A stretch of DNA of 64,000 nt from Tsukamurella pulmonis (GTDB lineage: Bacteria > Actinomycetota > Actinomycetes > Mycobacteriales > Mycobacteriaceae). The DNA is taken from positions 2,742,136 to 2,806,135 of the forward strand of contig NZ_FNLF01000002.1 of the NCBI RefSeq assembly GCF_900103175.1. The letters run 5' to 3'. Under the pieces are notes generated by a model. That model did no database searches, had not been told where the DNA came from, and was given only the letters and a program-made list of their open reading frames with translations. The position numbers and the translations under genes were made by a program. Shown here piece after piece: positions 1-64,000 of this stretch (its first letter is position 1; each line of letters begins with the position of its first letter).

Positions 1-100
1 CCGGCGGTCGGTCGCCGCTCATGGTCGCGTCGTAGACCTGCGTGAGCAGGCGCGCGTAGCTCCGCGGGTCCTCGCCCGCCGACATCGCCGGTTCCGTCAT
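1..100 (-). CDS. GAF-type transcriptional regulator, N-terminal fragment (cut by window edge)
   Basis: Only the first 33 codons are inside the window. The ATG is at 98-100. The translated start contains GEDPRSYARLL followed by VYDATMSGDRPP, which closely matches the N-terminus of the complete regulator at 974-2191 (GEDPRTYARLL, VYDATMAGERPP). I therefore call it a paralogue of that gene. It lies 13 nt downstream of the SDR dehydrogenase on the same strand, so the two are probably cotranscribed. The DNA-binding part cannot be seen. Confidence 0.6.
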   Translation of the reverse strand, partial: MTEPAMSAGEDPRSYARLLTQVYDATMSGDRPP

Positions 101-113
101 CGGGGTCCCTCGG

Positions 114-884
114 TCACCGGTAGACCAGGCCGCCGTCGATCAGCACCGCCTGCCCCGTCATGTAGTCCGAGTCGGGCGAGGCCAGGTGGGAGACGAAGGC
201 GGCGACGTCCTCGGGGGTCTGCGCGCGGCCGAGGGCGATCCCGCCCACGAACTGGTCGTAGGTCGCGCCGACCTCGGCGCCCGTGAGCTCGGCGAACCGG
301 CGGTCGATCTCGACCCACATGTCGGTGCCCACCACGCCGGGGCAGTAGGCGTTGACCGTGATGCCGTGGGTCGCGTACTCCTTCGCGGCGGCCTGGGTGA
401 AGCCGCGGACCGCGAACTTGGTGGCGCTGTACGCGCCGAGCATGGCGAAGCCCTCGTGCCCGGCGATGGACGCGGCGTTGACGATCTTGCCGCGCACGCC
501 GCGCTCGATGAAGGAGGCCGCCGCCGCCTGGATGCCCCAGAGCACGCCGTCGACGTTGACGGAGAACAGTCGGCGCAGTTCCTCGGGCGTCACGTCCGCG
601 ACCGGCCCGACCAGCGCGACGCCGGCGTTGTTGATCATCACATCGAGCCCACCCAGCGCCTCGACGGCGGCTGCGACGACGCCGAAGACCGCGTCGCGAT
701 CGGAGACGTCGGCCGTGAGCGCGACCGCGCGGCGTCCCGTCGACCGGATCTCCTCCGCGACGGCCTCGACGCCGTCGGCGGTGAGGTCCACCAGTGCCAG
801 GTCCAGACCGTCGGCCGCGAGTCGTCGCGCGATACCCGCGCCGATCCCTCGTCCCGCCCCCGTCACCAATGCGATGCGTGCCAT
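114..884 (-). CDS. SDR-family oxidoreductase (acetoin/diacetyl reductase-like)
   Basis: A 256-residue classical short-chain dehydrogenase/reductase. The Rossmann motif TGAGRGIG is at residues 8-15, NNAG at 85-88, a serine near 139, and the catalytic YSATK has Tyr152 and Lys156. An aspartate at the end of beta-2 (LVDLTA, about residue 33) favours NAD(H) over NADP(H). Overall it resembles acetoin reductases and (S)-acetoin-forming diacetyl reductases, but the substrate is inferred. It lies between two paralogous GAF regulators on the same strand and near a flavin monooxygenase. This suggests a small inducible module for oxidising or reducing an alcohol or ketone. The start ATG directly precedes the Rossmann strand, as usual for the family. 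Confidence 0.85.
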   Translation of the reverse strand: MARIALVTGAGRGIGAGIARRLAADGLDLALVDLTADGVEAVAEEIRSTGRRAVALTADVSDRDAVFGVVAAAVEALGGLDVMINNAGVALVGPVADVTPEELRRLFSVNVDGVLWGIQAAAASFIERGVRGKIVNAASIAGHEGFAMLGAYSATKFAVRGFTQAAAKEYATHGITVNAYCPGVVGTDMWVEIDRRFAELTGAEVGATYDQFVGGIALGRAQTPEDVAAFVSHLASPDSDYMTGQAVLIDGGLVYR

Positions 885-908
885 CGTGTGCGTCCCTTCG
901 TCGACGTG

Positions 909-926
909 TCACACCGGTCTATGTGA
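909..926. promoter_or_regulatory. Inverted repeat TCACA-N8-TGTGA upstream of the SDR gene
   Basis: The 89-bp gap between the upstream regulator and the SDR gene contains TCACA-N8-TGTGA, with an inner CCGGTC/GACCGG pair. A related TCACA-N7-TGTGA palindrome lies in the regulator/monooxygenase intergenic region at 2259-2275. The shared arms suggest a common regulator, most simply the neighbouring GAF proteins. Binding is inference. Confidence 0.4.
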
Positions 927-973
927 CCGGCGACACAGTCGCCAAGGTTGCACGGGGTTGCGGCGGCGCCGGC

Positions 974-2191
974 TCAGCGGAGCGTCTCGACGGTCACCGC
1001 GTCGGCGAAGCGGTAGGGCTGGGCGGCGATCAGCCCGGAGAGCACCCGGCGCAGCCGGGAGATCTCCGCGCGCACGGTGACCACCCGGCCCGCGTCGCCG
1101 AACAACGCCGCCGCGACCTGCGCCGCGGTCCGCCCGTGCCCGTCGGAGAGGAGCTCGAGGATCTGCGCGTGCCGGGGCGTGAGCTGGTGCCGCCACTCCC
1201 CCGTGGCGCCCGCGACGGTGACCGACGGGGCCTTCCCCGCCCGCAGGTCGAGGGTGACCCGGGTGGTGCCGTCGCGCGGCTCCTCGGCGACGGGCCGCAG
1301 CAGCCAGCCGCCCGGCAACGGTTCGACGGTGCACTGCCCCAGCTCGGGGAGCCACAGGTGGGCGGAGTCCACGGCGCTCGGCAGCGTGACGCGGGTGCAC
1401 GGCGCCAGCTGCCCGACCGCGGCCACCCAGCCGTGGGCGTCGACCACGAGGCCCGGACCCGAGAGTCCCGCGAGCAGGGGCGCCGCGACGGTGCGCAACT
1501 GATCCAGCCCAGCCAGGTGCGCCTCGCGCAGCGAAGCCTCGGCCAGGCTCGCAACGGCGGCGACCAGCGCCAACGTCGTGGGATGCACGGTGGACGCGGG
1601 CCCGCTCACGTCCACGACGCCGAGCACCCGGCCCGTGCGGCGATCCCGGATCGGCGCCGCCGAGCAGGTCCACGGGTGCTGGTTGCGGGCGAAGTGCTCC
1701 GCGGAGAAGGTCTGCACGGCCGCCCGGGAGGCCAGCGCGGTACCGATGGCGTTGGTGCCCACGTCGTTCTCCGACCACGCGGCGCCCTCGACGAAGCCGA
1801 GCCGGTCGGCCTCGCGGAGCACCCGCGTCGAGCCGCTGCGCCAGAGCAGGCGGCCCTCGGCGTCGGAGACGACCATGATGCTCGATCCGGCGTCGGTGAT
1901 CGGCGCCAGACCGCCCGTGAAGTCGTCGATCAAGCCGGCCAGCCCCGACTCCCGGCGCAGCCGGGCGAGGGCGGCCGAGTGGATCGCGGGCGCGGCGCCC
2001 GCATCGGGCCGCAGGCCGGCGGCGATGACCCGCTCCCAGGAGTCCCCGATCACCTCACGCGGACGCGCCGGCGGCCGCTCCCCGGCCATCGTCGCGTCGT
2101 ACACCTCCGCCAGCAGGCGCGCATAGGTCCGGGGATCCTCTCCGTGCGCCACCGCCGGTTCCACTGCGTGTGCCACCCCTCGATTCTGCAT
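974..2191 (-). CDS. GAF-domain transcriptional regulator (AcoR-like sensor, no AAA+ domain)
   Basis: A 405-residue protein. The N-terminal two thirds resemble the sensory region of AcoR/acetoin-type activators, including a GAF segment (ITDAGSSIMVVSDAEGRLLW, followed by the SENDVGTNAIGTAL signature). The AAA+ sigma54-interaction domain of true AcoR proteins is missing. The C-terminus instead has a short winged-helix-like segment (RHAQILELLSDG, then EISRLRRVL). It probably senses a small molecule and controls the divergent flavin monooxygenase and the downstream SDR gene. The start ATG is at 2189-2191. A paralogue begins at position 100 on the same strand, so the SDR gene lies between two copies of the regulator. 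Confidence 0.75.
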   Translation of the reverse strand: MQNRGVAHAVEPAVAHGEDPRTYARLLAEVYDATMAGERPPARPREVIGDSWERVIAAGLRPDAGAAPAIHSAALARLRRESGLAGLIDDFTGGLAPITDAGSSIMVVSDAEGRLLWRSGSTRVLREADRLGFVEGAAWSENDVGTNAIGTALASRAAVQTFSAEHFARNQHPWTCSAAPIRDRRTGRVLGVVDVSGPASTVHPTTLALVAAVASLAEASLREAHLAGLDQLRTVAAPLLAGLSGPGLVVDAHGWVAAVGQLAPCTRVTLPSAVDSAHLWLPELGQCTVEPLPGGWLLRPVAEEPRDGTTRVTLDLRAGKAPSVTVAGATGEWRHQLTPRHAQILELLSDGHGRTAAQVAAALFGDAGRVVTVRAEISRLRRVLSGLIAAQPYRFADAVTVETLR

Positions 2192-2258
2192 CGTCGCCCG
2201 TCACGGCAGGGGCGTTCGCGCAGAACCGTGCAACGGGGCGCAACCCTTGTCGCATCCG

Positions 2259-2275
2259 TCACACGAAGCGTGTGA
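2259..2275. promoter_or_regulatory. Palindromic operator candidate between regulator and monooxygenase
   Basis: A perfect palindrome TCACACG-AAG-CGTGTGA lies in the 122-bp divergent intergenic region, 38 bp before the monooxygenase start. It is a plausible binding site for the divergently encoded GAF regulator. Confidence 0.5.
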
Positions 2276-2313
2276 TTCACACCACAGCCACACCGACCGT
2301 GAAGGAGAACGAC

Positions 2314-4146
2314 ATGACCGCGATCGCGGAATCGACACAGGGCGTCGCCACCGGACCCCAGGAGCGGATCGAGGCCTGGCTCGCCCGGTTCGAGGAGGCC
2401 CTCGTCGCGCGGGACGTCGCAGCGGCGGTCGACCTGTTCGAGCCCGGCGGCTTCTGGCGCGATCTGGTCTCGTTCACCTGGAACCTGCACACCAGCGAGG
2501 GCCGCGACCAGATCGCCGCGATGCTCACCGAGCGCCTCGGTGACACCGCACCGAGCGGCTTCGTCACCACCGACCCGGCCACGGGCGACGAGGTCGCGGA
2601 GGCCTTCCTCGGCTTCGAGACCGGCGTGGGCCGGGGCAAGGGCCACCTGCGCATCCGGCAGGGCGACGACGGCGTCGACCGGGCGTGGACGCTGCTGACC
2701 ACACTCCGTGAGCTCAAGGGCCACGAGGAGTCCTTCGGCGTCAACCGTCCCATGGGCGCGGTGCACGGCGCGCACAACGACGCCCCCACCTGGGCCGAGC
2801 GCCGCGAGCTGGAGGAGGCCGAGCTCGGCCGCTCCATCCAGCCCGACACCCTCGTCATCGGCGGCGGCCAGGGCGGCATCGCCCTCGGTGCCCGCCTGCG
2901 CCAGCTCGGAGTCCCCGCCCTCGTGGTCGACAAGTACGACCGCCCCGGCGACCAGTGGCGCGGGCGCTACAAGTCGCTGTGCCTGCACGACCCCGTCTGG
3001 TACGACCACCTGCCCTACCTCCCCTTCCCCGCCAACTGGCCCGTCTTCGCCCCGAAGGACAAGATCGGCGACTGGCTGGAGATGTACACCCGCGTCATGG
3101 AGGTGCCGTACTGGTCGCGCACCGAGGCCCTGTCCGCCTCCTACGACGAGGCGAAGGGCGAGTGGACCGTCGAGGTGAACAAGGACGGCGAGAAGCTGAC
3201 CCTGCACCCGAAGCAGCTGGTGCTCGCGACGGGCATGTCGGGCAAGCCCAACATCCCGGACTTCCCGGGCATGGACGTCTTCGCCGGCGAGCAGCACCAC
3301 TCGTCGAAGCATCCGGGACCGGACGCCTACGCCGGCAAGAAGGTGGTGATCATCGGCGCCAACAACTCCGCGCTCGACATCAGCAAGGCGCTCATCGAGG
3401 CCGGCGCCGAGGTGACGATGGTGCAGCGCAGCTCCACGCACATCATCAAGTCCGAGTCGCTCATGGAGCACGGCCTGGGCGATCTCTACAGCGAGCGGGC
3501 GGTCGCCAACGGCGTGACCACCGACAAGGCCGACATGATCTTCGCCTCCCTGCCCTACCGGATCATGAACGAGTTCCAGAAGCCGATCTACGACAAGGTC
3601 CGCGAGATCGACGCCGAGTTCTACGACGGCCTGGAGAAGGCGGGCTACGAGCTCGACTTCGGTGACGACGACTCCGGCCTGTTCATGAAGTACCTGCGCC
3701 GCGGTTCGGGCTACTACATCGACGTCGGCGCGGCGGGCCTGATCATCGACGGCTCGATCAAGCTGGCCAAGGGCCAGGTGGACCACCTGACCGAGGACGC
3801 GGTCGTGCTCCAGGACGGCACCGTCCTGCCCGCCGATCTCGTGGTCTACGCGACCGGCTACGGCTCGATGAACGGCTGGGCGGCCGACCTCATGGGCCAG
3901 GAGACCGCCGATACGCTGGGCAAGTGCTGGGGCCTCGGCTCCGAGACCACCAAGGACCCGGGCCCGTGGGAGGGCGAGCAGCGCAACATGTGGAAGCCCA
4001 CGCAGGTGCCCGGCCTCTGGATGATGGGCGGCAACCTGCACCAGTCGCGGCACTACTCGCTGTACCTGGCGCTGCAGCTCAAGGCGCGTTACGAGGGCAT
4101 CGACACCCCCGTCTACAAGCTGGCCGAGGTGCACCACACCAGTTAG
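2314..4146 (+). CDS. Flavin-containing monooxygenase with N-terminal NTF2-like domain
   Basis: A 610-residue protein. The first 130 or so residues look like an NTF2/SnoaL-type alpha+beta domain. A class B flavoprotein monooxygenase follows: an FAD-binding GGGQGG motif near residue 190, a second dinucleotide motif (IIGANNSALD) near 350, and an ATGYG segment near 515. Such enzymes use NADPH and O2 to oxygenate ketones, amines or sulfides; the substrate is not readable here. I chose the ATG at 2314 over upstream in-frame codons because AAGGAG lies 6 nt before it. The gene is divergent from a GAF regulator and close to an SDR dehydrogenase, which fits a ketone/alcohol oxidation module. Confidence 0.88.
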   Translation: MTAIAESTQGVATGPQERIEAWLARFEEALVARDVAAAVDLFEPGGFWRDLVSFTWNLHTSEGRDQIAAMLTERLGDTAPSGFVTTDPATGDEVAEAFLGFETGVGRGKGHLRIRQGDDGVDRAWTLLTTLRELKGHEESFGVNRPMGAVHGAHNDAPTWAERRELEEAELGRSIQPDTLVIGGGQGGIALGARLRQLGVPALVVDKYDRPGDQWRGRYKSLCLHDPVWYDHLPYLPFPANWPVFAPKDKIGDWLEMYTRVMEVPYWSRTEALSASYDEAKGEWTVEVNKDGEKLTLHPKQLVLATGMSGKPNIPDFPGMDVFAGEQHHSSKHPGPDAYAGKKVVIIGANNSALDISKALIEAGAEVTMVQRSSTHIIKSESLMEHGLGDLYSERAVANGVTTDKADMIFASLPYRIMNEFQKPIYDKVREIDAEFYDGLEKAGYELDFGDDDSGLFMKYLRRGSGYYIDVGAAGLIIDGSIKLAKGQVDHLTEDAVVLQDGTVLPADLVVYATGYGSMNGWAADLMGQETADTLGKCWGLGSETTKDPGPWEGEQRNMWKPTQVPGLWMMGGNLHQSRHYSLYLALQLKARYEGIDTPVYKLAEVHHTS

Positions 4147-4159
4147 GCCGTCACAGACT

Positions 4160-4196
4160 CCGGCCCCGGCGGTAGCACGTGCACCGCCGGGGCCGG
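4160..4196. terminator. Bidirectional hairpin terminator between monooxygenase and pheT
   Basis: A perfect 14-bp GC-rich stem (4160-4173 with 4183-4196) has a 9-nt loop. It lies between the convergent ends of the monooxygenase and pheT. No long T-run follows, which is common in actinobacterial terminators. Confidence 0.6.
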
Positions 4197-4214
4197 TTCC
4201 ATGTCCGGGGAGGG

Positions 4215-6683
4215 TCAGCGCAGGACGGCGCCGACCCGCTCTGCCGCGTTCGCCACCGCGGCGTCGCGGGCGGCGGAGGCCTCGTCCTCGGTCAGCGTGC
4301 GGTCGCCCGCGCGGAACCGCAGCGAGAAGGCGAGCGACTTGCGTCCCTCGCCCACCTGCGTGCCGGTGAAGACGTCGAACAGCGCGATCGCCTCGAGCAG
4401 CTCGCCCGCACCGTCGGCGAGCGCGGCCCGGACGGCCTCCGCGGGCACGGCACCGTCGACGACGACCGCCACGTCCTGCAGGACCGCCGGGAACGGCGAG
4501 ACCACCGGCGCGGGCAGGTTCTCCACCAGCGGGACCGCGTCGAGATCGATCTCGACCGCGCACGTGCGGGCGGGGAGCCCGGCGCGCTCGAGCACGGCCG
4601 GGTGCAGTTCGCCCGCGTGCCCGACGACGGTCTCCCCGACGAGCACCTCGGCGCAGCGGCCGGGGTGGAAGGGCGCGTACTGCGCGGCCCGCAGGGTGAA
4701 CTCGATGTTGCTCGCGCGGCCGATCTCCCGCACCGCCTCGAACGCATCCGTCGCGTCCGCGGCGCGCCCGGCGCCCCACGGACCGGCGACGGTCCGCTGT
4801 CCGGCGAAGACGAGCGCGATGTGCTCGGGCTGGTGCGGCAGCGAGGCGTTGAGCGCGTCGATCTGCTCCGCCGTGGGACGGCGGTCCACCGGGATCGGAT
4901 CGATCGCGACCGTCGCGGCGGTGGGGAGCACGACCTGCGCGATCGTGTACAGCGCGAGGTCGCGCTGGCCGCGGGCGACGTTGCGCGCCAGGATCTCCAG
5001 CAGGCCGGGCAGCAGCGTCGTCGCCAGTGCCGGCCGGTCGGACTCGAGCGGGTTGAGCACCTTCGTCGTCGTGCGGCGCGCGTCGTCGGCCTCGAGCCCC
5101 CAGGTGTCGAACACGTCGGCGGGGAGGAACGGGCTGGTCAGCACCTCGACGTGGCCGGTGTGCGCGAGCGAGCGGCTCACGATCCGGCGGCGGCGCTGGC
5201 GGGCGTTGAGGCCGCGGCCGCCGGGGGCGGCGGGCAGCACCGGCGGGATCTGCTCGAGGCCCTCGAGCCGCAGCACCTCCTCGACCAGGTCGGCGACCAT
5301 GGTCAGGTCGGGACGCCAGGTCGGCGGGGTCACCGTGAGGCTGCTCTCGCCCTGCACGGTGCAGCCGATCTGGGTGAGGCGGCGCACCGTCGTGCCCGCG
5401 GCGTAGGAGATGCCCGCGACGCGGTCGGGGCGGTCCGCGGCGATCGTGACCTGCGGACGGTCGTCGTAGGAGCCGAGGTCGGTGAGGTCGCCGACGACGG
5501 TGCCGCCCGCGATCTCGGTGAGCAGGCGGGCCGCCTCGCGCACGGTCCACACGGAGATCGCGGGGTCGACGGTGCGCTCGTACCGCTTCGCGGCGTCCGA
5601 GCTGAGCTTGTGCCGCTTGCCCGTGCGGAACACCTTGACGGGGTTCCAGATCGCGCCCTCGAGGATCACGTTGACCGTCTCCTCACCCACCTCGGTGGTC
5701 GCGCCGCCCATGACGCCCGCCAGCGAGACGGGGCCGGAGTCGTCCACGATGACCGCATCCTCGGGATCGAGCTTCCGCTCGACGTGGTCGAGGGTCTCCA
5801 GCGTCTCGCCGGCGCGCGCGGCGCGCACCGTCAGGCCGCCCCGGACGAGGTCGGCGTCGAAGGCGTGCAGCGGCTGTCCGGTGAGCAGCATGAGGTAGTT
5901 GGTCACGTCGACGGCCGCGCTGATCGGGCGCACGCCCGAGGTGAGCAGGCGTCGCTGCAACCACCAGGGGCTCACGGCCTTCGGGTCGATGCCCTCGACG
6001 CGCAGCGCGGTGAACCGGGTGCAGCCGGACTCCGGCTCGACGGTCACGTCGACCGCGCCGACGCCCGCGCCCTGCTTGTCCGACGGCGTGGTGATGTCGG
6101 TGAAGGGCAGGTCGTACCCGCACGCCAGCTCGCGCGCGAGGCCGCGCACGGAGAAGGCGTAGCCGCGGTCGGGCGTCACGTTGAGCTCGATGACGGTGTC
6201 GTCCATGCCGAGCACCTGCTTGGCGTCGTCACCGGGCTGCGCGGTCCCCGCGGGCAGCACGAGGATGCCGGAGTGGTCCGTGCCGAGGCCGAGCTCGGAG
6301 ACCGAGCAGATCATGCCGTCGGAGATGTGGTCGTAGGTCGTGCGCGTGGCGATCGCGAAGTCGCCGGGCAGCACGGCACCGGGCAGCGCCGCGACGATGA
6401 GATCGCCCTCGGCGAAGTTGCGGGCGCCGCAGACGATGTCGCGCGGCTCGGCCTCGCCCACGTCCACCTGGCAGAACCGGATCGGCTTGCGGAAGTTCGT
6501 GAGCTCCTCGATCGCCACGACGCGACCGACCTTCAGCGGGCCGGTCACGGTATCGAGCGAGTCGAGCTCCTCGACCTCGAAGCCGACGCGCACGAAACCC
6601 GCGTCCAGCTCGTCGGCGGTGACGCCCCAGTCCGGGGTGTCGCGACGGAGGATCTCGGTGAGCCATGACTGTGCAACGCGCAC
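4215..6683 (-). CDS. pheT: Phenylalanine--tRNA ligase beta subunit
   Basis: The 822-residue beta subunit of heterotetrameric PheRS, which charges tRNA-Phe. The N-terminal region ([23 protein letters not shown]) is the tRNA-binding EMAP-like domain. B3/B4 editing, B5 and the C-terminal ferredoxin-fold anticodon-binding domain ([15 protein letters not shown]) follow in the usual order. I chose GTG at 6681-6683, giving [12 protein letters not shown], the conserved family start, with GGAGAAGGA upstream. Longer in-frame extensions are unsupported. It follows pheS by 53 nt, giving the standard pheST operon. Confidence 0.97.
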
Positions 6684-6736
6684 GGTGGAAGTCCTTCTCC
6701 TGGAGGTTTGCTGGGGAGCGGGGTCGGGGTTCGGCG

Positions 6737-7867
<1,131 letters not shown>

Positions 7868-7895
7868 TTACCGCTGGTCCGCGCCCAGCGGGTGG

Positions 7896-8300
7896 TCAGC
7901 CGTCGTGCTCGGCGATCCACGCCCGCACGACGGTCTTCGGGGCACACGCGCACCAGGCGTCCTCGATGACTTCGGCCAGCTCGTCCCGGGTGATCTCCCG
8001 GAGCCGGGAGGCCCGGATGAGGACCGCGTTGTAGCCGTCGAAGTGCGGGGTGGTGAAGAACGGCCCGTCGGCCTGGACCAGCGCGAGCTTGTCCGATTCG
8101 TCCGGGGTGCGGATCAGGATCACGTCGTCGAGCCGGACTCCGTCGGCGTCGATCGCATCGGGCCGCGGAGACCGGTTGCCGCAGAACACCTTCTTGCTCA
8201 CCTGCCATGCGGTCCGGCCGCCCCACGCGGTGATCTCCACGACCCGCGGCAGGGCGAGCGCGATCTCCGCCACGTCCTCGATCCGCGCCCGTCGACCCAT
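7896..8300 (-). CDS. MmcQ/YjbR-family protein
   Basis: A 134-residue member of the YjbR/MmcQ (CyaY-like fold) family. The pattern is an N-terminal helix (ALPRVVEITAWGG), a KKVFCGN segment, PHFDGYNAVLIR and a C-terminal helix ending KTVVRAW. Some members bind DNA, but the function is generally unknown. I use the ATG at 8298-8300 (MGRRARIEDVAEIAL) because it begins just before the first conserved helix. It is divergent from the nucleobase permease. Confidence 0.75.
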   Translation of the reverse strand: MGRRARIEDVAEIALALPRVVEITAWGGRTAWQVSKKVFCGNRSPRPDAIDADGVRLDDVILIRTPDESDKLALVQADGPFFTTPHFDGYNAVLIRASRLREITRDELAEVIEDAWCACAPKTVVRAWIAEHDG

Positions 8301-8420
8301 GACCGGAGGGTACGCCCGATGCCCGAGATGCACGACCTGCCTCACGCGGCCCGGCGGAGCGCAACACGGACGTCACGCGAGGGCAATCCGCCCGTACGCC
8401 GAGCTGCCTAGCGTCGGCCC

Positions 8421-9869
8421 ATGACAGCAACCACGACGTCGACCGGCCCCGCCCCCGCAGACCTGCCCGGCCGGCGACCGGAGGACGAGTACCTGGGCTT
8501 CGGCCGCACCGTCGGCTACGGCCTGCAGCACATCCTGGCGATGTTCGGCGGCGTCATCGCCGTACCGCTCATCGTCGGCGGCGCCGCCGGCCTGGACACG
8601 GCGCAGAAGGCCCTCCTGGTCGCGTGCGGACTGTTCGTCAGCGGCCTCGCCACGATGCTGCAGACGCTCGGCGCGCCGTTCTTCGGCAGCCGCCTGCCGC
8701 TCGTGCAGGGAACGAGCTTCGCGACCGTCTCGACCCTGCTGACGATCCTCGCGGGCGACGGGGAGCACGGCTTGCGCGTGGCGTTCGGTTCCCTGCTCGT
8801 CGCGGCGGCCATCGGACTGGCGATCACGCCGTTCTTCGCCCGCATCATCCGTTTCTTCCCGCCGGTGGTGACCGGGTCGATCATCACGGTCATCGGGCTG
8901 TCGCTCATGCCGGTCGCAGCCGGATGGATCACGGGCCCGCGCACGACGACCGTCGGCGGCGTCGAGGTCCCCGCAGCGGGTTTCGCCGCGCCGTCCGACA
9001 TCGCCCTCGCGCTGTTCACGTTCCTCGTGGTGATCGCGTTGAGCAAGGTCCGCTCGCTGTCGCGGTTGTCGATCCTGCTCGGCCTCGCCGTCGGCACCGT
9101 CGCCGCCGTCCTGCTGGGCAAGGCGGCCGTCGGCGCGGTCGGCGCGGCCTCCGTGTTCGCACTCCCCCAGCCGTTCGCGTTCGGCGGGCCGCTGTTCGAC
9201 TTCGGGGCGATCGCCTCGCTGACCGTCGTCGTGCTGGTCATCATGGTGGAGACGACCGCCGACATCCTGGCCGTCGGCGAGGTCGTCGGCACCCCCGTCG
9301 ATTCCCGCAGGGTCGCCGACGGGCTGCGTGCCGACATGGCCTCGTCCCTACTCGCCCCCGTCTTCAACTCGTTCCCGGCGACGGCCTTCGCGCAGAACGT
9401 CGGCCTGGTCGCGCTCACCGGGATCACGAGCCGGTTCGCCGTCGCGGCGGGCGGCGCGATCCTGCTGCTGCTCGGCCTGTCCCCCATGGCAGCGGCGGCG
9501 TTCAGCGTGATCCCGGGGCCGGTCCTGGGCGGCGCGGGGATCGTGCTGTTCGGCACCGTCGCCGCGAGCGGCATCCGCACCCTGTCCACGGTCGACTTCC
9601 GGGGCAACAACAACCTCATCATCGTCGCGGCATCGCTGGCCTTCGGCCTGATCCCCGTGGTGTCCACCGACTTCTGGCACGCCTTCCCCGCGTGGTTCGT
9701 GGTGATCTTCCACTCCGGGATCAGCGCTGCAGCGATCGTGGCTGTCACGCTGAACCTCCTGTTCAACGTCATCCGGCCGAACGCCGGAGCGCGATCGTCC
9801 TCCGATCAGGCGTCCGACGGTGCCTCGCCTCTGCCCGCAACGACGGTGCGGGTGAGCGAGGGCGCCTGA
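8421..9869 (+). CDS. NCS2-family nucleobase:cation symporter (xanthine/uracil permease)
   Basis: A 482-residue polytopic membrane protein with about 14 hydrophobic segments. Family landmarks are QHILAMFGGVIAVPLIVGGA (TM1), LVQGTSFATV (TM3), the PPVVTGSIITVIGLSLMPVA signature segment, and MVETTADILAVGEVVG in TM8. These fit xanthine/uracil permeases of the nucleobase-cation symporter-2 family; xanthine seems likelier than uracil, but this is inference. A TAGCGT hexamer lies about 6 nt before the ATG, so the mRNA may be leaderless. The 3' end overlaps the convergent acyltransferase gene by 64 bp. Confidence 0.9.
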   Translation: MTATTTSTGPAPADLPGRRPEDEYLGFGRTVGYGLQHILAMFGGVIAVPLIVGGAAGLDTAQKALLVACGLFVSGLATMLQTLGAPFFGSRLPLVQGTSFATVSTLLTILAGDGEHGLRVAFGSLLVAAAIGLAITPFFARIIRFFPPVVTGSIITVIGLSLMPVAAGWITGPRTTTVGGVEVPAAGFAAPSDIALALFTFLVVIALSKVRSLSRLSILLGLAVGTVAAVLLGKAAVGAVGAASVFALPQPFAFGGPLFDFGAIASLTVVVLVIMVETTADILAVGEVVGTPVDSRRVADGLRADMASSLLAPVFNSFPATAFAQNVGLVALTGITSRFAVAAGGAILLLLGLSPMAAAAFSVIPGPVLGGAGIVLFGTVAASGIRTLSTVDFRGNNNLIIVAASLAFGLIPVVSTDFWHAFPAWFVVIFHSGISAAAIVAVTLNLLFNVIRPNAGARSSSDQASDGASPLPATTVRVSEGA

Positions 9870-11170
9870 TCCGGCCGGCCGACGCCCGACGACGCCGCGG
9901 CCCGGGCGAGGACCAGCGCGCTCAGGAAGACCGCCAGGGCCTGCCACCCCGTCGACGAGCCGAGCCCCTCCTTCGCCATGAGCAGAGCGGCAGCGCCGGC
10001 GGCGCACACCAGCCCGCCCACCAGCGCACCGCGCTCTCCCGAGGCGCCGACGCGCGCGTCCCACCACGGCAACGGCCGGTGCTCGAGCGGCGAGAGCAGG
10101 ACGAACAGCGCGAGCATCACCACCGCGAAGACCGCGGCGCGCAACGCCATCACCCCCCAGAAGCCGGGCTGGGCCGGATCGACGGCGTCGATGCCGACGG
10201 AATGCAGACTGAACGCCGCGACGGCGATGGCGGGGATGTGCCAGAGGTAGAGCGTCATCGCGCCGCCGTTGCCCACGGCCACCGGGTACCAGACCCGCGG
10301 ATTCCGGGCCCAGCGTCCGATGGCCGGCGCGGCCGCGACGAAGAGCAGGCTCACCCACACGCAGTGCAGGCCGAGCAGGAACGTGGGCGGCGTCGTGTTC
10401 GAGAACGTCTCGGTGCCCGTGACCACCAACGGCACGTCGTACGGGCCCAGAACCACGGCCGCCACCGCCCCCGCGAAGGCGAGCGCCGCGACGACGAGCG
10501 CGGCCGGCACCGGGATCATCCGCCGCGCGTAGGCGACGCCGATGACGACGGGGATCAACCACACGATCAGGAAGTTCGGGAATCCCCACTCGATCGCGCC
10601 GGTCGCGAGCCGCGCACCGTCGACCAGGGCCGCCGCGGCGAGCAGCCCGGTCACGATCCCGGCCAGCGCGCCGGCCGAACACCGCATGAGGACCGGAACG
10701 AAGGCAAGGACCAGGAGGTACACGCCGATGAACCACAGCAGCGCGACGGACTCGCCACCGAGGCGCGCGGCGCTCGACTCCCCCAGCAGCATCCGCGTCG
10801 CGCCCAGCGCGAGCGTCCAGAAGGCGAGGTACCAGAACACGGGCCGGGCCAGCCGCTGCGCCCGGGCGAGGAGCCACCCGCCCCACGGCGTTCCCGGCTT
10901 CAGCCCGTAGGCCGACGACGCCGCGCCGGCGAGGAAGAAGAGGGGCATGACCTGCAGCACCCAGGTGATCGGCTGCAGCGCGGGTTGCGCGCCGAGGGTG
11001 TTGCCCACCCACACGCCCGACGGGGTGACGGTGGCGAGCAGGAGCACGCAGTGGCCGAACATGACGACGAGGAGGCTCGCGAGGCGGGCGACGTCGATCG
11101 CCCGATCACGGGCGTCCGGGGTGCCGTCCAGGACGGCGGCGCGGGCGGGCAGGAATCTCATGGTCACCAT
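9806..11170 (-). CDS. Acyltransferase-3 family membrane protein
   Basis: A 454-residue protein with about ten or eleven membrane segments. The N-terminal RDRAIDVARLASLLVVMFGH has the early Arg-to-His spacing of the acyltransferase-3 (OafA-like) family, which O-acylates surface sugars or lipids. A conserved-looking LYLWHIPA segment lies near residue 325. The acceptor cannot be predicted. Start candidates are ATG/GTG at 11170 and ATG at 11161; there is no decisive ribosome site. The 3' end overlaps the permease. Confidence 0.8.
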   Translation of the reverse strand: MVTMRFLPARAAVLDGTPDARDRAIDVARLASLLVVMFGHCVLLLATVTPSGVWVGNTLGAQPALQPITWVLQVMPLFFLAGAASSAYGLKPGTPWGGWLLARAQRLARPVFWYLAFWTLALGATRMLLGESSAARLGGESVALLWFIGVYLLVLAFVPVLMRCSAGALAGIVTGLLAAAALVDGARLATGAIEWGFPNFLIVWLIPVVIGVAYARRMIPVPAALVVAALAFAGAVAAVVLGPYDVPLVVTGTETFSNTTPPTFLLGLHCVWVSLLFVAAAPAIGRWARNPRVWYPVAVGNGGAMTLYLWHIPAIAVAAFSLHSVGIDAVDPAQPGFWGVMALRAAVFAVVMLALFVLLSPLEHRPLPWWDARVGASGERGALVGGLVCAAGAAALLMAKEGLGSSTGWQALAVFLSALVLARAAASSGVGRPDQAPSLTRTVVAGRGEAPSDA

Positions 11171-11226
11171 GCTTCCGGTGCGGGCGCCGTCATGGATGAG
11201 TAGTCCTACCCGGAACCGGTGAGGAC

Positions 11227-12024
11227 CTATCCCCGATTCTGCACGCGCGAGCTCGCGTACAGGCAGATCGACGCTGCGGTCGCGAGGTTGAGCGACTCGG
11301 CGCGGCCGCGGATGGGAATGGCGACGCGGTGGTCCGCGAGGGCCTGGAGCTGTCCCGGCAGGCCGTGGGCCTCGTTGCCGAACAGCCAGGCGGTGGGGCC
11401 GGCGAGCAGGTCGTCGGCGTCGTCGAGCGAGACCTCGCCGTCGGCGGCGGTGGCGAGCACCGTCAGGCCCGAGTCCTTGAGCTGCACGATCGCGGCGGCG
11501 GCGTCGCGCTCCTGCACGACCGGCAGGTGGAAGACCGATCCGGCCGAGGCCCGCACGACCTTGCCGTTCATCGGATCGACCGCATCGCCCGCGAGCAGCA
11601 CGGCGTCGGCGCCGACGGCGTCGGCGACCCGGATGACGGTGCCGGCGTTGCCGGGCTCGGCGACGTCGACGGGGACCGCGACCAGCCGCGCACCGTCGGG
11701 CACGACGGCCTGCGGCAGCGCCCGGCAGACCGCCACGATCCCGGGCGGGGTGACGGTGTCCGACAGCCCCCGCATGGCGCGGTCGGTCACATACGCCACG
11801 CGTGCGGTGAGCAGTTCCGGATACCGCTCGGCCCCCTCCTCGGTGACGAAGAGCTCGTCGACGAGTCCGGCCTCGAGCGCGGAGGTGACGGCATTGGAGC
11901 CCTCGGCGAGGAACAGTCCGGCCTTACGGCGGCCGGCGGCGCGCAGGAGCTTGGATGCAGCAACGACCCGCGGGGTCCGCTCCGTGAAGAGCTGGTCCGC
12001 GGGTCGTTGCGAGTGGTCTGCCAA
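11227..12024 (-). CDS. tsnR: SpoU/TrmH-family RNA 2'-O-methyltransferase
   Basis: A 265-residue SPOUT methyltransferase that would methylate a ribose 2'-OH in rRNA or tRNA. An N-terminal substrate-binding domain (AGLFLAEGSNAVTSAL) precedes the knotted catalytic domain: PVDVAEPGNAGTVIRVADAVGADAV, then WLFGNEAHGLP, then IPIRGRAESLNLATAASICLY. These three are the family motifs. The start is TTG at 12022-12024, 1 nt after the rplT stop codon, so translation is probably coupled. Its position after infC-rpmI-rplT matches M. tuberculosis tsnR. The exact modified nucleotide is unknown. Confidence 0.88.
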   Translation of the reverse strand: MADHSQRPADQLFTERTPRVVAASKLLRAAGRRKAGLFLAEGSNAVTSALEAGLVDELFVTEEGAERYPELLTARVAYVTDRAMRGLSDTVTPPGIVAVCRALPQAVVPDGARLVAVPVDVAEPGNAGTVIRVADAVGADAVLLAGDAVDPMNGKVVRASAGSVFHLPVVQERDAAAAIVQLKDSGLTVLATAADGEVSLDDADDLLAGPTAWLFGNEAHGLPGQLQALADHRVAIPIRGRAESLNLATAASICLYASSRVQNRG

Positions 12025-12025
12025 G

Positions 12026-12406
12026 TTACGCGACGGGCGCGTTCACGTCGGCCGGGAGCGCCTTGCGGGCGATCTCGACGAGCGCGGTGAAGGCGGCCGG
12101 ATCGGAGACGGCGATCTCGGCGAGGTTCTTGCGGTCGACCTCGACGCCGGCCAGGGTCAGGCCCTGGATCAGACGGTTGTAGGTCAGGTCGTTGGCCCGC
12201 GCGGCGGCGTTGATACGCGTGATCCACAGCCTGCGGAAGTCGCCCTTGCGCGCACGACGGTCGCGGTACGCGTAGGTGAGCGAGTGGAGCTGCTGCTCCT
12301 TGGCCTTGCGGTAGAGGCGCGACCGCTGACCGCGGTAGCCCTTCGAGGCCTCGAGGATGGAACGACGCTTCTTCTGAGCGTTCACTGCGCGCTTGACGCG
12401 TGCCAT
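12026..12406 (-). CDS. rplT: 50S ribosomal protein L20
   Basis: A 126-residue L20, an early-assembly 23S rRNA-binding protein. The basic N-terminus ([20 protein letters not shown]) and the globular C-terminal domain ([24 protein letters not shown]) are intact. It sits in the usual infC-rpmI-rplT order, 50 nt after rpmI. Confidence 0.98.
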
Positions 12407-12456
12407 AGGTCTTCGTCCTTACGTGATGAAAAGTTCGAGCGGGTACCGGGAGCGGC

Positions 12457-12651
12457 TTACTTGCCGAGCAGCTTCTTGACGCGACGCACATCGGCGGGCG
12501 CGACCTCGGCCACACCGTCGAGGCGACGGGTCACGCGCGAGCTCTTGTGCTCGAGCAGGTGGCGACGGCCGGCCTTCTGGCGCAGGACCTTGCCGCTCCC
12601 CGAGAGCTTGAAGCGCTTCGAGGTACCGCTGTGGGACTTGTTCTTCGGCAT
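12457..12651 (-). CDS. rpmI: 50S ribosomal protein L35
   Basis: A 64-residue L35. The start [20 protein letters not shown] is the normal actinobacterial form, and the rest is strongly basic. It lies 48 nt downstream of infC and upstream of rplT. Confidence 0.98.
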
Positions 12652-12699
12652 GTGTTTCGTCTCTCTGTCTTGTTCGTTCGCCGGGCGCGACGTGCGTCG

Positions 12700-13290
<591 letters not shown>

Positions 13291-13606
13291 GGGGCCTCCT
13301 TGAATAGGTGCTCGTGTCTCGTTGCGAGCGGTCTTCACTCGTAGACCGCCGCGCAGCCGACGAGGCCCACCAAGTCCCACACAGCGAAAAGGCCCCGACC
13401 AGACGTTTCGCCTGGCGGGGCCCACACCGACCGATTCGGGCCGCGCCGGCGTGCACCGACGATCGACCTCTCCTGTAACAAGGAGACCGCCACGGGCATT
13501 CCTCACGGAAACCGCGGCGGCGACCGGACCAGCCGACCGAAGATCGACGTGGTGGGAGTGGACTCCACTTGCTGCCCCGGACAGAGCCGGAGCGGTCGCA
13601 CATGAC
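13291..13606 (-). promoter_or_regulatory. infC 5' leader, about 310 nt
   Basis: This stretch has no convincing gene on either strand. On the minus strand it is the untranslated leader of infC-rpmI-rplT-tsnR. It contains a small hairpin TCTCCT/AGGAGA at 13469-13486 that could hide a ribosome-site-like AGGAGAGG, and a terminator-like hairpin at 13391-13422. Its length and content suggest attenuation of the operon; the mechanism is inferred. Confidence 0.5.
13391..13422 (-). terminator. infC: Attenuator-like hairpin in the infC leader
   Basis: On the minus strand GGCCCCG-CCAG pairs with CTGG-T-CGGGGCC (one bulged base, 9-nt loop), immediately followed by TTTTCGC. This is an intrinsic-terminator shape located about 100 nt before the infC start codon, after the promoter but before any gene. 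It therefore reads as an attenuator rather than a gene-end terminator. Confidence 0.6.
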
Positions 13607-13612
13607 AGTGTA
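13607..13612 (-). promoter_or_regulatory. -10 element of the infC operon promoter
   Basis: TACACT on the minus strand (13607-13612) fits an actinobacterial SigA -10 hexamer. It lies 7 nt from the divergent DUF1844 start codon. No good -35 is visible. Confidence 0.35.
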
Positions 13613-13618
13613 GCAGTC

Positions 13619-14002
13619 GTGAGTGAGAATCCGAATTCGTCCCCCGAGCCCGACACCCTGGAACGCCTGGTCGCGGAGTCGCCGTCGATCGAGGTCATCT
13701 CGAGCGCGTGGATGCTGCTGATGAGCGCGGCGGCGGAGAAGCTCGGCCTGACGTCCGCGGAGGGCGACGAAGCCGGCTTCGACCCGCGCGAGAGCCCGCA
13801 CTTCGACCTCGATGAGGCGCGACGCCTGATCACCGCGCTCGCCGGACTGACGACCGCCTCGGTCGAGTACCTCGGGCCGCACGCAGGCCCGTACCGCGAC
13901 GGCCTCAAGTCGCTGCAGCTCGCGTTCCGCGAATACAGCAGTTACCCCGACGAGCCGGGGCAGGGCCCGGGCGAGAAGTACACGGGACCGGTGTACAGCT
14001 AA
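13619..14002 (+). CDS. DUF1844 domain-containing protein
   Basis: A 127-residue acidic, soluble protein. The core [21 protein letters not shown] followed by [16 protein letters not shown] matches the DUF1844 family, which is often found beside infC in actinobacteria and has no known function. The GTG at 13619 is preferred because the upstream in-frame extension is low-complexity and overlaps the infC promoter. Divergent transcription from infC leaves little room for a leader, so a leaderless mRNA is plausible. Confidence 0.75.
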
Positions 14003-14085
14003 CCCTCAGGGTTAACCCCCAAACACACCCTGACCTGTGTAAATAGGTCTAGTGTTCCAGGTCACACCGGGCGTACCGTCCAGGC

Positions 14086-14430
14086 ATGAAACGGATGAGA
14101 ACGCTCGCGGCCGGCGTATTGGTCGCTGCAGGAGTCATGGCCCCACTCGGGGGCGTCACCGCCGCGACAGCGACGGCCGCCCCGACCCCCGCGGTCTCGC
14201 ACCCCGGGCACGGGTGGTGCGAACCGGGACGCTGGGTCGGCGGCCACTGGAGTCAGGGCCGCTGGCACAACGGCTGGTGGTCACCCGGCTATTGGCGGCC
14301 CGGCTGGGTGGACCGCTGGGGCTGGCATCCGGGTTACTGGGTGCAGCCCCGCTGGAATCCGGGCTGGTGGGAGCAGGGGCGTTGGGTACCGGGCCGGTGG
14401 GAACCCGGGCGCTGCTACCCGCACCGCTGA
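14086..14430 (+). CDS. Secreted WXXGXW-repeat protein
   Basis: A 114-residue predicted secreted protein. Residues 1-32 form a Sec signal peptide (KRMRT, hydrophobic core, cleavage near TATAAP). The mature part is about 70 residues of Gly/Trp/Arg/Pro-rich tandem units of the form GRW, GYW or GWW with four-residue steps (for example GRWVGGHWSQGRWHNGWW). This resembles the WXXGXW repeat family. Single cysteines flank the repeat block (WCEPGRW at the start, PGRCYPHR at the end), so a disulfide could close it. I know no function. Tryptophan content is extreme, and an envelope or matrix role is possible. Confidence 0.7.
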   Translation: MKRMRTLAAGVLVAAGVMAPLGGVTAATATAAPTPAVSHPGHGWCEPGRWVGGHWSQGRWHNGWWSPGYWRPGWVDRWGWHPGYWVQPRWNPGWWEQGRWVPGRWEPGRCYPHR

Positions 14431-14455
14431 CCCGAACGCCTTCGGCCGCACACAC

Positions 14456-14497
14456 GAACGGGCCCCCAGTCGCATCCCCGCGACTGAGGGCCCGTTC
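14456..14497. terminator. Bidirectional terminator between WXXGXW gene and nrdH
   Basis: A near-perfect hairpin pairs 14456-14473 with 14480-14497 around a 6-nt loop, with one mismatch. It lies between the convergent ends of the WXXGXW gene and nrdH. Confidence 0.65.
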
Positions 14498-14515
14498 GTC
14501 GTGGCCGTCGACCGA

Positions 14516-14767
14516 CTACGCGCCGGCGACCGCGGCCTGCGCCGTGAGCGCCTTGATGCGGTCGGGACGGAAGCCCGACCAGTGCTCGGCACCGTCGACC
14601 ACGACGACGGGCGCCTGCAGGTAACCGAGCGCGAGGACGTACTCCCGCGCCTCTTCGTCGACGCTGATGTCGACCGCGGTGTACTCGATGCCCGCCTTGT
14701 CGAGCGCACGGTAGGTCGCGGTGCACTGCACGCACGCGGGCTTGGTGTAGACGGTCACGTTGCTCAT
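14516..14767 (-). CDS. nrdH: NrdH-redoxin (glutaredoxin-like electron donor for ribonucleotide reductase)
   Basis: An 83-residue NrdH. The active site CVQC is in TKPACVQCTAT near residues 12-15. The C-terminal WSGFRPDRIKAL is the NrdH signature that separates it from glutaredoxins. It reduces class Ib ribonucleotide reductase (NrdEF) using thioredoxin reductase. In most relatives nrdH heads a nrdHIEF operon; here no nrdI/nrdE/nrdF follows, because the next gene is a convergent WXXGXW protein. Two NrdR boxes lie directly upstream, confirming its membership in the RNR regulon. Confidence 0.95.
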   Translation of the reverse strand: MSNVTVYTKPACVQCTATYRALDKAGIEYTAVDISVDEEAREYVLALGYLQAPVVVVDGAEHWSGFRPDRIKALTAQAAVAGA

Positions 14768-14774
14768 GTCAGCA

Positions 14775-14822
14775 ACACTACATCTTGTGTTACAGGCGTG
14801 CAATTTGCACAAGATACTGGGT
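14775..14822 (-). promoter_or_regulatory. Two NrdR boxes upstream of nrdH
   Basis: ACACTACATCTTGTGT (14775-14790) and GCACAAGATACTGGGT (14807-14822) fit the NrdR-box pattern acaCwAtATaTwGtgt. Their starts are 32 bp apart, the usual three-turn spacing for cooperative NrdR binding. They lie 8-55 bp upstream of the nrdH ATG, so NrdR would repress this promoter when dATP/ATP is sufficient. Confidence 0.75.
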
Positions 14823-14948
14823 TCGATGCACAGTTTCTCCACAGCTCGATCCCCATCCGAACGGCCGTCGGAGCAGGTCGAAGGCCCCGACCGCCCCGGA
14901 TTGTGGAGCGATCGCACCTCGGGCGGGTGTGTACCGATCCGGGTGCGG

Positions 14949-16754
14949 TCACCGGCCGGCCGCGTACCCCTGCGCGCCCCGCGGGTTCGCCGCGGCGTAC
15001 AGCAGCCCCGTCTCCGGTTCCCGCCCCGCCGCCGACAGCCGGCCCAGTGCCCAGTCCCCCGCACGGACCACGCGGTGTCCCCGCGCCCGCAGGCCGTCGA
15101 TCACCGCGTCTCCGAGCCGGTCCTCGACGACCACGCCGCCCGGGGTCCACGTGCGCGGCCAGAACGATCCGGGAACGGCGGTGGTGTGGAAGGCGGGCGC
15201 ATCGATCGCCTGCTGCGGGCTGTAGCCGCCGATGATCGTGCGCAGCAGGTACAGCAGCTGCCACTGGTCCTGCTGATCGCCGCCGGGTGAGCCGAGCGCG
15301 GTGACCGGCGCACCGTCGATGAGGACCAGCGTGGGAGTGAGGGTGGTCCGCGGGCGCCGGCCCGGCGTCAGCGTCGCGGGCCCGTCCGGCTCGAGCCAGG
15401 TCATCTGCAGCCGGGTGCCCAGGCAGAAGCCCAGCTCGGGGATCAGCGGGGACGACTGCAGCCACCCGCCCGACGGCGTGATGGAGACCATGTTGCCGTG
15501 CCGATCGGCCACGTCCAGGTGGCAGGTGTCGCCGCGGACCTCGCCGCTCACGCGGACCGTCGGCTCCCCCGCGCCGCCGTCGGCGGGGGTGTCGTACGCC
15601 TCCCGCAGCGGTGGCCGGAACGGCGTGCACCCGTCGACGGTGCCGGGCCGGAACTCGAGCGAGGCCTGCGGTCCGATCAGTGCCCGGCGCTGCGCGCCGT
15701 ACTCCGGGGAGAGCAGACGGCTCAGGGGGACCTCGACGGCGTCGCCGTAATAGGCCTCCCGGTCGGCGAAGGCCAGCTTCTGCGCCTCGAGGATGCGGTG
15801 CGCGCCCGCGGCGGTCGACGGGTCGAGCTCGTGGTCCGCGAAACCCTCGAGGATGCGCAGCGTCTGCAACAGCGCGGGCCCCTGGCCCCACGGGCCGGTC
15901 TTGGCGATCGTGCGGCCGCGGAAGACGATGCTGACCGGCTCCTCCTCCCCCGCCCGGAATCCGGCGAAGTCCGCCAGCGTGATCACGCCCGCATGATCGG
16001 TCCCGGTCGAGTGACGGTGCGGCGCCGCGACGAAGTCCACCGCGGCGGCGGCGACGAAGCCCGTCGACCAGGCGGCGCGGGCCGCCTCGATCCGGGCGCG
16101 ACGCGCATCCTCCCCGTCGCCGACGACGGAGGCGCCGGCCTCGATCAGGCGGTCCAGGGTGCGGGCGTACGCGGGGTTGCGCAGCACCTGCCCCGGCTCC
16201 GGTACCCGCCCGCCGGGCAGCCACACCGCCGCCGACGTGGGCCAGTGCCCCTCGAACAGCTCCCGCACCGCGGCGATCGTCTCCCCGACGCGACCGACCA
16301 TGGGGCAGCCGTCGCGCGCGTAGCCCACGGCGTGGGCGAGCACCGCCGACAGCTCCCACGTGCCGTGCTCGGCCAACAGATGCAGCCACGCGTCCACCGC
16401 GCCCGGGACGGCGGCGGCGAGCGCGCCCGCGCCCGGCACCAGCTCCAGCCCCTCGGCGAGGAAGTGCTCGCGGGTCGCGCCCGCGGGCGCCGGGCCCTGC
16501 CCCATCAGCACCCGCGGCGCGCCGGTGCGGACGTCGAAGAACACGCCGGTGAGATCCCCGCCGGGACCGTTGAGGTGCGGCTCCGCGACGTGCAGCACGA
16601 AACCGGCGGCGACCGCCGCGTCGAAGGCGTTGCCGCCGCGCTCGAGCACGGCCTGGGCCGCGGCGGTCGCGAGCCAGTGCGTGGACGCACACATCCCGAA
16701 CGATCCGCGCAGCGTGGGACGGGTGGTCTCGGCTGTGGGTGGAAGGAAGGTCAT
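14949..16754 (-). CDS. Gamma-glutamyltransferase family protein (Ntn hydrolase)
   Basis: A 601-residue member of the gamma-glutamyltranspeptidase/cephalosporin acylase family. These are made as one chain and cleave themselves before a threonine that becomes the nucleophile. The likely site is the Thr in RGDTCHLDVADRHGNMVSIT, with the late LGSPGGDQQ segment forming part of the active site. The early GGNAFDAAVAAGF and EPHLNGPGGD are family motifs. No signal peptide or lipobox is visible, so it is probably cytoplasmic, unlike periplasmic GGTs. The substrate is uncertain. Confidence 0.85.
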   Translation of the reverse strand: MTFLPPTAETTRPTLRGSFGMCASTHWLATAAAQAVLERGGNAFDAAVAAGFVLHVAEPHLNGPGGDLTGVFFDVRTGAPRVLMGQGPAPAGATREHFLAEGLELVPGAGALAAAVPGAVDAWLHLLAEHGTWELSAVLAHAVGYARDGCPMVGRVGETIAAVRELFEGHWPTSAAVWLPGGRVPEPGQVLRNPAYARTLDRLIEAGASVVGDGEDARRARIEAARAAWSTGFVAAAAVDFVAAPHRHSTGTDHAGVITLADFAGFRAGEEEPVSIVFRGRTIAKTGPWGQGPALLQTLRILEGFADHELDPSTAAGAHRILEAQKLAFADREAYYGDAVEVPLSRLLSPEYGAQRRALIGPQASLEFRPGTVDGCTPFRPPLREAYDTPADGGAGEPTVRVSGEVRGDTCHLDVADRHGNMVSITPSGGWLQSSPLIPELGFCLGTRLQMTWLEPDGPATLTPGRRPRTTLTPTLVLIDGAPVTALGSPGGDQQDQWQLLYLLRTIIGGYSPQQAIDAPAFHTTAVPGSFWPRTWTPGGVVVEDRLGDAVIDGLRARGHRVVRAGDWALGRLSAAGREPETGLLYAAANPRGAQGYAAGR

Positions 16755-16773
16755 GGCTGCTCCGCTCGGCGCC

Positions 16774-19632
<2,859 letters not shown>

Positions 19633-19680
19633 CGTGTTCCTTCCGTTCGAGCGTGCAGGCCCACAGACGAGCCCGGATCA

Positions 19681-19703
19681 ATGCTAGAGAAGCGCACCGA
19701 CAA
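19681..19703 (-). promoter_or_regulatory. PafBC-type (RecA-NDp) DNA-damage promoter of uvrA
   Basis: On the minus strand the sequence reads TTGTCGGTG, 8 nt, then TAGCAT. This is an exact match to the mycobacterial LexA-independent DNA-damage motif TTGTCRGTG-N8-TANNNT. It sits 49-71 nt before the uvrA start. The same motif precedes uvrB. Confidence 0.8.
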
Positions 19704-19732
19704 GTTTTTCGCCGCGCGGTACCGTGAGGCGC

Positions 19733-20338
19733 GTGACCACCACGATCAATCAGATTTCCGTCGGCGGTATGGACAACAACGTGTACCTGGTCAGTGATTC
19801 CGCCGGGCGCACGCTGCTCATCGATGCGGCCAACGACGCCGAGCGGATCCTCGAGGTCGCGCGGGAGACCGGCGGTGTCGAACTCATCGTCACCACCCAC
19901 CGCCACCTGGACCATTGGTACGCCCTGGCCGAGGTCCGCGCCGGTCTCGGCGTCCCCGCGGCCGCGGGCGTCAACGACGCCGAGGGCATCGACGCCCCCA
20001 CCGATCGCACCCTCGCCGACGGCGAGGTACTCACCGTGGGCGAGCTCACCTTCGACGTCATCGAACTGGTCGGGCACACGCCCGGGTCCATCGCCCTGGC
20101 CCTGCGCCCCGAGTTCGACGGTGCGCCCGTGCACCTGTTCACCGGCGACAGCCTCTTCCCCGGCGGCGTGGGCAAGACCTGGGAGCCCGGCGACTTCGAC
20201 CGCCTGTTCGCCGACGTGACCACCAAGCTCTTCGACCGGTTCGACGACGACACCGTCGTGCACCCCGGCCACGGCAAGGGCACCACCCTCGGCGCCGAGC
20301 GTCCGCACCTCGCCGAATGGCGCGAACGCGGCTGGTAG
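19733..20338 (+). CDS. MBL-fold metallo-hydrolase (glyoxalase II-like)
   Basis: A 201-residue metallo-beta-lactamase-fold protein. The first metal motif appears as THRHLDHW (HxHxDH variant HRHLDH), followed by GHTPGS, FTGDSLFPGG and a late VHPGHGKGT. These supply the two-metal site typical of hydroxyacylglutathione-hydrolase-like enzymes. The substrate is unknown. GTG at 19733 is preferred; another in-frame GTG at 19724 would add three residues. The divergent pairing with uvrA is conserved in M. tuberculosis (Rv1637c/Rv1638). Confidence 0.85.
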   Translation: MTTTINQISVGGMDNNVYLVSDSAGRTLLIDAANDAERILEVARETGGVELIVTTHRHLDHWYALAEVRAGLGVPAAAGVNDAEGIDAPTDRTLADGEVLTVGELTFDVIELVGHTPGSIALALRPEFDGAPVHLFTGDSLFPGGVGKTWEPGDFDRLFADVTTKLFDRFDDDTVVHPGHGKGTTLGAERPHLAEWRERGW

Positions 20339-20344
20339 CCCCGC

Positions 20345-20878
20345 GTGCCCACCATCACGAGGGTCCTCACCCGCGTCTTCGTCGACGACCTGGACCGCGC
20401 TCTCCCGCTGTACGAGGAGCTCGCCCGGGAGACCGCGCACCGCTTCGACTTCCGCGACGTGCGCCTCGCCCGCGTCGGGCCGTTCCTGCTGCTCGCCGGC
20501 GACACGGACGCGTACCGGGACCGGACCGCCACCGTCGAGGTCTCCGACCTGACGCCCGTGCTCCGCGCGCTCGCCGACGCGGGAGCCGAGATCGTCGAGG
20601 GGCCGAACCCCGCCCCGAACGGCGACCGACTGATCGCGCGCCACCCCGACGGTGCGGTGTTCGAGTACATCGAGGCCGGCGTTCGCGGCGTACGAGCGCC
20701 TGCTGCGACCCATGGTCGCCGCCAATCAGCAGGTCGCGCGGTGGAACGCGGCGAGCCGCACGACGCCCGGCCCGGGCGAGGAGCCCGCGATCTCGCCCGC
20801 GGACTGGGACACGACCGTGATCGAGCGGGCGATCAACGGCATCGACCTGCCCGACTACCGGGAGGGGCTTCCGACGTG
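20345..20878 (+). pseudogene. VOC (glyoxalase/bleomycin-resistance fold) protein, reading frame apparently shifted near 20680
   Basis: The first 113 codons encode a complete VOC domain (TRVFVDDLDRALPLYEEL, GPFLLLAG, ending PDGAVFEYIEAG). After about 20680 this frame has no stop and continues as Arg/Gly-rich low-quality sequence until it runs in-frame into the next small membrane gene. Meanwhile the +1 frame begins to look like real protein (see 20652-20879). Skipping one base near 20675 would join EYIE to PAFAAYERLL. I suspect a 1-nt indel, a fusion after a small deletion, or a sequencing error. If the frame is real, this is one 268-residue product ending at 21151. Confidence 0.5.
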
Positions 20879-20879
20879 A
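20652..20879 (+). CDS. Small conserved-looking protein or C-terminal part of the frame-shifted VOC gene
   Basis: In the +1 frame relative to the VOC ORF, sequence from about 20679 encodes FAAYERLLRPMVAANQQ, then SPADWDTTVIERAINGIDLP, ending at TGA 20877-20879. Composition and codon use look coding, unlike the competing frame. A GTG at 20652 could start it, but its first ten codons look like VOC sequence out of frame. The TGA overlaps the next ATG (TGATG), which favours genuine translation up to this stop. I do not recognise the family. Confidence 0.45.
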   Translation: MRCSSTSRPAFAAYERLLRPMVAANQQVARWNAASRTTPGPGEEPAISPADWDTTVIERAINGIDLPDYREGLPT

Positions 20880-21151
20880 TGCCCGACGGGCACGACGACG
20901 GGTCACGGGCGAACCCGGCCAGCGCGCGCGAGCGGCTGCGCTCCGGCACCGTCGAGACTCCCCCGCCGGACAACCGCCGCGCCCGGCGGGCCGCGACGAT
21001 GCTGTTCCTCCTCGGCTTCATCGGCGTGCCGCTCGTCGGCCTCGGCGTGGTCGACAGCGACGGCGGCACGCGGCTCGTCGTCGGGCTGATCCTTCTCGTG
21101 TACATCGTGATCACGGGCTACCTCATGGTGAGGACGATCGCTCGGCGTTGA
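20879..21151 (+). CDS. Small two-TM membrane protein
   Basis: A 90-residue protein. A charged N-terminal half (residues 1-40) is followed by two hydrophobic segments (MLFLLGFIGVPLVGLGVV and LVVGLILLVYIVITGYLMV) and a basic tail. Its ATG overlaps the preceding stop codon, so it is probably translationally coupled. It is in the same frame as the upstream VOC ORF, so annotation software may fuse them. Function unknown. Confidence 0.6.
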   Translation: MPDGHDDGSRANPASARERLRSGTVETPPPDNRRARRAATMLFLLGFIGVPLVGLGVVDSDGGTRLVVGLILLVYIVITGYLMVRTIARR

Positions 21152-21242
21152 GTCGGGGGCCACACGGGCGCACGCCCCACGCGCCGCGCGGATCGTGGAC
21201 AATGGACGGTCTGATTCATCGCAGCCGTCCACGAGGAGCCCC

Positions 21243-23570
21243 GTGAAGACCGACCCTGCAGCAGTTGGCGACCCCCTGCTCGCCGAGGAACAGGCCCACC
21301 TCGATCGCGTGTACGCCCGAATCGATTCCCTGCGCAGTACCGCGAACCGGCGCCTGGCCGACAACCTGCAGGAGGTCGGCGAGAACCCGCAGGAGATCTC
21401 CGAGCGGGACTCCTACCACCAGCTCTACACCGACGACCTCGCCAAGTACGACGCCGCCGAGCAGAACCTCTACTTCGGCCGCCTCGACATGGACGACGCC
21501 CAGGACGGGTCACCGGACGGGGTCCGACGCATCGGCCGTATCGGTGTCCTCGACGACGACGAGGAATTGAGCACCCTGCTGCTCGACTGGCGCGCGCCGC
21601 TGGCCCGCCCCTTCTACCTCGCCACTCCCGCCCAACCCGAGGGCGTCGCGGTGCGCCGCCACGTCCGCACCCGCGGCCGCGAACTCACCGGGGTGGTCGC
21701 GGAGCGCCTCACGCTCACCGGCGCCGGGGACGACGGTGCCGACGCCGGCCAGGGACTGGGCTCCAACGTCGCCGGGGAGTCCGCGCTCGTCGACGCCCTG
21801 AACCGGGCGCGCACCGGGCACATGGCCGACATCGTCGAGACCATCCAGCGGGAACAGGACGCGATCATCCGCTCCGAGCACCGCGGCGTCCTCGTGGTGC
21901 AGGGCGGGCCCGGTACGGGCAAGACCGCCGTCGCGCTGCACCGCGCCGCGTACCTGCTCTACACCTACCGCCAAAACCTCTCCCGCACCGGCGTACTCAT
22001 CGTCGGGCCGAACGAGACCTTCCTGAACTACATCAGCCAGGTGCTCCCCAGCCTGGGCGAGACCGGCGTCCTGCTCAGCACGATCGGCGACCTGTTCCCC
22101 GGCGTGATCGCGACGCTGGAGGACACCGCCGCGGCCTCCCGGCTCAAGGGCTCGACCGCGATGGTCGAGGTGTGCAAGCAGGCGGTGCGCGGCTGGCAGA
22201 GCGTGCCGGACGAGCCGATCGTGCTGAAGTTCGACGGTTACCCGCTCACGCTGGACAAGAAGATCGCGACTCGGGCCCGAGGCCGCGCACGCTCCTCGCG
22301 CCGGCCGCACAACACGGCCCGGGCGATCTTCCGGCAGTCGGCGCTCGACGCCCTCGCCGCGCAGCACGCGGAGACCATCGGCTCGTCGGTCGTGGACGAC
22401 TCGATGCTGCTCTCGCGCACCGACATCTCGGACATCCGCGACGAGCTCGCGCAGGATCGCGAGGTGCTGGGCGCGCTCGATCAGCTGTGGCCGGCGCTCA
22501 CCCCGCAGCGCGTCCTGACGGAGCTGCTGCGCGATGAGGACCGGCTCGCCGAGGCGGCCCCCGATCTCACGGACGCCGAACGGGCGGAGCTGCGCCGCGA
22601 GGTCGCGACGGGGCCGGACGGCAAGCCCGTCTTCTCCCCCGCCGACGCGCCGCTGCTCGACGAGATCGCCGAGTTCCTGGGCGATGACGACGCGGACGCC
22701 GATGAGGCGGAACGGCAGTGGCGCCAGCGGCTGGAGGAGGCTCAGGAGGCGCTCGACATCCTGACCGGTTCGGCCCCACAGGATCTCGACGACGAGTTCG
22801 ATGCCGAGATCCTCATGGCCTACGACCTGATCGACGCCGAGCAGCTGGCCCAGCGGCAGACGGTGCGCGAGTTCAACACCACCGCCGATCGCGCTCGCGA
22901 GGACCGCACCTGGACCTTCGGGCACATCATCGTCGATGAGGCGCAGGAGCTTTCGGCGATGGCCTGGCGAATGCTGATGCGGCGCAGCCCGAACCGGTGG
23001 ATGACGCTGGTGGGCGATACCGCGCAGACCGGCGATGCCGCCGGGATGACGAGCTGGGGCGCGGCGCTGGACCCGTACGTGCCGGGCCGGTTCACCGTGG
23101 CCGAGCTGACGGTGAACTACCGCACGCCCGAGGAGATCATGGATCTCGCGGCCGACGTCCTCGCCGAGATCGATCCCGCGCTGTCGCCGCCCACGTCCGT
23201 GCGCTCGGGCGCGGAACCGCCGCGCCTGGTGCGGGTCGACGGTGACCGCCCGCTCGTCGAGGCCGTGCGTGCCGAGCTGCCGCGCGAGGACGACCGCCTG
23301 ACGGCGGTGCTGGCACCGTCGGAACTGGTGGCACCGCTGCGACGCCTGACGGCTCCGCACGTGCGGGTCATGAGCGTGCGCGACTCCAAGGGCCTCGAGT
23401 TCGATCACGTGATCGTCGTGGAGCCGGCGCTGATCGTGGGCGAACCGGCGGAGGTGGAGTTCGACCGGGGCCTGCGGGACCTGTATGTGGCCCTGACGCG
23501 AGCGACCCAGACGTTGACCGTGGTCACGTCCGGGTCGCTACCGCGCGCGCTGCGCGCTCTGGAGGCCTGA
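21243..23570 (+). CDS. HelD/HelR-family UvrD-like ATPase (RNA polymerase recycling motor)
   Basis: A 775-residue SF1 helicase-like protein. An N-terminal coiled-coil/secondary-channel arm (AEEQAHLDRVYARIDSLRS, then DSYHQLYTDDL) precedes Walker A GGPGTGKTAVALHRAAYLLY near residue 220. Motif II-like VDEAQELSAMAW and motif III/IV VGDTAQTGD follow, with a C-terminal RecA-like half (SVRDSKGLEFDHVIVVEP, YVALTRATQTL). This matches actinobacterial HelD proteins that enter RNA polymerase channels and release stalled or rifamycin-bound enzyme. Start is GTG at 21243 with GAGGAG upstream. I saw no rifamycin-associated element upstream, so rifampicin induction is not supported. Confidence 0.85.
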   Translation: MKTDPAAVGDPLLAEEQAHLDRVYARIDSLRSTANRRLADNLQEVGENPQEISERDSYHQLYTDDLAKYDAAEQNLYFGRLDMDDAQDGSPDGVRRIGRIGVLDDDEELSTLLLDWRAPLARPFYLATPAQPEGVAVRRHVRTRGRELTGVVAERLTLTGAGDDGADAGQGLGSNVAGESALVDALNRARTGHMADIVETIQREQDAIIRSEHRGVLVVQGGPGTGKTAVALHRAAYLLYTYRQNLSRTGVLIVGPNETFLNYISQVLPSLGETGVLLSTIGDLFPGVIATLEDTAAASRLKGSTAMVEVCKQAVRGWQSVPDEPIVLKFDGYPLTLDKKIATRARGRARSSRRPHNTARAIFRQSALDALAAQHAETIGSSVVDDSMLLSRTDISDIRDELAQDREVLGALDQLWPALTPQRVLTELLRDEDRLAEAAPDLTDAERAELRREVATGPDGKPVFSPADAPLLDEIAEFLGDDDADADEAERQWRQRLEEAQEALDILTGSAPQDLDDEFDAEILMAYDLIDAEQLAQRQTVREFNTTADRAREDRTWTFGHIIVDEAQELSAMAWRMLMRRSPNRWMTLVGDTAQTGDAAGMTSWGAALDPYVPGRFTVAELTVNYRTPEEIMDLAADVLAEIDPALSPPTSVRSGAEPPRLVRVDGDRPLVEAVRAELPREDDRLTAVLAPSELVAPLRRLTAPHVRVMSVRDSKGLEFDHVIVVEPALIVGEPAEVEFDRGLRDLYVALTRATQTLTVVTSGSLPRALRALEA

Positions 23571-23578
23571 GGCCGGTA

Positions 23579-24022
23579 CTACGTGGTGTGGACGATGAGG
23601 ATGTCCACGGAGGTCTTGCGGGCGGCGTCCGAGGGCACCGAGCCCAGCAGGCGGCCGGTGAGCGAGTTCATGCCCTTGTTGCCCACGACCAGCAGGGCAG
23701 GCTCCGGCAGCGACTTGACCAGGTCCAGCAGCGCGTCGACCGGCTGCCCCTTGATGGCCCGCTTCTCGACGTTGGCGGCACCGGCCTTGATCGCACGCCC
23801 CTCGGCGGTGCGCAGCATGTCGTTGACCGGGTTCGCACCCTGCAGCTGGTACGCGTCGGCACCCAGGATGTCGGCGGCGGCCGGGTCGGCACCCTCGCTC
23901 GGCAGGAACGCGCAGGCGATCACCAGCTTCGCGTCACCGGACAGCGCAGCGGCGCGCTCCACGGCGCGCAGCGACGACTCCGAGCCGTCGGTGCCGACGA
24001 CGATCGTGCTGTAGCCACTCAT
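23579..24022 (-). CDS. Universal stress protein (UspA family)
   Basis: A 147-residue single-domain UspA. The N-terminal strand STIVVGTDGSESS and the C-terminal VVGNKGMNSLTGRLLGSVPSD carry the ATP-binding G-2x-G-9x-G(S/T) pattern. It is therefore an ATP-binding type, like M. tuberculosis Rv1636, which occupies the same genomic place. The ATG at 24020-24022 is preceded by AGGAG at 6 nt. Confidence 0.92.
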   Translation of the reverse strand: MSGYSTIVVGTDGSESSLRAVERAAALSGDAKLVIACAFLPSEGADPAAADILGADAYQLQGANPVNDMLRTAEGRAIKAGAANVEKRAIKGQPVDALLDLVKSLPEPALLVVGNKGMNSLTGRLLGSVPSDAARKTSVDILIVHTT

Positions 24023-24175
24023 CGAGTCTCCTCTTTCTCTACGTTTCTCCAGCGGAGTTCTGCCATGGGAACGTCCTAGCAATACTTCTCCGACACAATA
24101 GCCTCATTGTCCCCGGGAACAGGCAGTTTGCGGCAGGGAACACACCAGTGTGGGCTGCGTCCCCCGATTCGCAGG

Positions 24176-26335
<2,160 letters not shown>

Positions 26336-26341
26336 ACCACC

Positions 26342-26364
26342 AGGGTAGGCCGACCCACCGACAA
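26342..26364 (-). promoter_or_regulatory. PafBC-type (RecA-NDp) DNA-damage promoter of uvrB
   Basis: On the minus strand the sequence reads TTGTCGGTG, 8 nt, then TACCCT, matching TTGTCRGTG-N8-TANNNT. The -10 ends 7 nt before the uvrB ATG, which places transcription start on or next to the A of the start codon. Confidence 0.8.
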
Positions 26365-26387
26365 GTTCGCCGCGACCGGCGCGCGGC

Positions 26388-27419
26388 TCAGTCCCTGCGC
26401 GCGACGATCACATCGCGGGTGATCGCCCGGTCCACCCGGTGCCGCAGGTCGTCGTAGCCGGGACCGTCGAGCACCGTCAGGCCGGCGGCGGCGAGGGCGT
26501 CGGCGACGCGATCGCGGGGCGCGACGCGGACGTTCCACGCGAGTCCGATCGCGCCGCCGGTGCGCAGCCGGCTCGCCCACCCCGGCAGCGCACCGGCCAG
26601 CAGCTCGAGCGGGTCGCGCACGAGGCCGCGGGGTCCGCGGCTGCCGTGCTGCACGCCGTACGGCAGGTCGCCCACGATCACGTCGACGGTGCCGGGCCGG
26701 ATCAACTGCGAGGTCAGCATGGTGTCAGCCGCGTAGCAGGTCAGCGACTGCTTCCGCCCCGCCAGGTAGTCCGCCTTGTCGGCGGCGAAGGCCGCCTCGT
26801 ACTTCTTGGCGATCACCGACTTCTCCCGGCGCACCGGCGTGGTCGACGCGGTGTGCTTGAACCGGTGGTCCTTGAGCCAGGTGGTGAAGAAGGAGCTGTA
26901 GAGCTCGAAGTCCTTGACGTCGACGTCGATGCCCACCGCGTCGAGGCCGTACATGACGGCCTGGCTCAGCGTGGTGCCGCGCCCGCACACCGGGTCGAGC
27001 ACGCGCAGCGTCCCGTCGAGCACGCCCTCGGGTCGCGCGGTCGAAGCGGCGGTCACGTTCAGCACGAGCCGGGTGAACTGTTCGTTCGTCTTGCCCTGGT
27101 ACTTGAGGATGGTCAGCAGGTCCGACGGGTAGCGGTCCGGCGACGGCACCGCGACGGGCCGCAGCAACTCACCCTCGTGCGCGAAGAGCGCGTAGAACGC
27201 CGAGGTCAGCCCCAGGAAACCGAGGTCGCGCTCGGTGAGCTCGTCGGCCTCGAAGACCAGGTGCTCGACTCCCGCGATCGTCGCGCTCTCGACGGGGCCG
27301 ATCCGCCCGCCGAGCGCGGCCCTGCTGAGGACCGTCAGTTCGGCGCGCACCATCGAGGCGGTCGCCTCGGCGTAGACGCGGTTGGCGGCGGGCGCGGGCA
27401 GGAGGGAGTACTGAGGCAC
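26388..27419 (-). CDS. TRM11/THUMP-like RNA (or DNA) methylase
   Basis: A 343-residue SAM-dependent methyltransferase. The C-terminal Rossmann part has [20 protein letters not shown] (motif I, with the DP-CG-GT pattern of tRNA guanosine N2-methylases), [10 protein letters not shown], and the catalytic [12 protein letters not shown] (D/N-LPYG, motif IV). An N-terminal RNA-binding-like domain of about 120 residues precedes it. It is most like Trm11/TrmG10-type enzymes that modify tRNA. The start is GTG at 27417-27419. It is divergent from the DUF402 gene with only 35 bp between. Confidence 0.7.
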
Positions 27420-27454
27420 CCGGGAATCCTAGCGAGGCGTCGTATCGTGGACGA

Positions 27455-28264
27455 ATGGACGCGGACGTGACCTTCGAGCTCACCGTCGACGGGGCCGCGG
27501 CGCTCGGTGCCGTGCGCAGCGGATGGTTGGACCTAACGGTGCTCGACGCCGCGGAGGACGCGGTGCCGGCGCTGCTCGACGGTGCGCGGGAGCGCGCGGA
27601 GGGCCTCGACGGCATCCTGGTGCGCACGCACGACGCGGAGCTGGCGGCGCTGCTGCGGCGCCACGGTTTCCGCCCCTCGGGCGCGGTCGTCGGGCGTCCG
27701 CGGGGCCGCACGGAGGTCACCCTCGTCCTGCGGCCGGCGGCGGACGCGGAGATCGACGACGGCGCGATCCATCCGCCCAAGCGCGAGGTCTTCGACCCGC
27801 CGGCGCTGACGAACACCGACCCCAAGGGCTTCGTCCGCGAGGTCGAGGAGTTCCGGGAGACGCCCTTCGGCTTGTACCTGTTCCGCCACGCGGATCACCC
27901 GAAGTTCGATGCGATCGAGTCGTGGCTGCTGCCGGCGCTGGACCTGCGCGCGACGATCTTCCACTTCACTCCCGGCCACGAGCGCGACCAGCGCGTCTAC
28001 CTCGACGTCGCGCGGGTGTGGCGCGACGGGGACCGCTGGCACACCGAGGACTGGTACCTCGATCTCGTCGAGCACCCCGGCCGTCCGATCGAGCTCATCG
28101 ACGTCGACGAGCTGCTCGCCGCCTCCGCCGCCGACCTGCTCGGCGCACGGGACGCCGAGCGGGCGCTGTACGCCGCCACCCGCGCCGTCGCCGGCACCGC
28201 CGCGCACGGGCACAGCGTGGACGCCTGGCTCGCCGCCGAGGGCGCGCCGGTCACCTGGCGGTGA
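27455..28264 (+). CDS. DUF402 protein with GNAT-like N-terminal segment
   Basis: A 269-residue protein. The C-terminal half (RATIFHFTPGHERDQRVYLD, then WHTEDWYLDLVEHPGRPIELIDVDEL) matches the DUF402/FomD-like fold, whose members include nucleotide or phosphonate hydrolases. The first 100 residues end in LLRRHGFRPSGAVVGRPRGR, which looks like the tail of a GNAT acetyltransferase without its acetyl-CoA loop. I infer a degenerate N-terminal domain. The gene overlaps the convergent TetR gene by 14 bp. Function unknown. Confidence 0.6.
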   Translation: MDADVTFELTVDGAAALGAVRSGWLDLTVLDAAEDAVPALLDGARERAEGLDGILVRTHDAELAALLRRHGFRPSGAVVGRPRGRTEVTLVLRPAADAEIDDGAIHPPKREVFDPPALTNTDPKGFVREVEEFRETPFGLYLFRHADHPKFDAIESWLLPALDLRATIFHFTPGHERDQRVYLDVARVWRDGDRWHTEDWYLDLVEHPGRPIELIDVDELLAASAADLLGARDAERALYAATRAVAGTAAHGHSVDAWLAAEGAPVTWR

Positions 28265-29024
28265 CGTCACCCCGGCGCATCCCCGGGACACGCGCTTCGA
28301 TGCCGTCGAGCAGCACGTCGAGCCCCAGCTCGAATCCCGCATCGGGGTCGCCGGGCGCACTGTAGTGCTCCCCCACGGCCGTGCCCACGCGCCCGGCCAG
28401 CGGGAACCGCCCGGCGGGCATGACCGCCGCGAGCTCGGGCCCCACGACCTCCCACCACTGCGCGTCGGTCAACGGGCGCGACGCCGCACCGCGTGCGCCG
28501 GAGCTGCGAGCGGCGCCCGCCGCGAAACTCTCGAGAAGCACGAGCAGCCAATCGCGCTCGATGTCCCCGATGGGGAGCTCCTCGATCAGCCCCAGCTGAG
28601 CCTCGTAGTGGCTCAGCCGTCCCGGCCCGAGCACGTCGCGCCACGAGGGGGCGTCGAGCAGCCACGGATGCGCCAGGTACTCCTCGCGGCGCGCGCGCAC
28701 GGCGGCGGCGAGCGACGCGCGCACCGTCGAGGAGGGCGCGACGGGCGCCTGCGCAAGGGCGACTGCGTCGACCATGAGTGCGACGAGGACGTCCCGGGTC
28801 GGCACGTAGGTGTAGACGCTCATCGGGCCGATGCCCAGCCGCCCCGCGAGGGCGCGCATGGTCACCGCGGCGAGCCCCTCGGCGTCGGCGAGGGCGATGG
28901 CGGAGTCCACGATCTCGTCGACCGTGAGCCGCTGCTTGGGGCCCTTCCGGGCGCGAACGGGCTCGCCGGTCTCCGACCGCCACAGCAGCCTGACCAGCGC
29001 CCTGCCCTCGTCTTCGGGAGTCAT
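28251..29024 (-). CDS. TetR-family transcriptional regulator
   Basis: A 257-residue regulator. The helix-turn-helix is TMRALAGRLGIGPMSVYTYVPTRDVLVALM (residues about 58-87), preceded by LTVDEIVDSAIALADAEGL, and it has a TetR_C-type ligand domain. I chose ATG at 29022-29024 because in-frame extension upstream crosses the operator region and has no similarity. The divergent intergenic region has three GTAC-N3-GTAC repeats, and the neighbour there is a SNF2 ATPase gene. It resembles the second TetR at 60091-60753. Confidence 0.85.
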   Translation of the reverse strand: MTPEDEGRALVRLLWRSETGEPVRARKGPKQRLTVDEIVDSAIALADAEGLAAVTMRALAGRLGIGPMSVYTYVPTRDVLVALMVDAVALAQAPVAPSSTVRASLAAAVRARREEYLAHPWLLDAPSWRDVLGPGRLSHYEAQLGLIEELPIGDIERDWLLVLLESFAAGAARSSGARGAASRPLTDAQWWEVVGPELAAVMPAGRFPLAGRVGTAVGEHYSAPGDPDAGFELGLDVLLDGIEARVPGMRRGDVTAR

Positions 29025-29039
29025 TGGCACCTTTTCTCC

Positions 29040-29078
29040 GTACGATGTACACTGTTTCGCGTACTCCGTACAACGTAC
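29040..29078. promoter_or_regulatory. Triple GTAC-N3-GTAC operator candidate
   Basis: GTACGATGTAC (29040-29050), GTACTCCGTAC (29061-29071) and GTACAACGTAC (29068-29078, sharing GTAC with the second) lie between the TetR and SNF2 genes. Two more copies of the same 11-bp pattern lie upstream of the second TetR gene near 60.8 kb. They are probable TetR-type operators. Confidence 0.6.
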
Positions 29079-29106
29079 CCTATTGGACTCCTGCGAAGGA
29101 CGCACC

Positions 29107-30801
29107 CTGAGCCTCGAAGTCACGTACCTCCCCGATCTGCATCAGTTCGCCCTCTGGTCCTCGCACCACCCCGACGATCCCGCGCGCGGGACCGCCCTCC
29201 CCCTCGTCCTGCCGGTCGACGGTGCGCTCGCCGTCGCGGACGTCCGCTGCGACCTCGTCGACGTCGGAGCGCTCCCGCCCGGCACCCGGCGGTCCGCCTC
29301 CCACGCGGCGTGGGCCACCGTGTCCGCGGGCGGCTCCGCACTCCTGCCCATCGCCGCCCACGCCGAACCCGACCCCACCGGCACCGCGGTCACCACGGCC
29401 GACTACGCCGCGACGGCCTACGCGCAGTCCGCCGCCCTGGAGGACGCGCTCGAGGTCGACGCCGTGTTACGGCCCTACCAGGTCGCGGGCGTCGCGTGGC
29501 TGCTGCGCGCGGTGCACCTGTACGGCGGCGCCCTGCTCGCGGACGAGATGGGCCTCGGCAAGACCCTGCAGGCGATCTCCGCTCTCTCGCTGCTCGGCGA
29601 CGGGCCCTGCCTCGTGGTCTGCCCCACGAGCGTGATCACCAACTGGCGCCGCGAGATCGCGCGGTTCGCACCAGGCCTGGCCGATCGCGTCACGGTCGTC
29701 TCGTACGCCCGACTGCGGCTCTCCGCGGTCGAGCTCGCCGAGACCGCCTGGGCCGCCGTGGTCTTCGACGAGGCGCACGCACTGAAGAACCCGCGCACCC
29801 AGGTCTCCCGCGCGGCGAAGGCCCTCGACGCCCGCGCCCGGATCGCGCTGACGGGCACGCCCATCGAGAACTCTCTCGACGACCTGTGGGCGATCCTGCG
29901 GGTGATCACGCCGTCGCTCTTCCCGGTCAAGGCGGTGTTCCGGCGCCGGTTCACGCGGGCCGTCGCGGCGGGCGACGACGGTGCGCTGCGTCGCCTGCGC
30001 GCCGCCGTCTCGCCGGTGATGCTGGCCCGCACCAAGGAACGCGCCGCCGGCGCGCTGCCGCCCAAGCTCGACAACCCCGTCCTGTGCGACCTGACCGACG
30101 AGCAGGCGCGCCGCTACGACGCCTGCCTGGCACGGGCGGCCGACGACGGCTTCGGCTCCGGTCTCGCGCGTCACGGCCGGCTGCTCGCGGTGCTCACCGC
30201 GCTCAAACAGATCTGCAACCACCCGGACCTGCAGGGCGGCGGCACCGCCGAGGCCGAACCGGGGCGCTCCGGAAAGCTCGACGTCGCCCTGGAGATCCTC
30301 GAGGCCAATGTCGCCGCGGGCCGCGCGACGCTCGTCTTCACCCAGTACCGCGAGACGGGTGAGCTCCTTGCGCGGGCGGCGTCACGCATCGTCGGCGCCA
30401 CGGTGCCCTTCTTCCACGGCGGCCTCGCGCCCACCGAACGGACGGCGATCGGCGACCGCTTCCAGTCGGGTGACGGCCCGCCCGTCCTCGTGATCAGCGT
30501 CAAGGCCGGCGGCTCGGGCCTCACTCTGACCCGCGCCACCGAGGTGATCCATTACGACCGGTGGTGGAATCCCGCGGTCGAGGCGCAGGCGACCGACCGC
30601 GCGCACCGCATCGGCCAGGACCGCCCGGTCACCGTGACCACGCTGACCACCGCGACCACGATCGAGGAGCACATCGATGAGATGCACCGCCGCAAGGCAC
30701 TTCTCGGCGTGCACGCCGACGACGACGGGATCGTGACCAGCCTCGCGGCCCTCGACGACGAGCGACTGCTCGACGTCCTTCGACGCAACCGGGAGGCCTG
30801 A
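29107..30801 (+). CDS. SNF2-family DEAD/DEAH-box ATPase (CTG or TTG start)
   Basis: A 564-residue SNF2 ATPase. Motif I is LLADEMGLGKTLQAI, motif II is VFDEAHALKNP, motif III is LTGTPIENSLDDLW, and motifs V-VI are SVKAGGSGLTLTRATEV and DRAHRIGQ. It would translocate on double-stranded DNA and remodel protein-DNA complexes, or act in an RNA-polymerase recycling role like HepA/RapA. No ATG or GTG fits the N-terminus. CTG at 29107 has GAAGGA 6 nt upstream; TTG at 29083 is an alternative. It overlaps the SWIM-protein gene by 1 nt, so the two products probably work together. Confidence 0.85.
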   Translation: MSLEVTYLPDLHQFALWSSHHPDDPARGTALPLVLPVDGALAVADVRCDLVDVGALPPGTRRSASHAAWATVSAGGSALLPIAAHAEPDPTGTAVTTADYAATAYAQSAALEDALEVDAVLRPYQVAGVAWLLRAVHLYGGALLADEMGLGKTLQAISALSLLGDGPCLVVCPTSVITNWRREIARFAPGLADRVTVVSYARLRLSAVELAETAWAAVVFDEAHALKNPRTQVSRAAKALDARARIALTGTPIENSLDDLWAILRVITPSLFPVKAVFRRRFTRAVAAGDDGALRRLRAAVSPVMLARTKERAAGALPPKLDNPVLCDLTDEQARRYDACLARAADDGFGSGLARHGRLLAVLTALKQICNHPDLQGGGTAEAEPGRSGKLDVALEILEANVAAGRATLVFTQYRETGELLARAASRIVGATVPFFHGGLAPTERTAIGDRFQSGDGPPVLVISVKAGGSGLTLTRATEVIHYDRWWNPAVEAQATDRAHRIGQDRPVTVTTLTTATTIEEHIDEMHRRKALLGVHADDDGIVTSLAALDDERLLDVLRRNREA

Positions 30802-31361
30802 TGGCAGTCTTCACCTTCGGATTCACCGCCTTCGGCGCCGCGATCGTGCGCATCGCCGAGCCGATCACCGCCCGCACCCCGAACACGCACGCCCCGCGCG
30901 CCCGCATGATCGCCCGCAACGGCGGCGTAGGCCTCGAGATCGACGGTCGACAGGTGACCGCCCGGATTCACCGCGGCGGTGAGGCGTCGATCGCGCACCT
31001 CGAGTTCGCGGCCATGGCACCCGCCACCGTCGCCGCGCTCCGGAAGGCTCTCGGCGCACGCCCCGAGCCGGACGACGCGGTGCTCGCCGCGGCCCGGGCG
31101 GAGGGGCACGATCCGGCCCCGGCACTCGAGGCGGCGGACTGCTCGTGCCGCGCCCGCAGCACGTTCTGCGTGCACGTGCTCGCGGCGCTCTACGCCCTGG
31201 CCGTCCTGGTCGACAACGAGCCGAACACCGTGCTCATCCTCCAGGACTTCGGGGCCGCGGAGGTCGCCGCCGAGCCGGACGGTGCCGCCGCGGACCGTCC
31301 GGTGCCTCGGTGGACGCCCTTGGCCTCGCTCGACGCGCGGGACTACTTCGCGCTGTCGTGA
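30801..31361 (+). CDS. SWIM zinc-finger protein
   Basis: A 186-residue protein with one SWIM motif, CSCRARSTFCVHVLAALYAL (CxC...CxH), near residues 113-132. In many bacteria the SWIM domain is fused to the N-terminus of a SNF2 ATPase; here it is a separate gene whose ATG overlaps the SNF2 stop codon. It is probably a DNA-binding or protein-binding partner of the upstream ATPase. The last 19 bp overlap the convergent coaE gene. Confidence 0.7.
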   Translation: MAVFTFGFTAFGAAIVRIAEPITARTPNTHAPRARMIARNGGVGLEIDGRQVTARIHRGGEASIAHLEFAAMAPATVAALRKALGARPEPDDAVLAAARAEGHDPAPALEAADCSCRARSTFCVHVLAALYALAVLVDNEPNTVLILQDFGAAEVAAEPDGAAADRPVPRWTPLASLDARDYFALS

Positions 31362-32227
31362 GCGCGGACCCGGACCGTCACCGCCCGGCCGGGGTCGCTG
31401 CCGCGGTACTCCCCCGCCCCCACGGGGGCGAAGCCGGCGTCGGCCAGCACGTCCGTCACCGCCGGCTCCTCGACTCCGTCGGCGAGCACGACGGTGGCGG
31501 CGGCACCGTCGGCCGTGACGGCGGAGGCCTTCGCGCCGAGCGCGACCCACAGGCGGTTCGTGAGCCGCTCGCCGTACGCCGGATCGTCGAGAAGCGGTGC
31601 GCCCTCGGCCGGACGGTGCGCGGCGACGTTCGCGGCGAACGGCGCGATCCGCTCGGCCCACAGGGCACGCACCGCCGCCCGCGTCTGTTCTTCGGTGCCG
31701 GTGTTCTCGAGCCAGACGTCGGCGACGGCGCGCCGCTGCTCGTCGGTGGCCTGGGCGGCGATGCGGGCGCGGGCGTCGTCCTCCGCCATGCCGCGCGAGC
31801 CGACCAGCCGGCGGATCCGCTCCTGCTCGTCGACCCACACGATGATGACGAGGTGGAACATCGGCGCCACCTTGTTCTCCACGAGGAGCGGGATGTCCTG
31901 CACGATCACGGCGTCCGGCCCGGCGGCCTCGATCAGCTCGGCCGAGCGCGCGCCCACGAGCGGATGGGTGATCGCGTTGAGCTTCGCGCGGGACTCGTCG
32001 TCGGAGAAGGCGATCGCCGCGAGAGCGGGCCGGTTGAGACTGCCGTCCTCGGCGAGGATGTCATCCCCGAAGGCCTCGACGAGCGCGGCGAGACCGGGAG
32101 TCCCGGGTTCGACCACCTCGCGGGCGATCTTGTCGCCGTCCACGATCACGGCGCCGAGGGCCGCGAGTTCCTTCGCCACCGTCGACTTGCCCGCGCCGAT
32201 GCCACCCGTGAGTCCGATCCGCAACAT
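31343..32227 (-). CDS. coaE: Dephospho-CoA kinase with C-terminal extension
   Basis: A 294-residue CoaE, which phosphorylates dephospho-CoA in the last step of CoA synthesis. The P-loop GGIGAGKST is at residues 8-16, followed by VDGDKIAREVVEPGTPGLAAL and a DIPLLVENK segment. The kinase core ends near residue 200. About 95 further residues (AAHRPAEGAPLLDDPAYGERLTNRLW onward is cut here to its start: AAHRPAEGAPLLDD) form an extra domain. M. tuberculosis CoaE carries a longer UPF0157/GrpB-like extension, so this one may be a shortened version. It lies in the conserved coaE-rpsA-polA neighbourhood, although a polyol island now separates it from rpsA. Confidence 0.93.
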   Translation of the reverse strand: MLRIGLTGGIGAGKSTVAKELAALGAVIVDGDKIAREVVEPGTPGLAALVEAFGDDILAEDGSLNRPALAAIAFSDDESRAKLNAITHPLVGARSAELIEAAGPDAVIVQDIPLLVENKVAPMFHLVIIVWVDEQERIRRLVGSRGMAEDDARARIAAQATDEQRRAVADVWLENTGTEEQTRAAVRALWAERIAPFAANVAAHRPAEGAPLLDDPAYGERLTNRLWVALGAKASAVTADGAAATVVLADGVEEPAVTDVLADAGFAPVGAGEYRGSDPGRAVTVRVRAHDSAK

Positions 32228-32236
32228 GCCCTCAGA

Positions 32237-33490
32237 CTAGTGAGTGGCGCTCACCCCGGTGACGCCCGACACCTCGTCGGGGGTGTGCTCGAGAGTGCCG
32301 CGCCGGAGCTCCTTGCCCGTCGGAACGTCGATCGCGACGATCGTCTTCGTCGCGGGCTCGGTGACGAAGGCGGTGGAGCCCAGGGTGAAGACCGCGGGGC
32401 GCGGCTCCTGCCAGTTCGCATCCTCGGTCCAGGGGGCCGTCGCCTTCACCTCGCGCGCGACCGCACCGGTCTCGGGATCGAGGATGCGCAGCGTTCCGTC
32501 GGTGCCGAGCACCAGCGCCTCGCCGAACTGGCCCCGCGCGAGCGAGCGGAAGCTGTACGAGGCGGGCAGGTCGACGAGCTTCATCGCGCCGGTGCGGGTG
32601 TCGATGAGGCTGACCCGGGTGGGGCGCTCGGGCTTGGCGGCCTTGTCCACCTTGTAGTCGCCGAGGACCACGGCGTGCGCCTCGGTGGCCGCGACGTTGC
32701 CGGTGCGGGCGTAGCCGGGCGTCGGCGCCGCCGTCTTGACGATGTCGTTCCCGCGCACGATGAGCACGCCGTCCTCGCAGCCGAAGAGGACCGCACCGCC
32801 CTCGGCCGCTCCCTCCCCGTGCACGCCGGGGCACTGCTCGTTGCGGGCGATCTCCTTGCGGTCCTTGTCGAGGATCGCGACGCCCGTGCGGGTCTTCTCG
32901 TCGCCGAGGGTGATGAGCATCGAGCCGTCCGCACGCTCGACCGCGACGCCGTGATGCGCCTTCGGAGCGGTGTAGGTGGTGCGCGGCGCGTTCGGGTCGC
33001 CGACCGCGTCCGAGGCGATCGACGTGACCTCACCGGTGCCGTCGGAGAAGAGCACGGTCCGACCGTCGTGCCGTACCACGTGGCCGGGTTCGGGTGCCGC
33101 GATGCGGATGTCGGTACGACGGGGCGTCGCGGTGTAGAAGTGCTGGTGATCACCGTGGGGCGCGGACCAGGAACCGAGGTCGAGCAGGCGGAAGCCGTCC
33201 CCCTCGGAGAGGAAGGCGTGCCGGCCGTCGCCGGCGGGATTGACCCGGAGGTAGCCCTCGCCCGGGAAGTCCGCTACGCGCTCGAACGTGGCGGCGTCGA
33301 GGATCTGCACGCCGCCCTCGTAGGTCACCGCGAGGCGCGGTGCCGCACGTCGCGCTTCGGTGGCGCCGCCGGGGGCATCGGTGTCGGACGCCGCGGACGA
33401 CGGCGCGGGATCCGGCTGGGACGAGCCGCATCCAGCGGCGAGCAGGGCGGCGGTGAGCAGGGGGACGGCAAGACGCAGGCGCTGGGACAT
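32237..33490 (-). CDS. AztD-like zinc chaperone lipoprotein
   Basis: A 417-residue lipoprotein. The signal ends in the lipobox LLAAGC with Cys21. The rest looks like a beta-propeller, and has the histidine-rich HGDHQHFY segment followed by PGHVVRHDGRTVLFSDGTG. This resembles AztD, the periplasmic protein that passes zinc to the AztC binding protein. No aztABC transporter is adjacent, so its partner must be elsewhere. The ATG at 33488-33490 is preferred over an in-frame GTG/ATG at 33508. A Zur-like box lies about 22 bp upstream, supporting a zinc-starvation role. Confidence 0.7.
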   Translation of the reverse strand: MSQRLRLAVPLLTAALLAAGCGSSQPDPAPSSAASDTDAPGGATEARRAAPRLAVTYEGGVQILDAATFERVADFPGEGYLRVNPAGDGRHAFLSEGDGFRLLDLGSWSAPHGDHQHFYTATPRRTDIRIAAPEPGHVVRHDGRTVLFSDGTGEVTSIASDAVGDPNAPRTTYTAPKAHHGVAVERADGSMLITLGDEKTRTGVAILDKDRKEIARNEQCPGVHGEGAAEGGAVLFGCEDGVLIVRGNDIVKTAAPTPGYARTGNVAATEAHAVVLGDYKVDKAAKPERPTRVSLIDTRTGAMKLVDLPASYSFRSLARGQFGEALVLGTDGTLRILDPETGAVAREVKATAPWTEDANWQEPRPAVFTLGSTAFVTEPATKTIVAIDVPTGKELRRGTLEHTPDEVSGVTGVSATH

Positions 33491-33511
33491 GACGGCATTT
33501 CTAATCACTGA

Positions 33512-33526
33512 TGAAAACCATTGTCA
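33512..33526. promoter_or_regulatory. Zur-like box upstream of the zinc chaperone
   Basis: TGAAAACCATTGTCA is an imperfect palindrome close to the actinobacterial Zur consensus TGAAAATNATTTTCA. It lies 22-36 bp before the chaperone start codon, in the gap before xylulokinase. It would allow repression by zinc-loaded Zur. Confidence 0.6.
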
Positions 33527-33583
33527 AAGATCACCATGGCGATACGTGCATGCGCCGCGTCGGCGTCTGCGATGATCGCGGCC

Positions 33584-34999
33584 ATGCCCCTCGTCGCCGG
33601 AATCGATTCGTCCACCCAGTCCTGCAAGGTCGTGGTGTGCGATGCGGATTCGGGCGAGGTCGTCCGTTCCGGCTCCGCTCCGCACCCGCCCGGGACCGAG
33701 ATCGACCCCACCGCGTGGCTCGAGGCGTTCACCGTGGCCGCGCGGAACGCGGGCGGCCTCGACGACGTCGCCGCCGCCTCGGTGGGCGCCCAGCAGCACG
33801 GCATGGTGTGCCTCGACCGGGACGGCGCCGTCGTGCGGGACGCGCTGCTGTGGAACGACACCCGGTCCGCGGCCGCGGCGGATCAGCTGATCGACGACCT
33901 CGGCGGGACGGACGGGTGGGCCGACGCGGTGGGGGTGGTCCCCGTGGCCGCCGTGACCGCCGCGAAACTGCGCTGGCTCGCCGATGCGGAACCCGGACAC
34001 GCCGACGCGACGGCCGCCGTCTGCCTCCCGCACGACTGGTTGACCTGGCGGCTCGGCGGCGGCGGACTCGACACCCTCGCGACGGATCGATCGGACGCCT
34101 CGGGCACCGGCTACTTCAGTGCCGCGACCGGCGAATACCGCACGGACCTCCTCGAACTCGCGCTGCGCGGCCGGCGGCCGGCACTCCCCCGAGTGCTCGG
34201 CCCCGCCGAGTCCGTACCGGTCGTCGCCGACGACGGCCCGCTCCGCCGGGGAACGCTGCTCGGTGCGGGTACGGGCGACAATGCCGGCGCCGCACTCGGA
34301 CTCGATGCCCGGCCCGGCGACTGCATCGTCTCGCTCGGCACATCGGGCGTCGTGAGCGCCGTGACGCCGACCGCGCCGCGCGACCCGTCGGGCATCGTCG
34401 CGGGTTTCGCCGATGCGACGGGGCACCATCTGCCGCTGGTGTGCACCCTCAACGGTGCCCCGGTCCTGGCCGCGACCGCGCGGATGCTGGGGGCGGACCT
34501 CGGGGAGTTCGCGCGGCTCGCGCTGGCCGCGCCGCCCGGCGCGGAGGGCCTGGTCCTGGTTCCCTTCTTCGCCGGCGAGCGCTCCCCCAACCTGCCGGAC
34601 GCCACCGGCTCGCTGCAGGGCGTGACCGGCACGAACCTCACCCGGGAGAACATCGCCCGCGCCGCCGTCGAGGGCCTGCTCTGCTCCCTGCAGTTCTGCC
34701 TCGACGCGATCGCCGAGCAGGGGACGGCGGTCGAGCGCATCCTGGTGGTGGGCGGCGGCGGCCGGTCGCGCGCGGTGCGCGACATCGCCCCCGCGATCTT
34801 CGGTCGCGCCGTCGATTTCCCCGCGGACGGCGAGTACGTGGCCCGCGGGGCCGCACGGCAGGCGGCGTGGGCGCTCGGGGGCGACGGCACTCCGCCGGAG
34901 TGGTCGCGCCCGAGCGCCGAGTCCCGGACGGCCGATCCCACCCCGGCGGTCTACGCGCGCTACCGGGAGGCGGCAGCGCTGGTGCTCGACCGCCCCTGA
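33584..34999 (+). CDS. xylB: Xylulokinase
   Basis: A 471-residue FGGY carbohydrate kinase that phosphorylates D-xylulose. The N-terminal phosphate-1 motif is VAGIDSSTQSCKVVV; QQHGMVCLD is the xylulose-contacting segment, LWNDTRS follows, and the C-terminal adenosine motif is VVGGGGRSRAVRDI. The ATG at 33584 directly precedes MPLVAGIDSSTQS. It converges on the mannitol dehydrogenase gene. Together they would route arabitol, xylitol or mannitol-type polyols through ketoses into the pentose phosphate pathway. Confidence 0.92.
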   Translation: MPLVAGIDSSTQSCKVVVCDADSGEVVRSGSAPHPPGTEIDPTAWLEAFTVAARNAGGLDDVAAASVGAQQHGMVCLDRDGAVVRDALLWNDTRSAAAADQLIDDLGGTDGWADAVGVVPVAAVTAAKLRWLADAEPGHADATAAVCLPHDWLTWRLGGGGLDTLATDRSDASGTGYFSAATGEYRTDLLELALRGRRPALPRVLGPAESVPVVADDGPLRRGTLLGAGTGDNAGAALGLDARPGDCIVSLGTSGVVSAVTPTAPRDPSGIVAGFADATGHHLPLVCTLNGAPVLAATARMLGADLGEFARLALAAPPGAEGLVLVPFFAGERSPNLPDATGSLQGVTGTNLTRENIARAAVEGLLCSLQFCLDAIAEQGTAVERILVVGGGGRSRAVRDIAPAIFGRAVDFPADGEYVARGAARQAAWALGGDGTPPEWSRPSAESRTADPTPAVYARYREAAALVLDRP

Positions 35000-35011
35000 G
35001 CGGCAGCGGGT

Positions 35012-36496
35012 CTAGCGTGCGAGCAACTCCTGCAGCACGGCGCGTGCGCCCGACGCGCGCAACGCCGTCAGCGCAGCCAGGTACGGCTCGGTGAACCCGG
35101 GGCGGTCGGCGAGATCGCCGAACAGGTCCGGCGCCGCGACGAAGGCGAGCGGCTCCGTGCGCGAGGCCAGGGCGCGCCGGGCGAGCGCGTCCGCCTCGCG
35201 GTCGGCCTGCACGATCGGGGCGCCGGCATCGTCTAAACCCTCGCAGCCGCGGGTCCAGGCCGCGACGACGGCCGCGGCGAGGGGCGCCGCGGCACCGGAG
35301 TCGAGGCGCGAGACGATCACGGGCACGAGCCATTTCGGGATACGATCCGAGGCGTCCTGGCACAGCCGCGCGACCGTGTCGGCGATGGCGGGGTTGGAGA
35401 ACCGCTCGAGCAGCGTGTCGATGTAGTCGTCGAGATCGATGCCCGGCACGGGGCGCAGCGTGGGCCTGCCCTCCTCCTGCATGTACCGCCGGAGCAGCTC
35501 CCGCACGTGCGGATCGGCGGCCGCGTCGTGGACGTACTCGTAACCCAGCAGTCGGCCGAAGTGCCCCAGCGCCTGGTGTCCCGCGTTGAGCAGTCGCAGC
35601 TTCATCAGCTCGTACGGCGCGACGTCGTCGACCACCTGGACGCCCGCCTCCTCGAATCGCGGCCGACCTGCGCCGAAAGCGTCCTCGAGCACCCACTGGG
35701 TGTACGGCTCGGCGACCACGGGCCAGCGGTCGTCGACGTCCGCCCGCGCCGCGACCTCGGCGCGCAGGCCGTCGGGGGTCGCGGGGGTGATCCGGTCGAC
35801 CATCGAGTTGGGGAAGCGCACGTGCTCGGTGATCCAGTCCGCGAGTCCGGGATCGGCGAGGCGGGCGTAGGCGGTGAAGGTGCGCTGCGCGACGTGCCCG
35901 TTGCCCTCGATGTTGTCGCACGACATGACGGTGAACGCCGGGACGCCGCGGTCGCGCCGCCGGCGCAGGGCCTCCGTGACGTAGCCGAAGACGGTGCGGG
36001 GCGCCGCACCCGGCTCGAGATCGTTTCGGACGTCCGGATTCTCGGCGTCGAACTCCCCCGTGGCCGCGGAGAAGTTGTAGCCGCCCTCGGTGATGGTGAG
36101 GGAGACGATGCGGGTCTCGGCCGCCGCGAGCCGCTCGATCACCGCCTCGGGATCGTCGGGGGCGTACAGGTAATCGACGATCGCCCCGACGACGGAGGTC
36201 TCCACGGCCCCGTCGGGGTGCTTGAGCGTGAGCGTGTAGAGCCCGCCCTGCGGGACGAGGGCGTCGCGCATCGCCGCGTCGGCGGGCCGGAGCCCGACGC
36301 CGCAGATGCCCCAGCTCGCCGCGTCCGGGCCGGCCGCGAGCAGCCGGTCGAGGTAGACGGCCTGGTGGGCGCGATGGAAGCCGCCGACGCCGAAGTGGAC
36401 GATGCCGGGCCGCAGTACGGCGCGGTCGTAGGCCGGTACGGACGCTCCCGTGATCGCGGGCAGGGCGGCCGGGGTGAGGTCGATGGGTGCGCTCAT
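35012..36496 (-). CDS. Mannitol 2-dehydrogenase family polyol dehydrogenase
   Basis: A 494-residue long-chain polyol dehydrogenase, NAD-dependent and metal-independent. The N-terminal Rossmann segment is IVHFGVGGFHRAHQAVYLD, followed by SLTITEGGYN and MSCDNIEGNG. The catalytic K-x5-N-x2-H motif is visible as KLRLLNAGHQALGHFG. It oxidises mannitol to fructose or D-arabitol to D-xylulose; the xylulokinase next door favours arabitol at least in part. The ATG (36494-36496) overlaps the stop of the upstream alcohol dehydrogenase as TGATG, so the two are translationally coupled. Confidence 0.9.
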   Translation of the reverse strand: MSAPIDLTPAALPAITGASVPAYDRAVLRPGIVHFGVGGFHRAHQAVYLDRLLAAGPDAASWGICGVGLRPADAAMRDALVPQGGLYTLTLKHPDGAVETSVVGAIVDYLYAPDDPEAVIERLAAAETRIVSLTITEGGYNFSAATGEFDAENPDVRNDLEPGAAPRTVFGYVTEALRRRRDRGVPAFTVMSCDNIEGNGHVAQRTFTAYARLADPGLADWITEHVRFPNSMVDRITPATPDGLRAEVAARADVDDRWPVVAEPYTQWVLEDAFGAGRPRFEEAGVQVVDDVAPYELMKLRLLNAGHQALGHFGRLLGYEYVHDAAADPHVRELLRRYMQEEGRPTLRPVPGIDLDDYIDTLLERFSNPAIADTVARLCQDASDRIPKWLVPVIVSRLDSGAAAPLAAAVVAAWTRGCEGLDDAGAPIVQADREADALARRALASRTEPLAFVAAPDLFGDLADRPGFTEPYLAALTALRASGARAVLQELLAR

Positions 36497-37557
36497 CACA
36501 GCTCCTCTTGCGGTTCGGTTCCGGCGCGGCCGGGATGGACGACGGCCTTGATGCTGCCCGGCTCGCGGTCGGCGTTGAGCGCGTCCTCGGCGCGGTCGAG
36601 CGGAAAACGCCCCGTGACCATGCCGTCGAGGTCGACGCGGCCGCTCGCCGCGAGCGCGATGGCGGTCGGCCAGGTGTTCGCGTAGCGGAAGACGCCGGTG
36701 AGGAGTAGCTCTCGGGACTGGATCAGAGAGACGGGCAGTTCCAGGTCGTCCGCGCCCATCCCGACCAGCACGACCCGGCCGCCGGGGCGGACGGCGGGGA
36801 TGCCGGCACGGATCGCGGCGGGCGCCCCCGACGCGTCGACGAAGGCGTCGAAGCCGTCGCCGACTGCGGGCGACTCCGTTCCGGGGTCGACGGTGCGCGT
36901 GGCGCCGAACCTTTCGGCCGCGGCGCGCCGCAGGGGGTCGGGGTCGGTCACCACGATCCGCGTCAGCCCGGATGCGCGCGCGACCTGCGCGCTCAGCAGG
37001 CCGATCGGGCCCGCGCCGGCGATGAGCACCGAGCCGCCGAGGCCGACGGCCGCCTTCCGCATAGCGGCGATCCCCACGGAGAGCGGCTCGAACAGCGCCG
37101 CGGCCTCATCCGACACCGAGTCCGGGACGGCGTGCGCGAAGGCGGATCCGATGGTCACGTACTCGGCGAGGGCACCGTCGACCGGCGGCGTCGCGTAGAA
37201 CCGCATGGCCGGGCAGAGGTTGTACTCGCCGCGCAGCGATTCCGGGCTGTGCGGGTCGGGGCGCTGCGGCTCGATGGACACGCGCTCGCCGATCCGCTCG
37301 TCGGGGACGCCGGCGCCGACGGCCACGATCCGCCCCGACGCCTCGTGCCCGAGCACGATCGGAGCGGTCACCACGAACTCGCCGATCCGGCCGTGGCGCA
37401 GGTAGTGGGTGTCGGAGCCGCACACGCCGACGGCCGCGACCTGGACCAGCACGTCGCCGGGGTCGGGCGTCGGAACGGGTCTCGACTCGAGGGCCATCCG
37501 GCCCCCGGGGTGCAGCACGCTGGCGCGCATTTCACTCGAAACTGTTGCCTGGGTCAC
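36496..37557 (-). CDS. Zinc-dependent polyol/alcohol dehydrogenase (sorbitol/xylitol dehydrogenase-like)
   Basis: A 353-residue medium-chain dehydrogenase. The catalytic zinc ligands lie in VGVCGSDTHYLRHG and LGHEASGRIV, with the NAD motif VLIAGAGPIGLLSAQVARA. The structural-zinc cysteine cluster of classical ADH is missing, as in sorbitol dehydrogenases (only an EYNLCPAM remnant). It probably oxidises sorbitol, xylitol or a related polyol. GTG at 37557 is chosen; ATG at 37530 is an alternative. It is the first gene of a two-gene operon with the mannitol dehydrogenase, divergent from the SorC regulator. Confidence 0.87.
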   Translation of the reverse strand: MTQATVSSEMRASVLHPGGRMALESRPVPTPDPGDVLVQVAAVGVCGSDTHYLRHGRIGEFVVTAPIVLGHEASGRIVAVGAGVPDERIGERVSIEPQRPDPHSPESLRGEYNLCPAMRFYATPPVDGALAEYVTIGSAFAHAVPDSVSDEAAALFEPLSVGIAAMRKAAVGLGGSVLIAGAGPIGLLSAQVARASGLTRIVVTDPDPLRRAAAERFGATRTVDPGTESPAVGDGFDAFVDASGAPAAIRAGIPAVRPGGRVVLVGMGADDLELPVSLIQSRELLLTGVFRYANTWPTAIALAASGRVDLDGMVTGRFPLDRAEDALNADREPGSIKAVVHPGRAGTEPQEEL

Positions 37558-37575
37558 ACCCCCGATGTTAGCGTA

Positions 37576-37610
37576 GTGAGCAGAATCACCGCTAGTGAGC
37601 ATTTGCTCAC
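37576..37610. promoter_or_regulatory. SorC-type operator candidate with GTGAGCA repeats
   Basis: A perfect palindrome GTGAGCA-TT-TGCTCAC lies at 37595-37610, and another GTGAGCA half-site at 37576-37582. They fall in the 71-bp gap between the divergent dehydrogenase and regulator genes. The half-site centres are about two helical turns apart, which suits a tetrameric SorC/DeoR-type regulator. Confidence 0.65.
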
Positions 37611-37628
37611 GAGACGACGGAGTATCGC

Positions 37629-38612
37629 GTGACCTCACCACAGCGCACACCCGGGGAGCCCGGCCACGACCTGCGCCTCCTGGTCCGCGCGGCCACCATG
37701 TACCACCTCGAGGGCCTCACCCAGGCCCAGATCGCCGAGCGGCTCGGCGTCTCCCGCCCCACGGCCGGCCGCCTCGTCGCCCGCGCCCGCGCCCAGGGCC
37801 TCGTCACCGTCACCGTCGCAGCACCCGCCCACCTCGCCGGCTCCATCCATCCCGACCTCGAGCGCGACCTGGAGGCGGCGTTCGGGCTCGCCGAAGCGTT
37901 GATCATCGCCGAGGACGCCGACGGAACCCCTTCGGGCGACGCCGCACTCGGCCGCGCGGGAGCCTCCCTGCTCGCCCGCCGCCTGCAGCCCACGGACACG
38001 TTCGGTTTCACCTGGGGCCCCGAGCAGGTCGCGGTCGCGGACGCGCTCGGCGGAGGCGCGGCCTGTGCCCGGGTGGTCCAGATGGACGGCTCGATGACCT
38101 CCGTCGAGTACCACACCGGCGTCGATCACGCCCTCGCCCGATTCTCCGAACGCCTCGGTGCGCGACCGGTCCGGCTGGTGGCACCGCTGTTCGCCGATCC
38201 CGGCACAGTGCGCGCGCTGGAACGCGACTCCATCGTCTCCCAGGCACTCTCGGCGGGCCGCTCCGCCGAGGTGATGCTCTTCGGTGTCGGATCCGTCTCC
38301 ACCTCGACCACGTTGTTCGAGGGCGCCTACATCGACACCGAGGTCCTGAGCGAACTGCACGAGCTCGGGGCGGTCGGCGAGATCGGCGGGCGGTTCTACG
38401 GGCTCGACGGTGCACCGGTCCCGTCGTCGCTCGTCGAGCGCACCGTCTCGGTACCGCTGGAGGACATCCGGCACTGCCCCACAGCGATTCTCACCTCCGG
38501 CGGCGAGCACCGCCGGGAATCGATCCTGGGCGCCCTGCGGGGCGGCTTCGCGACCGCTCTGGTCACCGACCGCCCCACCGCGCAGTGGCTGCTCGCCGAA
38601 CAGAAGGGATGA
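37629..38612 (+). CDS. SorC/DeoR-type sugar-binding transcriptional regulator
   Basis: A 327-residue regulator. The N-terminal HTH is YHLEGLTQAQIAERLGVSRPT (about residues 25-45). It is followed by a SorC sugar-binding domain with FGFTWGPEQVAVADALGG, GVGSV and a late GEIGGRFYGLDG, the usual phosphosugar-pocket region. It probably senses a phosphorylated ketose or polyol and controls the divergent dehydrogenases and its own ABC-transporter operon. The stop overlaps the next ATG (ATGA). Confidence 0.9.
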   Translation: MTSPQRTPGEPGHDLRLLVRAATMYHLEGLTQAQIAERLGVSRPTAGRLVARARAQGLVTVTVAAPAHLAGSIHPDLERDLEAAFGLAEALIIAEDADGTPSGDAALGRAGASLLARRLQPTDTFGFTWGPEQVAVADALGGGAACARVVQMDGSMTSVEYHTGVDHALARFSERLGARPVRLVAPLFADPGTVRALERDSIVSQALSAGRSAEVMLFGVGSVSTSTTLFEGAYIDTEVLSELHELGAVGEIGGRFYGLDGAPVPSSLVERTVSVPLEDIRHCPTAILTSGGEHRRESILGALRGGFATALVTDRPTAQWLLAEQKG

Positions 38613-39994
38613 CCGTGATCCGCAGATCCGTACGACGCCGCGCCGCGGCCGCCGGTGGCCTCGCCGCCGTGACGGCACTGCTCGCCGGCTGCTCCGGAGC
38701 GGGTGTCTTCACCGACGGGGGCGGTTCCGCCGTCACCGTCGCCATGGTGTCGAACTCGCAGATGACGGACGCGGTGGGCCTGGCCCCCGAGTTCGAGCGC
38801 GCCAACCCCGGCGTGAAGCTCAAGTTCATCACGCTCTCGGAGAACGAGGCGCGGGCCAAGATCACCGCCTCCGTCTCCACCGGGGGTGGCGAGTTCGACG
38901 TGGTGATGATCAGCAACTACGAAACCCGGATGTGGGCGCAGAACGGCTGGCTCACCGACCTGTCCGCGCTGATGGATCGCGACCCGTCGTACGACCCGGG
39001 CGACTTCATCCCCACGCTGCGCGAGGCGCTCTCGTACCAGGACCGGATGTACTCCGTCCCCTTCTACGGCGAGTCCTCCTTCCTCATGTACAACAAGCAG
39101 ATGTTCGCGCAGGCGGGCATCACGCTGCCCGCCGAGCCCACCTGGCCCGAGGTCGCCGACGCCGCCCGCCGACTGCACTCGCGGGACGTGGCGGGGATCT
39201 GCCTGCGCGGCAAGCCCGGCTGGGGTGAGGTGCTCGCGCCCTTGAACACGGTGATCAACGCCTACGGCGGCCGCTGGTTCGACGAGCAGTGGAATCCGCA
39301 GTTCGATTCGCCGCAGGTGCGCGACGCCGTGCGCTTCTACGTCGACACCGTCCGGAACTACGGCGAGGCCGGTGCCGCCTCCACCGGATTCCAGGAATGC
39401 GGAAACCTGTTGGCGCAGGGCCAGGCCGCCATGTGGTACGACTCCACTGCGGCCGTCTCGTCGCTGGAGAGCCCGGAGACCTCGAAGATCGCAGGCCAGG
39501 TCGGCTACCTCCCCGCGCCGAAGATGGCCAAGTCCGGCAACGGTTGGCTCTACACCTGGTCGCTCGGAATCCCGGCCAAGAGCACGCGGACCGACGACGC
39601 GTGGAAGTTCGTCTCCTGGATGACGAGCAAGCAGTACATCGCGGGCGTCGCCGACAAGCTGGGGCCGAGCCGGGTACCGCCGGGAAGCCGCCTCTCGACC
39701 TACGAGCTGCCCGCCTACAAGGAACTGTCGTCGACCTTCGCCAAGCAGACCCTCGACTCGATGCTGGCCGCCGATCAGTCCCGCCCGACGCTGGAGCCCG
39801 TGCCCTACACCGGCATCCAGTTCCTCGCCATCCCCGAGTTCCAGGACCTCGGAACCCGGGTCAGCCAGCAGATCAGCGCCGCCATCGCCGGCCAGATCTC
39901 CGTCGACGACGCCCTGGCCCAGTCGCAGAAGTACGCCGAGGTCGTCGGGAAGAGCTACCGCGACAGCCAGGACCGGACGGGAGCAGCACGATGA
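38609..39994 (+). CDS. Polyol ABC transporter, substrate-binding lipoprotein
   Basis: A 461-residue extracellular solute-binding protein, family 1. The signal peptide ends in the lipobox LLAGC with Cys28. The mature protein has the two-lobe pattern of SmoE/MtlE-like polyol binders (SENEARAKITASVSTGGGEFDVV, VPFYGESSFLMYNKQMF). It would capture sorbitol, mannitol or arabitol outside the membrane for the two permeases downstream. ATG overlaps the regulator stop, and the TGA overlaps the permease start. Confidence 0.9.
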   Translation: MTVIRRSVRRRAAAAGGLAAVTALLAGCSGAGVFTDGGGSAVTVAMVSNSQMTDAVGLAPEFERANPGVKLKFITLSENEARAKITASVSTGGGEFDVVMISNYETRMWAQNGWLTDLSALMDRDPSYDPGDFIPTLREALSYQDRMYSVPFYGESSFLMYNKQMFAQAGITLPAEPTWPEVADAARRLHSRDVAGICLRGKPGWGEVLAPLNTVINAYGGRWFDEQWNPQFDSPQVRDAVRFYVDTVRNYGEAGAASTGFQECGNLLAQGQAAMWYDSTAAVSSLESPETSKIAGQVGYLPAPKMAKSGNGWLYTWSLGIPAKSTRTDDAWKFVSWMTSKQYIAGVADKLGPSRVPPGSRLSTYELPAYKELSSTFAKQTLDSMLAADQSRPTLEPVPYTGIQFLAIPEFQDLGTRVSQQISAAIAGQISVDDALAQSQKYAEVVGKSYRDSQDRTGAAR

Positions 39995-40938
39995 CCACGA
40001 CCAGCACGCCGCCCGCAGCGCGGCCGGCGACCGCGTTGCGTTCCAAGCGCGACCGGATCACCCGCGCCGAGGCGTGGCGCCGGCGCGGACCGCTGTTGCC
40101 CGCCCTGATCTTCATGGTGATAGTCACCCAGATCCCGTTCCTGGTGACGCTGTACTACTCCACGCAGTCGTGGAACCTGGTGCGGCCGGGATCACGGAAG
40201 TTCAACTGGCTCAACAACTACGTCGAGGTCTTCCGGGACACCCAGTTCTGGACGGTCACCCTCAACACCGTGCTGCTCATCGTCGGCACCGTCGTGCTGT
40301 CGGTGATCCTCGGCCTTGTTCTCGCACTGCTGCTGGACCGGAAGTTCCTGGGGCGCGGCGTGGTTCGCACGCTGTTGATCACTCCGTTCCTGGTCACACC
40401 GGTCGCCGCCGCACTGCTCTGGAAGACCAGCCTGCTCTCCCCCACCAACGGCCTGCTGGCGTGGGCCCTCAGCCCCTTCGGTGTTCACGTCGACTTCCTC
40501 AGCGAGTACCCGCTCGCGTCCGTCATCGCCGAGCTCGTCTGGCAGTGGACGCCGTTCATGATGCTGCTGATCCTCGCGGGCCTGCAGTCCATGCCGCGCG
40601 ACGTGCAGGAAGCCGCCCGGGTGGACGGCGCCACCAGCTTCCGGCTGTTCCGCGAGCTGACGCTGCCGCATCTGCGGCGGTTCATCGAACTCGGCGCCGT
40701 CCTCGGCGCCATCTATCTGGTCAACACCTTCGACGCGGTCTACATGATGACCTCGGGCGGGCCGGGCGTCGCCAGCTCCAACCTGCCCTTCTACATCTAT
40801 CAGCGCGCCTTCCTCGGGTTCGACATCGGCCAGGCCGCGGCCATGGGCGTCGTCACCGTGGTCGGCACGATCGTCGTCTCGACACTCGCGATCCGCCTGA
40901 TCTTCAAGAGTTTCGGCGCCGGAGAGGAAGCAGCCTGA
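39991..40938 (+). CDS. Polyol ABC transporter permease 1
   Basis: A 315-residue MalF-type permease with six predicted membrane segments after a charged N-terminal tail. The EAA loop reads QEAARVDGATSFRLFRELTLP, the contact site for the ATPase. The start overlaps the substrate-binding gene by 4 nt. It pairs with the downstream MalG-type permease. Confidence 0.93.
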   Translation: MTTTSTPPAARPATALRSKRDRITRAEAWRRRGPLLPALIFMVIVTQIPFLVTLYYSTQSWNLVRPGSRKFNWLNNYVEVFRDTQFWTVTLNTVLLIVGTVVLSVILGLVLALLLDRKFLGRGVVRTLLITPFLVTPVAAALLWKTSLLSPTNGLLAWALSPFGVHVDFLSEYPLASVIAELVWQWTPFMMLLILAGLQSMPRDVQEAARVDGATSFRLFRELTLPHLRRFIELGAVLGAIYLVNTFDAVYMMTSGGPGVASSNLPFYIYQRAFLGFDIGQAAAMGVVTVVGTIVVSTLAIRLIFKSFGAGEEAA

Positions 40939-41777
40939 TGTCCACGACCATCGTTCCCCGCCGCCGGCGCGACCCCAAGGGCGGCGCGCTGACCGCGCTC
41001 ACCTGGATCATCGCCATCGGCTTCTTCTTCCCCGTGCTGTGGATGGTGCTCACCGCGTTCAAGCAGGAGAGCGACGCCGCCACCCGTCCGCCGACCGTCT
41101 TCTTCGTGCCGACGCTGGATCAGTTCACAGCCGTCTTCGACTCCGGTATCGGGGTCCCGCTGCTCAACTCGGTCTTCGCGACGGTCCTCTCGACCACGCT
41201 GGTCCTGGTGCTCGGCGTACCGGCGGCGTTCGCCCTGTCGCTACGGCCGGTCCGCAAGACGCAGGACGCGCTGTTCTTCTTCATCAGCACCAAGATGCTG
41301 CCGATCGTCGCGGCGATCATCCCGCTGTACGTGATCGTCGGGCGGATCGGCATGCTCGACAACATCTGGACGCTGGTGATCCTCTACACCGCGATGAACC
41401 TGCCCATCGCCGTGTGGATGATGCGGTCCTTCTTCCTCGAGGTTCCGAGCGAGCTGCTCGAGGCGGCCGGGATGGACGGCGCCGGGCTGTGGACCTCGGT
41501 GCGCGAGGTGATCCTTCCGATCATCTCCCCCGGCATCGCCGCCACCGCCCTGATCTGCGTGATCTTCTCGTGGAACGAGTTCTTCTTCGCGGTGAACCTC
41601 ACCGCGGTCAACGCCCAGACCATGCCGGTGGCACTGACCGGGTTCATGTCCGGGCAGGGCCTGTTCTGGGCCAAGCTCTCCGCCGCCTCCGTGCTGGCCG
41701 CCCTGCCCGTGGTCATCTGCGGGTGGATCGCCCAGAACAAGCTGGTCCGCGGCCTGTCCTTCGGCGCCATCAAGTAG
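40938..41777 (+). CDS. Polyol ABC transporter permease 2
   Basis: A 279-residue MalG-type permease with six predicted membrane segments. The EAA loop is LLEAAGMDGAGLWTSVREVILP, and the family C-terminal RGLSFGAIK is intact. TGATG overlap with permease 1 indicates coupling. Confidence 0.93.
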   Translation: MSTTIVPRRRRDPKGGALTALTWIIAIGFFFPVLWMVLTAFKQESDAATRPPTVFFVPTLDQFTAVFDSGIGVPLLNSVFATVLSTTLVLVLGVPAAFALSLRPVRKTQDALFFFISTKMLPIVAAIIPLYVIVGRIGMLDNIWTLVILYTAMNLPIAVWMMRSFFLEVPSELLEAAGMDGAGLWTSVREVILPIISPGIAATALICVIFSWNEFFFAVNLTAVNAQTMPVALTGFMSGQGLFWAKLSAASVLAALPVVICGWIAQNKLVRGLSFGAIK

Positions 41778-41812
41778 CGCCTCACTCCCTCGCCATCCCC
41801 AGGAGGAACACC

Positions 41813-42919
41813 ATGGCTTCCATCACCTACGACAAGGCGTGTTGCGTCTACCCCGGCGCCGAGACCCTCGCCGTCGACTCCCTCGACCTCGACATCGCCG
41901 ACGGCGAGTTCGTGGTGCTGGTCGGGCCGTCGGGCTCCGGCAAGTCGACCGCTCTGCGCATGCTCGCCGGCCTGGAGGAGATCGACTCCGGCGCCATCTC
42001 CATCGGCGGACGCAGCATGGTGGGCGTGGCCCCCAAGGACCGCGATATCGCGATGGTCTTCCAGAACTACGCCCTGTACCCGAACAAGACGGTCGGCGAG
42101 AACATGGGTTTCGCGCTGAAGATGCGCGGCGTGCCGCTCGACGAGCGCAAGCAGAAGGTCGCCGAGGCCGCGAAGCTTCTGGACCTCACCGAGTACCTCG
42201 ACCGCAAGCCCGCCCGGCTGTCCGGCGGCCAGCGGCAGCGCGTCGCGATGGGGCGCGCCATCGTCCGCGAGCCGCAGGTGTTCTGCATGGACGAGCCGCT
42301 GTCGAACCTCGACGCCAAGCTCCGGGTGCAGACGCGCACGCAGATCGCCGCGCTCCAGCGGCGCCTCGGCACGACCACGGTGTACGTCACGCACGACCAG
42401 GTGGAGGCGATGACGATGGGCGACCGGGTCGCGGTGCTCAAGTTCGGTGTGCTGCAGCAGTTCGCAACGCCCGCCGAACTCTACGACCGCCCCAAGAACG
42501 CCTTCGTCGCCGGTTTCATCGGCTCGCCCGCGATGAACCTGTTCACCGCGCCCGTCCGCGACGGGGCGATCGCTGTGGCGGGCGGCACCGTCGACCTCGA
42601 CGCGGAGGCGCAGGCGGCCCTCCGCACCTCGGGCCTGGACCGCGTCACCGTCGGGATCCGCCCCGAGAGCCTCGGTCTCGCCGGTCCGGACGCCGGCGTG
42701 CCCGGCACCGTCGCGATCCTCGAGGACCTCGGGAGCGACACCTACGTCTACGCGCGCGTGGAGGACCCCGACGTGGCGGGCGTCGACGGTGCCCCCGTCA
42801 CCCTGGTGGCACGCTGCCCTCGCCGCACGGAGGCCCGCATCGGCGACGGCCTGCGGCTCGCGCAGGTCGAACCGGCGGTGCACCTGTTCCACCCGGACTC
42901 GGGCGAACGCCTCAACTAG
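41813..42919 (+). CDS. Polyol ABC transporter ATP-binding protein (SmoK/UgpC/MsmK type)
   Basis: A 368-residue ABC ATPase. Walker A is VGPSGSGKSTALRMLAG, the signature is RLSGGQRQRVAMGRA, Walker B is FCMDEPLSNLDAKLR, and the H-loop is YVTHDQVEAMTMGD. A C-terminal TOBE/MalK regulatory domain (VGIRPESLGLAG) follows. An AGGAGG lies 6 nt before the ATG. It energises the two upstream permeases, and MsmK-type ATPases may also serve other importers. Confidence 0.95.
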   Translation: MASITYDKACCVYPGAETLAVDSLDLDIADGEFVVLVGPSGSGKSTALRMLAGLEEIDSGAISIGGRSMVGVAPKDRDIAMVFQNYALYPNKTVGENMGFALKMRGVPLDERKQKVAEAAKLLDLTEYLDRKPARLSGGQRQRVAMGRAIVREPQVFCMDEPLSNLDAKLRVQTRTQIAALQRRLGTTTVYVTHDQVEAMTMGDRVAVLKFGVLQQFATPAELYDRPKNAFVAGFIGSPAMNLFTAPVRDGAIAVAGGTVDLDAEAQAALRTSGLDRVTVGIRPESLGLAGPDAGVPGTVAILEDLGSDTYVYARVEDPDVAGVDGAPVTLVARCPRRTEARIGDGLRLAQVEPAVHLFHPDSGERLN

Positions 42920-42946
42920 AGCCGGAGGGCGCTCTGGCGGCAGGCG

Positions 42947-42978
42947 TTTCGGGTGCGGGAATCCATCCGCACCCGAAA
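42947..42978. repeat. Perfect 12-bp inverted repeat (hairpin 1)
   Basis: TTTCGGGTGCGG pairs with CCGCACCCGAAA around an 8-nt loop (GAATCCAT). It lies 28 bp after the ABC ATPase stop codon, so it probably serves as its terminator. A partial second copy follows at 43019-43046. Confidence 0.6.
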
Positions 42979-43018
42979 TGCGCCGGCGCACCCGGCATGC
43001 AGGGTGCGACCGCGCGCG

Positions 43019-43046
43019 ACGGGTGCGGGAGAGCATCCGCCCCCGT
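43019..43046. repeat. Related inverted repeat (hairpin 2)
   Basis: ACGGGTGCGG pairs with CCGCCCCCGT with one mismatch, around GAGAGCAT. The GGGTGCGGGA...CATCCGC framework is shared with the hairpin at 42947-42978, so this looks like a duplicated element. Confidence 0.5.
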
Positions 43047-43099
43047 GCTGCCCCGCTGAGAACATCCCGGACGCCACTGCTCCCTACCCTCGAAACGGG

Positions 43100-43135
43100 G
43101 AACGCCCCGCATCCAGATAAGGATGCGGGGCGTTC
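43100..43135. terminator. Bidirectional terminator downstream of rpsA
   Basis: A perfect 15-bp stem pairs 43100-43114 with 43121-43135 around AGATAA, 21 bp after the rpsA stop codon on the minus strand. It is symmetric and can stop transcription from either side. Confidence 0.75.
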
Positions 43136-43156
43136 GACGTCGAACTGTGAAGCGGA

Positions 43157-44638
43157 TCAGGCGTTGCCCGACAGCTTCTCGCGGAGAGCAGCGAGCTGCG
43201 CATCGCTGGCCAGCGAACCGCCGGTGCTCTGCGGGGCGTCGTTGCCGCCACGGTCGCCGGTCGACTCGCTCGAGTAGTTCGCACCACCCGCGGCCGGACC
43301 ACCGGCAGCGGCCTCGGCGGCCTCGTCGGCCGCGAACTTCTCCATCTGCGCGGTGTGCATCTTGTGACGACGCTCGGCCTCGGCGTAACGGGCCTCCCAC
43401 TCCTCACGCTGCTTCTCGAAGCCCTCGAGCCACTCGTTGGTCTCGGGATCGAAGCCCTCGGGGAAGATGTACTCGCCGTTCTCGTCGTAGCTGTCGGCCA
43501 TGCCGTACTTCGACGGGTCGAACTCCTCGGTGTAGTCCTCGTTGGCCTGCTTGAGGCTCAGCGAGATACGACGACGCTCGAGGTCGATGTCGATGACCTT
43601 GACCATCGCATCGTCGCCGACGGAGACGACCTGGTCCGGGACCTCGACGTGGCGCTCGGCCAGCTCCGAGATGTGGACGAGGCCCTCGATGCCCTCCTCG
43701 ACGCGGACGAACGCGCCGAACGGGACGAGCTTGGTGACCTTGCCGGGCACGATCTGGCCGATGGCGTGGGTCCGGGCGAACTGACGCCACGGATCCTCCT
43801 GGGTCGCCTTGAGCGACAGCGAGACGCGCTCGCGGTCCAGGTCGACGTCGAGGACCTCGACGGTGACCTCGTCGCCCACGGTGACCACCTCGGACGGGTG
43901 ATCGATGTGCTTCCAGGACAGCTCCGAGACGTGCACGAGGCCGTCGACGCCGCCCAGGTCCACGAAGGCACCGAAGTTGACGATCGAGGACACGACGCCC
44001 TTGCGGACCTGGCCCTTCTGCAGCTGGTGCAGGAACTCGCTGCGGACCTCGGACTGGGTCTGCTCGAGCCATGCACGGCGCGACAGGACCACGTTGTTGC
44101 GGTTCTTGTCGAGCTCGATGATCTTCGCCTCGATCTCCTTGCCGATGTACGGCTGGAGGTCGCGCACACGACGCATCTCGACCAGCGAGGCCGGGAGGAA
44201 GCCGCGGAGGCCGATGTCCAGGATGAGACCACCCTTGACCACCTCGATGACGGTGCCCTTGACGGCCTCGTCCTTCTCCTTGAGCTCCTCGATCGTGCCC
44301 CAGGCGCGCTCGTACTGCGCACGCTTCTTGGACAGGATCAGGCGGCCTTCCTTGTCCTCCTTGGTGAGGACGAGAGCCTCGACGGCATCGCCGACGTTGA
44401 CGACCTCGGACGGGTCGACGTCGTGCTTGATGCTCAGCTCGCGGGAGGGGATGACGCCCTCGGTCTTGTAACCGATGTCGAGCAGAACCTCGTCACGGTC
44501 GACCTTGACGATGGTGCCCTCGACGATGTCGCCATCGTTGAAGTACTTGATCGTGGCGTCGATCGCGGCGAGGAAGTCCTCCGCGGTGCCGATGTCGTTG
44601 ACGGCGACCTGCGGGGACGTAACGGTGGTGGTGGGCAT
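43157..44638 (-). CDS. rpsA: 30S ribosomal protein S1
   Basis: A 493-residue S1 with four S1 (OB-fold) domains: IVEGTIVKVDRDEVLLDIG, KGTVIEVVKGGLILDIG, RKGVVSSIVNFGAFVDLGG and PGKVTKLVPFGAFVRVEEG. A low-complexity acidic C-terminal tail of about 90 residues follows, rich in Ala, Gly and Glu. It binds mRNA on the 30S subunit. The ATG is at 44636-44638 (MPTTTVTSPQVAVNDIG, the mycobacterial form). The C-terminal region is the part linked to pyrazinoic acid and trans-translation studies in M. tuberculosis. Confidence 0.98.
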   Translation of the reverse strand: MPTTTVTSPQVAVNDIGTAEDFLAAIDATIKYFNDGDIVEGTIVKVDRDEVLLDIGYKTEGVIPSRELSIKHDVDPSEVVNVGDAVEALVLTKEDKEGRLILSKKRAQYERAWGTIEELKEKDEAVKGTVIEVVKGGLILDIGLRGFLPASLVEMRRVRDLQPYIGKEIEAKIIELDKNRNNVVLSRRAWLEQTQSEVRSEFLHQLQKGQVRKGVVSSIVNFGAFVDLGGVDGLVHVSELSWKHIDHPSEVVTVGDEVTVEVLDVDLDRERVSLSLKATQEDPWRQFARTHAIGQIVPGKVTKLVPFGAFVRVEEGIEGLVHISELAERHVEVPDQVVSVGDDAMVKVIDIDLERRRISLSLKQANEDYTEEFDPSKYGMADSYDENGEYIFPEGFDPETNEWLEGFEKQREEWEARYAEAERRHKMHTAQMEKFAADEAAEAAAGGPAAGGANYSSESTGDRGGNDAPQSTGGSLASDAQLAALREKLSGNA

Positions 44639-44764
44639 TGGGTAAGTTGCTCCGGACAGGGTGCTAGTAGTTTGGGTCGAGATCGCGCACGCATGGGCAC
44701 ACGCGAGGTCCAGGCTACTCCACCGCGTGCAAGCTGGGCAAACCGCCCTGGGAGGGCCCCACCC

Positions 44765-45589
44765 GTGACCTATCGCCCCAAGCCGGACATGCGGCGCGAC
44801 AGCGCCGGCTCGGAGGCCGCGAACCGGTCCTGGTGGGACGCGGACGCCGATGCCTACCACCAGGAGCACGCCGCCTTCCTGGGCGTCGACACCGCCGACG
44901 GCGAGTTCGTCTGGTGCCCCGAGGGCCTGCGCGAATCCGAGGTGCGCCTGCTCGGCACCGTCGGCCCCGGGACCGTCGCGGTCGAGATCGGCTGCGGCAG
45001 CGCCCCCTGCGCCCGGTGGCTGGCGTCGCAGGGGGCGACGGTGCTGGGACTCGACATCTCCGCGGGCATGCTGCGCCGCGGACTCCCCCACGTGCGGGAC
45101 GACAACCCGCTACTGGTCCAGGCCGGCGCGGAGAACCTGCCCGTCGCCGACGGTGCCGCCGACGTCGTCTGCTCGGCCTTCGGGGCCATCCCGTTCGTCG
45201 CCGACTCCGCGCGGGTGATGTCGGAGGCCTTCCGCGTCCTGCGCCCCGGCGGCCGGTTCGTCTTCTCCGTCAACCACCCGATGCGGTGGATGTTCCTCGA
45301 CGATCCCGGGCCGGACGGACTCGTCGCGACCCTGTCCTACTTCGACCGCTCGCCCTACGTGGAGACCGACGACGACGGGACGGTCACCTACGTCGAGCAC
45401 CACCGGACGATGGGCGACCGGATCCGCGAGATCGTCGGAGCAGGCCTGCGCGTGGTGGATGTGATCGAGCCCGAATGGCCGGAAGGATTCACCCAGGAGT
45501 GGGGCCAATGGAGCCCACTGCGCGGTGCGATCTTCCCCGGAACCGCCATCTTCTGCTGCGAGAAGCCGTCGTCGCCGCGGGCGGCATAA
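44765..45589 (+). CDS. Class I SAM-dependent methyltransferase
   Basis: A 274-residue methyltransferase of the ubiE/type-11 group. Motif I is VAVEIGCGSAPCARWLASQGA, the acidic post-I segment is VLGLDISAGML, and motif IV-V is DGAADVVCSAFGAIPF then RVLRPGGRFVFSVNHP. The substrate is unknown. Start is GTG at 44765; longer in-frame upstream sequence is antisense rpsA. It is divergent from rpsA. Confidence 0.85.
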   Translation: MTYRPKPDMRRDSAGSEAANRSWWDADADAYHQEHAAFLGVDTADGEFVWCPEGLRESEVRLLGTVGPGTVAVEIGCGSAPCARWLASQGATVLGLDISAGMLRRGLPHVRDDNPLLVQAGAENLPVADGAADVVCSAFGAIPFVADSARVMSEAFRVLRPGGRFVFSVNHPMRWMFLDDPGPDGLVATLSYFDRSPYVETDDDGTVTYVEHHRTMGDRIREIVGAGLRVVDVIEPEWPEGFTQEWGQWSPLRGAIFPGTAIFCCEKPSSPRAA

Positions 45590-45714
45590 GCACCCTCTAC
45601 CTGGGTTTCGATCGGGTCGAGTGGGGTTGTTCTTGGCCGCCGGCGCGCTTTCGTCGTTCACCCCGACCCGGTAGTCTCGCTGGGCAGTCGTCACCGCCCG
45701 AACAGGAGACAGTC

Positions 45715-46068
45715 ATGAACCGGATCCGGATCGCCGCCGCGGTCGCAGCCTTCGCAGGCGCCGTCGCCTTCGTCCCCGCGGTCGCCTCGGCCGCACCCAC
45801 CGACAAGGTGCCCGGCACCAAGTGCACCGTCGCGCAGGTCGAGCGCGCGACCCAGGTCATCGCCCCCGAGGCGATCGCCGTCATGGACGCCACCCCCGGC
45901 GGTCGCGCCCAGGCCACCGAGCTGCTGACCGCCAAGCCCGAGGACCGGCAGCCGATCATCGACCGCCTGGTCAAGGACAACCCCGCGGCCGCGTCGTACT
46001 ACAAGGCGAACCGCGCCGACGTGGACGCCAAGATCGCCAAGGTCATCGCGACCTGCGACAAGTACTGA
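45715..46068 (+). CDS. Haemophore-related secreted protein
   Basis: A 117-residue secreted protein. The signal peptide cleaves near VASAAP. The mature part is small and helical, with two cysteines (GTKCTVAQVERA and ATCDKY) that would form a disulfide, and it resembles the mycobacterial haem-binding (MHB/Rv0203-like) family. Haem binding is not proven; the family's Tyr/His contacts cannot be assigned with confidence. AGGAGA lies 9 nt before the ATG. It is followed at 31 nt by a second, related gene. Confidence 0.7.
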   Translation: MNRIRIAAAVAAFAGAVAFVPAVASAAPTDKVPGTKCTVAQVERATQVIAPEAIAVMDATPGGRAQATELLTAKPEDRQPIIDRLVKDNPAAASYYKANRADVDAKIAKVIATCDKY

Positions 46069-46099
46069 CCTCCCCAGCCACCGAAAGGCACACCTGTTC

Positions 46100-46498
46100 A
46101 TGACGTTCCGTCGCACCGCCGCCACCGCCGCCGTTCTCGGCGCGATCGCCCTCGCCGGCGCCCCGCTGGCCGCCGCCGCTCCCACCCCGAAGCCCGCGCC
46201 CAAGCCGAACGCCGCGTCGACACGCGCGGTGCCGGGCACGTCGTGCACCGTGGGTCAGTTGCGGGTCGCGATCGATCGCTCGTCGCCCGGTCTGGCCAAG
46301 CGGCTCGAGGACGCCGCCGGCGGCCCGCAGGAGTTCGCGGACATCGCGGCGTCCGACGGCCTCGAGCGTCAGCTCCGGGTCGCCGCCCTCGCCTTCCGCG
46401 GCACGGGCAGCGCCATGAGCCTGATGGGTGAGCAGGCGAACGTGCAGCGCGCGGTCGCGGATGCCTACCGCACCTGCGGCACCGCGAAGGCCAAGTAG
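46100..46498 (+). CDS. Haemophore-related secreted protein, second copy
   Basis: A 132-residue secreted protein with a signal peptide (cleavage near AAAAAP) and a Pro/Lys-rich linker (PTPKPAPKPNA). The small helical domain bears CTVGQLRVAID at one end and a cysteine in TCGTAKAK at the other. The CTV motif and cysteine spacing match the preceding gene, so the pair probably arose by duplication. It is cotranscribed with 45715-46068. Confidence 0.65.
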   Translation: MTFRRTAATAAVLGAIALAGAPLAAAAPTPKPAPKPNAASTRAVPGTSCTVGQLRVAIDRSSPGLAKRLEDAAGGPQEFADIAASDGLERQLRVAALAFRGTGSAMSLMGEQANVQRAVADAYRTCGTAKAK

Positions 46499-46508
46499 CA
46501 GCCGCAGA

Positions 46509-46895
46509 TCATCGCTCGTCGAGAGCGTCCTGCAACGCCGCCTCGACCGCCGCGATCGCCTTCCCCGAGGCCTGCTCGGGTGACTTCTTCGCGACGCGGC
46601 GGTCCAGGTCCGGCATGAGAAGCGCCGGCGCCACATCCAGCGCCGCCGCGAGCCGGTAGACCGTCGACAGGTGCGGATCCGAGACACCGTCGTTCGAGCT
46701 CACGTTCCGCTCGATGTTCGATATCTGGTTGCGATGCAGCCCCGCCAACTCCGCCAGCTTCTCCTGCGAGAGCCCGCGCGCTCGCCGCAACGTCACGAGG
46801 CGACGGGCCAACGAGTCCCCGTAGGTCTTCCACTCGATCGTCCGTGCCTTCATCGGATCTACGCTGTCCGATGCGCCCCCCAATGTCTTCCCCAT
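46509..46895 (-). CDS. XRE-family helix-turn-helix regulator
   Basis: A 128-residue protein. The HTH (LARRLVTLRRARGLSQEKLAELAGLHRNQISNIERN) spans about residues 28-63, followed by TVYRLAAALDVAPALLMPD and a helical C-terminus. It starts 13 nt after the HAD hydrolase stop codon on the same strand, making it the last gene of the reverse transcriptase series. ATG at 46895 is used; an internal ATG at 46853 (MKARTIEW) is possible. It could regulate the operon. Confidence 0.8.
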   Translation of the reverse strand: MGKTLGGASDSVDPMKARTIEWKTYGDSLARRLVTLRRARGLSQEKLAELAGLHRNQISNIERNVSSNDGVSDPHLSTVYRLAAALDVAPALLMPDLDRRVAKKSPEQASGKAIAAVEAALQDALDER

Positions 46896-46908
46896 GCGTT
46901 ATGCAATA

Positions 46909-47550
46909 TCAAACCTCGAAGGGAAAGTCCAGTTCGGAGCCTCCGACACGCGTGAACTCGGGTAGAAGCGGGACGACGTCGGCCAGGGTTGCGACGGTGC
47001 GCGCCGCCCCTGCGCGCCGCAGGGCACCCGCATCGAATTCGCCGGTGGTGACCCCGATGAAGGGGCATCCCGCGGCTCTGGCGGCCGCCGCGTCCTCGAC
47101 GTGATCGCCGAGATAGGCGCGGACGTTCCCGAACCGCCGCAGCGCCTCCCCCTTGCGCTCCCCGAAGTGCCCGCCGACGACGGCCGCGAGGTCCAGCCCG
47201 GCCTCGGCCACGGCGCGTTCCGCGGCGGCCTGCTGCTTCGCCGAGACGACCACCGCGGCGCCCCCTGCGGCGCGGATCGCCGCCAGGAGCTCCGTCGCCC
47301 CGGGAAGTACCGGCACGGGCGTCGTGTCGTCGGTGGCGTAGTGCCGGCGGTAGCGCCGCAGGAAGCGATCGGCGTCGATGCCGGGGACCAGCGCGCGAGC
47401 CACGTCGTCGATCGGCACTCCCATGTGCGGCAGGAGCGCCGCATCGTCCACCGCGTGGCCGAGATCGCGGAACGCGCGCTGCGCGGCGGTGAGAATCCGC
47501 TGCCGAGAGTCGATCAGCGTCAGGTCCAGGTCGAAGCCGATGGTGAACAC
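46909..47550 (-). CDS. HAD-superfamily hydrolase (phosphoglycolate phosphatase-like)
   Basis: A 213-residue HAD hydrolase, subfamily IA. The nucleophile motif DLDLT (Asp7, Asp9) begins the chain in FTIGFDLDLTLIDS. Motif II is around VVVSAK, and motif IV is AYLGDHVEDAAAAR. The cap (residues about 15-80) is helical. A phosphatase on a small phosphorylated compound is expected. Start is GTG at 47548-47550; the in-frame ORF upstream is not needed because the motif is at the usual distance. It lies 11 nt after the 4-TM gene and 13 nt before the XRE gene. Confidence 0.8.
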   Translation of the reverse strand: MFTIGFDLDLTLIDSRQRILTAAQRAFRDLGHAVDDAALLPHMGVPIDDVARALVPGIDADRFLRRYRRHYATDDTTPVPVLPGATELLAAIRAAGGAAVVVSAKQQAAAERAVAEAGLDLAAVVGGHFGERKGEALRRFGNVRAYLGDHVEDAAAARAAGCPFIGVTTGEFDAGALRRAGAARTVATLADVVPLLPEFTRVGGSELDFPFEV

Positions 47551-47561
47551 GCCCTGCGACG

Positions 47562-47966
47562 CTACCTGCGCCAGGTGTTCAGCGTGACAGCACTGTTGAC
47601 GACGAGCATCACAGCACACAGCCCCCAGAGGATCCGAGCCTCCGCCGACGGACCACCGTCGCGGAACGGCATCGAGATCAGGACGAACGCGTTCAGCAGG
47701 GCCTGCACGAACACTATTGCCGCGGCACGCTTCGCATAATCCGAGACCTGGCGTCGACGCCACGCCACGACGACCGAGGTCGCACCGACCGCACAAGCGG
47801 CAACCCCGATTCCGACGACCAGCCGCGGAAGGTGAACTGGGGAGAGCGCGCCCGCGAGCAACACCGCAGCCACGGGAATCTGCGCATACCAAGCCACCCG
47901 CATCGGATCAGGTTTCGGCAATCGCGGTACTCGGATTCCCGCGATGGAAGCCGCTCTACTGTTCAT
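47562..47966 (-). CDS. Small four-TM membrane protein downstream of the reverse transcriptase
   Basis: A 134-residue protein with four hydrophobic segments at about residues 24-42, 47-69, 81-100 and 112-131, and a basic loop RRRQVSDYAKR between TM2 and TM3. I do not recognise the family. It starts 33 nt after the reverse transcriptase stop, so the two are probably cotranscribed. Membrane proteins encoded beside retron reverse transcriptases are often effectors, so this is the best candidate effector. That is inference from position only. ATG at 47966 is preferred to 47990. Confidence 0.6.
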   Translation of the reverse strand: MNSRAASIAGIRVPRLPKPDPMRVAWYAQIPVAAVLLAGALSPVHLPRLVVGIGVAACAVGATSVVVAWRRRQVSDYAKRAAAIVFVQALLNAFVLISMPFRDGGPSAEARILWGLCAVMLVVNSAVTLNTWRR

Positions 47967-47999
47967 GCGGAGCAATATGCCACGGGACACTGACGCCGC

Positions 48000-49277
48000 T
48001 CACCATCGAACCCGCTCGGCCATCGCGCGCAGGCGTTCCCGGCGGGCGTCGTTGCCCTGCGCGACCCACGCGATCCGGCCGTACACGTGGGCGCGGAAGT
48101 CCTCGTGGCCGTCGCGATTCTGGCTCTCCGGCCCGAATCGGGCGGCGTTGTGCAGCAGCGCCCGCAGCGCGTCGTACTCGGCGCGCGGCACCTGCGCGCG
48201 TGCGTTGACGACGACGCCGGCGAGCTCCTGTCGGTCACCGGACCGCATGATGCGCGTCTTGCGCGGGTTCACCGAAAGTTTCTCGGCCGCCACGATCTTC
48301 GGCACCACCCCCGCGATCAGCGCAGCGTCCCGGGCATTCGAGAAGGCCAGATCGTCGCCGTAGCGGCTGTACCGGGCGCCCTGAGCCCGGGCCAGCCCCG
48401 TCAGCCGCGCATCCAGCCCGCGCAGCACCAGGTTCACCAGCGCGGGTGAGGTGGGCGCTCCCTGCGGGAGGTGCCGCGACCGCAGGACCGCCGCCTGCCA
48501 CGGGTCGAGGCCGCGCAGTTCGTCCACCGCGGTCGACGTGGTGCACAGGTCCGCGAGCAGCCCGGCGACGGGCACGGGATATCCGAGCCGGCGGAACGCG
48601 CCGCGGACGCGGTCGACGGTCACCGTCGAGAAGCAGTCGCGCAGGTCGAGGCGCACGACGGACCGGGCGCCGACGTGCGGAGCGGCGTACGCGAGTACGG
48701 AACCGCCGGGCCGGAATCCACACGCCGCCGGGTGGGCGCCGGCGGGGTCGAGGACCCGGTGCAGGATGCGCCGTTGCGCTTCGGCGAGACGCGGTTTCGG
48801 CGCCTCGATCACGCGGACTCCCCCGGAGGGCTTGGCCATCCGGCGGACCCGGTAGTGCCGCAGGGGGCCGGTGGCGTGCCGCAGCCACTGGCCGTGATCG
48901 ACGAACCACTCCAGCTCCGGCGCAGTCACGTCCAGCATCCGTGCGACGGCGGCGACATCGGGCAGCGCGACCCCCGGAACCTCGAGCGGCGCTCGGGCGC
49001 CCAATCGTTCGACGGTGCGGACGGTGTCCAGCGCGACGACGATCGCGTCGCGATCCGGCGCGACCGGGGTTCCGTCGATGATCGCGAGCGGCGGCGCGGG
49101 ATGCGCAGCGAGGAGCTCACGCGCGACGGTGGGCACCAGTTCGCCGGGGACGATCCCGCGGATCGCCACCGCGACGCGGTCGGCGGTCCACATCTCCTCC
49201 GTGAACATCTCCACCCGGTCGGCGATGGCGTACCGCCACGCGCGGGGCAGTCGCCGGCTGATCTCGACGGCACTCAT
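48000..49277 (-). CDS. Retron-type reverse transcriptase
   Basis: A 425-residue RNA-directed DNA polymerase. RT motifs appear in order: HYRVRRMAKPSGGVRVIEAP (141-160), LAEAQRRIL, GFRPGGS, LDLRDCF (210-216, first catalytic Asp), LPQGAPTSP (270-278), YSRYGDDLAFS with YGDD at 306-309, KLSVNPRKTRIM and LAGVVVN (352-358). YAAPH (197-201) stands where retron RTs have NAxxH, and LAG where they have VTG. There is no maturase or endonuclease domain as in group II introns. ATG at 49277 is used; the in-frame ATG at 49349 would overlap the predicted msd. A structured region with 11-bp terminal repeats lies just upstream. Confidence 0.85.
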   Translation of the reverse strand: MSAVEISRRLPRAWRYAIADRVEMFTEEMWTADRVAVAIRGIVPGELVPTVARELLAAHPAPPLAIIDGTPVAPDRDAIVVALDTVRTVERLGARAPLEVPGVALPDVAAVARMLDVTAPELEWFVDHGQWLRHATGPLRHYRVRRMAKPSGGVRVIEAPKPRLAEAQRRILHRVLDPAGAHPAACGFRPGGSVLAYAAPHVGARSVVRLDLRDCFSTVTVDRVRGAFRRLGYPVPVAGLLADLCTTSTAVDELRGLDPWQAAVLRSRHLPQGAPTSPALVNLVLRGLDARLTGLARAQGARYSRYGDDLAFSNARDAALIAGVVPKIVAAEKLSVNPRKTRIMRSGDRQELAGVVVNARAQVPRAEYDALRALLHNAARFGPESQNRDGHEDFRAHVYGRIAWVAQGNDARRERLRAMAERVRW

Positions 49278-49294
49278 GACGGGGATGCGAACGC

Positions 49295-49438
49295 CGCTCG
49301 GGTGACCTGAAACATGTTCCCGGAGCGCCGTCGCGTGCGCGCAGCGCACCGTCCGGCGTGGGACGCGGGGTGTGACTGTGCAGTGCCCCCAGCGGTTGCC
49401 GCTGAGACGGATCGCGTGGATCCCACCTCACCCGAGCG
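49295..49438 (-). ncRNA. Candidate retron msr-msd non-coding RNA
   Basis: On the minus strand CGCTCGGGTGA (49438-49428) and its exact reverse complement TCACCCGAGCG (49305-49295) flank 122 nt, like the a1/a2 repeats of retrons. Inside, in order, are hairpin GGATC/GATCC (49423-49409), hairpin CAGCGG/CCGCTG (49404-49390), and a long hairpin with outer arms CCGGA/TCCGG and inner arms GTGCGC/GCGCAC (49356-49320). A G follows the 5' repeat (GTGA-GG), where the branching guanosine would be. The 3' repeat ends 17 nt before the RT start. Layout fits msr then msd; no covariance or expression data support it yet. Confidence 0.55.
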
Positions 49439-49498
49439 ACGCCGCATGAATCCAGAGTGCCACAGGCCGGAGCACGGTCCGGAGTTCCCGGCCCGGGT

Positions 49499-49969
49499 TC
49501 ACACGAGCTCGCGGATGTAGCAGAGCATCCGGTAGTCGGTGCCCGGCTCGATGTTGTAGAAACCGTGCCGGTCGTAGAACCGGCGGGTATCGACGTCCAC
49601 CTCGTCCACATTGATGTGCATCTCACCGCCGCCGCGGACGCGAACCTCGGCGATGGCGCGCTCGAGCAGCGCGGTACCGATCCCCCGATCGCGCAGGTGC
49701 GGAACGACGTACAGTTCGTCGAGCACCGCCAGCGGACCGTCGCAGTACACCGTCGGACGCAGTGTGACGAGCGCGTAGCCGGTGGGGCCGGCCTCCTCGG
49801 CGTCGCCCCAGGAGAACAGAACGAACGCGGCCGGATCGTCCATGAGCCGCGCGTACCGCCGCTCCAGCACTTCCACCGTCGGCACGGGTGAGCCGAACTC
49901 CACGTTGAAGTCCACCTGCAGTCGCGCCGCAGTGGCGGCGTGCTCCGAACGCATCAGTTCAACCCGCAT
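49499..49969 (-). CDS. GNAT-family N-acetyltransferase
   Basis: A 156-residue single-domain GNAT. The acetyl-CoA-binding motif A is LYVVPHLRDRGIGTALLERAI (R/Q-x2-G-x-G/A), and RRFYDRHGFYNIEPGTDY is the C-terminal motif B. The substrate is unknown. ATG at 49967-49969 (MRVELMRSEHAA) is chosen because an in-frame extension would run into the upstream membrane-protein gene. It lies upstream of the candidate retron RNA on the same strand. Confidence 0.82.
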   Translation of the reverse strand: MRVELMRSEHAATAARLQVDFNVEFGSPVPTVEVLERRYARLMDDPAAFVLFSWGDAEEAGPTGYALVTLRPTVYCDGPLAVLDELYVVPHLRDRGIGTALLERAIAEVRVRGGGEMHINVDEVDVDTRRFYDRHGFYNIEPGTDYRMLCYIRELV

Positions 49970-50019
49970 GGCCCCAGTGTCCTCGCTGCGCAGAGCCTGC
50001 GACAGCGGATTTCCGGTCG

Positions 50020-50604
50020 TCAGTCGCGCATCCCGCACATCCACCAGCCGCCGCCCAGCGGCACCGGGCCGCGGCACGCCATGCCGTACATGTCGAACCC
50101 GTCCGGAGACCCGGACGGCACGTACCAGTAGCCGCCGGCGTCATCGGGGATCCCGGTCCACTGCGGGAAGAAGCGGGCACCGTCGGTCCCGCGCTTCGAC
50201 ACGGTCCCTCCCTCGGTGAGGAAGCGCAGGTGCACGGGCAGACTCGCGTAGTAGTCGTCGCTGATGTCGACGGAGCGCGCCTGCTCGTACAACGGCCTGT
50301 GCAGTGAGAACCAGGTCTGCGGGGCGATCCACCACCACGCACCGATCACCGCGGTCACGCCCACCATCACGGGAACGACGAGAAGCCCGACCAGGCCGGC
50401 GGCGCCCCCGCGAGCGAATCCGGTGATCACCAGGACGAACCCGAGCGCGAAGCAGATCCAGGCGATCGGCACGATCACGAGGTCGAGGATCCACAGGTTC
50501 AGCCGCAGGTACGAGTGCAGCATCGCGACGCCCCAGAGCGCGAGACCCGCGCCGACGGTGCCGCGGCTGACGCGCCGGTTCTTCCACCACGGATCCACGT
50601 ACAC
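50020..50604 (-). CDS. Membrane protein of unknown function
   Basis: A 194-residue protein. About three hydrophobic segments lie in residues 20-100 (TVGAGLALWGVAMLHSYL, LVIVPIAWICFALGFVLVIT, AGLVGLLVVPVMVGVTAVIG). A soluble C-terminal part of about 90 residues rich in Gly, Trp and Tyr ends in GGGWWMCGMRD. The soluble part probably faces outward. I do not recognise the family. Confidence 0.6.
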   Translation of the reverse strand: MYVDPWWKNRRVSRGTVGAGLALWGVAMLHSYLRLNLWILDLVIVPIAWICFALGFVLVITGFARGGAAGLVGLLVVPVMVGVTAVIGAWWWIAPQTWFSLHRPLYEQARSVDISDDYYASLPVHLRFLTEGGTVSKRGTDGARFFPQWTGIPDDAGGYWYVPSGSPDGFDMYGMACRGPVPLGGGWWMCGMRD

Positions 50605-50632
50605 GGATTCATATTGTCACATCAGCATGTGA

Positions 50633-53341
50633 CTAGTGCGCAGCGTCGTCCCAGGTGCGTCCGTAGCCGACGGACACCTCGAGCGGCACGGACAGCTCCG
50701 CGGCGCCGCCCATCGTGTCACGCACGAGAGTCTCCAGCTGCTCGCGCTCCCCCGCCGCGACCTCGAGCACCAGCTCGTCGTGTACCTGCAGCAACATCCG
50801 CGATCGCAGCCCGGCGGCGCGGATCTGCTCGTCGAGGCGGATCATCGCCACCTTGATGATGTCGGCGGCGCTGCCCTGGATCGGGGCGTTGAGCGCCATC
50901 CGCTCGGCCGCCTCACGGCGCATGCGGTTGGTCGAGGTCAGGTCAGGCAGGTACCGGCGTCGGCCGTAGATGGTCTCGGTGTACTCGTTGCGCGTGGCCT
51001 CGGTGACCACGTCCTGGAGGTAGTCCCGCACGCCGCCGAAGCGGGAGAAGTACGCCTCCATCTGATCCTTCGCCTCATCGCGCGAGATCTTGAGCTGCGC
51101 CGCGAGCCCGAACGCGGAGAGCCCGTAGGCGAGACCGTAGGACATCGCCTTCACCCGACGGCGCATGTCCGGGGTGACCTCGTCGATCGGGACGCCGAAG
51201 GCCCGCGAACCGACGAAGTTGTGCAGGTCCTCGCCGGTCTTGAAGGCCTCGATCAGCCCCTCGTCACCCGACAGGTGCGCCATGATCCGCATCTCGATCT
51301 GGCTGTAGTCGGCGGTCATGAGCGTCTCGTAGCCCTCGCCCGCGACGAACGCGTGCCGGATCTGCCGGCCGGCCTCGGTGCGCACCGGGATGTTCTGCAG
51401 GTTCGGATCGGTCGAGCTGAGGCGGCCCGTGGCCGCCACCGTCTGGTTGAACGTGGAGTGGATCCGCCCGTCCGAGGCGACCGTCTTGAGCAGGCCCTCG
51501 ACGGTGACCTTGAGCCGCGTGGCGTCACGGTGCTCGAGCAGGTGCTGCAGGAACGGGTGCGGCTCCTTCTCGTAGAGCGCCTCGAGCGCCGCCGCGTCGG
51601 TGGTGTAGCCGGTCTTGGTCTTCTTCGTCTTCGGCAGGCCCAGCTTCTCGAACAGGATCACCTGCAGCTGCTTCGGCGAGCCCAGGTTGATCTGCTCACC
51701 GATCTCCTCGAACGCGGCGGCCTCGGCGGCACGGATGCGCTCACTGAAGTCGCTGTGCAGCGACTCGAGGTGCGCCGTGTCGACGGCGATGCCCGTGGCC
51801 TCCATGACGTCGAGCACGCGCAGCAGCGGCAGCTCCATCTCCGCGAGCAGCGGCCCGGACTCGATGTTGTCGAGCTCGCCGTCGAGCGCGTCCGCCAAAT
51901 CCGCCACGGCGCGCGCCCGCAGGATCGCCTGCTGCGCCTTCTCCCCCGCGGAGTCGTCCGGATCATCCAGCAGGGAGAGCTGCGAGTCGTCGCTCGCGGT
52001 CTCGACCCGCAGCTCACGGTGCAGGTACCGCACCGACAGATCGTCGAGGTTGAAGGTGCGCTGCCCTGGCCGCACCAGGTACGCCGCGATCGCCGTGTCC
52101 GAGGTGAGGCCGCCGAGCGACCACCCGCGGCTGGACAGGGCGTGCATGGCCCACTTCGCCTCGTGCACCGCCTTGGGCTGCGCCGCATCGGCGAGCCAGG
52201 CGCCGAGCGCGGCCTCGTCGTGCGGCGTGAGCGACGAGAGCTCGATGTAGCCGCCCTCGCCGTCGGGCGCGGAGATGACGACGGCCTCCGCGTCACCGTC
52301 GACCACGACCTCGGGCCCGACGACTCCGAGACCGGACCGCGCGCCGGAGGCGCCGTGCTCGGCCAGCCACTCGGCGACGGTGCCGGCCGCGACGATGCCG
52401 CCTGAGATCTCGAAGCCCTCGTCCGCCTCGGGCTCCGAGGACGAGAGTTCGGTGAAGATCCGCTCACGGAGCACGCGGAACTCAAGGTCGTCGAAGAGCT
52501 GGTGAATGGCCTCGCGGTTCCACGGCTGCAGAGCCAGATCCTGCGGCTCGTAGGGCAGCGTCATGTCCCGCACCATCTCGGTGATCTGCCGGTTGAGCTG
52601 CACGGTGGCGAGGTTCTCGCGCAGCGAGTCGCCCACCTTGCCCCTGACCTTGTCGACGTTCGTGACGAGGCCCTCGAGGTCGCCGTACTCGCGGATCCAC
52701 TTGGCGGCCGTCTTCTCCCCCACGCCGGGGATGCCGGGCAGGTTGTCCGACGGGTCGCCGCGCAGCGCCGCGTAGTCCGGGTACTGCGACGGGGTCAGGC
52801 CGTACTTGGCCTCCACCTCCTCGGGAGTGAACCGGGTGAGATCGGAGACGCCCTTGCGCGGGTAGAGCACCGTCACGTCGTCGTTGACCAGCTGCAGCGC
52901 GTCCCGGTCGCCCGTGACGATGAGGACCTTGAAGCCCTGCTCCTGCGCGCGGGTGGTCATCGTGGCGATGATGTCGTCCGCCTCGTAGCCCTCCTGCGCC
53001 ATGGTGGGGATGCCCATCGCGGCGAGCACGTCCTTGACCACGTCCACCTGGCCGCGGAAGTCGTCGGGCGCGGAGGAGCGCTGCGCCTTGTACTCGGGGT
53101 ACATCTCGGCGCGGAAGGTCTGCCGCGAGACGTCGAAGGCGGCGGCGACGTAGCCGGGCGCCTCCTCCTTGAGCAGCTTGATCAGCATCGACGTGAAGCC
53201 GTACACCGCGTTGGTCGGCTGCCCCGCCTTGGTGCGGAAGCGGCCACCGTCGAGCGGGAGCGCGAAGAAGGCGCGGAACGCCATCGAGTGCCCGTCGATC
53301 AGGAGCATCGTGGGCTTGGTCGAGGTGTTCGCTGAAGTCAC
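50633..53341 (-). CDS. polA: DNA polymerase I
   Basis: A 902-residue PolA for Okazaki-fragment maturation and repair. The N-terminal 5'-3' exonuclease (LLIDGHSMAFRAFFALP, YEADDIIATM, DALQLVNDDV) is complete. The middle 3'-5' exonuclease-like domain lacks the usual carboxylate motifs, as in mycobacteria. The polymerase domain has DPNLQNIPVRTEAGRQIRHA, motif A DYSQIEMRIMAHLS, motif B RRRVKAMSYGLAYGLS and motif C LLQVHDELVLEV. Start is GTG at 53339-53341. Confidence 0.98.
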   Translation of the reverse strand: MTSANTSTKPTMLLIDGHSMAFRAFFALPLDGGRFRTKAGQPTNAVYGFTSMLIKLLKEEAPGYVAAAFDVSRQTFRAEMYPEYKAQRSSAPDDFRGQVDVVKDVLAAMGIPTMAQEGYEADDIIATMTTRAQEQGFKVLIVTGDRDALQLVNDDVTVLYPRKGVSDLTRFTPEEVEAKYGLTPSQYPDYAALRGDPSDNLPGIPGVGEKTAAKWIREYGDLEGLVTNVDKVRGKVGDSLRENLATVQLNRQITEMVRDMTLPYEPQDLALQPWNREAIHQLFDDLEFRVLRERIFTELSSSEPEADEGFEISGGIVAAGTVAEWLAEHGASGARSGLGVVGPEVVVDGDAEAVVISAPDGEGGYIELSSLTPHDEAALGAWLADAAQPKAVHEAKWAMHALSSRGWSLGGLTSDTAIAAYLVRPGQRTFNLDDLSVRYLHRELRVETASDDSQLSLLDDPDDSAGEKAQQAILRARAVADLADALDGELDNIESGPLLAEMELPLLRVLDVMEATGIAVDTAHLESLHSDFSERIRAAEAAAFEEIGEQINLGSPKQLQVILFEKLGLPKTKKTKTGYTTDAAALEALYEKEPHPFLQHLLEHRDATRLKVTVEGLLKTVASDGRIHSTFNQTVAATGRLSSTDPNLQNIPVRTEAGRQIRHAFVAGEGYETLMTADYSQIEMRIMAHLSGDEGLIEAFKTGEDLHNFVGSRAFGVPIDEVTPDMRRRVKAMSYGLAYGLSAFGLAAQLKISRDEAKDQMEAYFSRFGGVRDYLQDVVTEATRNEYTETIYGRRRYLPDLTSTNRMRREAAERMALNAPIQGSAADIIKVAMIRLDEQIRAAGLRSRMLLQVHDELVLEVAAGEREQLETLVRDTMGGAAELSVPLEVSVGYGRTWDDAAH

Positions 53342-53376
53342 ACCGGCAGTCTAGTGATCGCCGCCGACAGCTTTCG

Positions 53377-53811
53377 TCAGGTCGTCGTAGGCGGCAGCTG
53401 GGGCCGCACCACAACCGTGTCGGCGATGCGCCGTTCCAGCTCGGCGACGTCCGCGGTGGCCGCCTCGAGAGCGGGCTCCTTCTCCGTCTCGGGCAGGGCG
53501 GCGATGGCGACGAGCCGGTCGTCGATCTCCTGCGCCGTGATGGTGAGCGTCACCTGGGCGTCGAGCTGCGCGGCCGAGAGAACCCCCGCGGGCTGCTCGA
53601 AGGCGCGCAACGCCTTCCGGATGCGGCGGTGCAGCCGCGCTTCGGGCACGTGCGAGCCCGACCACGACAACGGCGCGCGCGAGGGGAAGGGCATCGCGGC
53701 CTCGGCCTGCTGCTGCCGGCGACTGTTGCGCACCAGCGCGATCGCGAAGCCGGTGGCCGCGAGCACCGCCAGCACGACGATCACGAGCACCACCACGATG
53801 ATCCACGACAT
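53377..53811 (-). CDS. Small membrane-anchored protein
   Basis: A 144-residue protein with one N-terminal membrane helix (IIVVVLVIVVLAVLAATGFAI). A cytoplasmic helical domain rich in Ala, Glu and Arg follows (ITAQEIDDRLVAIAAL, ATADVAELERRIADT), probably a coiled coil. The ATG is preceded by GAGGAGG at 7 nt. It is the third gene of the SPFH/zinc-ribbon operon, 23 nt after the zinc-ribbon gene. Function unknown, but the context suggests an envelope-stress role. Confidence 0.65.
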   Translation of the reverse strand: MSWIIVVVLVIVVLAVLAATGFAIALVRNSRRQQQAEAAMPFPSRAPLSWSGSHVPEARLHRRIRKALRAFEQPAGVLSAAQLDAQVTLTITAQEIDDRLVAIAALPETEKEPALEAATADVAELERRIADTVVVRPQLPPTTT

Positions 53812-53834
53812 CCCGTACCTCCTCGCCGCCGCGA

Positions 53835-55031
53835 CTATCCGCCGCGCGCCTGCATGTAGAGGTACACCGCCAGCCCGACGAGCAGCAACCCGGCGGTGAC
53901 GGCGAAGGCGATCTTGATCGCGCTCCACGGCCGCTGACCTTGCACTTCGCCCGTGACGCCGTTGACGAACACCTGGAAGGGCCTGCCTCCGAAGGTGACC
54001 GTGAGCAGCCACACCGGCATGAGCAGATAGAGGAAGTCGATGGACTGGTACACCGGGTTCATCCGGCTGATCCGCTGCTCGTCGCCGCCGATGTCGCGGC
54101 GCACGGTGTTCTCGATGATCCCCTCGATCCGCGGGCGCGCCTGCGCCTCGAAGACCTGGGCCGCGTCACCGTCGTACGTGCGGGCGAGGTGGCCCGCGAC
54201 GAACTCGGGCGTGTAGGTGACCGCCTGCTCGGTGGGCCAGGGCTCGAGCTCGCGGACCCGATCGCCGTCGAGGCCCGTGTTCGCGGACTCGGCGAGTTGC
54301 CGGATGCTGTCGTGCGCGCGACCGCTCACGGGCCACCAGTCGGTGTAGGTCTCGATGTTGCCGTCGCGGTCGCGGCGGGTGCGGCGGACGCCGCGCGAGC
54401 CCGAGTAGTCGGTCGTCACCTCGGCGTCGTAGCTGTAGTACGAGAGGTAGACGCTGCTGAACGAGCCGAGGACGCGGTACTTCTTGAACTCGCGGGGCGC
54501 GAACCACCGGCTGTCGACCCACGCCTCGATGTTCCGGCGCGCCTGCTCCTCGGCGACCCGCAGCGGCAGGATCCCGTCGACGGGCAGCCGCGCGGGCGCG
54601 ACCTGGACGTCGGTGCGCTGGATCGGGGTGTTGCAGTACGGGCACCGCACGGCCGTGAGGGTGCCGCTGAACAGCGTGTGCCCGCCGCAGTTCTGGCACA
54701 CCACCTCGTGGTCGACGACGGGTACCGGGGCCGCCAACGCCGCCCGCGCGTAGAGCGCGTTCATGGTGGGGCCCAGTGGATGCGGGGTCAGGGACTTGCG
54801 GGTGTCGAGCAGCACCGGATAGGTGCTGCCGCAGCTCGGCGAGCGCAGCTGCCCGATCGCGGGGTCGTAGACCAGTGCGTCACCGCAGTTCCCGCACGGG
54901 TAGGTGCGGGTCTGCTCGGTGAGCTGCAGCATCTCCCGGTCGTTCGCCGACGGGACGCCGGGCACGAGCGGCCGGGGCGTGTTCCGCCCGGGCGGCGGCT
55001 CCTGCCCGGGCAGCGGGGGTGGCACCGTCAT
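53835..55031 (-). CDS. Double zinc-ribbon membrane protein (YdjG-like)
   Basis: A 398-residue protein. A Pro-rich start is followed by two TFIIB-type zinc ribbons. The first has Cys46, Cys49 and Cys67 but Ser64 where the third cysteine should be, so it is degenerate. The second is intact (Cys112, Cys115, Cys130, Cys133). A soluble middle domain (WFAPREFKKYRVLGSFSSVY, then YSYDAEVTTDY) precedes two hydrophobic segments near residues 330-350 and 372-394. It resembles B. subtilis YdjG and follows a YdjI-like SPFH gene by 3 nt, as in phage-shock-like loci. Its role is inferred from that context. Confidence 0.7.
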   Translation of the reverse strand: MTVPPPLPGQEPPPGRNTPRPLVPGVPSANDREMLQLTEQTRTYPCGNCGDALVYDPAIGQLRSPSCGSTYPVLLDTRKSLTPHPLGPTMNALYARAALAAPVPVVDHEVVCQNCGGHTLFSGTLTAVRCPYCNTPIQRTDVQVAPARLPVDGILPLRVAEEQARRNIEAWVDSRWFAPREFKKYRVLGSFSSVYLSYYSYDAEVTTDYSGSRGVRRTRRDRDGNIETYTDWWPVSGRAHDSIRQLAESANTGLDGDRVRELEPWPTEQAVTYTPEFVAGHLARTYDGDAAQVFEAQARPRIEGIIENTVRRDIGGDEQRISRMNPVYQSIDFLYLLMPVWLLTVTFGGRPFQVFVNGVTGEVQGQRPWSAIKIAFAVTAGLLLVGLAVYLYMQARGG

Positions 55032-55034
55032 CGG

Positions 55035-56159
55035 CTACGACCGGGGCGGCAGGGGCGGCGGCGTCGAGCCGAACAGGGACGCCAGAGCGGGCACCTGCCC
55101 GGCGGGGGTCCAGCCGGTCAGGGCCGGCGACCACACCAGGGTCTGCGGGCTCAGGTTCATGGAGCGCAGTTGCTCGACCGGGAAGGGTCCGGCGGGCTGA
55201 CCGTTCTGCTCGACGTGGAAGGCCTGCTCGGTCGGCAGCGGCGGCGGACCCGCCTGCCCCTGCGCGCCGGATGCGGGCTGCTGCAGGTTCTGCGCGAACT
55301 GCTGGCCCATCGCCATGCCCATGCCCGCGCCCATGAACTGGCCGGCACCGCCGCCGCCCTCGTTTGTAGCCGCACCGAGCATCGAATCGGCCGCCCGGCC
55401 CTGCTGGAAGCGGTTCATGTCGCCGACGTTGCCGTAGTACCCCTTCTCCTCGACGCCGCGGGCGACGCCCCGGGTCATGGCCTGCGTGATCTCGTCGGGC
55501 AGGGAGATGTTGAGCTCGATCGCCTCGCAGGCGAGGCCGTACTGCTGGTGGATCTTGGACTGCACGTACTGCTGCAGCTGCGCGGCCAGCTCGCGCTGGC
55601 GGGCCTGCAGGTCGATCGCGCCGACCCCGGTCTCGATGAGCATCTCGGAGAAGGCGGTGGCGATCGTGCGGCGCAGGAGTTCGGCGATCTCGTCGGAGTC
55701 GACGTTGGAGTCGGTGCCGATCACCTGGCGCAGGAAGGTGGGCGCGTCGACGACGCGCACCACGCACAGGCCGTTCGCGCGCACCTGGACCATGCCGAAG
55801 TCCTGGTCCCGGATGGTGATGGGATTGGGCGTGCCCCACCGCAGGTCGGTGATGGGGCGCGTGTTGATGAAGTAGACCTCGCTGCGGAACGGGCTCTTGA
55901 AGCCGTGCGGCCACCCCTGCAGCGTGGACATGACCGGCATGTTCTCGGAGACCAGCTGGTAGTTGCCCGGACCGTAGCGGTCGGCGAGCTGGCCCCGGTA
56001 GACGAACAGCGCCTCCTGGCCCTCGCGCACGATGAGCTGCGCGCCGTTCTTGATCTCGTTGTTGTAGCGCGGGAAGCGCCAGGCCATCGTCGACCGGTTG
56101 TCCTCGAGCCACTCGATGATGTCGACGAGCTCGCCGCGGACCCTGTCCATGATCCCCAT
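55035..56159 (-). CDS. SPFH-domain protein with C-terminal GYF_2 domain (YdjI-like)
   Basis: A 374-residue protein. The SPFH/band-7 domain spans about residues 25-230 (EGQEALFVYRGQLADRYGPG, RSEVYFINTRPITDLRWGT, IGTDSNVDSDEIAELLRRT). A Gly/Gln/Ala-rich linker (GAGMGMAMGQQFAQNLQQ) follows, then a GYF_2 module (GPFPVEQLRSMNLSPQTLVW) that binds Pro-rich partners. The Pro-rich N-terminus of the adjacent zinc-ribbon protein is an obvious candidate partner. SPFH proteins scaffold membrane stress complexes. ATG at 56159 (MGIMDRVRGELVDIIEW) is preferred; an in-frame GTG at 56210 would add 17 residues. Confidence 0.85.
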   Translation of the reverse strand: MGIMDRVRGELVDIIEWLEDNRSTMAWRFPRYNNEIKNGAQLIVREGQEALFVYRGQLADRYGPGNYQLVSENMPVMSTLQGWPHGFKSPFRSEVYFINTRPITDLRWGTPNPITIRDQDFGMVQVRANGLCVVRVVDAPTFLRQVIGTDSNVDSDEIAELLRRTIATAFSEMLIETGVGAIDLQARQRELAAQLQQYVQSKIHQQYGLACEAIELNISLPDEITQAMTRGVARGVEEKGYYGNVGDMNRFQQGRAADSMLGAATNEGGGGAGQFMGAGMGMAMGQQFAQNLQQPASGAQGQAGPPPLPTEQAFHVEQNGQPAGPFPVEQLRSMNLSPQTLVWSPALTGWTPAGQVPALASLFGSTPPPLPPRS

Positions 56160-56327
56160 CTGCGCTGCACCCCTGTCCTCGTTCGTATCGTCGCGATCCA
56201 CGATAGTCACGACGCTTGGCGACGGCTGAGCGCCGGCTGATAACGCTTCGCCCCGCGCTCACGCGGCCGGCGTCATACGCTGCATCCGGCCCCGAGGACG
56301 GGGATCACCACGAGAAAGGTGCTCCAC

Positions 56328-56513
56328 ATGGCAGGCAAGTTCGAGGTGTACGAGGACAACGCCGGCAAGTTCCGGTTCCGTCTCAAGGCGGGCAACGGCG
56401 AGGTCGTGGCCTCCGGTCAGGCCTACGCCTCGCGCAAGGGTGCGCACGACGGTGCCGCCGCCGTGCAGCGTGCCGCCGAGGGCGCGAAGGTGGTCGACGT
56501 CGACGCGGAGTAG
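56328..56513 (+). CDS. YegP-like DUF1508 protein
   Basis: A 61-residue single-repeat DUF1508 protein. FEVYEDNAGKFRFRLKAGNGEVVASGQAY is the diagnostic half-repeat. E. coli YegP has two such repeats. It is small, soluble and probably cytoplasmic. GAGAAAGG lies upstream of the ATG. Function unknown. Confidence 0.85.
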   Translation: MAGKFEVYEDNAGKFRFRLKAGNGEVVASGQAYASRKGAHDGAAAVQRAAEGAKVVDVDAE

Positions 56514-56531
56514 GTCCCTGACCTGCACGGG

Positions 56532-56562
56532 TTGACCTTGACATCGTGACAGGGTCTGGAAT
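56532..56562 (+). promoter_or_regulatory. MerR-type promoter with 19-bp spacer
   Basis: TTGACC (-35, 56532-56537) and TGGAAT (-10-like, 56557-56562) are separated by 19 bp, the over-long spacer typical of MerR-activated promoters. The spacer and flanks hold the imperfect dyad ACCTTGACATCGTGACAGGGT. It lies 34 bp upstream of the HEAT gene in an operon that encodes a MerR regulator, so autoregulation is likely. Confidence 0.65.
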
Positions 56563-56595
56563 CGACGCCACCGACCAACCAAGGAGGTGGCCGTC

Positions 56596-57228
56596 ATGGC
56601 CCGGACCCTGCTCGATCATCACAACGCCTCGATCCGCCTGCGCGCGGCGCTCGATGCGGGGACGTCGCCCGGCGACGTCGACGCCGCGGCGCTCGTCGCG
56701 CGGTGCGGTGTCGAGCCGGACTTCTTCGTCCGCGACATGCTGACCTGGGCGCTGACCCGCCTGCCCGCATCGACGACGGTGCCGTTGCTGCGGGCCGAGC
56801 TCGGTTCCGCGGTGCCGCAGGCCCGCAGCCAGGCGCTGCATTCGCTGTCGAAGATCGGCGGCGCGGAGTCGGCGGCCGCGTTCGGCGAGGTCGTGACGCT
56901 GACTGCCGACGCCGATGCCGAGGTGGCCAGGGCCGCGTGGCGCACCGCTGCCGCGCTCGATCCGGACGCGTGGGCCCGACGGTCCGCCGCCCGGGCTCTG
57001 GTCGCGCAGTTGGGGCGCGGCGACGCGGAGACCCGTCGCAGCCTCAGCCGTGCGATCCTGGCCCTCGGCGACGAGGGCGTGTCCGCCCTGCCGGACGCGG
57101 CCACCGCCGCGGACGAGGTGCGCGAGCACGTGGCGGAGACGGTGCGGCTGCTCGAGGATCCCGACTCCGGCTTCGCGGGCTCGCTGCACGAGGCGCAGCG
57201 GGTGGCTGCCCTGGGGCGCCAGGACTGA
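56596..57228 (+). CDS. HEAT-repeat protein
   Basis: A 210-residue all-helical protein with HEAT-like repeats (TVPLLRAELGSAVPQARSQA, then SLSKIGGAESAAAFGEVV, then RRSLSRAILALGDEGVSALP). AAGGAGG is 9 nt before the ATG at 56596. It lies 12 nt upstream of a MerR regulator that also carries HEAT repeats. The two may contact each other or bind the same partner. No catalytic motif is visible. Confidence 0.75.
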   Translation: MARTLLDHHNASIRLRAALDAGTSPGDVDAAALVARCGVEPDFFVRDMLTWALTRLPASTTVPLLRAELGSAVPQARSQALHSLSKIGGAESAAAFGEVVTLTADADAEVARAAWRTAAALDPDAWARRSAARALVAQLGRGDAETRRSLSRAILALGDEGVSALPDAATAADEVREHVAETVRLLEDPDSGFAGSLHEAQRVAALGRQD

Positions 57229-57240
57229 GGAGGGACGGCC

Positions 57241-58227
57241 ATGCGGATCGGCGAGGTGGCGGAACGGTCGGGGGTCAGCGCGCGGATGCTCCGGCACTAC
57301 GACGCGCTCGGCCTCGTCCGGCCCTCCCAGCGCTCCTCGACGGGCTACCGGGAGTACGCACCGGAGGACATCCGGCGGATCTTCCACGTCGAGAGCCTGC
57401 GCTCACTCGGACTCTCGCTCAAGGAGATCGGGCGCGCGCTCGACGATCCGTCGTTCGCTCCCGAGCGGCTGCTCGAGGACATGATCGCCCGCAGCCGGGA
57501 GCGGATCCGCCTCGAGGTTGAGCTGTTCGAGCGACTGCAGCACGTCGCTGCCACCGGGCCGTCGGACTGGGAGCAGGTCCTCGCCGTCGTGGGCCTGCTC
57601 TCCCGCCTCGACACCGGATCGCCCGGCGCGCGCCAACGGGCCGTCCTGGCGGCGGGCGGCCGGGCACCGTCGGACGCCCTGGCCGAGGCGCTGCTGCGGG
57701 AGGAGAGCACGAACGTCGCCGGCGCGCTGCGCTGGGCGCTGGCCCAGGCGGACGGCCCGGACCTCGCACCGCTGGTGGACGCGCTGGGCTCGGAGGACGC
57801 TGCGGTGCGCCGCCGCGCCGTCGAGGCCCTCGCCGAGGTACCGGGACAGGACGAGGCGCTGCGTTCGGCGCTCGAGCACGAGGACGCAGCGGTCAGAGTG
57901 CTCGCGGCCGTCGCGCTGGGCCGGCGGGGCGACGCCGCGGCGGTACCCGCGCTCATCGAAATGGTGCGCACCGGCCGCAAGGACGTCGATGCGGCCGAGG
58001 CTCTGGGGGTCATCGCGACGATCACGCCCGCGCCGGAGGCGATCAGCACCCGGCTCGCCGACATCGCGACCACGAGCACCGCCTACGACGAGCGGCAGCG
58101 GATCGTCCAGGCGCTCGCGGAGATCCGGACCGACGGCGCCGACGCCGCCCTCCGCGACCTCGCCCGCGACGGCGACGCGCGCATCGCCGGGACGGCGGCG
58201 TTCATCCTTCGACGGCAGGAGAGGTGA
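57241..58227 (+). CDS. MerR-family regulator with C-terminal HEAT repeats
   Basis: A 328-residue protein. The MerR DNA-binding domain is RIGEVAERSGVSARMLRHYD (residues 2-21) with STGYREYAPEDIRRI and the dimerisation helix up to about residue 110. About 200 residues of HEAT repeats follow instead of the usual short effector domain (LAPLVDALGSEDAAVRRRAV, EALRSALEHEDAAVRVLAAV, ALIEMVRTGRKDVDAAEALG). Sensing may therefore be by protein or peptide contact. It is second in an operon with another HEAT protein. Its 3' end overlaps the convergent phospholipase gene by 26 bp. Confidence 0.85.
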   Translation: MRIGEVAERSGVSARMLRHYDALGLVRPSQRSSTGYREYAPEDIRRIFHVESLRSLGLSLKEIGRALDDPSFAPERLLEDMIARSRERIRLEVELFERLQHVAATGPSDWEQVLAVVGLLSRLDTGSPGARQRAVLAAGGRAPSDALAEALLREESTNVAGALRWALAQADGPDLAPLVDALGSEDAAVRRRAVEALAEVPGQDEALRSALEHEDAAVRVLAAVALGRRGDAAAVPALIEMVRTGRKDVDAAEALGVIATITPAPEAISTRLADIATTSTAYDERQRIVQALAEIRTDGADAALRDLARDGDARIAGTAAFILRRQER

Positions 58228-59992
58228 CGAACCGCCAGTGCTCACCGGCGGGCCCCAGCACGAGCAGGTCGTAGCGGCCGCCCGGGGCCGGCACGTCGAG
58301 TTGCACCTCGCCGAGGACGTCGGCGTGCAGCGGAACGGAATCCGGTGCGTGGTAAGGGAAGACGGTGAAGTGCGCGCTGCGGGATCCGGTGTTGGTCAGG
58401 CGCACGCGGACACCGTCGGGCCGGGGAACGGCGGTGGCCCCCGGAACGTAGGGCACGGGGCGCGCCGGGCGCTCCCCCGGCTCCTGCGCGGGGCGCCGTC
58501 CCACGGCCGGCGCGTGCGGCTTCCACCGCGGGGAGAGCGCGCCGACGGGCCGCGGGTGCGCCTGCGTCGGGAGTCCCTGCGGCACCTGGAAGTCGAAGGC
58601 GCTGGTGAGATCACCACAGACGGTGCGCCGCCACGACGAGATCGCCGGCACCGCGATCCCCAGCCAGCGCTCGAGGAAGCGCAGCGTGGAGGTGTGGTCG
58701 AAGGTCTCCGAGGCGACGTGACCGCCGACCGTCCACGGGGAGACCACCGTCATCGGCACACGATCGCCGAGCCCGAGCGGCAGACCGCCGACCCACTCGT
58801 CCGCCAGGTCGCGCGGCGGACGCGGCGGCGGGACGTGATCGAAGTAGCCGTCGTTCTCGTCGTAGAGCAGGAACAGCGCCGTCTTGCGCCAGACCGCGGG
58901 ATTGCGGCCGAGTGCGTCGAGGATGCGGTGCACGAGGTTCGCCGAGGCGCGCGGCGAGGAGCCGCTGGGGTGCTCGGACTCCCGCTCGGAGGCGACGACG
59001 TAGCTCACGGTGGGCAGGGTGCCGGCGGCGATGTCGGCGGCGATCCGGTCGGTGAGCGTCCCGGTGGCGGTGCGGCGCAGACCGCGGAAGAACAACTCGC
59101 GCTCGGTCCGCGGGAGCGCCCGGGCCCGGGCGTCCACCTCCCCGGATCGACGGTGCGCCTCCGCCTCCGGTAGGCGTCGCAGGCCCTGGTAGAAGTCGTC
59201 GATCTCGGTGCCGAAGTCGCCGAAGACCTGCTTGGAGACTCGTTTGAAGCGGCGGAAGAACTCGATGTTGTTGTCGGTGAAGTTGTCCCACTCCTGGTAG
59301 ACCTGCCAGGGCACGCCCGCATCCTGCAGGATCTCGCCGATGCACGGCCAGTCGTAGCCGGGGTGGCCGCGGTCGTAGGCGCTGTTCTCGACGGCCCGCT
59401 CCCCCGTCCCGGGCTCGTAGCCGGTGGTACCGGAGAAGAAGAAGTTGCGATTCGGCGAGGTCGACGTGGGCGAGCTGCAGTAGTAGTGGTCGCAGATCGT
59501 GAAGGCGTCGGCGAGCGCGTAGTGGAACGGGATGTCCTCGCGGTCGTAGTACGCCATCGTCGAATCGGTCTTAGCGGCGATCCACCCGTCGTGCCAGCCG
59601 TCCGCGAGCGCGGCGTGGCCGCCCTTCCAGGTGTGGTCGAGCGCGTCGATGTTCTCCGCGTCCATCCGCTGGCGGTCGGCGGCCCCGCGCACCGGGAAGG
59701 GCGGCACCGTCAGGCCCGAGCGGGTGGGCTGGAAGAAGACGTCCCCGCCCGACCGGAGGCGGATGGCCGCGGGGTCGGCGAAACCGCGCACACCGCGCAG
59801 GGTGCCGTAGTAGTGGTCGAAGGACCGGTTCTCCTGCATCAGGAAGATCACGTGCTCGAGATCGGCCAGCCCGCCGGCGGGGGCGGGTTCGGCCAGTGCG
59901 TCGGTCAGCGACGACGGGAGCAGCCCCATGCCCGCGACGATACCGCCGCCGAGGGCTCCCCTGAGGAACGTGCGCCGATTAGCGGTGGTCAC
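58202..59992 (-). CDS. Tat-exported phospholipase C (phosphocholine-specific type)
   Basis: A 596-residue phosphoesterase-family enzyme. The N-terminus has a twin-arginine signal (NRRTFLRGALGGGIVAGMG), so it is exported folded. The catalytic region begins HVIFLMQENRSFDHYYGTLRGVRGF with the conserved ENRSFDHY, and later has YDENDGYFDHVPPP and a conserved SPWTVGG. A C-terminal beta domain (residues about 500-596) is of the DUF756 type found twice in bacterial PLCs; only one or a shortened pair is visible here. It hydrolyses phosphatidylcholine or sphingomyelin head groups. GTG at 59992 is preferred; ATG at 60010 adds six residues. Confidence 0.87.
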   Translation of the reverse strand: MTTANRRTFLRGALGGGIVAGMGLLPSSLTDALAEPAPAGGLADLEHVIFLMQENRSFDHYYGTLRGVRGFADPAAIRLRSGGDVFFQPTRSGLTVPPFPVRGAADRQRMDAENIDALDHTWKGGHAALADGWHDGWIAAKTDSTMAYYDREDIPFHYALADAFTICDHYYCSSPTSTSPNRNFFFSGTTGYEPGTGERAVENSAYDRGHPGYDWPCIGEILQDAGVPWQVYQEWDNFTDNNIEFFRRFKRVSKQVFGDFGTEIDDFYQGLRRLPEAEAHRRSGEVDARARALPRTERELFFRGLRRTATGTLTDRIAADIAAGTLPTVSYVVASERESEHPSGSSPRASANLVHRILDALGRNPAVWRKTALFLLYDENDGYFDHVPPPRPPRDLADEWVGGLPLGLGDRVPMTVVSPWTVGGHVASETFDHTSTLRFLERWLGIAVPAISSWRRTVCGDLTSAFDFQVPQGLPTQAHPRPVGALSPRWKPHAPAVGRRPAQEPGERPARPVPYVPGATAVPRPDGVRVRLTNTGSRSAHFTVFPYHAPDSVPLHADVLGEVQLDVPAPGGRYDLLVLGPAGEHWRFVTSPAVEG

Positions 59993-60090
59993 GGTTCCAC
60001 GCTGGACCATCGGTTTGAATCGACGGTGGCGCGGCGCTGAACGCGCGTCGACGGTTCGGCGCCGGCCGCCTCACCCCGACGAGCGCCGCT

Positions 60091-60753
60091 TCAGCGCGGG
60101 TAGCGCTGCGCGAAGCCGTCGCAGAGCGCGCCGATGCCGGCGTGCAGCAGGGGCATGGCGGCGCACAGATCCGGCCGGTCCACCGCCACGAGCTCCTGGA
60201 GCAGCGGCAGATCCTCGATCACGGGGTTCTCCGCGAGGTCCGCCACGAAACCCGCGCCCTCGAGCGAGGCGCCGGGCGCGAGCAGGAGCCGTCCGACGGC
60301 GCCGATCCCGGCTCCCTGGACGTGGTTCCACACGTGCAGCGTCAGCTCGGCCGCATCGGGAACGTTCCCGGTGAGGTGGGTGAACGCTTCGACGAGCCAG
60401 TTGAAGCAGGAGACCGCGGACGGAGCCATCGCCGCGCGCGGCATCGAGTGCGCGAGCAGCACCCATGGGTGGTGCAGGTAGAGCCGCATGTCGGCCTCGG
60501 CCGCCACATGGGTGCGGGTGCGCCAGTCGGGATCGCCCATCAACTCGGGCGGGTAGAGGTACTCCGCGCCGACGGTGGCGGCCATGTCGCGCACCAGGGC
60601 GTCCTTGTCGGGCACGTGGCGGTACAGGGACATGGCCCCGGCGCCGAGAGCGTCGGCGATCCGCCGCATGGACACCTTCTCAAGGCCTCCCTCGTCGGCG
60701 AGGCGCACGGCCTCGGCCACGATGGCCTCGCGGGTCAGGGTGGTCTCGGACAC
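60091..60753 (-). CDS. TetR-family regulator of the adjacent MFS exporter
   Basis: A 220-residue regulator. The HTH is SMRRIADALGAGAMSLYRHVPDKDALVRDMA (about residues 28-58), with a TetR_C ligand domain (LYLHHPWVLLAHSMP, HVWNHVQGAGIG). It is divergent from a DHA2-type MFS exporter, the standard drug-sensing arrangement. The HTH of the TetR at 28251-29024 is similar (GIGPMSVYTYVPTRD), and both have GTAC-N3-GTAC repeats upstream. Confidence 0.9.
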   Translation of the reverse strand: MSETTLTREAIVAEAVRLADEGGLEKVSMRRIADALGAGAMSLYRHVPDKDALVRDMAATVGAEYLYPPELMGDPDWRTRTHVAAEADMRLYLHHPWVLLAHSMPRAAMAPSAVSCFNWLVEAFTHLTGNVPDAAELTLHVWNHVQGAGIGAVGRLLLAPGASLEGAGFVADLAENPVIEDLPLLQELVAVDRPDLCAAMPLLHAGIGALCDGFAQRYPR

Positions 60754-60792
60754 CTGCGCCCTTTCTCCGTTGACCGGATTCGACGGTGATGC

Positions 60793-60829
60793 GTACAGTG
60801 TACCCAGTCGTCATGCGTACGCCGTACGC
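60793..60829. promoter_or_regulatory. GTAC-N3-GTAC operators between TetR and MFS genes
   Basis: GTACAGTGTAC (60793-60803) and GTACGCCGTAC (60817-60827, within the perfect 15-bp palindrome GCGTACGCCGTACGC at 60815-60829) lie in the divergent intergenic region. The centres are 24 bp apart. They should be the binding sites of the adjacent TetR. Confidence 0.7.
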
Positions 60830-60859
60830 GCCCGCCCCCGCTCTTCTGAGGAGATCGAA

Positions 60860-62338
60860 GTGTCCACCACCCCGCGCCGCGCCTGGGCCGGCCTCGCAGC
60901 ACTGCTCCTGCCGGTGTTCCTGGTCTCGATGGACGCGTCGGTGCTCTACCTGGCGATGCCGCACCTGACCGTCGCCCTGCATCCGAGCCCGGAGCAGCAG
61001 CTGTGGATCCTCGACATCTACCCGTTCATGCTCGCCGGCCTGCTGATCACCATGGGTAACCTCGGCGATCGCTGGGGTCGCCGGCGCCTGATGACCTGGG
61101 GCGCAGGACTGTTCGGCGTCGCATCGGTGATCGCAGCCTTCGCGCCGTCGCCCGAGTTGCTCATCGCCGCGCGCGCCCTCATGGGCGTCGGCGGCGCCAC
61201 CCTACTGCCCGCGAGCCTCGCGCTCATCGCGAACATGTTCCGCGACCCGAAGGCGCGGGGCATCGCGATCGGCGTCTGGACCGCGGCCTTCTCCTTCGGC
61301 ATGGCCGTCGGCCCCGTGATCGGCGGCGTGCTGCTGCACCACTTCTGGTGGGGTTCGGTGTTCCTGATCAACGCGCCGGTGTTCCTGGCCTTCCTCATCG
61401 CGGGACCGCTGCTGATCCCCGAGTTCCGCGGCGGAGGCGCCGCGCGCTTCGATCTCGTGGGCGTCGGGCTGTCGATGGCGGCGATCTTCCCCCTGGTCTA
61501 CGCCGTGAAGTCCGCAGCGGGTCACGGGGTGCACGGGAGCACGTTCCTGATCGGCGGCCTCGGCGCGCTGATGCTCGTGGCGTTCATCGCGCAGCAGCGT
61601 CGCACGCCGTACCCGCTGATCCCCTTCGACCTGTTCCGCAACCGCGTGTTCACCATGGCCATCGTCGGCACCATCCTGGCGATGTCCACGCTGGGCTCGA
61701 TGTCCTACCTCACGGGCATCTACCTGCAGTCGGTCGTCGGTTTCGACGTGCTGGCCGCCGCCCTGCTCGGCCTCCCCGCCGCCGCGGTGGTCGCGTACTT
61801 CTCGCTGCGGGCTCCGTGGATCGAGCAGTACCTGGGGCGGCGTGCGACCTTCGTGACAGCACTGCTGTTCGCGGCCGCCGGCCAGTTGCTGCTCGTCGGC
61901 CTCGGTACGGACGGCCCGTCGTGGCTGTACGTGCTCGGCACGGTCGTGGCCGGCGTCGGCTACGGGACCCTGTTCACCTTCGTCTCCGCGGTCGCGCTCG
62001 ACGCCGCGCCGCCGGAGCGAGCGGGCCAGGCCTCGTCGATGTCGGAGATGAGTTTCGAGCTCGGCACCGCCCTCGGCCTCGCCGTGCTGGGCTCCATCGC
62101 GACTGCGGTGTTCACCCGGCACGACGGCATGTCGCGCACGCTCGGCGACACCCTGGCGCGCGTCGATGCGATGACCGGGCCCGGCGCCCCCGCCCTTGCC
62201 GACGCCGCGCGTTCGGCCTGGGTCGATGCGGTGACCACGACGGTCGGCGTATCGAGCCTGCTGCTCGTCGCCACCGCCCTCGCCGCCTTCGTCGTGATGC
62301 GCGACCGCACGCCGAGCGCGGAACTCGTGCGCTGCTGA
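60860..62338 (+). CDS. DHA2-family MFS exporter (QacA/SmvA-like, 14 TM)
   Basis: A 492-residue drug:proton antiporter. TM1 has the DHA motif VFLVSMDASVLYLAMPHLT with an acidic residue, the loop after TM2 is GNLGDRWGRRRLMTWG (motif A), and TM5 holds the motif C-like GMAVGPVIGGVLL. The length and QacA/SmvA-like order suggest 14 membrane segments and export of lipophilic cations or other drugs. Start is GTG at 60860 with GAGGAG 6 nt upstream. Repression by the divergent TetR is likely. Confidence 0.92.
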   Translation: MSTTPRRAWAGLAALLLPVFLVSMDASVLYLAMPHLTVALHPSPEQQLWILDIYPFMLAGLLITMGNLGDRWGRRRLMTWGAGLFGVASVIAAFAPSPELLIAARALMGVGGATLLPASLALIANMFRDPKARGIAIGVWTAAFSFGMAVGPVIGGVLLHHFWWGSVFLINAPVFLAFLIAGPLLIPEFRGGGAARFDLVGVGLSMAAIFPLVYAVKSAAGHGVHGSTFLIGGLGALMLVAFIAQQRRTPYPLIPFDLFRNRVFTMAIVGTILAMSTLGSMSYLTGIYLQSVVGFDVLAAALLGLPAAAVVAYFSLRAPWIEQYLGRRATFVTALLFAAAGQLLLVGLGTDGPSWLYVLGTVVAGVGYGTLFTFVSAVALDAAPPERAGQASSMSEMSFELGTALGLAVLGSIATAVFTRHDGMSRTLGDTLARVDAMTGPGAPALADAARSAWVDAVTTTVGVSSLLLVATALAAFVVMRDRTPSAELVRC

Positions 62339-62348
62339 CTCGTCCACC

Positions 62349-62447
62349 ATGGAGTTCGTCGATGCGGACACGCTCCGCCGCCTGCTTCCGACCGAGGAGT
62401 TCGACATCCCGCTCGGCGTGAGCACCGCGGCGCTGTACCGGCGCTGA
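62349..62447 (+). other. Orphan 32-codon ORF, possible gene remnant
   Basis: MEFVDADTLRRLLPTEEFD is followed by 13 residues and a stop. The start resembles the N-terminus of ornithine-cyclodeaminase-like or related proteins (VDADTLRRLLP), but nothing of the rest is present. It starts 10 bp after the MFS stop. It may be the edge of a deleted gene. I see no ribosome site. Confidence 0.25.
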
Positions 62448-62471
62448 GAGGCGCCTCGATAGGCTGGCAGC

Positions 62472-63296
62472 GTGGATCCCCTCGCCGGCTGGTGCGATGC
62501 CCTCGACCGATGGAGCCTCTCCCCCGACGGTGCGCCGTTCGACACGCCCGGCAGCGACCTGCTGCCCGTGCGATGGCGGGACCGGCCGGCGATGCTCAAG
62601 CGCGCCAACACCTCCGAGGAGCGGGCCGGGGCCGCGGTGCTGCGCTGGTGGGGCGGCGACGGTGCCGCCGAGGTCTTCGCGCACGACGGCGACATCGTGC
62701 TCATGGAGCGGGCGACCGGAACCGCGAGCCTCATGACGATGGCCCTCGACGGTCGCGACGACGAAGCGACCCGGATCCTGTGCGGCACCGTCGAACACCT
62801 GCACCGGCCCCGCCCGGGCGCGCCCGACGCCGAGCTCGTTCCGCTGCGCGAGTGGTTCGCATCGCTGGAGAGGGCGCACGGGGACGACCCGCGGTACCGA
62901 CGCTCATGGGACGCCGCTCTCGGCCTGTTCGCCGACCCGCGCGACCCGGTGGTGCTGCACGGCGATGTGCACCACGACAACGTCCTCGACTTCGGGGCGC
63001 GCGGCTGGCTGGCGATCGATCCCAAATGCGTGGTGGGCGAGCGGGGCTACGACTACGCGAACCTGCTGACCAATCCGGACCTGCCCACCGCAGCCGATCC
63101 GGTGCGGTTCGCGCGGCAGCTCGCGGTCGTCGTCGCCGCGTCCGGCGTGCCACGCGAACGCCTGCTGCGCTGGGTGCTCGCCTTCGCCGGACTGTCGGCG
63201 GCGTGGTTCGACGAGGACGGCGAGAGCGCCGAACGCGAGCGGGACTTCGCCGTCGCCGATCTCGCAGCGGCGCACCTGCGCGGGTCCGCGTCGTGA
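62472..63296 (+). CDS. APH(6)-family aminoglycoside (or hydroxyurea) phosphotransferase
   Basis: A 274-residue kinase of the APH(6)/streptomycin-6-kinase family. An early lysine in RPAMLKRA is the ATP-binding site. The catalytic loop is VVLHGDVHHDNVLDFG, with the HGD-x4-N brenner motif, and the metal-binding IDPKCVVGERGYDYANLL follows. Family members modify streptomycin, and some act on hydroxyurea. Whether this one gives resistance is unknown. Start is GTG at 62472. The stop overlaps the hydrolase start (GTGA). Confidence 0.85.
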   Translation: MDPLAGWCDALDRWSLSPDGAPFDTPGSDLLPVRWRDRPAMLKRANTSEERAGAAVLRWWGGDGAAEVFAHDGDIVLMERATGTASLMTMALDGRDDEATRILCGTVEHLHRPRPGAPDAELVPLREWFASLERAHGDDPRYRRSWDAALGLFADPRDPVVLHGDVHHDNVLDFGARGWLAIDPKCVVGERGYDYANLLTNPDLPTAADPVRFARQLAVVVAASGVPRERLLRWVLAFAGLSAAWFDEDGESAERERDFAVADLAAAHLRGSAS

Positions 63297-64000
63297 CGGC
63301 GCGGCCACCGATCGTGCTGCTGCACGGCTGGCCCGTCACGGACCTGCACTGGCGCCACCTGCTGCCCCGGCTGCGCGACGCGGGTTTCACCCCGCTCCCC
63401 ATGAGCCTGCCCGGCCTGGGGGTGAGCGCCGACGGCGTGCGCGACTTCCGCAAGAGCACGCTGGTCGACCGTGTGCTCGATCAGCTGGCAGCGCAGTCGG
63501 TTCGGCGATGCGCCGTGATCGGCCACGACTGGGGCGGAACCGTCGCGGTGCACCTCGCGGCGGCGTCCCCGGACCTGGTCGGCGCGCTCGTCGTCGAGGA
63601 GGAGATCCTGCCGGGGATCGACGTGGGCGTTCCCGCGCCGGGCAGCGCGCACTACCCGGACTGGCACGGCGCGTTCAACCGGGCGCCGGGCCTCGCCGAG
63701 GGCCTCGTCCCCGGCCGCGAGGACGATTTCTACGGCGCCTTCCTCCGGCAGAGCGCCGGTCCGGCAGCGCTCGACCCCGCAGTCGTGCGCGCCTACGTCG
63801 ACGCGTACCGCCCCACCGACGTCCACCGGGCCGCGCTGCAGTACTACCGCACGCGGACCGTCGACCTCGACGACGTGGCACGCCTGCGCACCCACCCGGT
63901 CACGGTGCCGGTACTCGGGCTCGGCGGGCGGTACGCGATGGGGACGGCGGTCGCCGAGGGGCTGCGTCCGGTCGCGAAGGACGTGCGCGGGGTCGTCCTG
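63293..64000 (+). CDS. Alpha/beta hydrolase, epoxide-hydrolase type (cut by window edge)
   Basis: The first 236 codons are present and the 3' end is outside the window. The oxyanion HGWP motif is near residue 11-14. The nucleophile elbow is GHDWGG, with Asp rather than Ser, as in epoxide hydrolases and haloalkane dehalogenases. A cap domain follows from about residue 100. The GTG start overlaps the kinase stop by 4 nt, so the two are coupled. Confidence 0.8.
   Translation, partial: MTARPPIVLLHGWPVTDLHWRHLLPRLRDAGFTPLPMSLPGLGVSADGVRDFRKSTLVDRVLDQLAAQSVRRCAVIGHDWGGTVAVHLAAASPDLVGALVVEEEILPGIDVGVPAPGSAHYPDWHGAFNRAPGLAEGLVPGREDDFYGAFLRQSAGPAALDPAVVRAYVDAYRPTDVHRAALQYYRTRTVDLDDVARLRTHPVTVPVLGLGGRYAMGTAVAEGLRPVAKDVRGVVL

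Follow-up and report, generated by a model that had tools for sequence, protein, structure and literature searches.

We report a conserved, structured RNA directly ahead of a retron-type reverse transcriptase (RT) gene in Tsukamurella pulmonis, and we consider it likely that the two form a stand-alone retron that makes msDNA (probability roughly 0.87, judged from sequence comparison). Retrons are small elements that reverse-transcribe a portion of their own RNA. A first-pass annotation of this DNA had proposed the a1-msr-msd-a2 layout of a retron here, and that proposal is now supported by covariation, by the fit of a1 to a2 in held-out loci and by the linkage of RNA and RT. The proposal is also refined: the element is no isolated oddity, being one member of a lineage that many genomes of the order carry, and a linked effector gene was not recognised in the loci examined. 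Its RNA and RT sequences point to an actinobacterial retron lineage without a recognised linked effector. Coordinates are positions in the window, the whole 64,000-nt stretch of T. pulmonis DNA that was analysed, and the retron lies on its minus strand (Table 1).

Results

The minus-strand order is a1, a guanosine at 49427, hairpin 1, hairpin 2, a long branched hairpin, a2 and the RT start codon. The perfect 11-bp inverted repeat first noticed here, with arms 122 nt apart, was found exactly as described (49428-49438 and 49295-49305), and it can be extended to arms of 14 nt that are 93% complementary (13 paired, 11 of them as the perfect run). The RT ATG (49277-49275) lies 17 nt past the perfect part of a2, the spacing originally reported, and the long hairpin of the first-pass annotation corresponds to the branched msd hairpin. 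Its two short perfect hairpins are both in the alignment fold, but the second contains one G-U pair. The G noted just after the 5' repeat is present and ends a GAG that closes a1 in 28/29 RNAs of alignment A3 and 18/18 RNAs of alignment A4; a cruder anchor scan also settled on GTG, GGG or GAA in some loci. By analogy with Retron-Mxa2, whose priming context GAGC resembles the GAG here (available part of PMC6868368), this G may be the priming site for synthesis.

Table 1. Features of the putative retron in the window
Feature	Position	Strand	Basis
Retron ncRNA (a1-msr-msd-a2)	49292..49441	-	covariance model R1, 116 bits, E 5.7e-17
a1, 5' arm	49428..49441	-	perfect over 49428-49438; compensatory changes
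Candidate priming (branching) guanosine	49427	-	last G of conserved GAG closing a1
msr hairpin 1, 5 bp	49409..49423	-	alignment fold
msr hairpin 2, 8 bp, 3-nt loop, one G-U pair	49388..49406	-	alignment fold
msd long branched hairpin	49319..49362	-	alignment fold; tip stem 49335-49349
Presumed reverse-transcribed template (msd)	49306..49368	-	both ends placed by retron anatomy
a2, 3' arm	49292..49305	-	perfect over 49295-49305; compensatory changes
Retron-type reverse transcriptase, 425 aa	48000..49277	-	YGDD; YAAPH at NAxxH place; LAGVVVN at VTG place
N-terminal extension of RT, aa 1-105, fast-evolving	48963..49277	-	rate analysis

Hairpin 2 is the most conserved element: in the 29 aligned RNAs, which a loose hairpin-2 motif had helped to select, 100% of its cells are paired. 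The hairpin-1 region varies strongly in length between lineages and is absent from the 29-sequence consensus. Folded as a single sequence, the RNA reaches -82.2 kcal/mol (z -3.1; 0/200 shuffles as good), and this fold recovers both msr hairpins and pairing at the msd tip. The predicted msDNA strand would form a hairpin, yet one not better than its shuffles (z -0.9). Taken alone, the inverted repeat is weak evidence and modestly unlikely: shuffling the 250 nt ahead of the RT 2000 times yields such a repeat in 0.65% of cases, and the window as a whole has 26 perfect repeats of at least 11 bp with arms 80-200 nt apart, where 30 shuffles lead one to expect 11.9 and reach 19 at most. Because the repeat by itself is only modestly unusual, the case for a retron RNA rests on homologues.

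Sixty actinobacterial RT loci (L048-L107) were fetched, 10 from Tsukamurella and 50 others hand-picked from the matches at E below 1e-57; this selection leaves out several equally strong matches (many from one genus) and all weaker ones. Our own locus (L010) and 28 of the 60, hand-picked for a clear a1/a2 and with L058 and L064 re-anchored by hand, gave 29 RNAs that were aligned with MAFFT without structure (A3). The check proposed at the outset, covariation across orthologous loci, was carried out with RNAalifold for the consensus fold and pair counts from A3 in place of R-scape, and covariation was found. The consensus has 33 pairs, of which 23 change on both sides. Paired cells make up 91.1% against 68.2% in shuffled controls, 208 cells carry double changes against 74.8, and the covariation score is 0.558 against 0.167 (0/500 shuffles in each case) and against 0.070-0.157 in slid registers, a control in which the true register is favoured because the structure was derived from the same alignment. 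A plain count of the pairs that carry a double change sets the alignment only a little apart from the shuffles (23 against a mean of 19.5; 3/500 as high). Covariation in helix 1 (a1/a2) is biased, since the RNAs were selected partly by a1/a2 complementarity; the two msd helices, which were not selected by pairing, have double changes in 9/13 pairs. Among the 11 Tsukamurella RNAs alone, 9/51 predicted pairs show a double change. Conservation among homologues and covariation together raise the retron RNA far above chance.

That the upstream conservation instead reflects coding for N-terminal residues in the RT frame is scarcely credible. The frame is open beyond the RNA in 30/58 loci, but in the other 28/58 a stop closes it within or past the RNA, in the window inside a1 (49430-49428), and we rejected this reading because of such stops. 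RNA lengths that differ by non-multiples of three and the presence of compensatory changes also speak against it.

The covariance model R1, built from the 29 RNAs, matches 60/60 of L048-L107 at E <= 1.4e-4, including 32 loci outside the model, six of which are close Tsukamurella relatives; the match is partial in L070 and L077. The window match is expected, since the window RNA is among the 29 sequences, and it is the sole R1 match in its genome. R1 also matches upstream of the RT in L005, L124, L207, L208 and L209, and beyond the 60 loci the RNA is present on a Dietzia plasmid as well as in Burkholderia and in a deltaproteobacterium. At E <= 10 R1 gave no match in L006-L009, and at E <= 1 none in the Methylobacterium locus L210, though the RTs of these loci are related; nor was one found in the RT-less Tsukamurella loci L118 and L120-L123.

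In 26 held-out loci (25 actinobacterial from outside Tsukamurella plus L005, with L068 dropped and L070 and L077 included, both scoring low), the fit of each a1 to its own a2 averages 21.5, against 11.3 (sd 0.65) with the a2 of other genera (0/400 permutations). Arm bases strictly outside R1 contribute little to this difference (7.8 against 6.8; 1/400). A paired a1/a2 around an msr-msd beside the RT was found, with L068, L070 and L077 as the exceptions. The RNA is on the RT strand in 58/58 scored loci, with the start codon within 40 nt in 52/58 (counts that exclude L068, and also L080, whose RT a local search did not find). In a phylum sample of 296 genomes, the RNA occurs in 3 and the RT (E <= 1e-20) in the same 3; the phylum-wide RNA search contributed one genome outside the order.

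An RNA that is strongly folded and lies directly upstream, 17 nt before the start codon, would also suit an element whose only role is to regulate the RT gene in cis, as a leader or attenuator. We consider this highly improbable: the a1/a2 closure and conserved G fit retron anatomy, the three genomes with an R1 match have one match each, and in L068 an ABC-transporter ORF separates the RNA from the RT.

The L068 locus (minus strand) has its RT at 5995-7350, the ABC-transporter ORF directly upstream of it, and two ncRNA copies at 9564-9714 and 11233-11399, ~2.2 and ~3.9 kb upstream, which resemble each other over their 3' part. Judged by this layout, L068 is a retron whose RNA is separated from the RT and partly duplicated.

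The window RT is the sole RVT_1 match of its genome (E <= 0.001), RVT_1 is the only Pfam match on it, and its three closest named relatives are from Tsukamurella. Its two best PADLOC models are RT_other (6e-160) and RT_outgroup (1e-150), with RT_XIII and RT_III-A next, and these first four ranks are identical in 7/7 other members tested, the deltaproteobacterial and Burkholderia ones included. RT_other and RT_outgroup are protein models without a type number that match the RTs of the family nearly end to end, N-terminus included. In contrast, the Type XIII and III-A models, next best at 3e-89 and 1e-64, cover only aa 107-422 and 140-425 of the window RT, and no partner gene was found here. Among solved sequences matched at E <= 1e-10, 12/14 are named retron RTs and 2/14 are named RNA-directed DNA polymerase only. 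On these profile and sequence scores, taken without a tree, the RT belongs to the retron clade. The closest solved RT, Ec86 (Eco1; 7v9u, 4e-29), has 320 aa, and its alignment with the window RT starts only at aa 140 of the latter. Ec86 has a1, msr hairpins, msd hairpin and a2 in the same order as here; it also has an effector, whereas none was recognised here.

All 57 aligned members carry YxDD (57/57; the alignment leaves out L050, whose RT is broken, L060, L068 and L080). At the NAxxH place the N is kept in 0/57, the A in 45/57 and the H in 56/57, and the full VTG motif occurs in 10/57, its G in 56/57. For comparison, the accessible text of PMC4244168 reports NAxxH as identifiable in 59% of retron and retron-like RTs (with the N in 62% of those) and VTG in 47%. 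The two retron motifs are thus only partly kept, which we counted against the retron reading.

Incomplete NAxxH and VTG motifs, like the lack of a recognised effector gene, would be in keeping with a retron-clade RT and structured template RNA used in the manner of DRT systems, with other priming and repeat or gene synthesis but no classical branched msDNA. We regard such a use as improbable, given that a1/a2, the adjacent conserved G and the msr and msd hairpins stand in retron order with covariation, and that the nearest solved RTs are retrons, with solved Drt2 matched only at 2e-4. A retron that makes branched msDNA is the reading we prefer.

The N-terminal extension of the RT evolves quickly. 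In 15 (non-independent) pairs among six Tsukamurella loci, dN/dS is 0.11-0.19 in the RT core and 0.19-0.79 in aa 1-105, and in 30-codon bins from five Tsukamurella loci most of the N-terminal part has pN/pS values of 0.56-0.80, compared with 0.08-0.31 for core bins. The picture in a second genus is weaker and uneven (pN/pS 0.14-0.78 N-terminal, 0.19-0.55 core). The N-terminal regions of 10 members have no Pfam match above the curated cut-off, and an N-terminal profile found nothing in the PDB better than E 0.095; a loose pattern is common to the family. The rapid change could mark an interface in an arms race, or no more than a relaxation of constraint.

Typed retrons are tripartite. In the loci examined here, neither a linked effector gene nor a known fused effector domain, as expected of types I-XIII, was found, and we counted this, too, against the retron reading. 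When ORFs of at least 80 aa from 67 loci were clustered, no gene family beside the RT was common to many genera. Two further clusters that span many genera consist almost entirely of opposite-strand ORFs around the RT, and families in 7 and 5 genera were found on both strands. The first downstream ORF, as given by a crude ORF caller, is on the opposite strand in 31/49 non-Tsukamurella loci. Small, fast-evolving or distant partners might escape a neighbour search of this kind.

Between the RT and a HAD gene, the window holds a small ORF with hydrophobic segments (47562-47990, minus strand), whose similarity to DUF2157 is weak and below cut-off. Retron types with membrane effectors exist, and we asked how probable it is that this ORF, or another linked gene, is an effector of that kind; our answer is very improbable. 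The ORF directly follows the RT in the window and is present in 5/11 Tsukamurella RT loci and 0/5 RT-less loci inspected (one of these, L118, being a short contig). However, the HAD gene abuts the RT in L049 and L057 and lies ~860 nt from it in L056, the ORF has no PADLOC match at E <= 0.1, and a neighbour family like it is absent across genera, though small fast-evolving proteins are easily missed.

A separate gene set was seen in L006 (1721-8242), from a Comamonadaceae MAG. There, a retron-like RT ends a 1043-aa protein whose N-terminus of ~750 aa has no Pfam match. Three genes come after it, the first unknown, the second for an AAA_5 ATPase and the third a DUF2201 metallopeptidase/VWA gene; PADLOC gave no match at E <= 1e-10 for any of these followers. 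Related genes occur in L007 and L009, and the neighbours after the RT are also found in Polaromonas and Rubrivivax. We consider this gene set a candidate conflict system.

Within Tsukamurella, the element is present in 11/16 genomes, our own included, the other ten at 58-77% identity. Across the order, 106/397 genomes have an RT match at E <= 1e-3, and some of the weaker matches are probably other RTs. One other genus is positive in 16/23 genomes (16/18 of those of good quality), with the match broken or partial in 2/16 (G270 and G293). The retron can evidently move, since it also occurs in Burkholderia pyrrocinia and on a Dietzia plasmid (L208, the 47-kb pII), with merA on one side and a transposase gene on the other.

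All pairs (45/45) among the 10 fetched Tsukamurella loci have common neighbours, with polA upstream in 10/10 and rpsA downstream in 9/10 (the L056 stretch shows only the HAD gene downstream). Elsewhere, pairs with at least two common neighbours number 4/21 in g14, 3/28 in g25, 10/15 in g35, 3/3 in g43 and 1/3 in g4. In RT-less Tsukamurella, the flanking genes lie side by side in L121 and L122, another 1.8 kb is at the site in L123, HTH-HAD-polA is found on a short contig in L118 (genome G011), and an RT remnant is near the HAD gene in L120 (3152-3244; 31 aa, 55% identity, E 7e-5). From the sharing of neighbours and the RT-less loci, there is one ancestral Tsukamurella site near polA, with losses; in some other genera the element has moved more.

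The record of L207 (NZ_LR134447.1, 52521-61747) is titled Tsukamurella tyrosinosolvens plasmid 5. Because polA and rpsA flank its retron, L207 appears to be chromosomal DNA that was recorded as a plasmid. Upstream of the retron in the window is a GNAT acetyltransferase gene (49499-50077, minus strand), whose match to AAC(3)-XI falls below threshold (149.9 bits against a cut-off of 300) and denotes similarity only. Carriage of the family by phages was considered and set aside: the best 80 of 348 RT relatives on viral contigs (26-37% identity) have no R1 RNA at E <= 1. The 12 phage records matched are all under 35% identity.

Discussion

The RNA was not assigned to an Rfam family. The window has 0 matches at gathering thresholds, and no Rfam family matched this RNA in window 49200-49550 (E <= 10) or in 16 loci (E <= 1). 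Three annotated records name these RTs only 'reverse transcriptase family protein'. According to the available part of PMC6868368, the myxobacterial retrons Mxa1, Mxa2, Sau1 and Nex2 (Mx162, Mx65, Sa163 and Ne144) have an N-terminally extended RT, as here, and Mxa1 and Sau1 were likely inherited vertically, comparable to the fixed site of the Tsukamurella element. Unlike here, the myxobacterial msd is longer (162 nt in Mxa1) and the hosts are Deltaproteobacteria, and the likeness is one of description. Given these N-terminally extended, likely vertically inherited retrons in myxobacteria, the kind of retron is already known.

In the portion of the 2019 review at hand (PMC6868368), experimentally validated retron RTs come only from Gamma- and Deltaproteobacteria, and bioinformatic putative retrons in Actinobacteria are already cited. 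Alphaproteobacteria and Bacteroides join the list in a 2022 review (PMC8867640, in the part available), and PADLOC includes msr-msd covariance models (PMC9252829, likewise in part). No description of an actinobacterial msr-msd was found in the available parts of the literature searched (PMC4244168, PMC8934634, PMC12548924, PMC12262390, PMC6868368, PMC8867640, PMC6498646, PMC9252829), which did not reach key retron surveys.

We propose that the RNA would be transcribed together with the RT gene. The covariation-supported pairing of a1 and a2 would close the RNA and may set the conserved G at the start of synthesis. The RT would then bind the near-invariant msr hairpin 2 and copy the msd hairpin from the 2'-OH of the G, giving a predicted branched msDNA of ~60 nt. 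The resulting complex of RT, RNA and DNA would act without a linked effector.

What such a complex is used for is a matter of more tentative suggestion. Our first choice, which we put forward with less than even confidence, is defence by a guarded complex, with the N-terminal region of the RT, or a partner encoded elsewhere, as effector or sensor. Non-defence use of the msDNA is the main alternative and ranks next. The N-terminal ~105 residues are the best candidate for the missing effector or sensor. It is conceivable, if rather unlikely, that the lineage is self-sufficient, with the effector or phage sensor inside the RT as its fast-evolving N-terminal domain, so that one gene and one RNA would make up the whole immune or stress device. 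If true, such a one-gene, one-RNA device would sit at a fixed site in Tsukamurella and be present in many genera of the order.

From the perspective of retron biology, a covariation-supported msr-msd is now given for a large actinobacterial lineage, and its GC-rich retron parts are on offer for genome engineering in actinobacteria. Natural loss in related species indicates that the locus is dispensable there, and it makes the function testable by gene removal. The fixed Tsukamurella locus, with no recognised effector, reopens the question of what role effector-less retrons play.
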